Shown here piece after piece: positions 1-64,000 of a DNA stretch of 64,000 bases. Position 1 is the first letter of the stretch. Each line of letters begins with the position of its first letter. The notes under the pieces are model-generated. The model searched no databases, had not been told where the DNA came from, and saw only the letters and a program-made list of their open reading frames with translations. The position numbers and the translations under genes are program-made. Source of the stretch: Erodium maritimum (lineage: Eukaryota; Streptophyta; Magnoliopsida; Geraniales; Geraniaceae); assembly GCA_963921825.1 (NCBI GenBank), contig OY997591.1, positions 41,375,825 through 41,439,824 on the forward strand, written 5' to 3'.

Positions 1-385
1 GAAACAAAACTCCTTTTCCATAAAGACCCCACCCCAAGCGACGAACATCATGTTCTCACTGGATTTGTAGAAGTAGTATCCCTTTGTTGCTTTGGGATAC
101 CCCACGAAGTTGCATATCTCAGATCTAGGTTCGAGCTTAGTCGAAACCAAATGTTTCACATAAGCGTCGCAACCACAAATCTTTAGGAAGGACAAAGTGG
201 GCATCTTCCCATGCAATTTCTAAAATGGTGTCCCTTTCATAGCCTTCGTTGGAGCCCGATTCACTATGAATGCAGTCATCTCTAGAGCATAACCCCAGAA
301 AGAGATTGGGAGATCAGTCCAACTAATCATGGAACAGACCATTGTCTAACCATGTCCGATTTCTCCGTTTGGCTACACCTTTCAA
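1..385 (-). pseudogene. Copia-A copy 1 integrase C-terminal region
   Basis: Reverse translation gives the usual Copia integrase C-terminal text in broken frames, including MTAFIVNRAPTKA near 250-290 and a segment ending in a phenylalanine/tyrosine-rich patch near 60-110. These match the same stretch of copies 2 (35887-36250) and 3 (48477-48800). Frames are interrupted and no continuous reading frame joins it to the core at 386-1174. In an active element this region helps the integrase bind DNA. Here it is a relic. Confidence 0.75.
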
Positions 386-1174
386 CTATAGTGTCCTAGG
401 AGGAGTCCATTCCAAAAGGATCTCATTCTCTTTTAGATGATCTAATAACACTGTGGTCAAGTATTTTCCACCTCGATCCAATCGAAGTGCCTTAATACCT
501 TTGTCGAGCTGGTTTTCTACTTTAGTCTTAAACTCTTTGAATTTATCAAAAGCTTCAGACTTATGTCTTACTGAATAGACATAACCATATTTACTGTAAT
601 CATCAGTAAATGTGATAAAGTAGCTAAAACCCCTCCTGGCAAGTGAACTTATTGGTCTATACACATTCGAGTGTATCAGTCCCAATAGTTCACCCGCCAT
701 TTCATCGTGATCGATAAAGGGCACTTTAGTCATTTTTTCCATCAAACAAACCTTGCACCTATTGATCGAATGGAATTTGAATGAACCTGAAAGCTCGCAC
801 TTCTGAAGTGTTGATAGGCGCTTTTTGTTTATGCGGCCCAAATGACAGTGCCATAACAGAGTTAGGTTTAAATCGTTGGATTTAGACCTCTTGGTATTAA
901 CGTAATATATAGAACTTGAGGCATTGTTACCCATATCTAATATGTACAATCCTCCAACCAAGTCAGTACTTGTATAAAACATATCATTGCATAGAACATT
1001 GAAAACTCCATTTCCAATATTAACATTATATCCTTCCTTGTCAAAGACGGATACAGATATAATATTCCTACTAAAAGTAGGTATGCAATATACATTATAC
1101 AATACTAAGACAAGGCCACTTGGAAAAGCAAGACTCATGGATCCTACAGCAGTTGCCACAACTCTGAGGTCCAC
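386..1174 (-). pseudogene. Copia-A copy 1 pre-integrase and integrase core, 262-residue open frame
   Basis: A 262-codon open frame starts just after the protease region and carries a GAG-pre-integrase segment (about residues 105-150, LLWHCHLGRINKKRL with CKVCLMEKMTK) and an integrase core (about residues 160-262). Integrase joins retroelement cDNA to the host chromosome using two aspartates and one glutamate. The first catalytic position reads HSNV (Asp to Asn), the second (FTDDYSK) is kept, and the glutamate site reads DRGGKYL (Glu to Lys). The second histidine of the HHCC zinc motif reads Arg (LGR). The frame is long, but the enzyme should be inactive. The methionine at 1174 is an internal codon, not a natural start. 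Confidence 0.85.
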
Positions 1175-1201
1175 TTCGTGCTTTCCAAACCTCTCCTACT
1201 T

Positions 1202-1763
1202 TCAACCACCATATATTAGTGCATGTGTGAGATTCAGTCCTGGTATCTCTATAGAGTTAATACTAGATGAAGGCACGGTCCCACCACCATTCCTTAGATC
1301 ATCCAGGTTTCCTGATGAAGGCGCAGTCCTACTGCCCTTCTTCAGATCATCCAGGCTATTTGATGAAGGCACAGTCCCACTGCCCTTCTTCAGATCAGCC
1401 GTGAACTTCCTGTAATCCCAGTTCCAATGACCAGTCTGTTGGCAGTAGATGCAGACATTCTCAAGTGTCTCATCTTCCTGCCAAGTGCGCATGGGCCCCA
1501 CCCTTGCCACTTCCAATTCCCTTGTTGACCATTAGAATATCCTTAGATCCCAGATCCCTGATATTCTTCTGAGTAGTTAATGACACTTCATGTAACTATG
1601 ATATGGTCTTAGAGACAGCCTTGTCAAGGACATATTCTTTGCGTTCAGACTTGAGGATTATCCTCAAAATTCTGTACCAGTCCAAATAGTTTGTCCTATT
1701 TAGCTTGACCCTGTCAAGAATGGGTTTTAATGACAAACTATTAATGTTCGCTGAATTTGCCAT
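1202..1763 (-). pseudogene. Copia-A copy 1 gag with zinc knuckle and protease relic
   Basis: The frame opens with an ATG at 1763 and gives a short gag N-terminus with NYLDWYRILRIILKSERK, typical of plant Copia gag. It then jumps to a segment that normally lies near the gag C-terminus (KTIS, stop, LHEVSL), so the central capsid part is missing and a stop codon interrupts it. A zinc-knuckle-like CIYCQQTGHWNWDYRKF follows, with the last Cys replaced by Tyr. Next come three copies of a 16-17-residue repeat (DDLKKGSRTAPSSGNL type). The protease active-site segment seen in copies 2 and 3 is deleted here. The natural role was the nucleocapsid of virus-like particles. Confidence 0.82.
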
Positions 1764-3295
1764 TGGATCTACAACAGATAAAATTCAATCACTAAACTGA
1801 ATAAATTTTATGAAGATCAAGCTTTAACACCAACAATCGATTCTATACCTTTAGAATCTAAAACCAAGATCCTTGATTCACTCGATCAAGCTGAACGAAG
1901 GCTCACCACTCAATCGAGCTATGTAGGTAGGACCCCGTCCAATCACATCCAATGTGACTCTTTGCTAGGGTATGTACTTAAGTACACGGCTTACCCTATC
2001 TGATACCCTAGCTCAACCCTAGCTGAGAATCGTAGTCGGGTCCACCAATTTTCAATTATGACCCGCCACTATGTAGGTGCTCCGCTAAGGCGCACGACAC
2101 CCACATATGTCGTCCAAACCTACTACCCCGCTTTCCCATGGATTCTCCGCTAAGGCGCACGACACCCATAGGACGGGGAGGTAGTAAGGTGTTGAGAATT
2201 GGGAGGTATCGGACATGACCCATTTTTACTTGTCCGGTTGTGTTTAAAACTTTTGGCACATCCTAGATGCGATGATCACATCAACTACATTCCAAATGTA
2301 ATGATGCCTCCAATTACATCCAATGTAATTCTTCCTTCGAACTCGTCAACTACATCTAATGTAATGACGGTTCTAAGGGCTCACAAACAAGGATTAAAAT
2401 TCCAATTTTATCTTTGCATGCGAGGTGATATGCTCGGTAAATAAAGTTAAGCATGCAATTATAAAACACATAGAATTAATCATGCATAAAATAAACCAAG
2501 CATAAAGCGATAAATGTGCACATAATAGCCCCCCCTAAACTAACTCCCACTAGCTTCTTGAGCTCCACCGACTCCAAGCCGATGCCAACACCCGAAAAGC
2601 CACCAAATGACCTTTTTGCCCTTTCTTCGTCTTAAGCAAAATATTAAAATCGAATACACGACTCGCAGGTCGGGAATAAATAAATACTACAAACAAGTGG
2701 TTCGACGACCACACCTTGAAAGAATAATTACACGCTAACATTAACGACTCGCAGGCCGTGAAAAGCGATACATAATTAAAACGAGCTCGGGGCTATAATG
2801 TGCACCATGCCAACATCACATCACACATCGTGTTATCAAACAATCATGTTATCAAGCATCATGTGATTTAATAGCCAAGTTTCGAAATTTTTTGATGCTC
2901 AGTTTATCGAAACCGTTCAAAAATGAAACTTTTGAACATTTGATCTTCGAGTTCGTCATGACGGTTCCAAACTCGTCATAAATAACAAAACGGTTTAGCC
3001 TTGGCATATCAACCATCCAGTGGTCATGCTTGGCCTAGCTCCGTCCAACGGAGCCCCGTTCGGTCCCGGTTTCGGCTCCCTGAGAGTCCCGCTCCCGAGA
3101 CCCGAAAAATCAAAAAGAAATTTAAAATTTCCAGATTTGAAATAATTTTCAAAAATTAGTTTTACATGCATTAAATCCATAAACAAGAATTTAAAACATG
3201 TTATCAAACAATTAGCAAAACAACATGCCAAAAACGAAACTTTCAAGCAAAATCGAAACTTTGAACACCATCTTGTGAATCCCGAAGGTAGCACG
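1764..3295 (-). other. Copia-A copy 1 untranslated leader
   Basis: About 1.5 kb lies between the gag start and the primer-binding site. I see no coding content in it. It is nearly collinear with 37735-39262 and 50305-51834 in the other copies. It contains short direct repeats (for example, two copies of GCTCCGCTAAGGCGCACGAC-like text around 2078-2165). Such leaders normally carry packaging signals, but none can be assigned from sequence. Confidence 0.8.
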
Positions 3296-3307
3296 GCTCT
3301 GATACCA
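3296..3307 (-). promoter_or_regulatory. Primer-binding site, initiator-Met tRNA type
   Basis: On the minus strand the sequence next to the LTR reads TGGTATCAGAGC, the usual plant retrotransposon primer-binding site complementary to the 3' end of initiator methionine tRNA. It lies one base inside the LTR edge. It fixes the orientation of the element: the LTR at 3309-4997 is the 5' LTR. Confidence 0.93.
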
Positions 3308-3308
3308 C

Positions 3309-4997
3309 TGTTGGGTCTCGAGGTAGGGTTGGAGATGAACCAACTCGCAGCGGAAAATCAATGAAAACCAAGAGACGATTAAAACCATGAAACAACTAAC
3401 AAAGAATGGATTCACATGAGAAAAATTCAGCACTAGTTCTTACCAAAACAAGAACACCGGGTCACGAATGATTGGCTTGAGTCTCCAAGACGCCTACGTA
3501 TCCACATGGGAATCAAAGCCACATAGTTCTGCTCTTTGAGGACTCAAGAACACAAAAATGGAGGTGGGAGCTTGCCAAACCCGAAATTGCAAGGGAAGGG
3601 GGAGAGAAGTTGTGTTTCCTATTCTTGTCTTGTGTTTGTTATGTTGAAAAAAGATGACTTAAACATAAAAAAACCCATACTTGTCCAACTAAAGGCATGG
3701 GACAGGTATGGTGTCAAGTAAGGTGTAAATAGGACAAAGTATGGCAAGACAAGATTGGGTTAGGTGGTGAATCACCAACACCTTAATCCTTGTCATGCTT
3801 ACTTAGTACTAATTAATCAAGACTTGATTAATTAGTTCCATGGGCCTTGGTTGCATGGGCCTTTCATGGGCCTCTTGGAACATGGCCCGTGGCCATTTCC
3901 AACGAGGTCCCGTGATTCGCTCATCGCCTCCAAGCCTTCCATACCGGAAATGTCCAACATTATCCGACGCGATCAATCCCAAGACTCCAAGCCTTGTCTC
4001 GATCCGTAAAGTCCTATTCACTTAGGGGCACATGACCCAAAACCCAGTTTTGGTCATGTCCCGAGAGAACTCCATTTTGGTCATTCTCCATTAATGTGTC
4101 AATGAGTTTCATCCTCCGGTGTGACCCTTAGGTTTATGCATGTCAATATATCAACGTAAAATCCCCTTTTAGTTGATCTTATTTAAGTGGCAACTAACGA
4201 GACTTTAGTATTGCCTGACACTGCATAACGAATCGACCCTGTCGATTATAACCTTTCCGTCGTCCCTGTCATTATCCTTTTATCTCCGATATCCTGATAG
4301 AGATAAGGTATAGAGCCGTCATCCTTATTATTCTCAATCACTGTTCCTTGATATGTGAGATGACTGAATATATGATACCCAGTATCATGTGCATGGCCAT
4401 GCTATTCTTTCAGTCACTCTCGATCAAGCGGCCGAGAACCGATATCTTTCTCATACCTCAGTATGAGGGATAAATCCCTTAGCCGTCATTTGTGTCACTC
4501 ATGTAGCCCGTCCCCAAGCCAATCCTGGCCATTATGGAAGCCCTGTTACGGACAACGTTAGGCTCAGGTCAAACTCAGTTGTTGACTACATAGCGATCAC
4601 AAAGACTCCTTGGTCTAAGGATACATGACAAGCTACGACACTGAATATGTTCATGACTTAATCTATGGCACATATTCAGGGCGGGTCGTCCAATATCATG
4701 TCCCACATGATATCTATGATCAGACTCCATAATCCTATTCCAATGACTAACAGAACGTAAGCCATAAAGAGTCATCTTTCATACTAGTCGCTTCTAGTGA
4801 AACTTTGTTTACTAGGGACCCCATCGAGTGTGATCTATCTCGATCTATGGTTCTATTCGCATTGTGGGCATAGATCAGAGCACACATCGATATATTACTC
4901 CAACACATAAGTAATATAAAGCCGCTTTAATTTTATTGCTAACGATGATATATACATTTGGACATATAGGATTGAACTACGGGCACTAAGAATAACA
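3309..4997 (-). repeat. Copia-A copy 1 5' LTR, 1,689 bp
   Basis: The left edge TGTTGGGTCTCGAGG and right edge ACTAAGAATAACA are the edges of the five other Copia-A LTRs in the window. On the minus strand it runs TGTTATTC to ACCCAACA, giving TG...CA ends. The length agrees with 1,687 and 1,688 bp for the LTRs of copy 2. Small open frames inside it are LTR sequence, not genes. Confidence 0.93.
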
Positions 4998-5002
4998 CTA
5001 TC

Positions 5003-5408
5003 ATCTCACTCATGCAGTCACTCCCCAAGCCAATCATGGCCGTTATGGAAGCCTAGTCACGGTGCAATGTTGGGCTTTCAGGTCAAACTTGGTTGTTTAC
5101 TGCATAGCAATCATATAGACTCCTCGGTCTAAGGATAACTGACAAGCGACGACTCTGAATATGTTCATGACTTAATCTATGGAACATTTTCAGGTCGGGT
5201 TGTCCAACATCATGTCCCACATGATGTCTATGATTAGACTCCGGAACCCCTTCCGTTGGCCAATAGAACGTAAGCCATCAAGAGTCTTATTTCATACTAG
5301 TCACTTCCAGCGATGACTACTGACTAGGGACCTCATCGAGTTTAATTCATCCTGATCTATGGTTCTATTAGCGTGGTGGGCATAGATAAGAAACACACAC
5401 GACATATT
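5003..5408 (-). repeat. Diverged fragment of a Copia-A-related LTR
   Basis: This stretch aligns by eye with the right third of the Copia-A LTR (from the CACTCATGTAGCCCGTCCCCAAGCC block to the TGGGCATAGATCAGA block near 4870), but with many substitutions. It continues directly after copy 1, so copy 1 probably inserted into it. It ends at about 5408, where Gypsy leader sequence begins abruptly. No TG/CA edge is visible at that junction. Confidence 0.7.
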
Positions 5409-6415
5409 AGTCACCTCCACGGACACCCGTTCGATTATGGCATACTAATAACGCACCAAGGACTTACCACTCTAGTCAGGGCAAATCACCATCCTAAACC
5501 TACTGCCAACACGTCGCACTACTCAAGTCGATAACACCTCAATTAGTCTTTTGTGTAAGGGAAACCTTAAAAAGGGGATTATGTTCTCAAATCGGCGACT
5601 ACTATTGCTTACAACCTCAATACCCCAACATAACCGTGGACGTCGCCACGCAAAGCCAACACTCAACTTGTACAAACAAGACGGTGAGAAGGACAGGGAT
5701 CACGGACTCGTGACGAAGATCTAAAATTTGCCAGAACTCTCTGGTCCGTCACGGATCCGTGACAGGATCCGTGACACTCGCGCAGACCTGTTTTCCAAAC
5801 TCGGTTCTAACTCGGATCTTAACCCGTTTAACCCCAAAATTTACCTTAAACGACACACACACTTGACTACCAAATCAGCAAACACACGCGCCACGATTCA
5901 CAGACCAAGAAAGGCATTCAACCTCAACCAAAACACGAGCCGACACGGCCAAACGACAACACAATGATACTCGCCCACCGGGCCAACCAAAATCAAATAC
6001 GCCCTCAGGGACAATCAAAATCAAACACGAACGCCCACGGCGTCAAACAACATCCAAACAAACATATTTTTAAAGCTTTCTCTACTTCATTAAAACCTCA
6101 TTTCTTGACATCAGGTGGTTACAACCCGGTCCAGGCGTCCCCGAACTACGTTGTACCGACTTGACATCAGCACCATCACGTTCGACTACAAGAGCGCTCC
6201 TGAGTCGACCCACGACAGCTAAAAAAAACGTTTCACGCAGCACACACAAACAGTATGCCAGTAGCCCCGTACTGCACATACACACAGACAAAACAAAACT
6301 CAAGACATTAAGGGTTTACACACGGTTCCCGACCTACGTGCCCAACGCACGACGGGAATTTACTGACTCGACTCTCCCACCTAATTGACGGACAGCCCGA
6401 GGCGTGAAACCTCGA
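5409..6415 (-). other. Gypsy type-A leader region
   Basis: No gene is recognisable. Reverse-strand text includes a direct repeat of the CACGGATCCGTGACA type (about 5750-5775) and NGGGCGTG-type short repeats (5970-6050). Both also occur in the type-B leader (25350-25920), where the second type forms a long tandem array. Only small chance reading frames are present. Confidence 0.7.
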
Positions 6416-6427
6416 GCTCTGATACCA
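6416..6427 (-). promoter_or_regulatory. Gypsy primer-binding site, initiator-Met tRNA type
   Basis: On the minus strand TGGTATCAGAGC begins three bases after the LTR end (...GGGGCGTGACA). This marks 6431-9905 as a 5' LTR. The complete type-B Gypsy element at 21931 has lost the equivalent site. Confidence 0.9.
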
Positions 6428-6430
6428 AGC

Positions 6431-9400
6431 TGTCACGCCCCAATTTCAGTAAACCGAACTCGGGACGCGAACGTTTAAATTAAGAAAGCACTTTGAAAAC
6501 AAATTCATTAAAACACTTTACAACACCAGTTTAGTTCAACAAAAGGATAAATACAATTCAAATAAAACGTCCCACAAGCGGACAAAAAGGCGAGGTATCC
6601 GTCGCTAGACCAAAAGTAAAAAAAAACTCGGACTCCGCTCCCAGCTCCACAAGCTTCGAGAGCTCACCTGGTCCGTCCCACGAACAGTACCTGTAGGAAA
6701 AGCAGCTAGGGGTGAGCGTTCGCTCACCACCACGGATAACAGACTGACTACGACATAATTAGCAGACAAAGCAGGTAACACCAACAACAACTCAACCCCG
6801 GGGAAACACCATCCCCAACCCAAGTACTCTAACTTACAAACACCCACGGTGACCGTCCTCGAACGACTCAACATTCAACCACGTAAGTAGACCCGACACA
6901 ACAATTGACGACCTCTCCCAAGGACTCAAACGACAGCTACACAACACCAAACAGATCACAAAGGATCGCACACCAAACAAGATCACAAAGGATCGCATAC
7001 CAGCTGCTCAGTAACCTCTCCCACTCACACGAACACGGATCAGGCTAGCCAAAGAATGCTTACAACCTGTGATACTCAAACTCGGACCAGGCCAGCCAAA
7101 GAATGCTTGCAACCTGTGTTACTCAAACTCGGACCAGGCCAGCCAAAGAGTGCTTGCAACCTGTGTTACTCAAACCATGTCAGGCCAGCCAAAGAGTGCT
7201 TGCAACCCGTTGATACTCAAATTTGGTCAGGCCAGCCAAAGAGTGCTTGCAACCTACCGGGATCCGCAATCACAATCACAATCACAATTACAAGCAAAAT
7301 TCAAACACACAGGCACTCAAGGCCACTCAAGACACCTCAACAGTCAAGACTCGGGTTCAACAACCCCACGGGCACTCACTGCCACTCAAGACACACCAAC
7401 GGTCAAGACTCGGGTTCAACAACCCCACAGACACTCACTGCCACTCAAGACACACAAACGGTCAAGACTCGGGTTCAACAACCCCACGGCACTCACGGCC
7501 ACCCAAAACTCCGACAGTAAGACACGGGCACTCATGGCCACCCAAGACACCAATTTAAACACACGGGCTCTCAAGGCCACCCAAGACGCCAAATTAAATA
7601 CACGGGCTCTCAAGGCCACCCAAGACACCAAATTAAATACACGGGCTCTCAAGGCCACCCAAGACTCAGCAATAAATAACGCACAACAACCTCCGGCATA
7701 ATCGATGCCTCCAACAGTCCTAAGGTCACTAGTTTCACAAACAACCTCCGGGCATGGTCATACGCCTCCAGCAGTCCTACTATCAACAGTCTCACAATCA
7801 ACCTCCGGGCATGGTCATATGCCTCCAGTCAAACAATTAACGCTAAGTTCTCTGTTCCTACGACACTACTAAGTGTCACATGCTTTTCCAGTAATTACCA
7901 AGTTCCCGTAGCATGCTTTTCTAATAAACGCTACAATCCCGTATCATGCTTTTCTAACATTTGAATAAGCCTATTCCACCCACGACACCCCGGTGTCACA
8001 TGCAATTCTACTGTTAACTTTCCCTAGTCAGGGCCGAGATCCGGCTACTTTTCCCTACCTCAACTGAAGAGCAACCGCTACGCTTCCTAGCTGCGGACGT
8101 TCTGGCTCGCTACCTCCGAGCTTCACTTCGATCGAGGCCGGACTCTAAAGAGAACACGAAAGCCATAGATTAATAACGGTTCCACCGTTAAACTAAAGGT
8201 TACGATTAGTCTAGTTTAGAACCGACAGTTGTCCCTTAAACTCGAGCGGGATAAAAGCGGGGTCACAGCGAATCGGGTTTGAGTACCCGAGCACCGAAAC
8301 CGGTGCATGCGAGGCACGGTCCCAATGCACGAATCCCGAGGTTCGATTCAGCGGTCCGCTTTTGTTCCTTTTTAAACCCAATAGCAGTCCATTTTACCCA
8401 GAATTCCAGAGTCGTTCCCAAATTCGATTAATAACCCTTTTTCAAAACAGAACGGTTTTTATTTTAAATCAAACTCCCCTTTTATTTCAAATCTGATTCT
8501 GTTCCGATCTTTGAGCCCAAAATGAATTAGGTTCGGTTTTTGAACAACCGTCCCTAAATCCCGTTTACGACTTAGATTCACAACTCCTCGATTTAAACCG
8601 TTTTTAAAACCGAAACGCTTTTAAATTCCTTTTCATTTTAAAACCTTCTTCCTTAAGTTTGATTTTCCGTTTTAAAACCTTTTCTTTCCAAAACTGTGAT
8701 TTCGATTTCAACCGAAGCAGATCCAAAATCCATCTTTTACTCCAATCTGATTTAATTGTTTCCCTTTTCGATTCAAAAACCGTTCCAAATATTAATCAAT
8801 TCCATTAGCAGGTTTAATAAAATATTAAACGATTTCATTAACAATTTTAACCCTAAACAGATCCAAACTAAATCGAAAAAGGTTTTATTTCATTTTCTTT
8901 GTTTGTTACAACAAAACCCGATTTACAGTAGTTCGAAGACGGGAAATAATAGAGGTTCGGTTTCGAACCGGTCGGCCGCCGGCGAGGGCGGCGTCGGCCG
9001 GGGCCTAACCGTAGAGAAGGGACGGCAAGGGCGGCGGCGGGCACGGCGGCGGTGCACGGCGGCTGGCTCGGGACGAAGGCGGGACGAGCTCGGGCTCGGT
9101 CGTGTCCCAGGCGAGCTTGTCTCGTCGGAGATCTGGAGAGGGAGGTCGGGTGGTGGCCGGATCTGGATGGAGGCGAGCGTGAGGGGCGGAGTAGGGCGGC
9201 GGCTCGGTGGTGGCCGGTGATGGAAGACGGCGTGGAGTCGAGAGGGGCGGTGGTGGTGGCTCGGCTGAGCTTGCCGGCCGTGCGGACGGCGACGAGAAGA
9301 AGGGAGACGGGAGAGGATGGTCGGGGAGGACGAGCTCAGGCTCGGGACGGCGAGCTCGGGCTCGGACGGCGGCGTGGTGGCTGGACGGAGAGGGAAAGGG

Positions 9401-9905
9401 AGGGGCTCGATTTTGAACGGAGAAGAGGGAGAGGGGGAAGGTGAGAGGGTGGTCGGGACCAGAGAGAGAGGCGAGGGAGGACGGTGGTGGCCGGAGGTGG
9501 AGACGGCGTGGAGGAGTGAGGTCGGAGCTGGGCGTGGTCGGAGAATCGGACGGAGGAGAAGGAGCGGACGGTGGTGAGGGACGGGAGAGGGCCGGCGCTA
9601 GAGAGAGGTCACCGGAGATCGGAGCCGGCGTGGTCGGGATCGAAGAGTCGAGAGGGAGGAAGGGGATCTGGGGTGAGGGCTGCGCAGGAACAAGAGGGGA
9701 AGGAGGCGTGGGTGTTTTAGGGTTTCAGAACCCTAATCCAACCTTATATAGGTTGGATTTGGGCCGGGTCTGGAGCATTGGGCCGGGTCTGGCCCGCCCG
9801 GTCCAGCCTTTTAATTTTTTTTTTTTTTCGCACTTGTTTCAAAAACCTACCTTAAAGTTTCCGGATTGCAATTTAATACCCTTTTGAAGCGAAGCGGGTT
9901 TTACA
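6431..9905 (-). repeat. Gypsy type-A 5' LTR, 3,475 bp
   Basis: The edges are TGTCACGCCCC at left and GCGGGTTTTACA at right (minus strand TGTAAAACCCGC ... GGGGCGTGACA). It is the inverse of the solo LTR at 10304-13743 along its whole length. From the right, the first part is a GC-rich upstream region with a TATA-like CTTATATA at 9743-9750. The part left of about 8060 is shared with type-B LTRs and holds tandem arrays at 7038-7250, 7310-7510 and 7550-7680. It also contains the GTGAGCG/CGCTCAC palindrome at 6712-6727. Confidence 0.9.
7038..7680. repeat. Three adjacent minisatellites in the Gypsy type-A 5' LTR
   Basis: Units of about 50 bp (CCAGCCAAAGAGTGCTTGCAA core, about five copies, 7038-7250) are followed by units of about 60 bp (CAAGACTCGGGTTCAACAAC core, three to four copies, 7310-7510) and then units of about 39 bp (CACGGGCTCTCAAGGCCACC core, about four copies, 7550-7680). 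The repeats keep several frames open, which produces spurious long reading frames on both strands. Confidence 0.85.
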
Positions 9906-10303
9906 GCATTCTTTTTTATGAACCTTTAATTGGATTTGACTTTATCAAGAACAAGGATGTACCTTGCGTTTATAAGAAGGCAAGTGGGAGCAAGATTACC
10001 TTTCTGGTGCTCATTTGAAATGACATCCCAACCTTACACGAGACTAAAGGCATGGTTGGTGAAGTGTTTCTCGATAATGGACTTAGGTGATGCTACTTAT
10101 ATCTTAGGGATTAAGATATATAGAGATCACACCAAGAGGGTCTTGGTTTTAAGTCAGAGCATCTATTTGAACAAGGCATTGAGTAGGTTCTCAATGCTTG
10201 ATTCAGAGAAAAGATTCTTACCCGCTCATCATGGCATTAAACTCAGTAAGACTCAGTGTTCTACGACACCCGGTGAGCTGAAAAGAATGTTGTAAATCCT
10301 ATA
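9906..10303 (+). pseudogene. Old plus-strand Copia: reverse transcriptase fragment
   Basis: Translation gives Copia RT text (KAWLVKCFSIMDLGDATYILGIKIY, read in two parts, then LSQSIYLNKALSRFSMLDS) up to a GELKRM motif. Where the catalytic YVDD box should follow TFLVL, the DNA reads TFLVLI-stop-NDIPTL, so about seven codons including both catalytic aspartates are absent. The same gap is seen in Copia-A copies 2 and 3. The frame continues after the solo LTR at 13749. The TSD CTATA at 10299-10303 belongs to that LTR insertion. Confidence 0.85.
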
Positions 10304-10404
10304 TGTAAAACCCGCTTCAAAAAAAAATTTGTTTTGGGCTGGACCGGACTGACCCGGCCCGAGTCAGACCCGGCCCAAACCACCGACCCGGCCCAAGCCC
10401 AGGG

Positions 10405-10427
10405 TATAAAGACCCTTTTTAGGGTTT
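10405..10427 (+). promoter_or_regulatory. LTR promoter: TATA box and telo-box
   Basis: TATAAAG lies at 10405-10411, about 100 bp into the LTR. It is followed by AGGGTTT (10421-10427, a telo-box) and a pyrimidine-rich CTTCTTCTCCTTCC stretch, a typical plant core promoter layout. If transcription starts about 30 bp downstream, most of the 3.4-kb LTR would be transcribed leader. Confidence 0.6.
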
Positions 10428-12359
10428 CAACCCTTTCAGTATCACTTCTTCTCCTTCCTCACCTCAGCCGACCTTCACCCTCCCCCACTCCTTCTGCTTC
10501 GTCTTCTTCGATCCCCTTCCGATCCCGTCTCCCTCTCGCCTCGCCGTCGCCGGCTATCTCCGGCCTCTCCCTCCCGAGCTACCGGCGTGCCACCGACCGG
10601 TTCTCTCCCTTGCCTCACTCCCTCTCATCTTCTCTCCGTCACCGAACCCATCTCCCTCCTCCACGTCGTCTTCCATCTCCGGCCACCACCGAGCCCGTTA
10701 CTGTCCTCTCCGTCCTCACTCAGTTCCCGAGCCCGAGCTCGTCCTCACCGCGCCACCACCGAGCCGCCGCCCTACTCCGCCCCTCACACTCGCCTCTGTC
10801 CAGATCCGGCCACCACCCGACCTCCCTCTCCAGATCTCCGGCGAGACAAGCTCGCTTGGGACACGACCGAGCCCGAGCTCGCCGTCCCGAGCTCGAGCTC
10901 GTCCTCCCCGACCATCCTCTCCCGTCTCCCTTCTCCTCTTCGCCGTCCGCACGGCCGACAAGCTCAGCCGAGCCACCACCACCGCCGTTCCCACCGCCGC
11001 TCTCCACCACGCCACCGTTCCTTTCTCTACGGTTAGGCCCCGGCCGACGCCGCCCTCGCCGGCGGCCGACCGGTTCGAAACCGAACCCTTAGTTTTTCCC
11101 GTTTTCGATTTCTGTTAATTATGGGTTTGTTGAAACAATCCTTGTATCTGTGGGTTGTTCGAAACGGACTAGAACCGAGAATTTTGTTAAAAGAAAATTA
11201 AACATTAAACGAGTTTGGATCTGTTAAAATCGATTAATATCTGTTAAACTTGTTAAAGAAATCGATTAAAATAGAATCAGATTGGAAATTAAAAAGGAAA
11301 GTAAAACAAAGCAAAACGGATTAGATTTGATCACGGTTTTGGAAAGAAAAGGGTTGTAAAATGGAAAATCAAGTTTAAGGAAAAAGGTTTTAAAATGAAA
11401 AGGAATTAAAAGCGTTTCGGTTTTAAAAACAGTTTAAATCGAGGAGTTGTGAATCTAAGTTGTAAACAGGATTTAGGGACGGTTGTCCAAAAACCGAACC
11501 TAATTCATTTTGGGCTCAAAGATCGGAACAGAAACAGATTTGAATTAAAAAGGGAATTTGTTTTGAAGCAAAAACCGTGCTGTTTTGAATAGACGGTTGG
11601 TAATCGGAATTAGGAACGAATCTGGAACTCTGGTTAAAATGGACTGCTAGCTGGGTTAAAAAGGGAACAAAAGCGGACCGCTGAATCGGACCTCGGGATT
11701 CGTGCATTGGGACCGTGCCTCGCATGCACCGGTATCGGTGCTCGGGTACTCAAACCCGATTTGCCGTGACCCCGCTTTTGTCCCGCTCGAGTTTAAAGGA
11801 CAACTGTCGAATTTAAACTGGATAAATCGTGGCCTTTAAATTAACCTGGGAACCGCCTCTAATTATGGCTTTCGTGTTATCTTTAGAGTCCGGCTTCGAT
11901 CGAAGTGAAGCTCGGAGGTAGCGAGCCAGAACGTCATCAGCTAGGAAGCGTAGCGGTTGCTCTTCAGTTGAGGTAGGGAAAAGTAGCCGGATCTCGGCCC
12001 TGACTAGGGAAAGTTAACAGTAGATTTGCATGTGACACCGGGGTGTCGTGGGTGAAGTAGGTTTATCGAATATTAGAAATGCATGATACGGGAGTGTAGC
12101 GCTTATTAGAAAAGCATGCTACGGGAACTTGGTAATTATCGGGAATGCATGTGACACTTAGTAGTGTCGTAGAAGCAGAGAACTTAGTGATAATTGATTT
12201 ACTGGAGGCATATGACCATGCCCGGAGGTTGGTTGTGAAACTGTTTATATTAGGAGTACTGGAGGCATATGACCATGCCCGGAGGTTGATTGTGAAACTA
12301 GTGATCTTAGGACTGTTGTAGGCATCGATTATGCCGGAGGTTGTTGTGTGTTATTTATT

Positions 12360-13160
12360 TACTGTTGATTGAGTTGGGTGGCCTTGAGAGCCCGTATTAT
12401 TTATTGTTGAGTTGGGTGGCCTTGAGAGCCCGTATTATTTATTGTTGAGTTGGGTGGCCTTGAGAGCCCGTATTATTTATTGTTGAGTTGGGTGGCCTTG
12501 AGAGCCCGTGTTATTTATTGTCGAGTTTGGGTGGCCTTGAGAGCCCGTGTTATTTATTGCTGAGTCTTGGGTGGCCATGAGAGCCCGTGTTGTCGTTTCG
12601 GTGTCTTGAGTGGCAGTGAGTGCCATGGGGTTGTTGAACCCGAGTCTTGATCGCTGGTGTGTCTTGAGTGACAGGGAGTGCCCGTGGGGTTGTTGAACCC
12701 GAGTCTTGATTGTTGAGGTGTCTTGAGTGGCCTTGAGTGCCTGTGTTGTCGAACTTGCTTGTGATTGTGTTGGTGATTGTGACTGTGATTGTGGTTGCCT
12801 GAGCGAGAGAGGTGAGTGAGACAGGTCGACCGCCTGGCCTGAGTGGTTCGGCAAAGTGCGTGAGTGAGAGAGGTGAGTGAGACAGGTCGACCGTCTGGCC
12901 TGAGTGGTTCGGCAAAGTGCGTGAGTGAGAGAGGTTAGTGAGACAGGTCGACCGCCTGGCCTGAGTGGTTCGGCAAAGTGCGTGAGTGAGAGAGGCTAGT
13001 GAGACAGGTCGACCGCCTGGCCTGAGTGGTTCGGCAAAGTGCGTGAGTGAGAGAGGTGAGTGAGACAGGTCGACCGCCTGGCCTGAGTGGTTCGGCAAAG
13101 TGCGCGAGTGAGACAGGTCGACCGCCTGGTCTGAGTGGTTCGGCAAAGTGCATGAGTGAG
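12360..13160. repeat. Minisatellites in Gypsy type-A solo LTR
   Basis: Units of 39-40 bp (TTGGGTGGCCTTGAGAGCCC core) run from about 12370 to 12590. Units of about 60 bp (GGGGTTGTTGAACCCGAGTC core) follow to about 12750. Units of about 63 bp (GACAGGTCGACCGCCTGGCC core, six copies) run from about 12815 to 13160. The last array is longer than its counterpart in the inverted LTR at 6431-9905, which has instead amplified a different unit. Confidence 0.88.
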
Positions 13161-13748
13161 GGAGGTTACTGAGCAGCTGGTTTGCGATCCTTTGTGATCT
13201 TGTTTGGTGTGCGATCCTTTGTGATCTTGTTTGGTGTTGCGTAGTTCCTTTGAGTCCTTGGAAGAGGTCGTGATCGTCGTGTCGTGTCTACTTACGTGTT
13301 TGAGTGTCGAGTCGTTCGAGGAAGGTCACCGTGGGTGTTTGTCAGTCAGAGTACTTGGGTTGGGGACAGTGATCCCCGGGGTGGAGTTTGTTGTTGGTGT
13401 TACCGGCATTGTCTGCTAATTATGCCGTAGTCAGTCTGTTATCCGTGGTGGTGAGCGAACGCTCACCCCTAGCTGCTTTTCCTACAGGTACTGTTCGTGG
13501 GACGGACTAGGTGAGCTCTCGAAGCTTGTGGAGCTAGGAGCGAAGTCCGGGTTTTTACTTTTGGTCTAGCGACGGATACCTCGCCTTTTTGTCCGCTTGT
13601 GGGACGTTTTATTTGAATTGTAATTATCCTTTTGTTGAACTAAACCGGTATTGTAAAATGTTTTAATGGAAATGTTTTCAAAGTGCTTTCTTATTTTAAA
13701 CGTTCGCGTCCCGAGTTCGGTTTACTGAAATTGGGGCGTGAAACTATA

Positions 13749-14397
13749 CATTTGGGGGTACGATCGATCATGTATGCCATGATATGTTTGAGACTGGACG
13801 TTTGTATGCCATGAAATGTGCCAGCAGACATCAGTCTAACCCCAGGGGGAAGATGATGCTAAACTAGTCATCAACCGATATGTAGACGCTACTTTTCAAA
13901 TAGATCCAGATGACTTTAAAAGTCAGTCAGGACATGTGTTTACGCTGAATGACAGAGCTTTCAGCAGGAAGAGTGTGAAGCAAGACATGTCGTCAATTCT
14001 ACAACCGAAGCCGATGGTGAAAGTCACCACACACTATAAGTAAACATCCTTGATTATTGAAACAACTAAGGATAATTTTTTATAAGAAGGCCGAGGAGAA
14101 AAAATGGTTGTAAAGAGTTACACACTTCTAAATCGGCTAGGCAATTATTGAATCAATGATTGATTAAGTACTTTGTGTTTATAAGAGTGGTGAATCGGGC
14201 TTAAGAAGCCAACAGAGACAAAACCGCTAAAATCTACAATAGATACTTGGTACATAGATGCATGGGATGCAACTAGTGAACCAGTTTGGACTACAGAGCT
14301 TTATCACCGAATTGGGCCTCATGACCAAAATATCGGATTTCGTGAACTTGTTATTGGATAACAATGGAGCAATAGCCAATCTAAAAAGTCGAGGGCT
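13749..14397 (+). pseudogene. Old Copia: RT C-terminus and RNase H N-terminal part
   Basis: The reading picks up directly after the solo LTR with LGVRSIMYAMIC, the conserved motif that follows ELKRM in Copia RT. Degraded linker follows, then ELGLMTKISDFVNLLLDNNGA (in two parts) and AIANLK, matching the Copia RNase H DNNGAIA motif. Several stops and frameshifts are present. RNase H would remove RNA from the RNA-DNA hybrid during reverse transcription. It is interrupted at about 14397 by a LINE tail. Confidence 0.82.
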
Positions 14398-14777
14398 TGA
14401 ACCGCCAACAGGCTCTACCAGCGAACTCACCCCATATCCCTAGACGTGCCAAAGGAAGAAACCACCACACCTGGAGGGGCGTGGTGCGGTGTACGTCTGG
14501 TTTTAGGTTTCTTTTCCTTTAGGTTGGTCTTATTTTTAGGCTCAACAGGTTTGAGGGTCTGTTTTCTTTATTTCAGCTCTTCATGGTTGTAAATGTTGGT
14601 TTAAGATCTGTTTTATTGTGCTTCAAGTTGGTCAAATATGGATATAGGCTTTGTTATGCCCTACCTCTTTATCTTCTTTGTTTGGTTGCCTTGTCTATAT
14701 TATCTTCCGAGGGTTTCGATCTCTTGTCCTTTCCCTTTCAAAGGAAGGATTTCTAATCTATTTGCTGATAAAAAAAA
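14398..14777 (+). mobile_element. 5'-truncated LINE (3' end with A tail)
   Basis: About 380 bp of T-rich 3'-UTR-like sequence begins with ACCGCCAACAGGCTCTACC and ends in GCTGATAAAAAAAA. It lies inside the Copia RNase H reading. The sequence GAGGGCT occurs just before it (14391-14397) and just after the A tail (14784-14790), preceded by AAAGT-like bases on both sides, consistent with a slightly degraded TSD. The Copia frame continues (GMSKHVLRRL) once the LINE and the next insertion are removed. Confidence 0.72.
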
Positions 14778-15192
14778 GTAGCTGAGGGCTCACTGGAATG
14801 TCCAAGTGATGAGCGTAAATTTGATCGACTTAGTTTGAACATTTTTCTCTATATTTATATCTTATCTGTGCCTCGTTTTTATATTTATACCTTTATTTAA
14901 TAACTTCTCAAATCCTCATTCATTCTTGATATTATTCAAATGTTCCAAATATATTCACAATTGGTCTCATTTTGTAGGCCTCGAAAAAATAAAAATATTG
15001 GAACAAGAACGAGGTCGATCGGAGGCCAAACGAAACGGGAATTAGCCAAAAAAGCTTAGAGTTAAAAAGGTGAAAAGGTTGTTCCACAGGAGGCCATGTG
15101 GGGCTCTCTGAGAAGTCCACGTGGTGTCTTTATCCTTGTCCTGGTTGTTGTTGCTGCAACACACGGTAACACCGTGTGTCTGTATTCCTTAG

Positions 15193-17086
15193 TGTTAGTT
15201 TTGTGCCTTAGGCCAATCTTGATCTTATACGACATTATCATTTTATTAATACATTAGCACTACTATTATAATTTGTGAAATGTTAAAAGCATTAATAATC
15301 AACTCTTTCTAAGATCATCAAGAACGTGACTTGATAGTCAAACTCTTTGAAGAAAAACAATATTATTCTAATGATTCATGGTCTTATCCATATACTAAGA
15401 CTAGTATGATGTTGATTGATGATTACGTTTGACTGATCATTCATATTGGATATGAAGTCAAATCATAGATTCCATTTGGGGAAATGGCATTGGATGACCC
15501 ACTGTGAGAAAACTACATAGAATCTGTCATGAGTATTTCTCAGTACAATAATATGGCTTAAGTCCTTTGACCTTATAGTCATCATGATTTCTACATAGGT
15601 GGTTTGTATGTCTTGATAGAATTCAACGTTGTCTTTAATCGAGAAACAAGAAAGGTTGTTTTTAGATACATAATTGTCCATGTGAGAAATATGGTTGACT
15701 GATAAGGGATTTGTCACTCATGTAAGTATGAGAGATATTGTTTGGGTCCCTTGATAAGTGAGACTGTAGAAAATGCTTGGCCATGTGAATTTATAAAGAG
15801 TTATCACTTACAATCTACTTAAGATCAAGAAAAAACGATTGAATAAAATAAGAACGACGGCCCTATGCATTATTCGATCGAGATATTGATGACAAAAGGA
15901 TTAAGATATTGACGGTAAAAGGTTAAGTCGAATAGACGATCATCATACACATTTGGGTAGCCATAATGCCTTACTAGAGGCCAACTATGGAATGTGGACG
16001 AAACGGGGATTTCGGACCCACTTCCCAACGTGGTATGAGCCTACAAGGTCACACACAACAACAAGCCCAAAATCGAATTGGTCTTTGGAAATCCATTAAG
16101 TGAATAAAATAATATTATGGGTAAACTACAAATGCATACCCTAAAGTTGGCACGTTTAACCGATGATTACCCTGAAGTTCAAAAACTATTGATGCATACC
16201 CTGAAGTTACAACTTGTAACTAGAAACCCCTTCTGTTAGATAAAATGGCGAAAATACCCTTAGTGATTTTTTAAATAATTTTTTTAAAATAAAAATGAAG
16301 TCATTTAATAAGTAAATATATATATAGAACAAAAGAGATTTTTAAATGATTTTTTAAAAATAATTATTGAAGTGTAGTTGAGGGTATTTTCGTCATTTTA
16401 GCTGATGGAGGGGTTTCTAGTTACAAGTTGTAACTTCAGGGTATGCATCAGTAGTTTTTGAACTTTAGGGTAAGCATCAGTTAAACGTGCCAACTTAAGG
16501 GTAGTCATTTGTAGTTTACCCTAATATTATATTTGATATAATATTGATTTTTTTCATTACTCATTTTCAATTGCTAATACAATAAGATTATGTTAAGCAA
16601 TTTACATGCAAAATGACTCTTGAATTTCAAAATTCAAAGTGGTTAGTTTTGCATGTTCACTACTCCTAAAATGAATTTACTTATCAACTTTGGAAGCCCA
16701 TGTGTTGGTTTTTTTCAAAACAAGATAGTGTGGTCATGTTTGGGAATAGTAAGCATGCAAACTAGAGAGAAGTGAGAATTGCTCTCAAGGTCGAGAAGAA
16801 GAAAACAAGAGAGAAGGAAGAAGAGTTCTTACTTTGTGCTAGCACACAAGCGATTTTGGGAATAGTTGTTGGTGGTTGTACCTAAAGAGGACATATCCTT
16901 TTGAATACGTCTCGACATCGTCAATCAGCAGAACCATTCTTAATCCTTGTCTCAAACCAGGCTCAAAATCGAGAGGCAATCTCCTTGAATTTTTTTTGTC
17001 AATTTACTTGGAATTACATGGATCCAGAGGCTTTTCGAGGGAAAGTTTTAATTTCTGTTGCGTTTTCGCCCCCTAGAATTGCAACA
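15193..17086 (+). mobile_element. Copia solo LTR (net about 1.49 kb) carrying a MITE
   Basis: It starts TGTTAGTTTTGTGCC and ends GAATTGCAACA. CTTAG is repeated at 15188-15192 and 17087-17091. Its start is closely related to the LTR at 58800 (TGTTAGGGTTTTGTGCCC), so both belong to one Copia lineage. Removing the 393-bp MITE and one TSD gives about 1,492 bp. The right part contains GAGAGAAGTGAGAATTGCTC-type U5 sequence. Confidence 0.88.
16129..16521. mobile_element. Mutator-type MITE, 393 bp, 9-bp TSD
   Basis: The ends are inverted repeats of about 150 bp starting GGGTAAACTACAAATG, and the left and right arms match over most of that length. The A/T-rich centre has no coding capacity. TAATATTAT lies on both sides (16120-16128 and 16522-16530). 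A perfect 9-bp TSD with long terminal inverted repeats is the hallmark of Mutator-like non-autonomous elements. Confidence 0.93.
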
Positions 17087-18475
17087 CTTAGCCATTGGAT
17101 GGGCTGACCGCGTCTTAGCCATCCATTGACTTCATGCATTGGCCACTCAATTGTGAGCTTGTGGATCACACGCTTGTCGTTGTTGGATGCAGCCTTTTTG
17201 TATCACTCCGTTCGTATCTTATCGGAAGCGCAAGCTCAGCTCCTTCCCTCTTCATCCAAAAGAGCGTGAATTTTAGGCTGGGATTTTTTTCTTTCTTTCT
17301 ACTATATGTACCACAAAGAAAATATTTTTTCAGATTATTATTGCGAACATAAATATTTTAGAGAATCAAAATTTTGAGGTACACTTTTGTTCTTCTCTCT
17401 AGTTGTTCTTGCTTATTCATCATTTTTGGAGCAAGTTCTACCACCAAGAGCATACTTTTGAAGATCCACGGAGGAACCAAGCATCCATGAGCCTCCCACC
17501 ATCTGTAACTTCTCCATTTTCATGTGTTGAAACTTTGGAGAGTTGGAGATGCTGGGTTTGCAAGCTAGAGAAGTTGATGCATGGATTATGGTTAATTTGG
17601 TGTTGCTGATGTTATTTGCATGATCTGGGGTTTTTGAGTTTAATTAGCATCCACTAGCTTGTATGGGTATTTATTTATATTTAATCTAGTTGATGTTCAA
17701 GCATGATTCTCTTACTTTGTGTTTAAATTTTTTAATTATTTTGACGCCAATTTCATGTGCTAGTTATTTCATCTCTTGTGTGTATATCAAGTTCTAGGTT
17801 AGATTTGGTAAAAATATCATCTTTAACCATTTAGTGAACTTATCTAGGATTTCTCACATTTATATGTCTTGATTTCCTATTGACGAGATATAAATATGCT
17901 AGGTTGTATTTGTCAATTCTCTTGTGTGTTTCAAGCCGACCGAACGATTTAGGAATTTTCCATAATTGTTGTGTGTGTTGTGTAGATTGATGTTTAGAGC
18001 GATCCATGATTCGATCTAGTGTTAAGTTGAGATTCAGTTGTTTAGAGTTTACTTGCACTTGTGTATTACCAGAATGTCGTGATTCGATGTTCAATGCAGT
18101 TCTCATTAATTACCAGTGACCATATTTATCGATGTCATTCGCTGATTAGGATCATTCAACTAGGCATAACTAAGTATATTTTTTGAGTGTTTGCAGACTA
18201 CTTATGCTTGCGTATTACTAGAGTCTCGTGATTAATTATTCTATGTAGTTCTCTTTGATTTTCGACATCATCTTGATCAATGGTGTTTGGTTTTCAAGAA
18301 GTGAAGTAGGTGTAATAAAGTAAATTAGTCGATTTATTTAGAGTCTTACTTATGCTTGTGTATTACCAGAGCCTCGTGCTTCGTTGCTATATTTAGTTCT
18401 CCTTTATTAGCGATGCATTCGGTCGTTAGGACGTTGAACTAGGCACAACTAATTATATTCGCCGAGTGATGTAGT

Positions 18476-21400
18476 TGTCACGCCCCAATTTCAGTAAACC
18501 GAACTCAGGACGTGAACCTTTAAACAGTAAAACATTTTGAACCCTTTTTCATTAAAACACTTTAAAATCACCATTTGTTCAACAAAATAATATTTACAAC
18601 TTAAAACACGTCCCAACAAGTGGACAAAAATATGGTATCCGTCGCTAGACTCAAATAAACCCAGAATCCCGCTCCTACCTCTTCAAGCTTCAGAAGCTCA
18701 CCTAGTCCAACCTGCGACCGGTACCTGTAGGAAAAGCAGCTAGGGGTGAGCGTTCGCTCACCACCACGGATAACAGACTGACTACGGCATAATTAGCAGA
18801 CGATGCCGGTAACGCCAACAACCAACTCAACCCCGGGAATCACTATCCCCTAACTCAAGTAACCCGACCGACACCCACCCACTGATACTTTCCTCAGCCG
18901 ACTCAACACTCGGACACGTAAAGTAAACCCGACACAACGATTGACGACCTCCTCCAAAGACACGACAGACCACCACGCAACACCCAAGATCACAAAGGAT
19001 CGCACACCAAACAAGATCACAAAGGATCGCACTCCTATCAGCTACTCAGTGCCGGTTGCTAACCGGCTGGGCTCGAGCATGCCCCATGCGCTTTGCCGAT
19101 CCCTGTCAGGCTCCAGGCGGTCGACCTGTTGGCGATATATACAACACTGCTTTTCCGATAGCTAGTCGGAAGGGGAGCTGTCCTCTCATCGCCTACAAAT
19201 GCTCACAACCTTCCGAGACTCGAACTCGGTCAGGCTAGCCAAAGAACGCTCGCAACCTTCCGAGACTCGAACTCGGTCAGGCTAGCCAAAGAACGCTTGC
19301 AACTTACCGATCCCTGTCAGGTAAGCCAGCCAAATTCCACACCACTTCCCGACACGAAGTCGGGTCACTAACCTCGGGCAACACAATCACAATCACAAGC
19401 AAGGTTCAACAAACAGCAACAAGACCGGTTCAACACTCTACAGGCACTCATGGCCACCCAAGACACCAACGATAAGACACGGGTTCAACAACCCCACGGG
19501 CACTCACGGCCTCCCAAGACACACCAACCATAACTCATGGGCTCAACAACCCCACGGGCACTCACGGCCTCCTAAGACACACCAACCATAACTCACGGGC
19601 TCAACAACCCCACGGGCACTCACGGCCTCCCAAGACACACCAACCATAACTCACGGGCTCAACAACCCCACGGGCACTCATGGCCACCCAAGATACACCG
19701 ACAGTAACGACACGGGTTCAACAACCCCACGGGCACTCATGGCCTCCCAAGACACACCAACAGTAAAGACACGGGTTCAACAACCCCACGGGCACTCATG
19801 GCCACCCAAGACACAACAGTAAAGACACGGGTTCAACAACCCCACGACACTCATGGCCACCCAAGACACAACAGTAAAGTACGGGCTCTCATGGCCACCC
19901 AAGACACAACTGTAAAGTACGGGCTCTCATGGCCACCCAAGACACAACAGTAAAACACGGGCTCTCATGGCCACACAAGACACAATAGTACAATCAACCT
20001 CCGGCATAACCAATGCCTCCAACAGTTCTAATATCAACAGTTTCACAATCAACCTCCGGGCATGGTCATATGCCTCCAGTACTCCTAATCTCGATAAGTT
20101 CGCAATCAACCTCCGGGCATGGTCGTATGCCTCCATTAATTCTAATAACGCTAAGTTCTCTGCTCCTACGACACTACTAAGTGTCACATGCAATTCTACT
20201 GTTAATTTTCCCTAGTCAGGGCCGAGATCCGGCTACTTTTCCCTACCTCTTGAAGCGTGTCACAACCGATGCTCGCTCTCCGGCAATGCTCCAAATTTCC
20301 CGCTTAGCCTCCTCTTTCCACGGTAGGCGACACGGTCTACAATTATTGTAATTAACACACTTTTTAAGTAAGCAGGCGAAACCCGAATTTAAAGTATTAA
20401 ACGCCCAAATGCAACCCCGACAATGTCGATCACTCCCAAACTTCCCAATTACTCGACATTTTCGATAATGGGCTCGGAAAAGCCCGATTCTCCCGACATG
20501 GCGAATTTGCCCGGGTTTTGAAAACGTCCTTCCGGGGCTCCGAAAATTCCCGTTTTTGTTTCTACGTTCTTAGAATAATTCAAGGGTTCCTATGCACTCG
20601 ACGGAATCAATTTCCGACTTCCGAGTAATTTAATTCGCGTTTAAAGTTTCTAAACCCGTCAATTCCAACTTTCACAATTTAATTCCAATTTTCGATCCGG
20701 TTGTAGATTAATGACTCGGGGAACGTTCTAAACCACCCGAACACGAAAACCCGTGACCCGAGCACGTGGGCCCCACACGGCCACAATGGCAAAATTCCCT
20801 TTTTGCCCCAAAACGTTCCTAACGAACCCCAAACCTCAACCATTCATCTTTAAACCAATTCTAACCAAAACCCAACCATAATCAAACCGTTTAAACTCAA
20901 CCCCTAAATTTCAAACGTACCAAAACGAAAATCGGTTAGGTGCTCACCGTAGAGAATGATGACAGGAGCTTGATTCTTCAACCGTTGAGACGATACGCCG
21001 GTTGGATCGTCGGGAAATCACCAAAATGTCACACTTTCTCTTCTCTTTTTCCTTTTTCTCCTTCTCCTTCCTCTCTCTACTTTCTCTCTCCAATTCTTCT
21101 CTTTTTTGAAAGTGGCCGAGACATAAGTCTTACTTTCCCTTTTATTTGTTTTAAAAACTAACACAAACTTTACTTATTTACAAACTAACACTAAAGTCTC
21201 ATCAATTTTTTTGTTCAATAAACCTAACACCACCACATTTGTGACATGTGGCAAGTGGGTCCCACACCTTTTTGGAAAATATCTACTAGATATTTTCCAA
21301 TCAGATTCACGAAAATCGGACGTTTCGGGCCCCGAACGGACACTTTTTCTAAGAAATTACGAAACTTCGCGGGCTACAAGGAAACGGACCAACTAAGACC

Positions 21401-21676
21401 GCTGCGACGACGGCTAAGCTTTTGGACCCAAAACGGTCCTCGAATGGACAAAAACGTCGCTCGGTTGACTTTTCCAGCGAAAAGTCAACATTTCCCAAAT
21501 TGATCAGAAAGTTGCCCTGAGTCCCCCGGAACTCACTTTGGTCAATAGAGGGGTCAACTTAAGTCCGGTATGACCCTTGGGGTCAAATTTAGGTTCAAAC
21601 AAGTGTCTGCTGAAATTTTTTAAATTTTCCTGTTTTTCGCAGATTTGACTGGCGTTGACCGGGAGTGGTTATTACA
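18476..21676 (-). mobile_element. Gypsy type-B solo LTR, 3,201 bp
   Basis: The left edge is TGTCACGCCCC and the right edge GGTTATTACA (minus strand TGTAATAACC ... GGGGCGTGACA). GTAGT flanks both sides (18471-18475 and 21677-21681). The left part (to about 20250) shares arrays and the palindrome with type A. The right part matches the upstream region of the complete type-B element at 21931. Arrays of the GGGTTCAACAACCCCACGGG type cover 19440-19980. Confidence 0.92.
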
Positions 21677-23419
21677 GTAGTTATCTCTACTTATGGTAGG
21701 TGGTGGCGAGAATGACATGCATTCGTAATTGTTATTTCTTGTTCGGGGATTGATCGATCTTTACTAGAGATCATAGAAATACACCCTATTATTATTTCTT
21801 TTTTCGATTATTGGTGGTTCGCATATCGGTCCAGACAATGGTCTTTTCCCTCTCCTTGTGACTAGTATGTGGTTAACTTCATGATACCGCATACATAGGA
21901 ATTCGTGTTTATTGTACCTGTGACCGGCTCTATAAGAACCGCTCCCGGTCAATGCCAGTCAATCTACGGAAAAACAGGAAAATTTAAAATTTTGGGACAG
22001 ACAATTAAATGAACCTAAATTTGACCCTAAGGGTCATACCAGACTTAAGTTGACCCCAATATCGACCAAAGTGAATTCTGGGGGACTCAGGGCAACTTTT
22101 TGACCAAATTAGGAAAGGTTGAGTTTTTGCTGGAAAAGTCAACCGAGCGACGTTTTGGTCCGTTCGAGGTCCGTTTTGGATCCAAAAAGCTTAGCCTTCG
22201 TTACAGCGGACTTAGTTGGGCCGTTTCCTTGTAGACCGTGAACTTTCGTAATTTCTTGGAAAATGGGCCCGTTCAAGGCCCGAGACGACCGAATTTCGTG
22301 AATCTGACTGAAAAATAAGTAGAAGATATTTTCCAAAAGGGGTGGGACCCACTTGCCACATGTCATACAAGTGGTGGTGTTAGGTATTTTTGAACAAAAC
22401 AAAAGGAAGACCACCTTAATAGGTTCGGCCACTTAAAAAAAGAGAAAAAAAGAGAGAGAAGAGGAGAGAGAAAGAAGAGAGAAGAAGGAGAGAAGGAAAA
22501 GGAAAAAGGGAGAGGAAGAGCTAGGGTTTGACGGTTTCCCGACGATCCAACCAACAGATCGTCTCAACGGTCGAAGAATCAAGCTCCCATCGTCATTCCC
22601 TACGGTGAGAACCTATTCGATTTTCGTTTTAGTACGTTTGGAAGTTAGGGTTGAGTTTAAACGAGTTAAAAATGTATGAGTAGAGGTGTAGGGTTCGTTG
22701 GGAACGTTTTGAGACGAAAATGACCGGATTCTGGTGACCGGAGGCTCGATGGAGCTCCGGCCACCGTGGGTGGTGGCTGGCCGGAGCTAGGACCGGCCAC
22801 CACTGTGGTGAACCGGCCCAAAACCGGTCCAGCCACCCACGGGTGTTGATGGTCGGGTGGGGCCCATGTGTCGGGTCTCGGGTTTTTCGTGTTCGAGTGG
22901 TTTAGGACGATCCCCAAGTCGTTAATCCACACCCGGAACGAAATATGGAATTAAATTGTGAAAGTTAGAAGTTTCGGGTTTAGAAACTTTAAACGCGAAT
23001 TTAATCGCTCGGAAGTCGGAAATTGATTTCGTCGATTGCATCGGAACCCTTGAATTATTCTAAGATCTTAGAAACGAAAACGGGAATTTTCGAAGCCCCT
23101 AAGGGCGTTTTCCAATCCCGGGTAGATTCGCTGGGCCGGGCGAATCGGGCCTTTCCGGGCCCGTTGTTGACAATGTCGAGTAATTGGGAAGTTTGGGAGT
23201 GATCGACATTGTCGGGGTTGCATTTGGGCGTCAAGTGTTTTAGAATTCAGTTTTTGCCTGCGAACTTAAAAGTGTTTTAATTGTGATCTTGCTAGATCGT
23301 GCCGACGACCGCGGAAAGGGGAAGGTAGGCGAGTGATCGCGAGCACGTCGGAGCTTGGGCGTGGACTTTTGGGAAGCATTACGAGGTAGGGAAAAGTAAC
23401 CGGATCTCGGCCTTGACTA

Positions 23420-23580
23420 GGGAAAGTTAACAGTAGAAATGCATGTGACACCTAGTGGTGTCGTAGGATGAGTAATTTTATCGAACACTAGAAATGCAGG
23501 CGACACTTAGTGGTGTCGTATGATACGTGAACGTATCGAACAATAGAAATGCATGTGACACTTAGTAGTGTCGTAGGATA
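23420..23580 (+). repeat. Hairpin repeat GTGACACTTAGTAGTGTCGTA in Gypsy LTR
   Basis: Three copies, about 58 bp apart (23446, 23505 and 23551 areas), contain the near-palindrome GACACTTAGTAGTGTC after AATGCATGT. The same module recurs in every Gypsy LTR here (7865, 12150, 20170 and 31390 areas). Function unknown. It lies next to the point where type-A and type-B LTRs become alike. Confidence 0.7.
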
Positions 23581-23655
23581 AGTGAACTTATCGAACAATG
23601 GAAATACTGGTTGCATTTGGTTGTGCCCGGAGGTTGATTGAATTGTTTGTGTTTG

Positions 23656-24030
23656 TGGGTGGCCATGAGTGTCGTTGGGGTGTTGAACCCGTATATTACT
23701 GTTGGTGTGTCGTGGGTGGCCATGAGTGTCGTTGGGGTGTTGAACCCGTACATTACTGTTGGTGTGTCGTGGGTGGCCATGAGTGTCGTTGGGGTGTTGA
23801 ACCCGTACATTACTGTTGGTGTGTCGTGGGTGGCCATGAGTGTCATTGGGGTGTTGAACCCGTATATTACTGTTGGTGTGTCGTGGGTGGCCATGAGTGT
23901 CGTTGGGGTGTTGAACCCGTACATTACTGTTGGTGTGTCGTGGGTGGCCATGAGTGCCATTGGGGTGTTGAACCCGTATATTACTGTTGGTGTGTCGTGG
24001 GTGGTCATGTGTGCCCGTGGGGAGTTGAAC
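23656..24030 (+). repeat. 57-bp minisatellite in the 5' LTR, about 6.5 units
   Basis: The unit core is GGGTGGCCATGAGTGTCGTT followed by GGGGTGTTGAACCCGTA. Because 57 is divisible by 3, two plus frames and two minus frames stay open (for example a 19-residue WVAMSVVGVLNPYITVGVS repeat). The 3' LTR of the same element has only about 3.5 units (31600-31800). These are LTR minisatellites, not genes. Confidence 0.92.
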
Positions 24031-24739
24031 CCGTGTTGGTTGACTGACTTGCCGAGTGGTAGTTAGTCGTGTTTTCATATTCTCTTTCCTTGCGGGGTGT
24101 TGTGTGTCATTTGGTTTTGACTGTGATTGCATGGAGGTATGGGGCCCGCCTGACAATAAAGGGGTCCTATGGTCGCGCGCGTGGGGTTAGCTAGCCTTCC
24201 GACTAACCATCGGTAAAGTTGTGCATTCTTCTGCGATAAAGGGGTATTGTGGTCGCGCTCGTGGGGGTTGGCTAGCCTTCCGACTAACCATCGGTAAAGT
24301 ATTGCATTTCTTCGGCGATGAAGGGCGGCTCCCCTTCCGACTAGCTATCGGAAAAGTATCGTTGTATATATCGCTAACAGGTCGACCTCCTGGCCCGACT
24401 GCGTTTGGGGAAAGTTGCGTGGGGAAGGCTCAAGCCCAGCCGGTTAGCAACCAGCACTGAGTAGCTGGAGTGCGATCCTTTGTGATCTTGTTTGTTGTGT
24501 GCGATCCTTTGTGATCTTGGGTGTTGCGTGGTTATCTTTTGTGTCTTTGGTGGGGGTCGTAACCGCTGTGTCGGGTCTACATTACGCGTTCGGGTTTGAG
24601 TTGGTTGGGGAAAGTAACAGTTTTCGTGTGACAGTTGGGTTACTTGAGTTTGGGGATAGTAGTCCCCGGTGTTTGGTTTGTTGTTGGTGTTTCCGGCATT
24701 TTCTGCTAGTATGTCGTAGTCAGTCTGGTATCCGTGGTG

Positions 24740-24755
24740 GTGAGCGAACGCTCAC
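24740..24755 (+). promoter_or_regulatory. Conserved palindrome and splice-acceptor-like module in Gypsy LTRs
   Basis: GTGAGCGAACGCTCAC can form a 7-bp stem with an AA loop. It is followed by CCCTAGTTGCTTTTCCTACAG, which resembles a 3' splice site. The module is present in all Gypsy LTR copies (6712-6727, 13451-13466, 18746-18761, here, and 32515-32528 continued at 40969). A variant occurs in the leader at 26615-26655. Copia-A copy 2 inserted within this palindrome. The regulatory role is inference. Confidence 0.5.
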
Positions 24756-25354
24756 CCCTAGTTGCTTTTCCTACAGGTACTGGTCGCGAGACGGACTAGG
24801 GGAACTCTCGAAGCTTGAAGAGCTGGGAGCGGGAGTCCGGGTTTTTGGGAGTTTAGCGACGTACGCTTTGTTTTTTTTTGTCCGCTTGTTTTGGACGTGT
24901 TTTCAGTTGTAAAATATTATTTTGTTTAACTCAAAGTGGTAATTTTAAGCGGTTTATTAAAATGTTTGAAAACTGTTTTATTGTTTCACCGTTCGCATTC
25001 CGGGTTCGGTTCTACACCTCGGACTGTACGTCAATTAGGTGGGGAGAGTTGAGTCTTTAAAAGTCCCGTCGTGTGTTGGTGGCGCAAGTCGGAAACCGTG
25101 TGTAGACCCGTAGTGACGTGAGTCCTGTTTGTTGTTGTGTGTATGTGCAGTACTGTGTTTAATGGCATAATGTTTGTGTGTTGTTGCGTGAAACGTTTTT
25201 AATCTGTCGCGACTCGACTCAGGAGCGCTCCTATAGTCGAACGCGACGGTGCAGATATCAAGTGGGTACAATTTAGTTCGGGGACGCCTGGACCGGGTTG
25301 TAACTACGTAATGTCAAAAAAAAGAGATTTTATGATAAAAGGGAGAAAAGTTTT

Positions 25355-25725
25355 AAAATTGGTTGGCCCGGTGGGCTTGTTTTGATTTTGGTTGGCCCTG
25401 TGGGCGTGTGTTTAAATTTGTTGGCCCGGTGGGCGTGTTTTGATTTTGGTTGGCCCTATGGGCATGTGTTTAAATTTGTTGGCCCGGTGGGCGTGTTTTG
25501 ATTTTGGTTGGCCCTGTGGGCGTGTGTTTAAAATTGTTGGCCCGGTGGGCGTGTTTTGATTTTGGTTGGCTCTGTGGGCGTGTGTTTAAATTTGCTGGCC
25601 CGGTGGGCGTGTTTTGAAATTGGTTGGCCCTGTGGGCGTGTGTTTAAATTTGTTGGCCCGATGGGCGTGTTTTGAAATTGGTTGGCCCGGTGGGCGTGTT
25701 TTGATTTTGGTTGGCCTTGTCGGCT
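25355..25725 (+). repeat. 58-bp tandem array in the Gypsy leader, about six units
   Basis: Each unit is two related 29-bp halves: TTGGCCCGGTGGGCGTGTTT and TTGGCCCTGTGGGCGTGTGT followed by short T-rich tails. The reverse-strand element at 5409-6415 has only a few diverged copies (5970-6050), so the array expanded in this lineage. Confidence 0.9.
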
Positions 25726-26149
25726 TGTGATTGAGGTTGGGTGACTTGAATTTGTCTGTGAATTGTTGTGCGTGTGGTCGATAATTTTGGTGATCGAGCG
25801 TGTGTGGCGCTTAAGACTGTTTTTGGGGTTAAAAAGGGGTAAAATCGAGTCTGAAACGAATTTGGGAAATAGGCTTGCGCAAGCGTCACGGACCCTGTCA
25901 CGGATCCGTGATTTCCTGTCTTGTTCCACCGTCTTGATTGTGCAGCTTGTGTGTTGGTTTTGTGTGGCTGTGTTCATGATTCCGTTGGTTTAGAGGTCGT
26001 AAGTTCGGTGTTAAAGGGTGAGGTCTTGGGTTCGAGACTCATCAATAACCTACGATAGTGATACAGCGCCTCGGTGTGAGAGTCTCACCACGGAGAGGGG
26101 TTAGGGTTGATGCGCTGCGGCGCCATACGAACTAGGTTTCCCCTATATG

Positions 26150-26500
26150 AACGGGTGTTCGAGGTTTCCCTCACGTGAACAGGTGGTTTGAGGTTTCCTT
26201 CACGTGAGTTGGTTATTCGAGGTTCCCTCGCGTGAACGGGTGGTTTGAGGTTTCCTTCACGTGAGTGGGTTATTTGAGGTTTCCCTACGTGATCGGGTAA
26301 TTGGGGTATTGAGGTTGTGAGCAATAGTGGCTTGTTGAGTTGAGAACATGATCCCCGTTTGAGGTTTCCCTACGTGATCGGGTAATTAGGGTATTGAGGT
26401 TGTGAGCGATAGTGGCTTGCGGAGTTGAGAATATGATCCTCATATTGATAGTGGCTTGCGAGGTTTCCCTTACGTGAGCGAGTATTTGAGGTATTGATAG
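26150..26500 (+). repeat. About 30-bp repeat array GAGGTTTCC-CACGTGA
   Basis: Units of GAGGTTTCCCTCACGTGAAC type, each with a CACGTGA core, repeat about five times at 26155-26300 and recur less regularly to about 26500. They lie where gag would be expected. Confidence 0.8.
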
Positions 26501-26680
26501 CGTGAGCAGTGTGACGTTTTGGTATCAGGTTTTGAGGTAGTGGTTTGCCCTGGTTAGATTGGTAAGTCGTTAGTGCGTTACTAGTATGCCATAATCGAAC
26601 GGGTGTCCGTGGAGGTGAGCAGAACGCTCATCCCCTTTACTACTTTTCCCGCAGGGGACGAATAACGAATACTGGTTTGG

Positions 26681-26914
26681 TTGCGGAAAGTTATAAGTAA
26701 ATGCATAGAGGATCATGTGAGGGTTGTGCTATACCTTATCGGTGTGACTAATGGAGTGGTTGTTCGGTCTCTGATTTGGGCGTCATTTTTATTGGATACC
26801 GGGGTGTCACACTCGTTTGCTTCGATGAGTTGTGGTGAGATGTTGGGGCTAAGTTTAGAGCCGTTGAGTCCACCCCTGCGTCGGGACACGCCGGTTGGGG
26901 TGTTTTGGTGTTGA
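26681..26914 (+). pseudogene. Gypsy retropepsin-like protease
   Basis: A 77-codon open frame contains ASFLLDTGVSHSFASMSC, with the aspartic-protease DTG triad intact, and VRVVLYLIGVTNGVVVRSL just before it, as in Ty3/Gypsy proteases. The enzyme would cut the Gag-Pol polyprotein. It has no upstream gag to fuse to and ends in a stop after VFWC, so the pol reading is broken here. The methionine at 26681 lies just after the acceptor-like TTTTCCCGCAG (about 26645-26655), so it could be a real start in a spliced transcript, but this is speculative. Confidence 0.8.
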
Positions 26915-28200
26915 CTAGGGTCTGTCGTGCCTACGAAGTTAGAGAAGCGAACTGATACAGGAGGTTCGAGAGAGGGCTCAAGAGCCTTGATGCTGGATCG
27001 AGTCCTCACCCCGAGAATTCGGGTATGTTCGGAGTTGGTAGGGCACAACGGCGGTAGTGGATCGAGGTCTTAGAGAGACTGCGAGGATCCGTGAGGTTCG
27101 GCAGCGACTGAGCTTGTGCGTGTATCCCTGGGAAGGATACTTACGAAATGACAGCCTTTGGCGTGATCCTGAGAATGGATTGGTTGGCGAAGTACCGAGC
27201 CAATATCGACCATTACTGGCGACGAGTGACAGTGTCAACATGCAACACGAAAGTTTCATGTATTGTGGGCAGTAAGAGCGGGGTTCTCCTGTCAGCTGTC
27301 CGCAGTGGAGGAAGTATCGGCCATGCAGAGCGGAGAGTTACCGCGAGTGGTGTGCGAGTTCCCCGAGGTCTTTGCTGAGGAGTTGAGCGGGTTGCCACCA
27401 GTTCGTGAGGTGGAGTTCGGGATTGACCTGATGTCAGGAACGGCAGTGATATCGATGGCGCCTTACAGGTTCGCGTCAGCAGAGTTGACCGAGCTGAAGC
27501 GTCAGCTCGAGGAGCTTCGGGAGAAGGGTTTATCCGTCTGAGCACATCGTCGTGGGGAGCACCAGCACTCTTCGTGAAGAAGAAGAGTGGAGAGCTTCGG
27601 ATCTTTATAGACTACCGGAAGCTGAACCGGGTTACGGTGAAAAACTGATACCCGATGCCGAGAATTGACGACTTGTTCGACCAGTTGAGAGGGTCGACAT
27701 GCTTCTCGAAGATCGATCTGCGATCCGGATATTACCAGTTGCGAGTCCAAGAGGGGGGACGTCGCAAAGACTTCATTCCGGACACGCTATAGGCATTACG
27801 AGTTCTTGGTGATGCCATTTGGACTGACGAACGCACCTGCAGCGTTCATGGATCTGATGAACAGTATATTCCGGCCGTTCTTAGATCAATTTGTGGTGGT
27901 GTTTGTAGACGACATATTGATCTACTCGCAGAATGAGGCGGCGCATGAGGAACATCTGAGGGGTGTTCTGACCCTGTTGCGCACACATCAGTTATACGCC
28001 AACCTGGAGAACTGCGATTTTTGGCTCGCTGAGGTGAGATTCCTCGGTCACATTGTGTCCCGTGAAGGTATATTGGTCGATCCGACGAAGATCGACGCGG
28101 TTATGAAGTGGGCGTGGCCCACAAGCGTCTTCGAGATCCGCAGCTTTTGGGGTTGGCAGGGTATTATCGGCGGTTCATCCAGGACTTTGCGCGTCTAGCC
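26915..28200 (+). pseudogene. Gypsy reverse transcriptase (protease-RT linker plus RT)
   Basis: The linker shows ILRMDWLAKYRANIDHY (27150-27220). RT follows in shifting frames: [20 protein letters not shown] (27360s), [19 protein letters not shown] (27580s), [20 protein letters not shown] (27660s) and [18 protein letters not shown] from 27806, then [14 protein letters not shown] with the catalytic aspartates kept. A stop interrupts the conserved stretch before YPMPRID (27645 area), and frameshifts lie near 27540 and 27790. RT would copy the element RNA into DNA. This copy is defective but recent enough to read easily. Confidence 0.9.
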
Positions 28201-28727
28201 GAGCCTATGCCTCTTTCGACGCGCAAGGGAGTCGGGTTGTGTGGACTAACGATTGTGAACGTGCGTTCACGGAGTTGAAGGCTCGTCTGACTACCGCTCC
28301 AGTATTGATAGTGCCAGAGCGCGGGATTGGGTATGAGGTCTATTGTGACGCGTCCGGGGAAGGACTAGGTTGCGTGCTGATGTAGTTAGGGAAGGTGGTT
28401 GCCTATGGCTCCAGGCAGTTGAAGACGCACGAGCGCAACTATCCTACCCATGACCTGTAATTAGCAGCAGTAGTGTTCGCGCTGAAAGGATGGCGGTATT
28501 ATCTGTATGGCGAGAGATTTCAGGTGTTCTCGGGTCACAAGAGCCTCAAGTACATCTTTTCCCAACGAGACCTGAACATGCGTCAGCGGCGATGGAGGGA
28601 ACTACTTGAGGAGTACGACTTTGAGCTACTCTACCATCCGAGTAAGGCGAATGTGGTTACCGACGCCTTGAGTAGGAAGTCGATGCCATGTCTTGCTAGC
28701 ATATCAGTCCGAGAGTGGGACATGATG
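28201..28727 (+). pseudogene. Gypsy RNase H
   Basis: [40 protein letters not shown] and [17 protein letters not shown] are the standard Ty3/Gypsy RNase H blocks. They lie in one open frame at 28473-28802. Upstream, EVYCDASGEGLGCVLM (28335-28380, followed by a stop) carries the first catalytic-site region. Stops in the upstream part show decay. Role: degradation of template RNA after reverse transcription. Confidence 0.88.
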
Positions 28728-29340
28728 GGGGAACTGGGCACGTTTGGGCTTGAGCTAGAGGAGGTTACTGGTGGTGTGGCCATGTGCTTCTTGGTGGCTT
28801 AGCCCACCCTACTTGGCCGAGGGATAGAGGTACAGTCGGTGGATGTCGAGACGACAGAGATCCGGGAGAGAGTTGCCGGCGGTGTTGACGCCGAGGGCTG
28901 GGATCATCGTGCTAATTGGGAGTAACGGTATCGCGGAGGTTTGTTCGTACCGCGTAACGGTGGAGGCGACAAGCTGCGAGAGTCGCATCATTCGCGTCTG
29001 ACAGTGCACGTGGGTAGCACTAAGAGGAGCGCGACATCAGGCGGCACATCTAGTGGAGCGGGATGCGGAGAGTGGTTGCGGAGTTAGTATCGTGGTGCCT
29101 CACTCGTTGGCAGGTGAGAGCCGAACAACAGCGTCCCGCTGGATTATTGCAACCACTGAGGGTTGCACAGTGGAAATGGGGGGCACGTCACGATGGATTT
29201 CGTGAGCGGTTAGCCGAGTTCGCCTACAACGACAGCTTTCAGGCCAGTATCAGGATGGCACCGTGCGGAGCGTTGTATGGTAGGCCGTGTCGGTCGCCCG
29301 TGTGCGGGGCGGAAGTGAGGAATTAGGGTTTACTGGGTCT
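28728..29340 (+). pseudogene. Gypsy integrase with catalytic core deleted
   Basis: The zinc-domain end (ESHHSRLTVHVGSTK, about 28975-29025) and the start of the core (HVTMDFVSG, about 29186-29212) are recognisable. The reading then jumps directly to LAEFAYNDSFQASIRMAP, which normally lies more than 100 residues further on. The second aspartate and the glutamate of the DDE triad are therefore missing. A GRPCRSPVCGAEV block follows as usual. The junction within GTGAGCGGTTAGCCGAGTTC shows no inserted bases. Confidence 0.82.
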
Positions 29341-29599
29341 AGAACTGGACCGAGAGACAGCTGAGTCGGTCGTGCCGAGGCGTGAGCGGTTGAATACCAC
29401 GCAGAGTCGGCAGGCGCTATGCTGACAGACGGCGCCGACCTCTCGAGTCAAAAGTCGGTGACCATGTATCCCTAGAGGTGAGTCCGAAAGGTGGACTGGT
29501 GCGTTTCAACCGCGGTGGAAGCAGGTTAGCCCGCGGTGTATCGGGCCTTTCGAGGTCTTGAGTGGAGTGGGAGCAGTTGCATACCGACTTGCACTGCCA

Positions 29600-29870
29600 C
29601 CACAGCTTGGGAATATCCACGTTTCCCAGTTGCGGAAGTATATGCGGACCCCTCGCACGTCTTTGAGTGGGCAGATGTCGAGGTAACGGGTGATGTCTCG
29701 TATAAGGAGAAACCGGTTTGGAAAATGGATCCACGGGAGCAGGTCCTGCGCGGAAAGGTTATCCACTTAGAACAGGTGCAGTGGCGGCACCACGGGGCTG
29801 AGTCGACTTGGGAGCGCGAGGACGAGGTTCGCGCGAAGTACCCCGATCTTTTCGACTCCGGAGGTACGTT
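29600..29870 (+). pseudogene. Gypsy integrase C-terminus with chromodomain-like tail
   Basis: VSQLRKYMRTP (one frame) is followed, after a shift, by VFEWADVEVTGDVSYKEKPV and VQWRHHGAESTWEREDEVRA, ending KYPDLF just before the polypurine tract. The aromatic, WRHHG and TWE positions fit the chromodomain-like module of plant chromoviruses, which steers integration to chromatin. It supports a Tekay/Del-like assignment, though that subfamily name is tentative. Confidence 0.75.
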
Positions 29871-29900
29871 TGTTTTAAATTTCGCGGACGAAATTCCTTT

Positions 29901-29913
29901 AAGGGGGGTAGAT
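29901..29913 (+). promoter_or_regulatory. Gypsy polypurine tract
   Basis: AAGGGGGGTAGAT lies immediately before the 3' LTR start TGTAAGAACC, preceded by the familiar GACGAAATTCCTTT context. It primes plus-strand DNA synthesis. Confidence 0.93.
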
Positions 29914-32528
29914 TGTAAGAACCGCTCCCGGTCAACACCAGTCAATCTGCGGAAAAACAGGAAAATTTAAAATTTTGGGACAAACACTTAAATGAACCTA
30001 AATTTGACCCCGAGGGTCATACCGGACTTAAGTTGACCCCCGATATCGACCAAAGTGAGTTCTGGGGGACTCAAGGCAACTTTTTGACAAATTGGGAAAG
30101 GTTGACTTTTTGCCGGAAAAGTCAACCGAGCGACGTTTTGGTCCGTTCGAGGTCCGTTTTGGATCCAAATAGCTTACCCTTCGTTACAGAGGTCTTAGTT
30201 GGGCCGTTTCCTTATAGCCCGTGAACTTTCGTAATTTCTTGGAAAATGGGCCCGTTCAGGGCCCGAGACGACCGAATTTCGCGAATCTGACTGAAAAATA
30301 TGTAGAAGATATTTTCCAAAAGGGGTGGGACCCACTTGCCACATGTCATACAAGTGGTGGTGTTAGGTATTTTTGAACAAAACAAAAGGAAGACCACCTT
30401 GATAGGTTCGGCCACTTCAAAAAAAAAGATAAAAAGAGAGAAAAGGAGAGAGAAAGAAGAGAGAAGAAGGAGAGAAAGAAAAGGAAAAAGGGAGAGGAAG
30501 AGCTAGGGTTTGACGGTTTCCCGACGATCCAACCAACGGATCGTCTCAACGGTCGAAGAATCAAGCTCCCATCGACATTCCCTACGGTGAGAACCTATTC
30601 GATTTTTGTTTTGGTACGTTTGGAAGTTAGGGTTGAGTTTAAACGAGTTAAATATGGATGAGTAGAGGTGTATGGTTCGTTGGGAATGTTTTGAGACGAA
30701 AATGAACGGATTCCGGTGACCGGAGGCTCGGGGGAGCTCCGGCCACCACTGTGGTGAACCGGCCCAAAACCGGTCCAGCCACCCACGGGTGTTGATGGTC
30801 GAGTGGGGCCCACGGGTTGGGTCTTGGGTTTTTCGTGTTCGGATGGTTTAGGACGATCCCCAAGTCGTTAATCCACACTCGGAACGAATTATGGAATTAA
30901 ATTGAGAAAGTTAGAAGTTTCGAGTTTAAAAACTTTAAACGCGAATTAAATCGCTCGGAAGTCGGAAATTGATTTTGTCGATTGCATTGGAACCCTTGAA
31001 TTATTCTAAGATCGTAGAAACGAAAACGGGAATTTTTGGAGCCCCGGAAAGGCGTTTTCCAATCCCGGGCAGATTTGCTGGGCCCGGCGAATCGTGCCTT
31101 TCCGGGCCCGTTGTTGACAATGTCGAGTAATTGGGAAATTTGGGAGTGATCGACATTGTCGGGGTTGCATTTGGGCGTCAAGTGTTTTAAAATTCAGTTT
31201 TTGCCTGCGAACTTAAAAGTGCTTTAATTGTGATCTTGTTAGATCGTGTCGACGACCACGGAAAGGGGAAGCTAGGCGAGTGATCGCGAGCACGCCGGAG
31301 CTTGGGCGTGGACTTTTGGGAAGCGTTACGAGGTAGGGAAAAGTAGCCGGCTCTCGGCCTTGACTAGGGAAAGTTAACAGTAGAAATGCATGTGACACTT
31401 AGTGGTGTCATAGGATGAGTAATTTTATCGAACACTAGAAATGCAGGCGACACTTAGTGGTGTCAGATGATACGTGAACGTATCGAACAATAGAAATGCA
31501 TGTGACACTTAGTAGTGTCGTAGGATAAGTGAACTTAACGAACAATGGAAATACTGGTTGCATTTGGTTGTGCCCGGAGGTTGATTGAATTGTTTGTGTT
31601 TGTGGGTGGCCATGAGTGTCGTTGGGGTGTTGAATCCGTATATTACTGTTGGTGTGTCGTGGGTGGCCATGAGTGTCGTTGGGGTGTTGAACCCGTACAT
31701 TACTGTTGGAGTGTCGTGGGTGGCCATGAGTGCCGTTGGGGTGTTGAACCTGTATATTACTGTTGGTGTGTCGTGGGTGGTCATGTGTGCCCGTGGGGAG
31801 TTGAATCCGTGTTGGTTGAATGACTTGCCGAGTGGTAGTTAGTCGTGTTGTCGTATTCTCTTTCCTTGCGGGGTATTGTGTGTCATTTGGTTTTGACTGT
31901 GATTGCATGGAGGTATGGGGCCCGCCTGACAATAAAGGGGTCCTGTGGTGGCGCGCGTGGGGTTGGCTAGCCTTCCGACTAACCATCGGTAAAGTTGTGC
32001 ATTCTTCTACGATAAAGGGGTACTGTGGTCGCGCGCGTGGGGGTTGGCTAGCCTTCCGACTAACCATCGGTAAAGTATTGCATTTCTTCGGCGATGAAGG
32101 GCGGCTCCCCTTCCGACTAGCTATCGGAAAAGTATCGCTGTATATATCGCTAACAGGTCGACCTCCTGGCCCGACTGCGTTCGAGGAAAGTTGCGTGGGG
32201 CAGGCTCAAGCCGAACCGGTTAGCAAACGGCACTGAGTAGCTGGAGTGCGATCCTTTGTGATCTTGTTTGTTGTGTGCGATCCTTTGTGATCTTGGGTGT
32301 TGCGTGGTTATCTTTTGTGTCTTTGGTGGGGGTCGTAACCACTGTGTCGGTTCTACATTGCGCGTCTGGGTTTGAGTTGGTTGGGGAAAGTAACAGTTTT
32401 CATGTGACAGTCGGGTTACTTGAGTTTGGGGATAGTAGCCCCAGTGTTTGGTTTCTTCTTGGTGTTTCCGGCATGTTATGCTAGTATGTCGTAGTCAGTC
32501 TGGTATCCGTGGCGGTGAGCGAACGCTC

Positions 32529-34215
32529 TGTTGGGTCTCGAGGTAAGGTTGGAGATGAACTAACTCGCAGCGGAAAATCAATGAAAACCAAGAGACGATT
32601 AAACCATGAAACAACTAACAAAGAATGGATTCACAAGAGAAAAATTCAGCACTATTTCTTACCAAAACAAGAACACCGGTTAACGAATGATTGGCTTGAG
32701 TCTCCAAGACGCCTACGTATCTACATGGGAATCAAAGCCACGTAGTTCTTCTCTTTGTGGACTCAAGAACACAAAAATGGAGGTGGCAACTAGCCAAACC
32801 CGAAATGGCCATGGAAGAGGGAGAGAAAATGTGTTTCCCATTCTTGTTTTGTGTTTGTTATGTTGAAAAAAGATGACTTAAACATAACAAAACCCATACT
32901 TGTCCAACTAAAGGCATGGGACAAGTATGGTGTCAAGTAAGGTGTAAATAGGACAAAGTATGGCAAGACAAGATTGGGTTAGGTGGTGAATCACCAACAC
33001 CTTAATCCTTGTCTTGCTTACTTAGTACTAATTAATCAAAACTTGATTAATTAGTTCCATGGGCCTTGGTTGCATGGGCCTTTCATGGGCCTCTTGGAAC
33101 ATGGCCCGTGGCCATTTCCAACGAGGTCCCGTGATTCGCTCATCGCCTCCATGCCTTCCATACCGGAAATGTCCAACATTATCCGACGCGATCAATCCCA
33201 AGACTCCAAGCCTTGTCTCGATCCGTAAAGTCCTATTCACTTACGGGCACATGACCCAAAACCCAGTTTTGGTCATGTCCCGAGACAACTCCCTTTTGGC
33301 CATTCTCCATAAATGTGTCAATGAGTTTCATCCTCCAGTGTGACCCTTAGGTCTATGCATGTCAATAGATCAACGTAAAATCTCATTTTAATTGATCCTA
33401 TTTAAGTGCAAACTAACGAGACTTTAGTATTGCCTGACACTACATAACGAATCGACCCTGTCGATTCTAACCTTTCCGTCGTCCCTGTCATTATCCTTTT
33501 ATCTCCGATATCCTTATTGAGATAAGGCATAGAGCCGTCATCCTTATTATTCTCAATCACCGTTCCTTGATATGTGAGATGACTGAAGATATGATACCCA
33601 CTATCATGTGCATGGCCATGCTATTCTTTCAGTCACTCTCGATCAAGCGGCCGAGAACCGATATCTTTCCCATACCTCAGTATGAGGGATAAATCCCTTA
33701 GCCGCCTTTCGTGTCACTCATGTAGCCCGTCCCCAAGCCAATCCTGGCCGTTATGGAAGCCCTGTTACGGACAACGTTAGGCTCAGGTCAAACTCAGTTG
33801 TTGACTACATAGCGATCACAAAGACTCCTTAGTCTAAGGATACATGACAAGCTACAACACTGAATATGTTCATGACTTAATCTATGGCACATATTCAGGG
33901 CGGGTCGTCCAATATCATGTCACACATGATATCTATGATCAGACTCCGGAATCCCATTCCAATGACTAACAGAACGTAAGCCATAAAGAGCCATCTTTCA
34001 TACTAGTCGCTTCTAGTGAAGCTTTGTTGACTAGGGACCCATCGAGTGTGATCTATCTCAATTTATGGTTCTATTCGCATGGTGGGCATAGATCAGAGCA
34101 CACATCGATATATTACTCCAACACATAAGTAATATAAAGCCGCTTTAATTTTATTGCTAACGATGATATATACATTTGGACATTTAGGATTGAACTACGG
34201 GCACTAAGACTAAAA
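32529..34215 (-). repeat. Copia-A copy 2 3' LTR, 1,687 bp
   Basis: It starts TGTTGGGTCTCGAGG and ends GCACTAAGACTAAAA, where other copies end ...CTAACA. It lies beside the polypurine tract, so it is the 3' LTR of the minus-strand element. Confidence 0.95.
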
Positions 34216-34232
34216 ATCTCCCAGTTGCCCTA
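34216..34232 (-). promoter_or_regulatory. Copia-A copy 2 polypurine tract
   Basis: On the minus strand GGGCAACTGGGAGAT adjoins the LTR start. Copy 3 has GGGCAAGTGGGAGAT in the same place (45106-45120). This is the classic plant Copia plus-strand primer. Confidence 0.92.
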
Positions 34233-34680
34233 GTTCCAATATAAACTCCAATATGTCCCCATCGACTTTACATGTCTAACATGTTCAGGCAGCGACACTG
34301 CCTTAGTCAAAGGGTTGGCTATGTTATCATCTGTTGCAATATAGGTTATCTTCACTTCACCTCAGTTCAATATTTATCTGATAAGGTGGATACGCCGCAG
34401 TACATGTTTGGATTTGTTATACGATCTAGGCTTTTAGCTTGCGCAATGGCCCTTGTGTTGTCGCAAGATGGATTCACCGGGCTGGATGGGTTTTTAATTA
34501 CACCCAGCCCTGCCATGAATTTCCAAATCCACATAGCCTCCTTAGCTGCCTCTGCGGCATCCATGTACTTGGCCTCTGTCGTAGATTCGGCAATGATATC
34601 TTGCTTTACGCTCTCCCAGCTAAAGCTCTGCCATTCAGCGTAAACACATATCCTGATTGACTCCTAAAGTCATCTGGATT
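34233..34680 (-). pseudogene. Copia-A copy 2 RNase H
   Basis: MDAAEAAKEAMWIWKFMAGL followed by a PSCDNTRAIAQAKSLD segment (34367-34564) is Copia RNase H, with the DN-x-AIAQAK block recognisable. Stops on either side break the link with RT. Just downstream it runs into linker and the polypurine tract. Confidence 0.85.
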
Positions 34681-34802
34681 TGTCTTGGAAAACTAGCGTC
34701 TACTCATCCTTCGACGACTAGTTCAGCATCATCTTTCCCCCGGGTTAGAATGATGTCTACTGGTACAACATAAGGCTTACGAGACGTCTGGTCTCATACA
34801 TG

Positions 34803-35783
34803 TCATGGCATATATGATCGATCCTGCCCCCAGGCGCATAGGATTCTCATCATCCTTTTCAGCTCATCATGTGTCTTAGGACACTGAGTCTTGCTGAGAT
34901 GAATGCCATGACTAGTGGGTAAGAGTCCTTTCTTTGAATCGACCATTAAGAACCTACTCAATGCCTTGTTCACATAGGTTCCATGACTTAAATCCAAGAC
35001 CCTCTTGGTGCGATCTCTACATATCTTAATCCTTAAGATATAAGAAGCATCGCCTAAGTCCTTTATTGAAAAACACTTCCTCAACCAAGCTTTAGTCTCG
35101 TGCAAGGTTGGGATGTCGTTTTTAATGAGAACCAGAAAGGTAATCTTGCTCCCACTAGCCTTCTTATAAACGCAAGATTCATCCTCGTTCTTGATTAAGC
35201 CAAATCCAATTACAGCTTCATCAAAACGAAGGATCCAACTCCGAGAAGTTCGTTTCAATCCATGAATGGATTTCAAAAAATTATAAATCTCTCCTTTATT
35301 CTTCGGATCGTCAAAACCTTTGGGCCGAGACATACAAACGTACTCAGTCAAATTTCCATTTAGGAAAGCGGTTTTGACATCTACTTGCCATATCTCGTAA
35401 TTATAATACGCAGTTATGTCAAGAAGAATTTGGATCGATTTTGACCATATCCACTAAGGAGAAGGTTTCCTCATAGTCAATCCATGCCTATAACCTTTCG
35501 CCACCACTTGAGCTTTGTAGGTCAGAGGGTTGCCGTCCATGTCCATCTTCACCTTGAAGATCCATTTGCATCTGATGGTCCTCACACCATTGATGGGATC
35601 AATCGGTTCCCAGACTCGGTTGTCCGACATGGATTGCATTTCCTCCCTCATGGCTCCTAGCCATAACTCGGAGTTGGGCCCATCCACGACTTCCTGAAAG
35701 GTGGCTAGATCATCGTGATCCACCATGACTTCATTGTGACCTCCGGATACCATATCTTGGAGGTGGAAGATTGATCCTTTCAA
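34803..35783 (-). pseudogene. Copia-A copy 2 reverse transcriptase, YVDD box deleted
   Basis: Two open pieces. 35454-35783 gives the RT N-terminus (WLGAMREEMQSMSDNRVWEP, CKWIFKVKMDMDGNPLTYKA). 34803-35351 gives the palm and later part (DDPKNKGEIYNFLKSIHGLK, KAWLRKCFSIKDLG, THDELKRMMRI). At the catalytic site the text reads TFLVLIKNDIPTL. About seven codons are missing exactly where the YVDD aspartates belong, without loss of frame. The 182-codon piece is otherwise open. The enzyme cannot be catalytic. Confidence 0.92.
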
Positions 35784-35886
35784 ATCGCCTTGGACCTTCC
35801 GGAATTGTAACAGGAATTGGTTCTTAGTCTACGACAATCTCTGGCTCCTTTCTACTTGGTTGCCAATTGGTTTAGACAGATCTGTA

Positions 35887-36317
35887 TCATCCTGAATTTC
35901 TTCGAGATGCACAGTCCTCCCAATGACGTCTTTGGAAACAAAACTCCTTTTCCATAAAGACCCCACCCCATGCGACGAACACCATGTTCTCACTGGGATT
36001 GTAGAAGTAGTATCCCCTTGTTGCTTTGGGATACCACATGAAGGTGCATATCTCAGATCTTGGTTCGAGCTTAGTTGAAACCAAATGTTTCACATAAGCC
36101 TCGCAACCACAAATCTTTAGGAAGGACAAAGCGGGCATCATCCCATATCATTTTAAAATGGTGTCCCTTCCACACCCTTCGTCTAAGCCTGATTCACTAT
36201 GAATGCGGTCATCCTAGAGCATAATCCTAGAAAGAGATTGGGAGATCAGTCCAACTAATAATGGAACGGACCATTGTCTAACAATGTCCGATTTCTCCGT
36301 TTGGCTACACCTTTCAT
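35887..36317 (-). pseudogene. Copia-A copy 2 integrase C-terminal region
   Basis: An 84-codon piece (ALSFLKICGCEAYVKHLVST, then ATRGYYFYNPSENMVFVAWG) matches the C-terminal domain of plant Copia integrase. The 140 bp between it and the core is frame-shifted. It is better preserved than the same region of copy 1. Confidence 0.82.
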
Positions 36318-36632
36318 CTACAGTGTCCCAGGAGGAGTCCATTCCAAAAGGATCTCATTCTCTTTTAGATGATCTAATAACTCTGTGGTCAAGTATTTTC
36401 CACCTCGATCCAATCGAAGTGCCTTAATACCTTTGTTGAGTTGGTTTTCTACTTTAGTCTTAAACTCTTTGAATTTATCAAAAGCTTCAGACTTATGTCT
36501 CAACGAATAGACATAACCATATTTACTGTAATCATCAGTAAATGTGATAAAGTAGATAAAACCCCTCCTGGCAAGTGAACTTATTGGTCTACACACATTC
36601 GAGTGTATCAGCCCCAATAATTCACCCGCCAT
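36318..36632 (-). pseudogene. Copia-A copy 2 integrase core
   Basis: A 104-codon open segment. The first catalytic position reads HSNVCRP (Asp to Asn), the second FTDDYSKYGYVY is kept, and the third reads LDRGGKYLT (Glu to Lys). Two of three DDE residues are therefore changed. The frame is separated from the pre-integrase piece by a one-base shift near 36633. Confidence 0.9.
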
Positions 36633-36633
36633 T

Positions 36634-37160
36634 TCATCGTGATCGATAAAATGGCACTTTAGTCATTTTACCCATCAAACAAACCTTGCACCTATCGATC
36701 GAATGGAATTCGAATGAACCTGAAAGTCCGCACTTCTGAAGTCTTGATAGGTGCTTCTTGTTTATGCGACCTAAATGACAGTGGCATAACAGAGTTAGGT
36801 TTAAATCGTTGGATTTAGACCTCTTGGTATTAGCAGAATATATAGAACTTGAGGCATTGTTACCCATATCTAATATGTACAATCCTCCAACCAAGTCAGT
36901 ACTGGTATAAAACATATCATTGCATAGAAAATTGAAAACTCCATTTCCAATATTAACATTATATCCTTCCTTGTCAAACACGGATACAGATATAATATTC
37001 CTACTAAAAGTAGATGCAATATACATTATACAATACTAAGACAAGGCCTCTTGGCAAAGCAAGACTCATGGACCCTATAGCAGTTTCCACAACTCTGAGG
37101 TCCACTTCGTCCTTTTCAAACCTCTCATACTTTCAGCCACCATATATAAGTGCATGTGTG
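36634..37160 (-). pseudogene. Copia-A copy 2 pre-integrase domain and post-protease segment
   Basis: TFSRNIISVSVFDKEGYNVN and LLCHCHLGRINKKHLSRLQK, with CKVCLMGKMTKVPF, are the segment between protease and integrase. The second zinc histidine is Arg (LGR), as in copies 1 and 3. A small deletion near 37012 removes the CIP codons seen in copies 1 and 3. Confidence 0.85.
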
Positions 37161-37734
37161 AGATTCAGTCTTGGTATCTAATACCCATGAATCTTTGGAA
37201 GTAGAGAGATGTAGCTCTATAGAGTTAATACCGGATGAAGGCACGGTCCCACCGCCTTTCCTTATATCATCCAGGTTTCCTGATGAAGGTGCAGTCCTAC
37301 TGCCGTTCTTTAGATCATCCAGGCTATTTGATGAAGGCGCAGTCCCACCGCCCTTCTTCAGATCAGCCGTGAACTTCCTGTAATCCTGGTTCCAATGACC
37401 AGGCTATTGGCAGTAGAAGCAGATATTCTCAGGTGTCTCATCTTTCCTGCCAAGTGCGCATGGGCCCCGCCCTTGCCACTTCCAATTCCCTTGTTGACCA
37501 TCAGAATATCCTTGGATCCCAGATCTCTGATATATTCTTCTCAGCAATTAATGACACTTCATGTAACTTTGATATGGTCTTAGAGACAGCCTTGTCAAGG
37601 ACATATTCTTTGCGTTCAGACTTGAGTACTATCCTCAAATTTCTGTACCAGTCCAAATAGTTTGTCCCATTTAGCTTGACCCTGTCAAGAATGGTTTTTA
37701 ATGACAAACTATTAATATTCGCTGAATTTGGCAT
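37161..37734 (-). pseudogene. Copia-A copy 2 gag with core deletion, zinc-knuckle relic and protease active site
   Basis: The ATG at 37734 opens a 77-codon frame: LNGTNYLDWYRNLRIVLKSE, then KAVSKTISKLHEVSLIAEKN. In related elements those two parts are separated by well over 100 residues of capsid, so the capsid core is missing. The zinc knuckle reads CFYCQ-stop-PGHWNQDYRKF, with the last Cys replaced by Tyr. Three 16-17-residue repeats follow. The protease site reads WVLDTKTESH, with the DTG glycine replaced by Lys. It should be non-functional in both structural and protease roles. Confidence 0.85.
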
Positions 37735-39262
37735 TTGATCTACAACAGATAAAATTCAATCAGTAAACTGAATAAATTTTATGAAGATCAACCTTAAACA
37801 CCAACAATCGATTCTAAACCTTTAGAATCTGAAACCAAGATCCTTGATTCACTCGATTAAGCTGAACTAATGCTCACCACTTAATAGAGCAATGTAGGTA
37901 GGACTCCATCCAATCACATCCAATGTGACTCTTGGCTAGGGTATGTACTTATGTACACGACTCACACTATCTGTTACCCTAGCTCAACCTCAGGCTGAGA
38001 ATCGTAGTCGGGTCCACCAATTTTCAACTATGGCCCGTCACTATGTAGGTGCTCCGCTAATGCGCACGACACCCACATATGTCGTCCAAACCTACTACCC
38101 CGCTTCCCCATTGATGCTCCGCTAATGCGCACGACACCCATAGGACGGTGAGGTAGTAAGGTGTTGATGATTGGGAGGTATCGGACATGACCCGTTTTTA
38201 CTTGTCCAGTTGTGTTCAAAACTTTGGCACATCCTAGATGCGATGAGTACATCAACTACATTCCAAATGCAATGATGCCTCAAATTACATCCAATGTAAT
38301 TCTTCCTTTGAATCCGTCAACTACATCCAATGCAATGACGGTTCTAAGGGTTCACACACAAGGATTAAAATTCCAATTTTATCTTTGCATGTGAGGTGAT
38401 ATGCTCGGTAAATAAAGTTAAGCATGCAATTCTAAAACACATAGAATTAATCATGCATAAACTAAACCAAGCATAAAGCGATAAATGTGCACATAATAGC
38501 CTCCCAAACTAACTCCCACTAGCTTCTTGAGCTCTACCGACTCCAAGCCGATGCCAACACCCGAAAAGCCACCAAATGACCTTTTCGCCCTTTCTTCGTC
38601 TTGAGTAAAATATTACAATTTAATACACGACTCGCAGGTCGGGAATAAATAAATATTACAAACAAGTGGTTCGACGACCACACCTTGAAAGAATAATTAC
38701 ACGCTAACTCTAACGGCTCGCAGGCCGTGAAAAGCGGTAAATAATTAAATCGAGCTCGGGGCTATTATGTACACCATGACAACATCACATCACACATCGT
38801 GTTATCAAACAAGCATGTTATCAAACATCATGTGATTTTCCGGTTTTAATTAATAGCCAAGTTTCGAAAAATTTTGATGCTCAGTTTATCGAAACCGTTC
38901 AAAAATGAAACTTTTGAACATTTGATCTTCGAGTTCGTCATGACTGTTCCAAACTCGTCATAACTAACAAAACGGTTTAGCCTTGGCATATCAACCATCC
39001 AATGGTCATGCTTGGCCTAGCTCCGTCCAACGGAGCCCCGTTCGGTCCCGGTTTCGGCTCCCCGAGACCCGAAAAATCAATTTTTTTTCAAAATTTCCAG
39101 ATTTGAAATAATTTTCAAAAAATCATTTTACATGCATTAAATCCATAAAAAAGAATTTAAAACATGTTATCAAACAATTTAGCAAAACAACATGCCAAAA
39201 ACGAAACTTTCAAGCAAAACCGAAACTTTGAACACCGTCTTGTGAATCTCGAAGGTAGCACA
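37735..39262 (-). other. Copia-A copy 2 untranslated leader
   Basis: No coding content. It is collinear with the leader of copies 1 and 3, with small indels (a GATTTTCCGGTTTTAATTAA stretch around 38834 is absent from copy 1). Confidence 0.8.
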
Positions 39263-39274
39263 GCTCTGATACCA
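39263..39274 (-). promoter_or_regulatory. Copia-A copy 2 primer-binding site
   Basis: Minus strand TGGTATCAGAGC, one base from the LTR end, is complementary to initiator methionine tRNA. It confirms orientation. Confidence 0.93.
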
Positions 39275-39275
39275 C

Positions 39276-40963
39276 TGTTGGGTCTCGAGGTAGGGTTGGA
39301 GATGAACCAACTCGCAGCGGAAAATCAATGAAAACCAAGAGACGATTAAACCATGAAACAACTAACAAAGAATGGATTCACAAAAGAAAAATTCAGCACT
39401 ATTTCTTACCAAAACAAGAACACCGGTTAACGAATGATTGGCTTGAGTCTCCAAGACGCCTAGGTATCCACATGGGAATCAAAGCCACGTAGTTCTTCTC
39501 TTTGAGGACTCAAGAACACAAAAATGGAGGTGGAAACTAGTCAAACCCGAAATGGCCATGGAAGAGGGAGAGAAAATGTGTTTCCTATTCTTGTCTTGTG
39601 TTTGTTATGTTGAAAAAAGATGACTTAAACATAACAAAACTCATACTTGTCCAACTAAAAGGCATGGGACAAGTATGGTGTTAAGTAAGGTGTAAATAGG
39701 ACAAAGTATGGCAAGACAAGATTGGGTTAGGTGGTGAATCACCAACACCTTAATCCTTGTCTTGCTTACTTAGTACTAATTAATCAAGACTTGATTAATT
39801 AGTTCCATGGGCCTTGGTTGCATGGGCCTTTCATGGGCCTCTTGGAACATGGCCCGTGTCCATTTCCAACGAGGTCCCGTGATTCATTCATCGCCTCCAT
39901 GGCTTCCATACCGGAAATGTCCAACATTATCCGACGCAATCAATCCCAAGACTCCAAGCCTTGTCTCGATCCGTAAAGTCTTATTCACTTACGGGCACAT
40001 GACCCAAAACCCAGTTTTGGTCATGTCCCGAGACAACTCCCTTTTGGCCATTCTCCATAAATGTGTCAATGAGTTTCACCCTCCGGTGTGACCCTTAGGT
40101 TTATGCATGTCAATAGATCAACGTAAAATCCCATTTTAATTGATCCTATTTAAGTGGAAACTAACGAGACTTTAGTATTGCTTGACACTGCATAACGAAT
40201 CGACCCTGCCGATTCTAACCTTTCCGTCGTCCCTGTCATTATCCTTTTATCTCCGATATCCTTATTGAGATAAGGCATAGAGCCGTCATCCTTATTATTC
40301 TCAATCACCGTTCCTTGATATGTGAGATGACTGAAGATATGATACCCACTATCATGTGCATGGCCATGCTATTCTTTCAGTCACTCTCGATCAAGCGGCC
40401 GATAACCGATATCTTTCCCATACCTCAGTATGAGGGATAAATCCCTTAGCCGCCTTTCGTGTCACTCATGTAGCCCGTCCCCAAGCCAATCCTGGCCGTT
40501 ATGGAAGCCCTGTTACGGACAACGTTAGGCTCAAGTCAAACTCAGTTGTTGACTACATAACGATCACAAAGACTCCTTGGTCTAAGGATACATGACAAGC
40601 TACAACACTGAATATGTTCATGACTTAATCTATGGCACATATTCAGGGCGGGTCGTCCAATATCATGTCCCACATGATATCTATGATCAGACTCCGGAAT
40701 CTCATTCCAATGACTAACAGAACGTAAGCCATAAAGAGCCATCTTTCATACTAGTCGCTTCTAGTGAAGCTTTGTTGACTAGGGACCCATCGAGTGTGAT
40801 CTATCTCGATCTATGGTTCTATTCGCATGGTGGGCATAGATCAGAGCACACATCGATATATTACTCCAACACATAAGTAATATAAAGCCGCTTTAATTTT
40901 ATTACTAACGATGATATATGCATTTGGACATTTAGGATTGAACTACGGGCACTAAGACTAACA
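39276..40963 (-). repeat. Copia-A copy 2 5' LTR, 1,688 bp
   Basis: TGTTGGGTCTCGAGG to GCACTAAGACTAACA. Few differences from the 3' LTR are visible by eye, so this insertion is younger than most others here. It holds the same antisense 94-codon frame as other copies (39807-40091), which I do not regard as a gene. Confidence 0.95.
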
Positions 40964-42248
40964 CGCTCACCCCTAGCTGCTTTTCCTACAGGTACTGGTC
41001 GCGAGACGGACTAGGGGAACTCTCGAAGCTTGAAGAGTTGGGAGCGGGAGTCCGGGCTTTTGGGAGTTTAGCGACGTACGCTTTGTTTTTTTTTTGTTCG
41101 CTTGTTTTGGACGTGTTTTCAGTTGTAAAATATTATTTTGTTTAACTCAAAGTGGTAATTTTAAGCGGTTTATTAAAATGTTTGGAAACTGTTTTATTGT
41201 TTCATCGTTCGCGTTCCGGGTTCGGTTCTACCGAATTCGGGGCGTGACAGGCTCTTTGTGTGAATCAGTAGTTATGTGTCTTAGATGGTAACGTAAATAT
41301 AATTTCTTTTTGTTAAAATTTAAACAACAACCTTACCTTTTCGCCTTTTTTTCCTTTCGAGGATGTTGAAGTGATAGCCCACGTCCCATGGTTTTAGTGA
41401 GAATACTAATGATACCTCTACACCTTGTGGGTTCGACCGGTACTTAACTGTCAAATATATTGCTTGATGACCATGTATTGATACACGTAAAAGAGGGAAT
41501 TTTCCATAATTGTTATGTGCGCTATGTAGATTGATGTTTGGAGCGATCCATGATTCGATCTAGTGTTGAGTTGAGATTCACTTGTTTAAAATTTACTTGC
41601 GCTTGTATATTAGCAGAAATATAGTTATTTGATGTTCTATAAAGTTCTCCTTAATTATCGGTGACCATATTTATCGATGACATTCGTGTTGGGTCTCGAG
41701 GTAGGGTTGGAGATGAACCAACTCGCAGCTAAAAATCAATGAAAACCAAGAGACGATTAAAACCATGAAACAACTAACAAATAATGGATTCACAAGAGAA
41801 AAATTCAGAACTATTTCTTACCAAAACAAGAACACTGGTTAACGAATGATTGGCTTGAGTCTCCAAAACGCCTCTGTATCCACATGGGAATCAAAGCCAC
41901 GTAGTTCTTCTCTTTGAGGACTCAAGAACACAAAAGTTGAGGTGGGAGCTTGCCAAACCCGAAATTGTAGGGAGAGAGGGAGAGAAGTTGTATTTTCTAT
42001 TCTTGTCTTGTGTTTTTTATGTTGAAAAAAGATGACTTAAACATAACAAACCTCATACTTGTTCAACTAAAGGCATGAGACAAGCATGGTGACAAGTAAG
42101 GTGTAAATATGACAAAGTATGGCAAGATAAGATGTGGTTAGGTGGTGAATCACCAACACCTTAATCCTTGTCATGCTTACTTAGTACTAATTAATCAAGA
42201 CTTGATTAATTAGTTCTATGGGCCTTGGTTGAATGGGCCTTTCATGGG

Positions 42249-43990
42249 TGAAGACAGGGTTTTTGCATACCCTCTTTAACGTGCTTCCGTACACGGTTGT
42301 TCAAGCAATATATTTATAACGGTAAGAAACCGGTCGAACACTATGGAGCAGTCGGGCCAAGTATGACTAAATCTATGAAGATTGGTAAAAGGGCAAAAGT
42401 GTATAAACGTCACTAAATACACTCTTCTAAAAATAAGCAAATGGTTCAAGCAGTGAAAACTGAAAAGTAACTGTTCATGAGAAATTGGTAAGAAAAAAGG
42501 AAAGACAAAACTGGAAATAAAAATGGGAACTTTGTATAGGAGAAAACAACCATGGGTGTCGTGCTCATACATAAAGTCAATCAATGCATAAGGTAATCAA
42601 TGTGATGATGATGATGATGATGATGAATAGAATGCTCCCGTCATGGCTCCAAAACCAATCATCGAAGTAAATGTGCAAGTATGAGTTCGAGTAAAACCAA
42701 TCATCGAACCTTCATACATATATTTTGCATTTTCTTAAGTTGCTTCTCTAATTGATAATCTATCTCATCGATAAATAATCAAAACGAGTCAACTTACATA
42801 GGATAGACGATGCTAACCCTAGTAACACACAAATGCTAAAATAGACAAGCACAAATAAAGAATTGTGTCTAGCTACTCCTAGTTCACTTCTCGAATATCG
42901 TGCACCGACAATCAAGTTGAACTAAATAGAACCTCGTTCTAGTAATACTCAAGCGTAGAACACAATCTCTTGGAAAAGTGAATTATCTAGTTACACCTAG
43001 ATCAAGTTCGTAACCAAAATCTCTAATTTAACATGCAATTAATACATAAAAATTATTTTCCCCGATTAATTTAACTTGGAATGCGATCTACGTACATAAA
43101 TCGACCAAAATCAATTAAATCGGGTGACGAACACAAATGGGTATCGAACTCAACATCGTAAAAATCATCATCTAACACTACAAATAAATAACCTCATGCA
43201 TTAATTAAACTAATATGTATTTACAACGACATCCATGACTCGGAGTTACTACTCCCGAGCCATGGAGCTAAAATCAACGAAATCAAAGTGAAAAATCGAA
43301 ATCAAGCTAAGAGAAAAGGATGGTATAAGGTAAACCCGTGGTAGGAATGTCGATTCCTAGCTCAAAATCGATCCACAACTCCAAGAACAACTTAAACCCG
43401 AAATGGGTTTTTAGCCTCCTTTGGAACCTTGATTTCTAACTTTTGAAACCCCAACAGACGAAACCAATCGGAGGAATGTGCAGAGGGGACTTTGGGCTTC
43501 GTTCCAGTAGGTGGAAGTCGCCGGACGGTCGCCGGAGCTGGAAGATTCGGCCACCTGAAATCTGCCGTACAGCTTCGCCTCCTCTGTTCTCTGTCGCAGC
43601 CCCTCCCCAAATTATGGTCCGTTCCTCTCTATTAAATACATCAGCTACCTTTTTTTTTCATTTTCCTCACGTGCATCCATTGACCGGTCAACGGACATAT
43701 GTCACGACTATATTGGCTCTTCTAATTTTATAATTCTTTTATACTCTTTTGCTCGTAACTATTCTGTTTTAGCTCCAAATGATTTCGTTCTTCCTCCGAT
43801 ATTTTTTTTTATTTAGAGGCCTACAAAATGAGACCAATATTAAATATATTATGAAGCGACGAAAAATATCAACGATTGAGGGGCTTTATAGCAATTATTA
43901 AAACATGCTAACATATAAAAACGAAGCACAAACAAGATAAAAATATGGAGAAAAACAACCAGTTTAGATAGGACAAATTTGCGCTCATCA
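42249..43990 (-). mobile_element. Tat/Athila-like solo LTR, 1,742 bp
   Basis: Minus-strand edges TGATGAGCGCAAATTTG and CCCTGTCTTCA. TSD ATGGG lies at 42244-42248 and 43991-43995, inside the Copia-A LTR. The first 250 bp are clearly related to the start of the outer solo LTR at 14807 (shared TTGGTCTCATTTTGTAGGCC). It contains a short (GAT)n tract at 42604-42626. The reading frames at 43392-43733 lie in a GC-richer patch and are not recognisable proteins. Confidence 0.92.
42604..42626. repeat. (GAT)n microsatellite
   Basis: About seven and a half GAT units in the U5-side half of the solo LTR. Confidence 0.95.
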
Positions 43991-45120
43991 ATGGGCCTCT
44001 TGGAACATGGCCCGTGGCCATTTCCAACGAGGTCCCGTGATTCGCTCATCGGCTCCAAGTCTTCCATACCGGAAATGTCCAACATTATCTGACGCGATCA
44101 ATCCCAAGACTCCAAGCCTTGTCTCGATCCGTAAAATCCTATTCACTTACGGGCACATGACCCAAAACCCAGTTTTAATCATGTCCCGAGACAACTCCCT
44201 TTTAGCCATTCTCCATAAATGTGTCAATGAGTTTCACCCTCCGGTGTGACCCTTAGGTTTATGCATGTCAATAGATCAACGTAAAATCCCATTTTACTTG
44301 ATCATATTTAAGTGACAACTAATGAGACTTTAGTATTTTCTGACACTGCATAACGAATCGACCCTGTCGATTCTAACCTTTCCATTTTCTATGTCACTAT
44401 CATTTTATCTCCGATATCCTGATTGCGATAAGGCATAGAGCCGTCATCCTTATTATTCTCAATCACTCTTCCCCTATATGTGAGATGACTGAATATATGA
44501 TACCCAGTATCATGTGCATGGCCATGCTATTCTTTCGATCACTCTCGATCAAGCGGCCGAGAACCGATATCTTTCCCATAACTCAATATGAGGGATAAAT
44601 CTCTTAGCCGTCTTTCGTGTCACTCATGTAGCCCGTCCTCAAGACAATCATGGCCGTTATGGAAGCCATGTTACGGAAAACTTTAGGCTCAGGTCAAACT
44701 CAGTTGTTGACTACATAGCGATCACAAAGACTCCTTGGTCTAAGGATACATGACAAGCTACGACACTGAATATGTTCATGACTTAATCTATGGCACATAT
44801 TCAAGGCGGGTCGTCCAATATCATGTCCCACATGATATATATGACCAGAATCCGGAATCTCATTCCAATGACTAACAGAACGTAAGCCATAAAGAGCCAT
44901 CTTTCATACTAGTCGCCTTTAGTGAAGCTTTGTTGACTAGGGACTCATCGAGTGTTATCTATCTCGATATATGGTTCTATTCGCATTGTGGGCATCGATA
45001 TATTACTCCAACACATAAGTTATATAAAGACGCTTTAATTTTATTGCTAACGATGATATATACATTTGGAGATTTTGGATTGAACTACGGGCACTAAGAT
45101 TAACAATCTCCCACTTGCCC

Positions 45121-45560
45121 TAGTTCCAATATAAACTCCAATATGTCCCCCATCGACTTTACATGTCTAACATGTTTAGGCAGCGACAGAGCCTTAGTCA
45201 AAGGGTTGGCTATGTTATCAGCTGTTGCAATATAGGTTATCTTCATTTCACCTCGGTTTAGTATTTCTCTGATGAGGTGGATACGACGTAGTACATGTCT
45301 GGATTTGTTATGTGATATGGGCTTTTAGCTTGCGCAATGGCCCTTGTGTTGTCGCAAAATGGATTCACCGGGCTAAATGGGTTTTTAATTTCACCCAACA
45401 CTGCCGTGATTTCCAAATCCACATAGCCTCCTTAGCTGCTTCTGCAGCATCCATGTACTTGGCCTCTCCCGTACATTCGGCGACGATATATTGCTTTACG
45501 CTCTCCTAGCTAAAGCTCCGCCATTCAGCGCAAACACATATCCTGACTAACTTCTAAAGT
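45121..45560 (-). pseudogene. Copia-A copy 3 RNase H
   Basis: Collinear with 34233-34680 and reads as the same Copia RNase H text in broken frames (the EAAKEAM... and AIAQAK blocks). More substitutions and indels than copy 2. Confidence 0.78.
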
Positions 45561-45666
45561 CATCTGGATTTGTCTTGGAAAACTAGCGTCTACTTATCCT
45601 TCGACGACTAGTTCAGCATCATCTTTCCTCCGGGTTAGACTGATGTCTACTGGTACAACATAAGGC

Positions 45667-46261
45667 TTACGAGACGTCCGGTCTCGTACATGTCATGACA
45701 TATTGATCGATCCTGCCCCAGGCGCATGAGATTCGCATCATCCTTTTCAGCTCATCATGTGTCTTAGGACACTGAGTCTTGCTGAGAGGAATGCCATGAC
45801 TAGTGGGTAAGAGTCCTTTCTTTGAATCGAGCATTGAGAACCTACTCAATGCCTTGTTCACATAGGTTCCCTGACTTAAATCCAAGACCCTCATGGTGGA
45901 ATCTCTACATATCCTAATCCCTAAGATATAAGAAGCATCGCCTAAGTCCTTTATTGAAAAACACTTCCTCAACCAAGCTTTAGTCTCGTGCAAGGTTGGG
46001 ATGTCGTTTTCAATGAGCACCAGAAAGGTAATCTTGCTCCCACTAGCCTTCTATAAACGCAAGATTCATCCTCATTCTTGATTAAGCCAAATCCATTTAC
46101 AGCTTCATCAAAACGAAGGTTCCAACTCCAAGAAGCTTGTTTCCATCCATAAACGGATTTCAACAACTTACAAATCTTTCTCTTATTCTTCGGATCGACA
46201 AAACCTTGTGGCTGAGACGTAAAACATTCTCAGTCAAAGTTCCATTTAGGAAAGCGGTTTT
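45667..46261 (-). pseudogene. Copia-A copy 3 reverse transcriptase, 3' part, YVDD box deleted
   Basis: Palm and C-terminal RT text (KAWLRKCFSIKDLGDASYIL, SKTQCPKTHDELKRMMRI) with the catalytic region reading FLVLIENDIPTL. It is the same in-frame gap of about seven codons as in copy 2. The RT is interrupted at 46262 by a LINE relic. The 14-bp target AGGAAAGCGGTTTT (46248-46261) is repeated at 47970-47983. Confidence 0.9.
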
Positions 46262-47969
46262 TTTATTAGCGCTGGTTTTTATTAAAAAGATAGAAACTTT
46301 CCGGGGTGGAAAGAGTCTAAAGCCACGATCCGAACAACGATTACAAAAGAACTCCCTAATGGAACTAAAAGGCATAACCTTTTAAAAAACAAAACCTAAC
46401 ACAATTCCAAAAGGTTAATAAGAGTTAGCCTCCAAAGGTATCCTTTTTCTTACCAACTGCACGAAAATTGTGATAAGCCTTGGTAACTCCAAGATTCCAA
46501 ACGTCAGCAACCGAAGGTGCAGCTTCGCGGGCACGTTCTCGACTCATAGAACGAGTTGTATGCCTGGAAGTATAAACCACGGTACCAGTACAGGTACACG
46601 TAGAAGTCCATCGACCCTTACCTGTCGAAAGCTGACTGTAATACGGTTGATGAAGTAAAGCGTCCTTCCAAGGAGACCCCTGCCCCACAATGGCCAAAGG
46701 TCCCTCAACAACCGAAGAAGCTTCAACCACGACAACAACCGTATCCATGTCAGCCACTTCAAGATCTGCACCCACTAACAAAGGCGAACAGATTTGCACA
46801 TCTTGAACTTCGGGATCCGAAAGCCCATTTAAATGGACCAGACCCGAACATAAATCATGCCCACCATGATTTAGCCCATCTACTTGGACTAGACCCAAAC
46901 TTAAATCTGACCCACCAATATTCAGCCCATCCAAAATAGGCCCGGAAACAAGGCCCAAGCTGTCGATGTGCTTCTTCCTCGATGTCTTCTGCGAACCCAC
47001 ATCCGATGGAAGCGAAGTGTTGAAATTTGGATCAATCACTATCGGGTTGTTCGTGATTTTCTCATCAATGTAGAATCCGGAATTACTGAGTCAACGACAC
47101 GAAATTAGATGTAACAACAAGATCAGCCGTAACAACCGGAAGATTCAGATTCGATAGACCTCCCGTAGAAACTGATGGGCTGCCGGAGAACGTCGTCGGC
47201 AAAGGACTCAGCTCAACCACTGGAGAACGACGACTTTTGATCCTAGAAACATGCAAAGTTTCTCCTGCCGGAGAATGTCGCATACTCTGTTTCGGAAAGA
47301 ACACCTCCGGTGGGGAAATCCGACGCCGGGCAATGGCTAAGAACAAGATATAACCATTATATTTGAACCCATTGAGGCTGGATACAGCCTGGATTGCTTC
47401 CTCCTTCGATTGGAACCAAACGAAACCAAAAAGTTGCCCCATACGGTTTGGCCGGCGTAGAATGGAAGAACTCACGATAACCCCAAACTCTCCAAATACG
47501 TTACATATCCAATCATTAGAGGTGTCATACGGAAGATTATGAACATAAACCTCATCCTCTTGCAGCTTCCAATCCCCAACAGAACGAGTAACAGAGCCTG
47601 GACCAGAAACGAAACCCAAAGCCGGAGCTTCGGACTCCTTTACTAGGCTCGAACTTTGCTTTGTTGGAGAAGACCGCTCCACCGCACGTCTGTCCTCAGT
47701 CTTGCCATCTGATATGCCGCCAGCCAAGCCCGAGTCTGGAGTCTTCCTTTTGGAATTCGTCAAAGGATTATCCTTCACCCGGCCTTTGTTCTTAGATGCA
47801 ACCGCAGCTCCCTGAGCCACAAAGTTAGCAACGATCGAACAATAACCTTTGTACAAAGAAAGAAGCTCGGTACAAAAGGATGAAAAAGACAGAAGCTCGC
47901 CGCCCATATCCTTCCGGCGAACGTGCCGACGAACACGAGCTCCCAACTTCATTGGATTGTTGATACTCC
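46262..47969 (-). mobile_element. LINE relic carrying only an RRM-type ORF1, 1.7 kb
   Basis: A retroposed insertion in Copia RT flanked by the perfect 14-bp TSD AGGAAAGCGGTTTT. On the minus strand it ends in an A-rich tail (AATAAAAACCAGCGCTAATAAAAAAA in two parts), and target-primed TSDs of this length fit LINE machinery. It encodes a frame with an RNA-recognition motif and no RT or endonuclease. Either it is a LINE that lost ORF2, or a processed transcript mobilised by a LINE. The former is favoured by the C-terminal VWNLG motif common in plant LINE ORF1. Confidence 0.82.
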
Positions 47970-47988
47970 AGGAAAGCGGTTTTGACAT
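46425..47988 (-). pseudogene. LINE ORF1-like protein with RRM domain, frameshifted
   Basis: Two frames, 47083-47988 and 46425-47039, are joined by one frameshift near 47060-47080 to give about 520 residues. Residues about 165-240 form an RNA-recognition motif: VYVHNLPYDTSNDWICNVFG (RNP2 side) and MGQLFGFVWFQSKEEA (RNP1 side). The region before it is basic and Ser-rich. The C-terminal part ends ADVWNLGVTKAYHNFRAVGK. The first six codons of the upstream frame come from Copia DNA by chance, so the native start is lost by 5' truncation. Plant LINE ORF1 proteins bind element RNA. No zinc knuckle is seen. Confidence 0.7.
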
Positions 47989-48368
47989 TCACTTTCTATA
48001 TCTCGTAATTATGATATGTAGTTATGTCAAGAAGAATTTGGATCGATTTTGACCATAGCCCCTAGGGAGAAGGTTTCCTCATAGTCAATCCCTTGGATCT
48101 ACTTATAACCTTTCACCAACAGTCGAGCTTTGTAGGTCAGAGGGTTGTCGTCCATGTCCATCTTCACCTTGAAGATCCATTTGCATCCGATGGTCCTCAC
48201 ACCATTGATGGGATCAACCAGTTCCCAGACTTGGTTGTCCGACATGGATTGCATTTCCTCCATCATGGCTCCCAGCCATAACTCGGAGTCGGGCCCATCC
48301 ACGACTTCCTGAAAGGTGGCTGGATCATCGTGATCCACCATGACTTCATTGTCTCCTCCGGATACCAT
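47984..48368 (-). pseudogene. Copia-A copy 3 reverse transcriptase, 5' part
   Basis: Continuation of RT beyond the LINE: WLGAMMEEMQSMSDNQVWEL and CKWIFKVKMDMDDNPLTYKA in an 89-codon frame (48099-48368). It aligns directly with 35454-35783 of copy 2. Confidence 0.87.
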
Positions 48369-48394
48369 TTCTTGGAGGTGGACGACTGATCCTT

Positions 48395-49402
48395 TCAGAT
48401 CGCCTTGGACATTCCGAAATTGTAATAGGAATTAGTTCTTACTCTACGACAATCTCTGGCTCCCTTTCTATTGTGTTCAGACGGATCTGTACCATCTTGA
48501 ATTTCTTCGCGATGCACAATCCTCCCAATGACGTCTTTGGAAACAAAACTTATTTTCCATAAAGACCCCACCCCAAGTGACAAACACCATGTTCTCACTG
48601 GGTTTGTAGAAAGTAGTATCCCCTTGTTGCTTTGGGATACCCCACGAAGATGCATATCTCAGATCTTGGTTCAAGCTTAGTCGAAACCAAATGTTTCACA
48701 CAAGCCTCGCAACCACAAATCTTTAGGAAGGACAAAGTGGGCATCTTCCCATGCCATTTCTAAAATGGTGTCCCTTCTACAACCTTCGTCGGAGCCCAAT
48801 TCACTATGAATGCAGTCGTCTCTAGAGCATAACCCCATAAAGAGATTGGAAGATCAGTGCAACTGATCATGGATCAGACCGTATCCAATGAAGTCCGATT
48901 TCTCCGCTCGGACACAACATTCAACTGCGGGGTTCCGGGAGGAGTCCATTCTGGAAAGATCCCGCTCTCCACCAGATGATCTAAAAACTCTGTGGTTAAG
49001 TATTTTTCCACCTCGATCCAATCGAAGTGTCTTAATACTTTTCCCGAGCCGGTTTTCTACTTCAGTCTCTTGAACTATTTGAATTTATCAAAAAGATTCA
49101 GACTTATATCTTATTGAACAGACATAACCACATCTACTATAATCGTTAGTAAATGTGATGAAGTAGCTAAAACCCGTCTTGGCTAGCGAACCTATTGGTC
49201 TACACACATCCGAGTGAATCAGCCCCAATAATTCACCCGCCCTTTCACCGTGACCAATAAAGGGCGCTTTAGTCATTTTGCCCATCAAACAAGCCTTGTA
49301 CCTATCGATCGAATGGAATTCGAATGGACCTGAAAGCCCGCACTTCTGAAGTGCTGATAGGCGCTTCTTGTTTATGCGGCCCAAATGACAGTGCCATAAC
49401 AA
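48395..49402 (-). pseudogene. Copia-A copy 3 integrase
   Basis: The C-terminal piece (SENMVFVTWGGVFMENKF) and core piece (49088-49402) are in separate frames. Here the first catalytic Asp is kept (IHSDVCRP), the second site reads TNDYSR (first Asp to Asn), and the reading near 49020 still gives LDRGGK at the Glu site. The Lys substitution is therefore shared by all three copies, while the other changes differ. The pre-integrase start WHCHLGRINKKRL again has Arg for the second His. Confidence 0.85.
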
Positions 49403-50304
49403 GAATTACGTTTAAATCGTTGTATTTAGACCTCTTGGTATTAACCTAATATATAGAACTTGAGACATTGTTACCCATATTTAATATGTGCAATCGTCCA
49501 ACCAAGTTAGTACTAGCATAAAATATATCATTTCATATAACATTGAAAACTCCATTTCCAATATTAACATAATATCCTTCCTTGTCAAACACGGATACAG
49601 ATATAATATTCCTACTGAAAGTAGGTATGCAATATACATTATACAATACTAAGACAAGGCCACTTGGTAAAGCAGGACTCATGGATCCTACATCAGTTGC
49701 CACAACTCTGAGGTCCACTTCGTGCTTTCCAAACCTCTCCTACTTTCAGCCACTATACGTTAGTGCATGTGTGAGATTCAGTCCTGGCATCTAATACACA
49801 TGAATCTTTGGAAGTAGGAAGATGTAGCTCTATATAGTTAATACCGGATGAAGGCACGGTCCCACCGCCCTTCCTTAGATCATCCATATCATCCAGGCTA
49901 TCTAATGAAGGCGCAGTCCCACTGCTCTTCTTCAGATCAGTCGTGAACTTCCTATAAACCCGGTTCCAATGACCAGGTTGTTGGCAGTAGAAGCAGACAT
50001 TCTCAGGTGTCTCATCTTTCCCGCCAAGTGCGCATGGGCCCCGCCTTGCCACTTCTAATTCCCTTGTTGACCATCAGAATATCCTCGGATCCCAAATCCC
50101 TGATATTCTTTTCAGCAGTTAATGACACTTCATGTAACTCTGATATGGTCTTAGAGACAGTCTTGTCAAGGACATATTCTTTGCGTTCAGCTTGAGGACT
50201 ATCCTCAAAATTTTGTACCAGTCCAAATAGTTTGTCCCATTTAGTTTGACCCTGTCAAGAATGGTTTTTAATGAAAAACTATTAATGTTCCCTGAATTTG
50301 CTAT
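49403..50304 (-). pseudogene. Copia-A copy 3 protease and gag region
   Basis: YNVYCIPTFSRNIISVSVFD (49533-49718) is the post-protease segment. 49753-50052 gives a zinc-knuckle relic CFYCQQPGHWNRVYRKF, two repeats of the DDLKKG type and the protease site CVLDARTES (DTG to DAR). The gag N-terminus continues to about 50304. The start codon seen in copies 1 and 2 is ATA here, so translation start is lost. The capsid-core deletion is the same as in the other copies. Confidence 0.82.
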
Positions 50305-51834
50305 TTGATCTACAATAGATAAAATTCAATCACTAAACTGAATAAATTTTATGAAGATCAAGCTTAAACACCAACAATCGATTCTATACCTTTATAATCT
50401 AAAACCAAGATCCTTGATTCACTCGATCAAGCTGAATGAAGGCTTACCACTCAATCGAGCTATGTAGGTAGGACCCCGTCCAATCACATCCAATGTGACT
50501 CTTGGCTAGGGTATGTACTTAAGTACACAGCTTACCCTATCTGATACCCTAGCTCAACCCTAGCTAAGAATCGTAGTCGGGTCCACAAATTTTCAACTAT
50601 GACCCGCCACTATGTAGGTGCTCCGCTAAGGCGCACGTCACCCACATATGTCGTCCAAACCTACTACCCCGCTTTCCCATGGATGCTCCGCTAAGGCGCA
50701 CGACACCCACAGGACAGGGAGGTAGTAAGGTGTTGATAATTGGGATGTATCGGACATGACCCGTTTTTACTTGTCCGGTTGTGTTTAAAACTTTTGGCAC
50801 ATCTTAGATACGATGAGCACATCAACTACATTCCAAATGTAATGATGCCTCCAATTACATCCAATATAATTCTTCCTTCGAACCTGTCAACTACATCTAA
50901 TGTAATGACGGTTCTAAGGGCTCACAAACAATGATTAAAATTCCAATTTTATCTTTGCATATGAGGTGATATGCTCGGTAAATAAAGTTAAGCATGCAAT
51001 TCTAATCCAACACATAGAATTAATCATGCATAAACTAAACCAAGCATAAAGCGATAAATGTGCACATAATAGCCCCCTAAACTAACTCCCACTGGCTTCT
51101 TGAGCTCCATCGACTTCAAGCTGATGCCAACACCCGAAAAGCCACCAAAAGACCTTTTCGCCCTTTCTTCGTCTTGAGCAAAATATTAAAATTTAATACA
51201 CGACTCGCAGGTCGGGAATAATTAAATATTACAAACAAGTGGTTCGACGACCACACCTTGAAAGAATAATTACACGCTAACTTTAACGGCTCGCAGGCAT
51301 CACCTTGAAAAAATAATTAAATCGTGCTCGGGGCTATTATGTACACCATGCCAACATCACATCACACATCGTGTTATCAAACAAGCATGTTATCAAACAT
51401 CATATGATTTTCCAGTTTTAATTAATAGCCAAGTTTCGAAAATTTTTGATGCTCGGTTTATCGAAACCGTTCAAAAATGAAACTTTTGAACATTTGATCT
51501 TCGAGTTCGTCATGACTGTTCCAAACTCGTCATAACTAACAAAACGGTTTAGCCTTGGCATATCAACCATCCAATGGTCATGCTTGGCCTAGCTCCGTCC
51601 AATGGAGCCCCGTTCGATCCCGGTTTCGGCTCCCTGAGAGTCCCGCTCCCGAGACCTGAAAAATAAAAAATAAAAAATTCAAAATTTCCAGATTTGAAAA
51701 ACTTTTCAAAAATTCATTTTTCATGCTTTAAACCCATAAACAAGAATTTAAAACATGTTATCAAACAATTTGACAAATTAACATGTCAAAACCGAAACTT
51801 TCAACACCATCTTATGAATCCCGAAGGTAGCATG
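50305..51834 (-). other. Copia-A copy 3 untranslated leader
   Basis: About 1.5 kb, collinear with the leader of copies 1 and 2. No coding content seen. Confidence 0.8.
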
Positions 51835-51846
51835 GCTCTGATACCA
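51835..51846 (-). promoter_or_regulatory. Copia-A copy 3 primer-binding site
   Basis: Minus strand TGGTATCAGAGC, one base from the LTR end, is complementary to initiator methionine tRNA. Confidence 0.92.
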
Positions 51847-53302
51847 CTATTGGGTCTCGAGGTAGGGTTGGAGATGAACCAACTCGCAGCGGAAATCAAT
51901 GAAAACCAAGAGATGATTAAAACCATGAAACAACTAACAAAGAATGGATTCACAAGAGAAAAAATCAGCACTATTTCTTACCAAAACAAGAGCATCGATT
52001 AACGAATGATTGGCTTGAGTCTCCAAGATGCCTACGTATCCACATGGGAATCAAAGCCACGTAGTTCTTCACTTTGAGGACTCAAGAACACAAAAATGGA
52101 GGTGGGAGATTGCCAAACCCGAAATTGTAGGGAGAGAGGGAGAGAAGTTGTGTTTTCTATTCTTGTCTTTTGTTTGTTATGTTAATAAAAATGACTTAAA
52201 CATAACAACCCCCATACTTGTCCAACTAAAGGCATGGGACAAGCATGGTGACAAGTAAGGTGTAAATAGGACAAAATATGATTAGATAAGATGGGGTTAG
52301 GTGGTGAATCACCAACACCTTAATCCTTGTCATGCTTACTTAATACTAATTAATCAAGACTTGATTAATTAGTTCCATGGGCCTTGGTTGCATGGGCCTT
52401 TCATGGGCCTCTTGGAACATGGCCCGTGGCCATTTCCAACGAGGTCCCGTGATTCGCTCATCGCCTCCAAGCCTTCCATACCGAAAATGTCCAACATTAT
52501 CCAACGCGATCAATCCCAAGACTCAAAGACTTGTCTCGATCCGTAAAGTCCTATTCACTTACGGGCACATGACCCAAAACCCAGTTTTGGTCATGTCCCG
52601 AGACAACTCCCTTTTGGCCATTCTCCATAAATGTGTCAATCAGTTTCACCCTCCGGTGTGACCCTTAGGTTTATGCATGCCAATAGATCAACGTAAAATC
52701 CCATTTTACTTGTACCTATTTAAGTGGCAACTAACGAGACTTTAGTATTGCCTGACACTGCATAACGAATCGACCCTATCGATTCTAACCTTTCCGTCGT
52801 CTATGTCACAATCCTTTTATCTCCGATATCCTGATTGAGATAAGACATAGGGTCGTCATCCTTATTATTGTCAATCACTGTTCCTTGATATGTGAGATGA
52901 TAGAATATATGATACCCAATATCATGTGCATGACCATGTTATTCTTTCAGTCACTCTCGATCAAGCGACCAAGAACCGATATCTTTCCCATACTTCAGTA
53001 TGAGGGATAAATCCCTTAGCCGTCTTTTGTGTCACTCATGTAGCCCGTCCCCAAGAAAATCCTGGCCGTTATGGAAGCCCTATTACGGACAACGTTAGGC
53101 TCAGGTCAAACTCAGTTATTGACTACATAGCGATCACAAAGACTCCTTGGTCTAAGGATACATGACAAGCTACGACACTAAATATGTTCATGACTTAATC
53201 TATGGCACATATTCAAGGCGGGTCGTCCAATATCATGTCTCACATGATATCTATGATCAGACTCCGGAATCTCATTCCAATGACTAACAGAACGTAAGCC
53301 AT

Positions 53303-53859
53303 TGTAGGATATAGGGGTTAGTATATCAACAATAAATAGATTCTTTCACTCTAAAAAAAAACAATAAACGGATTCATAAAGATAATAATAGAAATTGTAA
53401 AAAGGAATTTAGAATAACCTTTACCGATCAACTAGCTTACTGATTAGGATTAAGGAAATTGGAGTTTAATCGAGGCGTGATACTCCACTTTCCTTAAGAC
53501 ACTTATTGCCACGTATGGGCAACGGTCTCCCAGGATACAACGATTAACGTAGGCGAACTCAAAACCGTCGAGAAAGTCACCAAGAACAAGGGAGTGTAGA
53601 GAAAGATGAAGGAGAAACCATTTTAGTGATGGTTTTTGATGTGGGTAAAATAAGACTAAGCAAGTGAATATATATAGCCCTTTTAGAGGGGCAAGATGGG
53701 GAATTCAAAGGGTGACAAGTCCTTTGAATTCCTCATGGAATTGATTGTCAATTAATCCCATAATTCACATTGAATTAGTCTTTAATTTTGTTTAAATCAG
53801 AATTTTAATAAAAGGATTAATATGATATTTACCATCATATTTTTCATTATCATCCAACA
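53303..53859 (-). repeat. Left LTR of the palindromic element, 557 bp
   Basis: Plus strand runs TGTAGGATATAGGGG to ATCATCCAACA. It is the inverse of the right LTR, with about 90 bp of extra sequence in scattered indels (for example 53350-53400 and 53625-53680). It has TG...CA ends. Confidence 0.88.
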
Positions 53860-54739
53860 ATCCCCCACAAAAATGTGATGGTGAAAGAGAGGATAACGAG
53901 GAGGTGGTGACTTCTCAAAGTCGATATCTGCATAGGATAGGTAGATGTTCATCCTTGAACCTTCCCTTGCGAAAGTATATTTAATCTGTTGACTGACTAG
54001 TAGACGCGATGTCCTTGAACTATTATGTCGTTTATGCAAATGATAATATACCCCACACAGATACCAACACTAACGGTTTTGGTTCTCATGGGTGTGCCCG
54101 TTATGGTCATGGGCACTGCCTGGTTCTGCAAGAGTTTACGATGACTAGCCCCATTAGCCACCCATGAAGCGACCCCACTTCCTCTCACATAGGTGATTCA
54201 CTTTGCTCAATACTCTTGATGCAAGGAATCATTAAAAGCAATGCTTATCCTCAACATGTCACTGGTTTTGCATCATAGGAATGAACCAGGGGTTAGACCC
54301 CCACAGTGACCGTACACGGTTTATGCAATTAGGTTGTCCCATTGAAAAAAATGGAAATCGAACGAGCAAAGAAGGAGGGGGCGCTGGTGCGTTGCTGCGT
54401 GAACTGAAAAATAACCCTAATTTTTTTTTCGTTTGAGCTGCAGCAGTGTACAAGCCCAAGTTCAAGGAAAAGAAAAAAAAGGGACCAGCCCAAGCATCAA
54501 AACAGAGAATTGCGTCACGTATGCGCGCGGGCGTGGATGGTTGCGCGGGTCAGAAGCTGATCCGGTCGGGCATGGGTTGTGGGTCGCTGGCGTGGGCCCT
54601 GGAGCAGACCATGTCCGGATCTGGTTACGGGTCATCCGACCCATGTTGGACAGATTTTTTAAAAAAAAATTGAATTTTCTTTTAAAGAAAATCAATGTTG
54701 CTTCAAGAATTTTTTCTTTCAAACAGAAATTCAAAATTC

Positions 54740-55440
54740 TTGTACGAGTTTGAATTTATATGGAATTCATGATCGAGGGAAATTAAATTGGAATTTTTAT
54801 TCCTAAACGTTTTTCCCAAAAAGAAACAAACTTGGAATTCAATTCCTAAACGAGTTTCTTCAAATTTCAAGAATAAAAAAAAATTTCTTGAACAAATTTT
54901 GAATTCATACGGAATTCATGGTCGAGGGAAATAAATATGGAATTTTAATTCCTAAACGTTTTCCCAAGAGAAGCAAACTTGAAAGTCAATTTTGAATTCA
55001 TAAGGAATTCAAAATAGAGGGAAATAAACTTGGAATTTTAATTCCTAAACGTTTTCCCAAAGGAAACAAACTTGGAATTCAATTCCTAAACGTGTTTCTT
55101 AAAATTTCAAAAGGAAAACAAATTGGAAATAATTTTCCTAAACGGTTTTCTATTTGAAAAAAAAACGTATTTTCCACAACGGATCGTGGAAAATAAAAGG
55201 AAAAAGAAAAAAAAATAACGTTTGTTTCAAGATTAATTTCCAAAGAAACTAAATACTCTTGAACATATTTCGAATTCATACAGAATTCATGGTCGAAGAA
55301 AATAAACTTGGAATTTTAATTCCTAAACGTTTTTCCCAAAAGAAACGAACTTGGAATTTAATTCCTAAACGTGTTTCTTAAAATTTCAAGAAGAGAACAT
55401 ATTGGATGTAGCTCCTAAACGGTTTCTTATTTTCCAAAAG
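54740..55440. repeat. AT-rich repeats in the centre of the palindromic element
   Basis: Four imperfect units begin near 54748, 54897, 54990 and 55268. They share GAATTCATACGGAATTCATG and GGAATTTTAATTCCTAAACG cores. They are non-coding; small frames in this area are chance. Confidence 0.8.
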
Positions 55441-55889
55441 GGAATTTAAACATCTCCTTAGAAAAACGGTATTTGTAAAATTGAACGATCTTGTTTCTTG
55501 GAAACACGTATAGATGATCAACAAACGGATTCGTGACATTCGCAACGTAAATCTTATTCGGTTCTAAATGTAGAGCACGTACGAATGAGAAGTGTTTCAA
55601 CGAATTGAAAACTATACGATCAAAAATGACAAACTGAATACTATAAAAGATCGAAGTGGATCCAAAAAAAAAAAACAATTTGATCATCGAATGTATCGAC
55701 TTCTCATTGATATGATTAATTTGATCTTTGTTCAATTAATCGATTTTTGTTTCGTTGTGAAACACGGTAGAATGATTAAACTTGGACTCTCAAAATTTAA
55801 TTGAGAATGAAAAATCAAAGTTTATTTTATGCCCAAATTGATTAATCTCAATCTTGGACAGCTACGGGAAAAAGGGAAACCTTTTGCAT

Positions 55890-56770
55890 AAGTACCCGTC
55901 AATGTGGGGGTCGATCCCATTACTAAAGAGAAATTCTTGACGAAAAGTTCTCGGGTAACCAAGATTCGTGTCCAAGTTATGTGTGCATAATAAAGCATCA
56001 ACTAATAAGGCACGGAACTTGAGTCAACACGTGTCATTGACATACCAACTGATCTCAAACGAGAATTATTGTCTTTTGATCTTTGAAAAGTTAAATCGAG
56101 ATTTAGTTGGACAAACATCCAAGGGAATGTGACCAATACCCATACCATTTAAGGCGTTATGTGAGGGGAAACCCAACCTAGTTGACTGGAGATCCCAAGA
56201 TCTAGGTTCAATGGGCCAACTTAACTACATAAACCTTATAAGGTCATTGCGGGGGAACCCCATGTCCATTCCTATGATGTAGAAATAGTGACATAAAACG
56301 TGTTGAGGATTCCGTGATACAAGTTATTTCAATTTTCGATAAATACTTGTAAATGTGGGGGTCGGTCCTACTACACGGAATATTTCCGATCAACTAAGAT
56401 CTGTGTCTACGATATACGCGTATAATTCAGTAGCTACTAATAAAACACAGAACTTGAGTTGACACAACAACTGATCTCAAACGAAAGTCATTGCCTTTTG
56501 ATATTTCAAAGGATAACACCACGGATCCGCTAATCTAAACGTTAAATTGAGATCTAGTTGAGAAAAAAGACATTCAAGGGAATGTGACTGAAGCCCATTT
56601 AAAGGCTTTATGCGAAGGAAAAACCCAACCTAGTTGACTGGAGATCCCAAGATCTAGGTTCAATGGGACAACCTAATTGCATAAACCGTGTACGGTCACT
56701 GTGGGGGTCCAACCCTTAGTCCATTCCTATGATGCAAACGAGTGACATGTTTAGGATAAACATTGCTTTT
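55890..56770 (+). repeat. Direct repeat of about 440 bp in the palindromic element
   Basis: 55895-56330 and 56340-56770 share an ordered series of blocks: AATGTGGGGGTCG, CTGATCTCAAACGA, CCAACCTAGTTGACTGGAGA, CCAAGATCTAGGTTCAATGG and a GGTCA(T/C)TG(C/T)GGGG block. Similarity is moderate. The second unit merges into the right inverted arm, and its end is what the left arm duplicates in inverse. Confidence 0.75.
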
Positions 56771-57143
56771 AATGATTCCTTGCATCAAGAGTATTGAGAA
56801 AAGTGAATCACCTATGTGAGAGGAAGTGGGGTCGCTTCAAGGGTGGCTAGTGGGGCTAGTCATCTTAAACTCTTGCAGAACCAGGCAGTGCTCATGACCA
56901 TAACGGGCACACCCATGAGAACCAAAACCGTTAGTGTTGGTATATGTGTGGGGTATATTATCATTTGCATAAACGACAGAATAGTTCAAGGACATCGCGT
57001 CTATTAGTCAGTCAGCAGAGTAAATATACTTTCACAAGGGAAGGTTCAAGGATGAACATCTACCTATCCTATGCAGGTATCGACTTTGAGAAGTCACCAC
57101 CTCCTCGTTATCCTCTCTTTCACCATCACATTTTGTGGGGGAT

Positions 57144-57609
57144 TGTTGGATGATAATGAAAAATATGATGGTTGTCATATTATTTTCTAATTTATTAAAA
57201 TTCTTATTAAACAAAATTTAAAGACTAATTCAATGTGAATTTATGGGATTAATTGACAATCAATTCCATGAGGAATTTAAAGGACTTGTCACCCTTTGAA
57301 TTTCCCGTTTTGCCCCTCCAAAATGGTCTATCTTTCTTCTTTCTCTCCACTCCCTTGTTCTTGGTGACTTTCTCGACGGTTTTGAGTTCGCCTACGTTAA
57401 TCGTTGTATCCTGGGAGACTGTTGCCCATACGGGGCAATAAGTGTCTTAAGGAAAGTGGAGTACCATGCCTCGATTAAACTCCAATTTCCTTAATCCTAA
57501 TCAGTAAGCTAGCTGATCGGTAAAGGTTATTCTAAATTCGTTTTACAATTATATTATTATTATTATTATGAATTTGTTTATTGTTGATATGCTAACCCTG
57601 TATCCTACA
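57144..57609 (+). repeat. Right LTR of the palindromic element, 466 bp
   Basis: TGTTGGATGATAATG to GTATCCTACA, directly preceded by a TTTTGTGGGGGAT polypurine tract, the classic plant Copia 3' junction. It contains a (TTA)n run at about 57550-57570. Confidence 0.9.
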
Positions 57610-58612
57610 GCCATAAATAGTCATCTTTCATACTAGTCGCTTTTAGTGAAACTTTGTTGACTAAGGACCCATCGAGTGTGATCTATCTCGATCTATGGTT
57701 CTATTTGCATTGTGGTCATAGATCAGATCACACATCGATATATTACTCCAACACATAAGTAATATAAAGCCGCTTTAATTTTATTGCTCACGATGATATA
57801 TACATTAGGACATTTTGGATTGAACTACGGGCACTAAGACTAACAATTCGGTAATTAGGTTGATTGAGCTAGGCGTAGCTAAGTAAATAGAGTCTTACTT
57901 ATGCTTACGTATTACCAGAGTCTCATGATTCGTTACTTTATGCATTTCTCCTTGATTACCGAAATCATCTTGATTTATCGTGTTTGCTTTTCAATAAGTG
58001 AACTAGGCGTAACTAAGTAGATTCGCCAATTTATTTAGTCTTACTTATGCTTGTGTATTACCAGAGTTCGTGATTCGTTCCTCTATTTACTTCTCCTTGA
58101 TGATCGATGTTTTCGGTCATTAGGACGTTGAACTAGGCATAACTATATAGATTTGTCGCTTGGTGTAGCTATCTCTACTTTTCGTAGTTGGTAGTGAGAA
58201 TGACATGCATTCGTTGTTGTTATTTCTTATTCTAGGACCATAATGAAAACACTATTTTATTTACCCATCTGTAACCATGTCATGCGTTAATTAGAAATTC
58301 GTGTTTACTTGTACCCGTGACCGGCTCGTTGTCTGAATCAATAATTTTGTATCTTAGGTGGTAGCACGTACATATTTTCTTTTCTTTTTGTTTAAAACTC
58401 AAACAAACTTTTACTTTTTTGCCTTTATTTTCCTATTTTGGGGATGTGGAAGTGGCAACCCACGTCCCATGGTTTTAGCAAGAATACTAATGGTAGGTCA
58501 ACTCCATGTGGGATTGACCGGTATTTAACCGTCAAATATATTGCTTGATGACCGTGTACTGATGCACGTAAAAGAAGGATTTGACCTATAGTCATCACCG
58601 CTCATCACCAAG

Positions 58613-58799
58613 CACGTATTAAGACGTCTCATCCCATTTGATAAATCTTTGGGAAGGATACATAGAGATATATATAGTAAATATAAGTGACAATATAACC
58701 AAACTCGAACTTAGGCTTTCTGCAACCTAATAAAGAGGGTCTCGTTAGGACAACGAGCATTAATCGTAATTTAAATTGGTCCTAGTTCAAGTGGGAGTA
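58613..58799 (+). pseudogene. Old Copia: RNase H C-terminus and polypurine tract
   Basis: After removing the solo LTR (one CCAAG kept) the frame reads GMSKHVLRRLIPFDKSLGR, matching the Copia RNase H C-terminal SKH-LRR-H-IRE block. It thus continues from 14784-14806. AAGTGGGAGTA (58789-58799) is the polypurine tract, directly before an LTR start. This proves that the Copia relic on both sides is one element. Confidence 0.82.
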
Positions 58800-59484
58800 T
58801 GTTAGGGTTTTGTGCCCTAGGACAAATCCGCATTGACATGTTGCAAACGTCTTTTGTGAGTTAATAAACAATTGGAAAACGTTTTATTATCATTAAGTTG
58901 TAATGTTAGTAAAACCATGAATGAGTTACTTTTATGAGGTATTAAGGAATATTTTCCTAATAGTATAACCCTCATAAGGCAGAAGAGTTAATCAATTCAT
59001 TCGTCCCTAGACTAATATGATAGTTAGATCTAGAGTGACTTTCGACGAGAGGATCGCATTTTACTAATCATGCATATAAGGATATGAGTCAAAGTCACGA
59101 ATAACGAAGAGTTATACATTTGGACGACCCACTTTGAGAGTACTTGATAAAACTAAGACATAAGAACATCTCAACTACCCGCGTAGTCCTTAGTCCTACG
59201 ACCATGACATTACCATGTGATCTACATGATGTGGGTCCATGTTTTGAGCTAACCAAACACTTATCCTAAATGATGGTTATAAAGGTTGTGTTGGACATGA
59301 ATACACACATGTGAAACATATGAGTGATGGTCATAGAGACTTGTCGCTTGTGGTTATGTAAGTTAGATGCCATTAAAATGGTCGGTCTTGATGAGTACAA
59401 GGATTATAATAGAAGCATGGTCATGCGTGTGATTAGTCACCTACATTCCTCACTCACAATCAAGAGAACATATCAATCTTATTC
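58800..59484 (+). repeat. Old Copia 3' LTR, truncated
   Basis: It starts TGTTAGGGTTTTGTGCCC right after the polypurine tract, related to the solo LTR at 15193. Similarity is traceable to about 59480, where the U5 half found in the solo LTR is missing. The right boundary is therefore approximate and no terminal CA or TSD was found. Confidence 0.68.
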
Positions 59485-60757
59485 TTACTAAAAACAAAAG
59501 TTGAAAGGACACGTGTCAGCTCCTCCTAAATCCAATATTTTCCTCTTTTTTTCTCTGAATTTCCTTTGCATTTTTCTTCATTCTAAGAGTTGTGTTCTTT
59601 CACCTGCCTTCTCCGATTCTCTCTTCTTCAATTCAGCTCCCATTCTCTCTTACTCTTCGGTTACACCAATTATGGCATGGTTTAATTTGTGTTAACAAAG
59701 GGTCGGTTGTGGTTGTATATATGTGGGTAGTTTGCTTTGTTTTTTCCTTTGCGAGAATCTTCGGCTTAGTTGCTTCGACTATCCTCGAAATCAATTTCAT
59801 CATATTGTGTGGTTTTCTCTTTGATCAGGTGTTTTCCTTTTGTAAGTGTGGCGTTTTTATTATTGTTCGATTGCTATTCTTTTTAGCTGTTGTTTATTAG
59901 GGTTTTGGAATTTATACCCCTTTGTCTCCATAAATCGACCTGCAATTTTTCTACAGCTTTGTTTGGTACATTAGAATATGAACTGACATTTCCCCTCTGC
60001 AATTCCCCTCTTCTACAGTTCTTCATTTTGTGTTATTGGTTGCTCCTCAAATTTTCCGCTGTTTAGCTTTCAACAAGTGACCATGTTGTATAGGGAGTTA
60101 TTTGTTAGACAATGTTAGTCTTGAAAGAAAGTTATTGATGACACACATGAGGAATAGCACATACTAATGAAAGTTATTTGTGTAGTGATATGTTTGCTGC
60201 TGTGTGTTGAATTTATATTGTTGGGAAATGTTTTTTTTTAATATTACTTCTGTTTGTAGTATTATCACTGTTCTATTGTATTGTATAGTTTCTGATTTTG
60301 TGTGTTGGAGATTTTTGATTCCTACTTCTGCCAGATTGTGACCTTCTGAGGTTTTTGAGTTGTTTTTTGAATATTATTAAATATCTTGATTTGCAGGTCT
60401 TATAACTGACATTTTGTTAGACTTTTTTCATTGGTATGTGCTATTCCTTCTACTGATGTTTAAATCGTTATTAGACACTATCGGGGTTGAATTTGCTTAC
60501 TCATGTGTGTGGTTACTCATGTATATTGAATTTACTGCCCTTAATTGAGATCGTGAGAGTTTGTATCTAAGCGTCTTTGAACATGGTTGAGTGGATAAGA
60601 TTCTTTAAACATGGTTACATGACAACGATTAATGTACAAATGTTTGTGCAGTAATGTGTTTGATGTTGTGTGGTGTGTTTGTATTGTTGGGAACTGTTTT
60701 TTTCCAATGGTGCTTATGTTTGGTTTACCTGGTTTTCACACAGGCGCAATTCTGAAT
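59485..60757 (+). other. Gene-proximal non-coding DNA upstream of the RPA1-like pseudogene
   Basis: T-rich unique-looking sequence with TATATAT (about 59717) and pyrimidine-rich leader stretches (59525-59660). A segment of about 55 bp at 60186-60240 is repeated imperfectly at 60648-60703 (shared GTATTGTTGGGAA-type text). Small open frames here have no recognisable domain. It may include the 5' UTR and promoter of the downstream gene. Confidence 0.45.
59508..59517. promoter_or_regulatory. G-box/ABRE-like palindrome GACACGTGTC
   Basis: A CACGTG core in a perfect 10-bp palindrome, 1.25 kb upstream of the RPA1-like start and just right of the retrotransposon edge. G-boxes bind bZIP and bHLH factors. 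Whether it is used here cannot be judged. Confidence 0.4.
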
Positions 60758-62865
60758 ATGGAATTCGTTGCACTTAAAGCCCTTGATTCTACATCAGGCT
60801 CTGTGCATGTGGAGGTTAGGGTTTGTTGTTTCTAGGAGTCACGCAATATTAAGCGTAAAAACGAGCTTCTTAATCTCGACATTATTTTCGTCTATTATGC
60901 GGTATGATGTGTTGTCTGCGTTTTTTTTTGGCTCCCCTCACTATTTCTTATCGTATTTCCTGTTCCGTGTGTGATGTGCAAGCTGTTTTCTGTTGTGCAT
61001 CAGGGCACTCCTATGTTGGTGCAGGTGAAGAACCGTGTGCTTCCAAAGTTTAGACACCACTTGATTGTTGGGTGTGTTTGCACAATCAGGAACTACACCA
61101 TATCAGTTGTCATTGGTCAATATCGTCCAATTGACACTCGGTTTAAAATGTCCTTTACCCTATTGACAATTTTGAAAAAAATTATTGCGTCGATGCCTTT
61201 GATACCATTGCATGCTTTCTAGTTTATTTCGGCTTCAGATGTTCTTCCGCGTTCTTGCAATTGCACTTACCTAGCAGGTTTGAGCTCGCTAAATCATTAC
61301 CAGCTAACTTTTTCTCTCTTTCCCTGTTTTACATAATCTGTTTCATGTGGTAGATGTGACTGGGTGTATGATTTTTGTGGGCGATGTTGAATTTGTTTCT
61401 GGTGGGAACACTAAACCTGACCTGGAAATTAAATCAGACATGTATGCGTTTAACAAGCTCATTCTATTTTGATTGCCTTTTTAAACCATCTACTTATGCT
61501 ATTTTTTGACTTGCAGCTCCCCTATAGTAAACACTATGGTCTGAGCTTGTTCAAAATTTTATTCGGGACCACAACATCGGTGATTGTACCGACCCATTTA
61601 TATTGATTTTCACAAGCATGAAAGACAAACAATATATGGGTATGTTTTTCTTCTGTACGTTTCTTAATTTTAACAATTCCTTCTTTTATTTGTTCTTTCA
61701 TTCCTCTTCTGCGTTTGGAACAGATGGTATCAACTTTTCAAGAACCCCATCTTCTCAAATTTTTGTCAATCTGGACCATGAATTGTCCGGAAGTTGGAAC
61801 GCGAATTTGGCAACGATGTCCCACAAGTTACCTTTAAGAATCGCTCTCCCGGGGTGCATGGAACAACTGAGGAAGCCATGTTTGAAAACCGTCGGACAGT
61901 TGCTGATATATTGGAAGCTGGTTAGGCTAATGAGGCAGTGGTTTGTCACCTTCTTCTCTATCACTGTATCAAACTTATACCTTCCCATTTTGGCGAGTTC
62001 GCATGTGTGCTTACAACTTGCTTACGTATATAGGGCTACAAGATGACATTTGTAGGCTCCATTGATGATGTCGATTCAAGGTATGGGTGGTACTATTTTG
62101 GATGTGAGATCTGCAAATCAAAGGTTCTTTCTGTTGACTCCATTTACAACAATGGCAAGTGTAGAAAGACACTAAATTCTCCAGCGGTTTTGTAAGTATT
62201 ATATTATCTTTGATTGTTAACTTCCTATTTACTTTCCAATGTTTCTAAATTTAATCTCCTCTAGCTACAAAATCAATTTTACTCCAAAAGATGATACGAG
62301 CATTCTTGCATGTACAACTTTAAATGGTGTTTCAAAGTGTGATCGACTCATGCGCAATATAGCTCTTCAATCGTTTGGATGCTAACAGCAAAGGTATTCC
62401 CCGACAAGTACGTGAACTTTGTGGACATGAGTATATTTTTAAGGTCTCCCTCAGTTCTTATAACCTTACATCTGGCAGCACTAATTTCACTGCATGTGAT
62501 GTCTTTACTACTCATCCTGTTCTTGAAGCCAGGCACAAAAATGCAGGACTCCTTCAGATGTTTATACGATGTTCCTGTTGTCTATTTGTTTATCTTTTTT
62601 TTTGTAGGATTTTTATCCCTTTTTGTAACTCGTTTTTATGTTTTGATAGGCCGACCACCCTGCTTTGTCTTCAGCCTTCTCTGAGCCTGGGCGTGCAACT
62701 GTTGTGGCTGATGGTGGCTCCAAAGGTTTCTCTGCAACAGAGTTGATGGAGAAGGGAACTTCTACAATGCCTACCGATTAGATCGAAGTTATGTTGACCC
62801 CGTCAAAGAGGAAGGCAAACTCATCAGCCTCGGATGAAGAAACTGACTTGGGCGACTCTACTTAG
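60758..62865 (+). pseudogene. RPA1-like (DUF223/OB-fold) single-stranded DNA-binding protein, decayed
   Basis: Exons fit 60758-60901, 61004-61277, 61354-61441, 61517-61639, 61724 to about 61920, about 62037-62191, 62265 to about 62555, and 62650-62865, mostly with GT...AG borders. The exon 1-2 product (MEFVALKALD; VQVKNRVLPKFRHHLIVGCV; IGQYRPIDTRFKMSFT) is a DUF223-type OB fold. Exons 3-5 form the middle OB fold (TLWSELVQNFIRDHNIGD). Exons 6-7 are the zinc-ribbon C-terminal domain (SRYGWYYFGCEICKSKV; SLSSYNLTSGSTNFTA). The tail ends TPSKRKANSSASDEETD. Stops lie at 60833-60835 (where family members have Trp), 61220-61222 and 62779-62781. Frameshifts lie near 61529, 61782 and 62375. The lesions make it a pseudogene unless the splicing is unusual. 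Confidence 0.78.
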
Positions 62866-63548
62866 TACCTGATTGTTTGTTCTTTCCCGGTTTTACATTA
62901 TACCTGTTTTTCACTTACATTTCTTGCAAGCATGTTGGATTTTTGGACTTATTCGCTTTTTCATTACCACGATAATCTGAACTCCCAAATAAAGTTGTTA
63001 CCTCATTGTATCTCGCGTAATCATATATCCCTGTTATGAAAATGGATTTCTCACGTTGTTTACATGATGATTTGTTATGTTTGCCTACCGTTGTTTATCA
63101 ATTTTTTGTCGACATTCATTGATTTATTTACATGTGTAACTCTACTGAAGTCAGTTGATTTAAAAATGTTGTGTCTCATATCTGCCACGGTTAGTTAGTC
63201 GGGCCTAACTGTAGTTTATTTTTGTGTGGGTATTTGGTGCTTTCCCCTTCGTTTATTTAGTTGAACATATAGTACTATACTTTCTTCCCTAAATATGTGG
63301 TTTGTTAGTACTATTCTCACAACTAGGTGATCAGATTTAATGTTTGCTAATTTTTCTTCGTACTGACATTATATATAATGATTGTCCTTTGCTCCACATG
63401 TACAAGATCATAAGGCTTGTTAATACAACTTCAACGGTACTTGGTCTGAATGTTTTACATGTCCTGTTTTCCTCTTTTAGCTCATTTTCCCTTATGTAAC
63501 ATTGACTTTAGACAAAGGTTCTGCATTCCCCTATTCGCAGCTTCAGTC
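62866..63548. other. Intergenic, nothing recognised
   Basis: T-rich unique-looking sequence between the RPA1-like pseudogene and the F-box gene. No repeat from elsewhere in the window, no coding motif. It may hold the pseudogene 3' UTR and the F-box promoter. Confidence 0.5.
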
Positions 63549-64000
63549 ATGATACTCGATCAGGTTTCGAGTTTCCTGTTCATTACTTGCCTTCCAGATG
63601 ACATTCTTTTTGAAATATTTTCCCATACTCTCGCGACTGGCGACGAGCCCTTTGATGTACTCTCACTCTGGTGCGATTAATTACCTTTGTTCATATGTGG
63701 TCATTGCCATATGCTTTTTCACTTGCTTGATTAATTCTTTTGCCTTTTTTTCCTTTACTTCAGCAGTACGGAGTTCCACAAAGTGTTGCACACACCCCGG
63801 ATTTTGCAACTCTTACACTGTGATTGCTTCCCTCGGTCTTCTAAACAAGTCACAGAGTATAGTGTAACTGTCTTAGGCGATGCACGACGATCTGGCAATA
63901 TATATGCTCAGTGTCTTCTCGGAGACCTTGCTTTCAATGGCCCTGACGCACGGAAGGGAACTAGATACATTGTTCCTCTTCGCAAAGACAAACTATATGC
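63549..64000 (+). CDS. F-box protein, At2g35280-like, 5' part (runs off the window)
   Basis: Exon 1 from ATG 63549 encodes an N-terminal F-box, CLPDDILFEIFSHTLATG then DEPFDVLSL. The intron is 63671-63766 (GT...AG, 96 bp, T-rich). Splicing gives FDVLSLCTEFHKVLHTPRIL, which lines up with the F-box helix of the plant At2g35280-like family (LS-C-K-F-x-x). Exon 2 stays open to the window end (HCDCFPRSSKQVTEYSVTVL, RRSGNIYAQCLLGDLAFNGP), and a Cys-Arg-x-SGN-like segment after the F-box is typical of that family. F-box proteins recruit substrates to SCF ubiquitin ligases. An in-frame ATG at 63450 is possible, but 63549 places the F-box near the N-terminus as usual. No lesion is seen. Confidence 0.7.

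Follow-up and report, generated by a model that had tools for sequence, protein, structure and literature searches.

An inverted LTR retroelement in Erodium maritimum with a U5 terminus at both outer ends and two likely parents

In a 64,000-nt stretch of the Erodium maritimum genome (the window, C4:41375825-41439824; assembly of 763 Mb in 40 contigs), we identified an LTR retroelement whose two LTRs lie in opposite orientation, at positions 53303-57609, with the U5 end outward on both. Its inverted arms, recovered by a repeat search in the window, are 85-96% complementary. The element is a real, precise and unusual insertion, and the explanation best supported is insertion of a cDNA that already carried a U5 end on each side. 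Judged on their LTRs, the two arms likely derive from two different parents (here called A and B), with the qualification that the internal part does not reject a sister relationship. The components of the locus are as follows.

53298-53302, no strand: left copy of the target-site duplication GCCAT, which is present once in the empty site of the sister LTRs
53303-53859, minus strand: left LTR, 557 bp, U5 end outward (TGTAGGAT...), containing close to that end 32 bp absent from the 34 other aligned LTR rows
53860-53873, minus strand: polypurine tract adjoining the left LTR, the reverse complement of TTTTTGTGGGGGAT
53860-54346, minus strand: 3'-terminal internal sequence of putative parent A, 487 bp, delimited by the inverted-arm match and the junction search
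54346-54347, no strand: private junction between putative parent A (minus sense) and putative parent B (plus sense), where 39 of the 39 other scored matches end
54347-56658, plus strand: internal sequence of putative parent B, beginning by extrapolation some 1.2 kb from the start of an ordinary element, with no long reading frame
56659-57143, plus strand: 3'-terminal internal sequence of putative parent B and partner of the left arm, from the inverted-arm match
57131-57143, plus strand: polypurine tract TTTTGTGGGGGAT preceding the right LTR, read from the sequence
57144-57609, plus strand: right LTR, 466 bp, U5 end outward (...ATCCTACA), lacking 60 bp that the left LTR has, a deletion private to it in the 35-row alignment
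57610-57614, no strand: right copy of the target-site duplication GCCAT, likewise single in the empty site of the sister LTRs

The geometry is thus that of two 3' ends pointing outward. The outer termini read TGTAGGAT on the left and ATCCTACA on the right, and inward of the LTRs lie polypurine tracts (ATCCCCCACAAAA on the left, TTTTGTGGGGGAT on the right) that form part of the matching 3'-terminal internal stretches of 487 bp (53860-54346) and 485 bp (56659-57143). A first-pass annotation, made from the window alone, had described opposite LTRs with inward polypurine tracts, about 0.5 kb of matching internal sequence and the LTR 3' end at both outer termini, all of which is seen here; its start for the right LTR is corrected to 57144, and its head-to-head geometry to two outward-facing 3' ends. 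The LTRs are unequal in length because the right one carries the 60-bp deletion and the left one the 32-bp insertion, each of which occurs in no other row of the 35-row alignment.

Between the arms, the sequence of 54347-56658 largely follows the interior of ordinary family members in collinear order. The ordinary element L012 runs on beyond the junction point into the 5' internal region and then the 5' LTR; the window element has neither the 5' LTR nor the start of the 5' internal region, and an inverted arm of 1.04 kb stands in their place. Matching to L012 ends at element position 1311, paired with L012 position 1455, which by extrapolation would put the junction some 1.2 kb inside an ordinary element. 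From 54347 onward, ordinary copies align poorly in a local alignment, and no microhomology at the junction can be read from it. The longest listed frame in the element is 106 codons, and the element looks noncoding.

The footprint of the insertion is clean. The first-pass annotation had noted GCCAT on both flanks and an empty site readable in sister LTRs, and had proposed a single integration with two U5 ends. GCCAT is indeed present at 53298-53302 and 57610-57614, and when the flanks were joined at a single GCCAT they aligned to four sister LTRs of the window over 730-733 columns at 90-94% identity, gapless in two cases and with one gap in the other two; a fifth, diverged sister copy aligned over 411 columns at 80.5% identity with 8 gaps. 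In a 120-base comparison around the joint, all five sister LTRs carry a single GCCAT. Three of them align without gaps, a fourth has a single gap, and several occur in the fifth (79%); no gap is at the joint, where the flanks abut. An exact 5-bp duplication, exact LTR termini on both sides and a clean empty site argue for one integration of a two-U5 molecule, as the annotation had suggested. Mis-assembly is very unlikely as an explanation, because the target duplication is exact and the arms are distinct (6.1% apart), and the junction is sharp and private.

We then compared the two arms with each other, as the first-pass annotation had recommended, and with their relatives. Their LTRs are 8.9% apart (41/463) compared with 1.3-2.8% in seven ordinary elements, the internal arms are 3.9% apart and the whole arms 6.1%. 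In a tree of 34 LTRs, from which one distant row (L033) had been dropped beforehand, the two LTRs of all seven ordinary elements pair as sisters (support 82/85 to 100/99), and the right LTR of the window element falls inside a six-member clade (98/98) that does not include the left LTR. Forcing the LTRs of the two arms together costs 34.9 log-likelihood units (AU test, p=0.016), and when the LTR is divided where the deletion of the right LTR ends, sister arms are rejected on both sides (AU test; U3, p=0.0003; R-U5, p=0.007). For the internal 487 bp (20 rows, L053 dropped), sister arms are not rejected (p=0.353), and an 18-row tree over the full arm length, built without L033 and without the closest LTR relatives, for which only the LTR was available, joins the arms weakly (65/86). 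An earlier FastTree of the arms had placed the left with L009 (0.915) and the right with L016 (0.768), a result that the later arm-long tree did not repeat.

Over the internal sequence, where the arms are 3.9% apart, the left arm has 9 of 19 other copies closer to it than the right arm, and the right arm has 7 of 19 closer to it than the left arm, with four more level. Searches with the U3 agree with the LTR trees. Among the best 40 matches to the left-arm U3, the best other is at C4:68083651 (96%, or 93% in a separate alignment) and the right arm ranks 26th by score at 89%, partly because its deletion shortens the match; by identity, eight other copies stand above it and two are level. Among the best 40 matches to the right-arm U3, the best others are at C3:21297239 and C9:41150366 (95-96%), and the left arm is 11th at 91%, with nine other copies above it. 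Late copying of one arm from the other was also considered and found no support: in 22 columns both arms go against the majority, but 19 of these lie in one U3 stretch and are mostly shared with L009 and L016, and only two are found in no other of 17 copies.

These comparisons bear on one origin that the first-pass annotation had put forward, a palindrome self-primed from one cDNA; on this reading the arms would have diverged since. The internal arms, at 3.9% apart, not rejected as sisters and weakly together in the one arm-long tree, would suit a fold-back of this kind. Monophyly of the LTRs is nevertheless rejected in both LTR halves, and the nascent minus strand would need to find on itself a stretch that was still uncopied. 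Since the LTRs of the arms appear to descend from different family members, self-priming is unsupported and, in our judgement, highly improbable.

The junction between the arms appears to be private to this locus. We searched the genome with a 201-base query across it and scored the best 40 of 407 candidates; only the window itself continued beyond query position 101, and all 39 other scored matches, the right arm included, stopped exactly at 54346/54347, so that the inverted junction was seen in none of the 39 other matches among the best 40 of 407. From four genome searches, with the best 40 candidates of each scored, we also pooled at least 82 distinct LTRs, leaving aside the later searches with the right LTR and the U3 of a complex locus on C3. 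Within 12 kb of each other, LTRs of this pool form 15 direct rows, one of which is probably the interrupted LTR of the C3 locus, and three inverted rows, which comprise the window locus once and the C3 locus twice; 49 of the at least 82 LTRs have no partner among the matches listed. Because the junction is private among the best 40 of 407 and pooled LTR pairs are otherwise direct, we see no transposing palindromic family of the kind that had been raised as a possibility, and the window element looks like a single event rather than a spreading family.

Ordinary copies of the family have direct LTRs, the arrangement that the first-pass annotation had proposed to look for in relatives, and are about 4-8 kb in length. 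The window element shares with them LTR ends of the form TGT...ACA, the polypurine tract TTTTGTGGGGGAT and a 5-bp target duplication; it lacks a direct LTR pair with a 5' LTR leading into the 5' internal region, and its own two LTRs are not mutual closest relatives on the LTR trees, as they are in 7/7 ordinary pairs. Exact 5-bp duplications flank six of the seven ordinary elements (L009 AGGAG, L010 CAATC, L011 CATCT, L013 GAACA, L014 CTACT and L015 CCTGA), the exception being L012, in which the first LTR bases are altered, and L016 has an intact AATCC duplication. Of 12 further LTRs, five are flanked by a 5-bp duplication, four of them 3' LTRs and one a 5' LTR, where none is expected. Coding capacity is slight: at the locus of L015, an 8-kb relative, a single frame reaches 110 codons or more, with 130 codons, and inside L012 a single frame reaches 100 codons or more, with 100. 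The usual tRNA primer site is expected to begin TGG; the 5' internal region just inside the 5' LTR of L009, L012, L014 and L015 begins ATCTTAAGACACTTA instead. Two further arrangements were observed among the relatives. In a related 7-kb copy (L052, 194-1057), the U3-side LTR match passes straight into internal sequence, as if the rest of the 5' LTR had been deleted, and at C5:43780761-43781836 two family LTRs lie in the same orientation about 12 bp apart.

The best reading of the window element is a one-off accident during cDNA synthesis that involved two parents. In retroviruses, the minus strand starts from a primer, is transferred to the 3' end and proceeds through U3, the polypurine tract and the interior, with the plus strand starting from the tract (PMC3187697). 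The course of events that we think rather probable begins with a noncoding LTR family that would be copied by enzymes supplied in trans, as the lack of coding capacity seen in the family suggests. RNAs of two different copies, A and B, would have been co-packaged, and the nascent minus strand of A would have copied U5, R, U3 and the polypurine tract, followed by 487 bp of internal sequence. It would then have switched to the minus-strand DNA of B and been extended on it in plus sense to B's U5 end, and a plus-strand start at A's polypurine tract would have completed the other U5 end. The product would be a double-stranded cDNA with an ordinary U5 end on each side, presumably inserted once by integrase with the normal 5-bp duplication that forms the observed footprint. 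Two normal U5 ends would thus account for exact termini and an exact duplication around an element that nonetheless has a private junction in its interior. Pausing at a hairpin was considered for the switch point, but the sequence there folds no better than shuffles (z +0.48 to -1.03). None of the open-access texts consulted shows an integrase using two U5 ends in plants.

Strand switching during reverse transcription is not the only way to join two parents. Two double-stranded cDNAs of different copies might have been broken and then linked end to end by host end joining before integration, which would give the same anatomy, namely two parents, two U5 ends and one target duplication, and the sequence does not separate this route from strand switching; it requires two internal breaks, after which both outer ends must still be correctly paired with integrase, and we consider it unlikely. 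Two parents would likewise be expected if two elements had inserted independently in opposite orientation and the whole of the intervening sequence had then been deleted. In that case, however, the same five bases must have been hit twice, given that the flanks abut with one shared 5-mer and no host base lost or gained, and nothing at 54346 marks an element terminus for the left arm, since matches end there inside internal sequence. We regard such a history as very unlikely.

The strongest rival that dispenses with two-U5 integration is inverted templated repair, in which an ordinary B element inserted at GCCAT would later have had its 5' LTR and the adjoining 5' internal part replaced, during break repair, by the inverted 1.04-kb 3' end of A. 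A junction of short homology at the LTR edge is conceivable, as the U3 start TGTTGGAT and the U5 end TGTAGGAT share TGT and GGAT, and L016 carries, inside its 5' LTR, 300 bp copied from its internal sequence in inverted form. Yet the left junction must have struck the first few LTR bases and the donor must have begun at its very end, and the divergence of the L016 patch (7/297) is about equal to that of the L016 LTRs (13/432; mismatches, gaps excluded), so that the patch need not be post-insertional repair. The patch itself lies at 390-686, inside the 5' LTR, beside a TA-rich stretch. The first-pass annotation had argued against a later rearrangement from the exactness of the breakpoints; this still holds in that the exact left terminus makes a repair route unlikely, indeed quite unlikely in our estimate, but the argument is weaker than stated because TGTTGGAT and TGTAGGAT share 7 of 8 terminal bases.

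At the C3 locus (C3:18476798-18485214; L054, L055 and L022), the LTRs face inward and expose a U3 end on each outer side. Match positions suggest that about 2.5 kb interrupt the plus LTR, and the U5 end of this LTR abuts reversed internal sequence; the right LTR faces the opposite way and has the usual 5' internal sequence inside it. The flanking five bases are alike at four of five positions (TTATA / ATATA). The U3s of the locus are 94% alike, at least five other copies scoring higher, four of them with higher identity, and the plus LTR is absent from the best 40 scored matches in a search with the whole C3 right LTR. The locus may be a mirror form of the window element with two U3 ends, and it can as well be two insertions. 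By base count, the breakpoint at C3 (L055, 17-25) and the left-arm breakpoint at window 54346 lie at nearly the same place, at most about 7 bases apart, in two copies of a direct repeat of 92 bp in the internal sequence, which in the window occupies 56164-56255 and 56616-56707.

A broader proposal would be that switches from one strand to its complement recur when this noncoding family is reverse transcribed, giving two-U5 cDNAs as in the window and two-U3 cDNAs as at C3:18476798-18485214, that integrase accepts either pair of ends, and that patches of the L016 type arise likewise. For recurrence, the evidence is the C3 locus and the L016 patch; each is ambiguous, and we hold the proposal to be doubtful; the single two-parent accident remains our preferred reading of the window element.

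The window element resembles noncoding LTR retrotransposons of the LARD/TRIM type in its LTRs, polypurine tract, 5-bp duplication and absence of a long reading frame. It differs from the ordinary copies observed in this genome, which carry direct LTRs and measure about 4-8 kb, in having no 5' LTR and no start of the 5' internal region. The closest parallel to the proposed origin is found in template-switching complexes, two-member chimeras with a single 5-bp target duplication, for which a pre-integration switch from one co-packaged RNA to another has been given as the cause (Sabot and Schulman, 2007; PMC1950507). A two-copy chimera, here judged on LTRs, and one 5-bp target duplication are common to both. 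The complexes of Sabot and Schulman are head-to-tail, about 12-17 kb long by their coordinates, and have an internal third LTR, two complete cores and highly similar outer LTRs, whereas the window element has inverted halves and two LTRs, with no internal third, and its outer LTRs differ and present U5 at both outer ends; by analogy, it shares the logic of these complexes as an inverted two-U5 variant. Bursts of Onsen in Arabidopsis (PMC5668417) show frequent recombination between family members that is explained by co-packaged RNAs, and high-frequency exchange within a family and the assumed co-packaging of two RNAs are points of likeness with the case proposed here. The Onsen products described, in contrast, are ordinary recombinants, and words beginning inverted-, palindrom- or orientation- were not found in that text. 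No inverted two-U5 LTR element came up by title or opening of the abstract in searches of an open-access library, which lacks most subscription papers, so that the absence is weak evidence.

In the window element, a genome preserves the natural record of an integration whose two ends were apparently both U5 and whose molecule apparently derived from two parents. Annotation tools keyed to direct LTRs may miss such elements, and their frequency may therefore be undercounted. If our reading is true, an integrase serving a plant-type LTR element does not depend on a U3 end paired with a U5 end, and inverted molecules competent for integration can arise when synthesis changes strands between cDNAs made from co-packaged RNAs.
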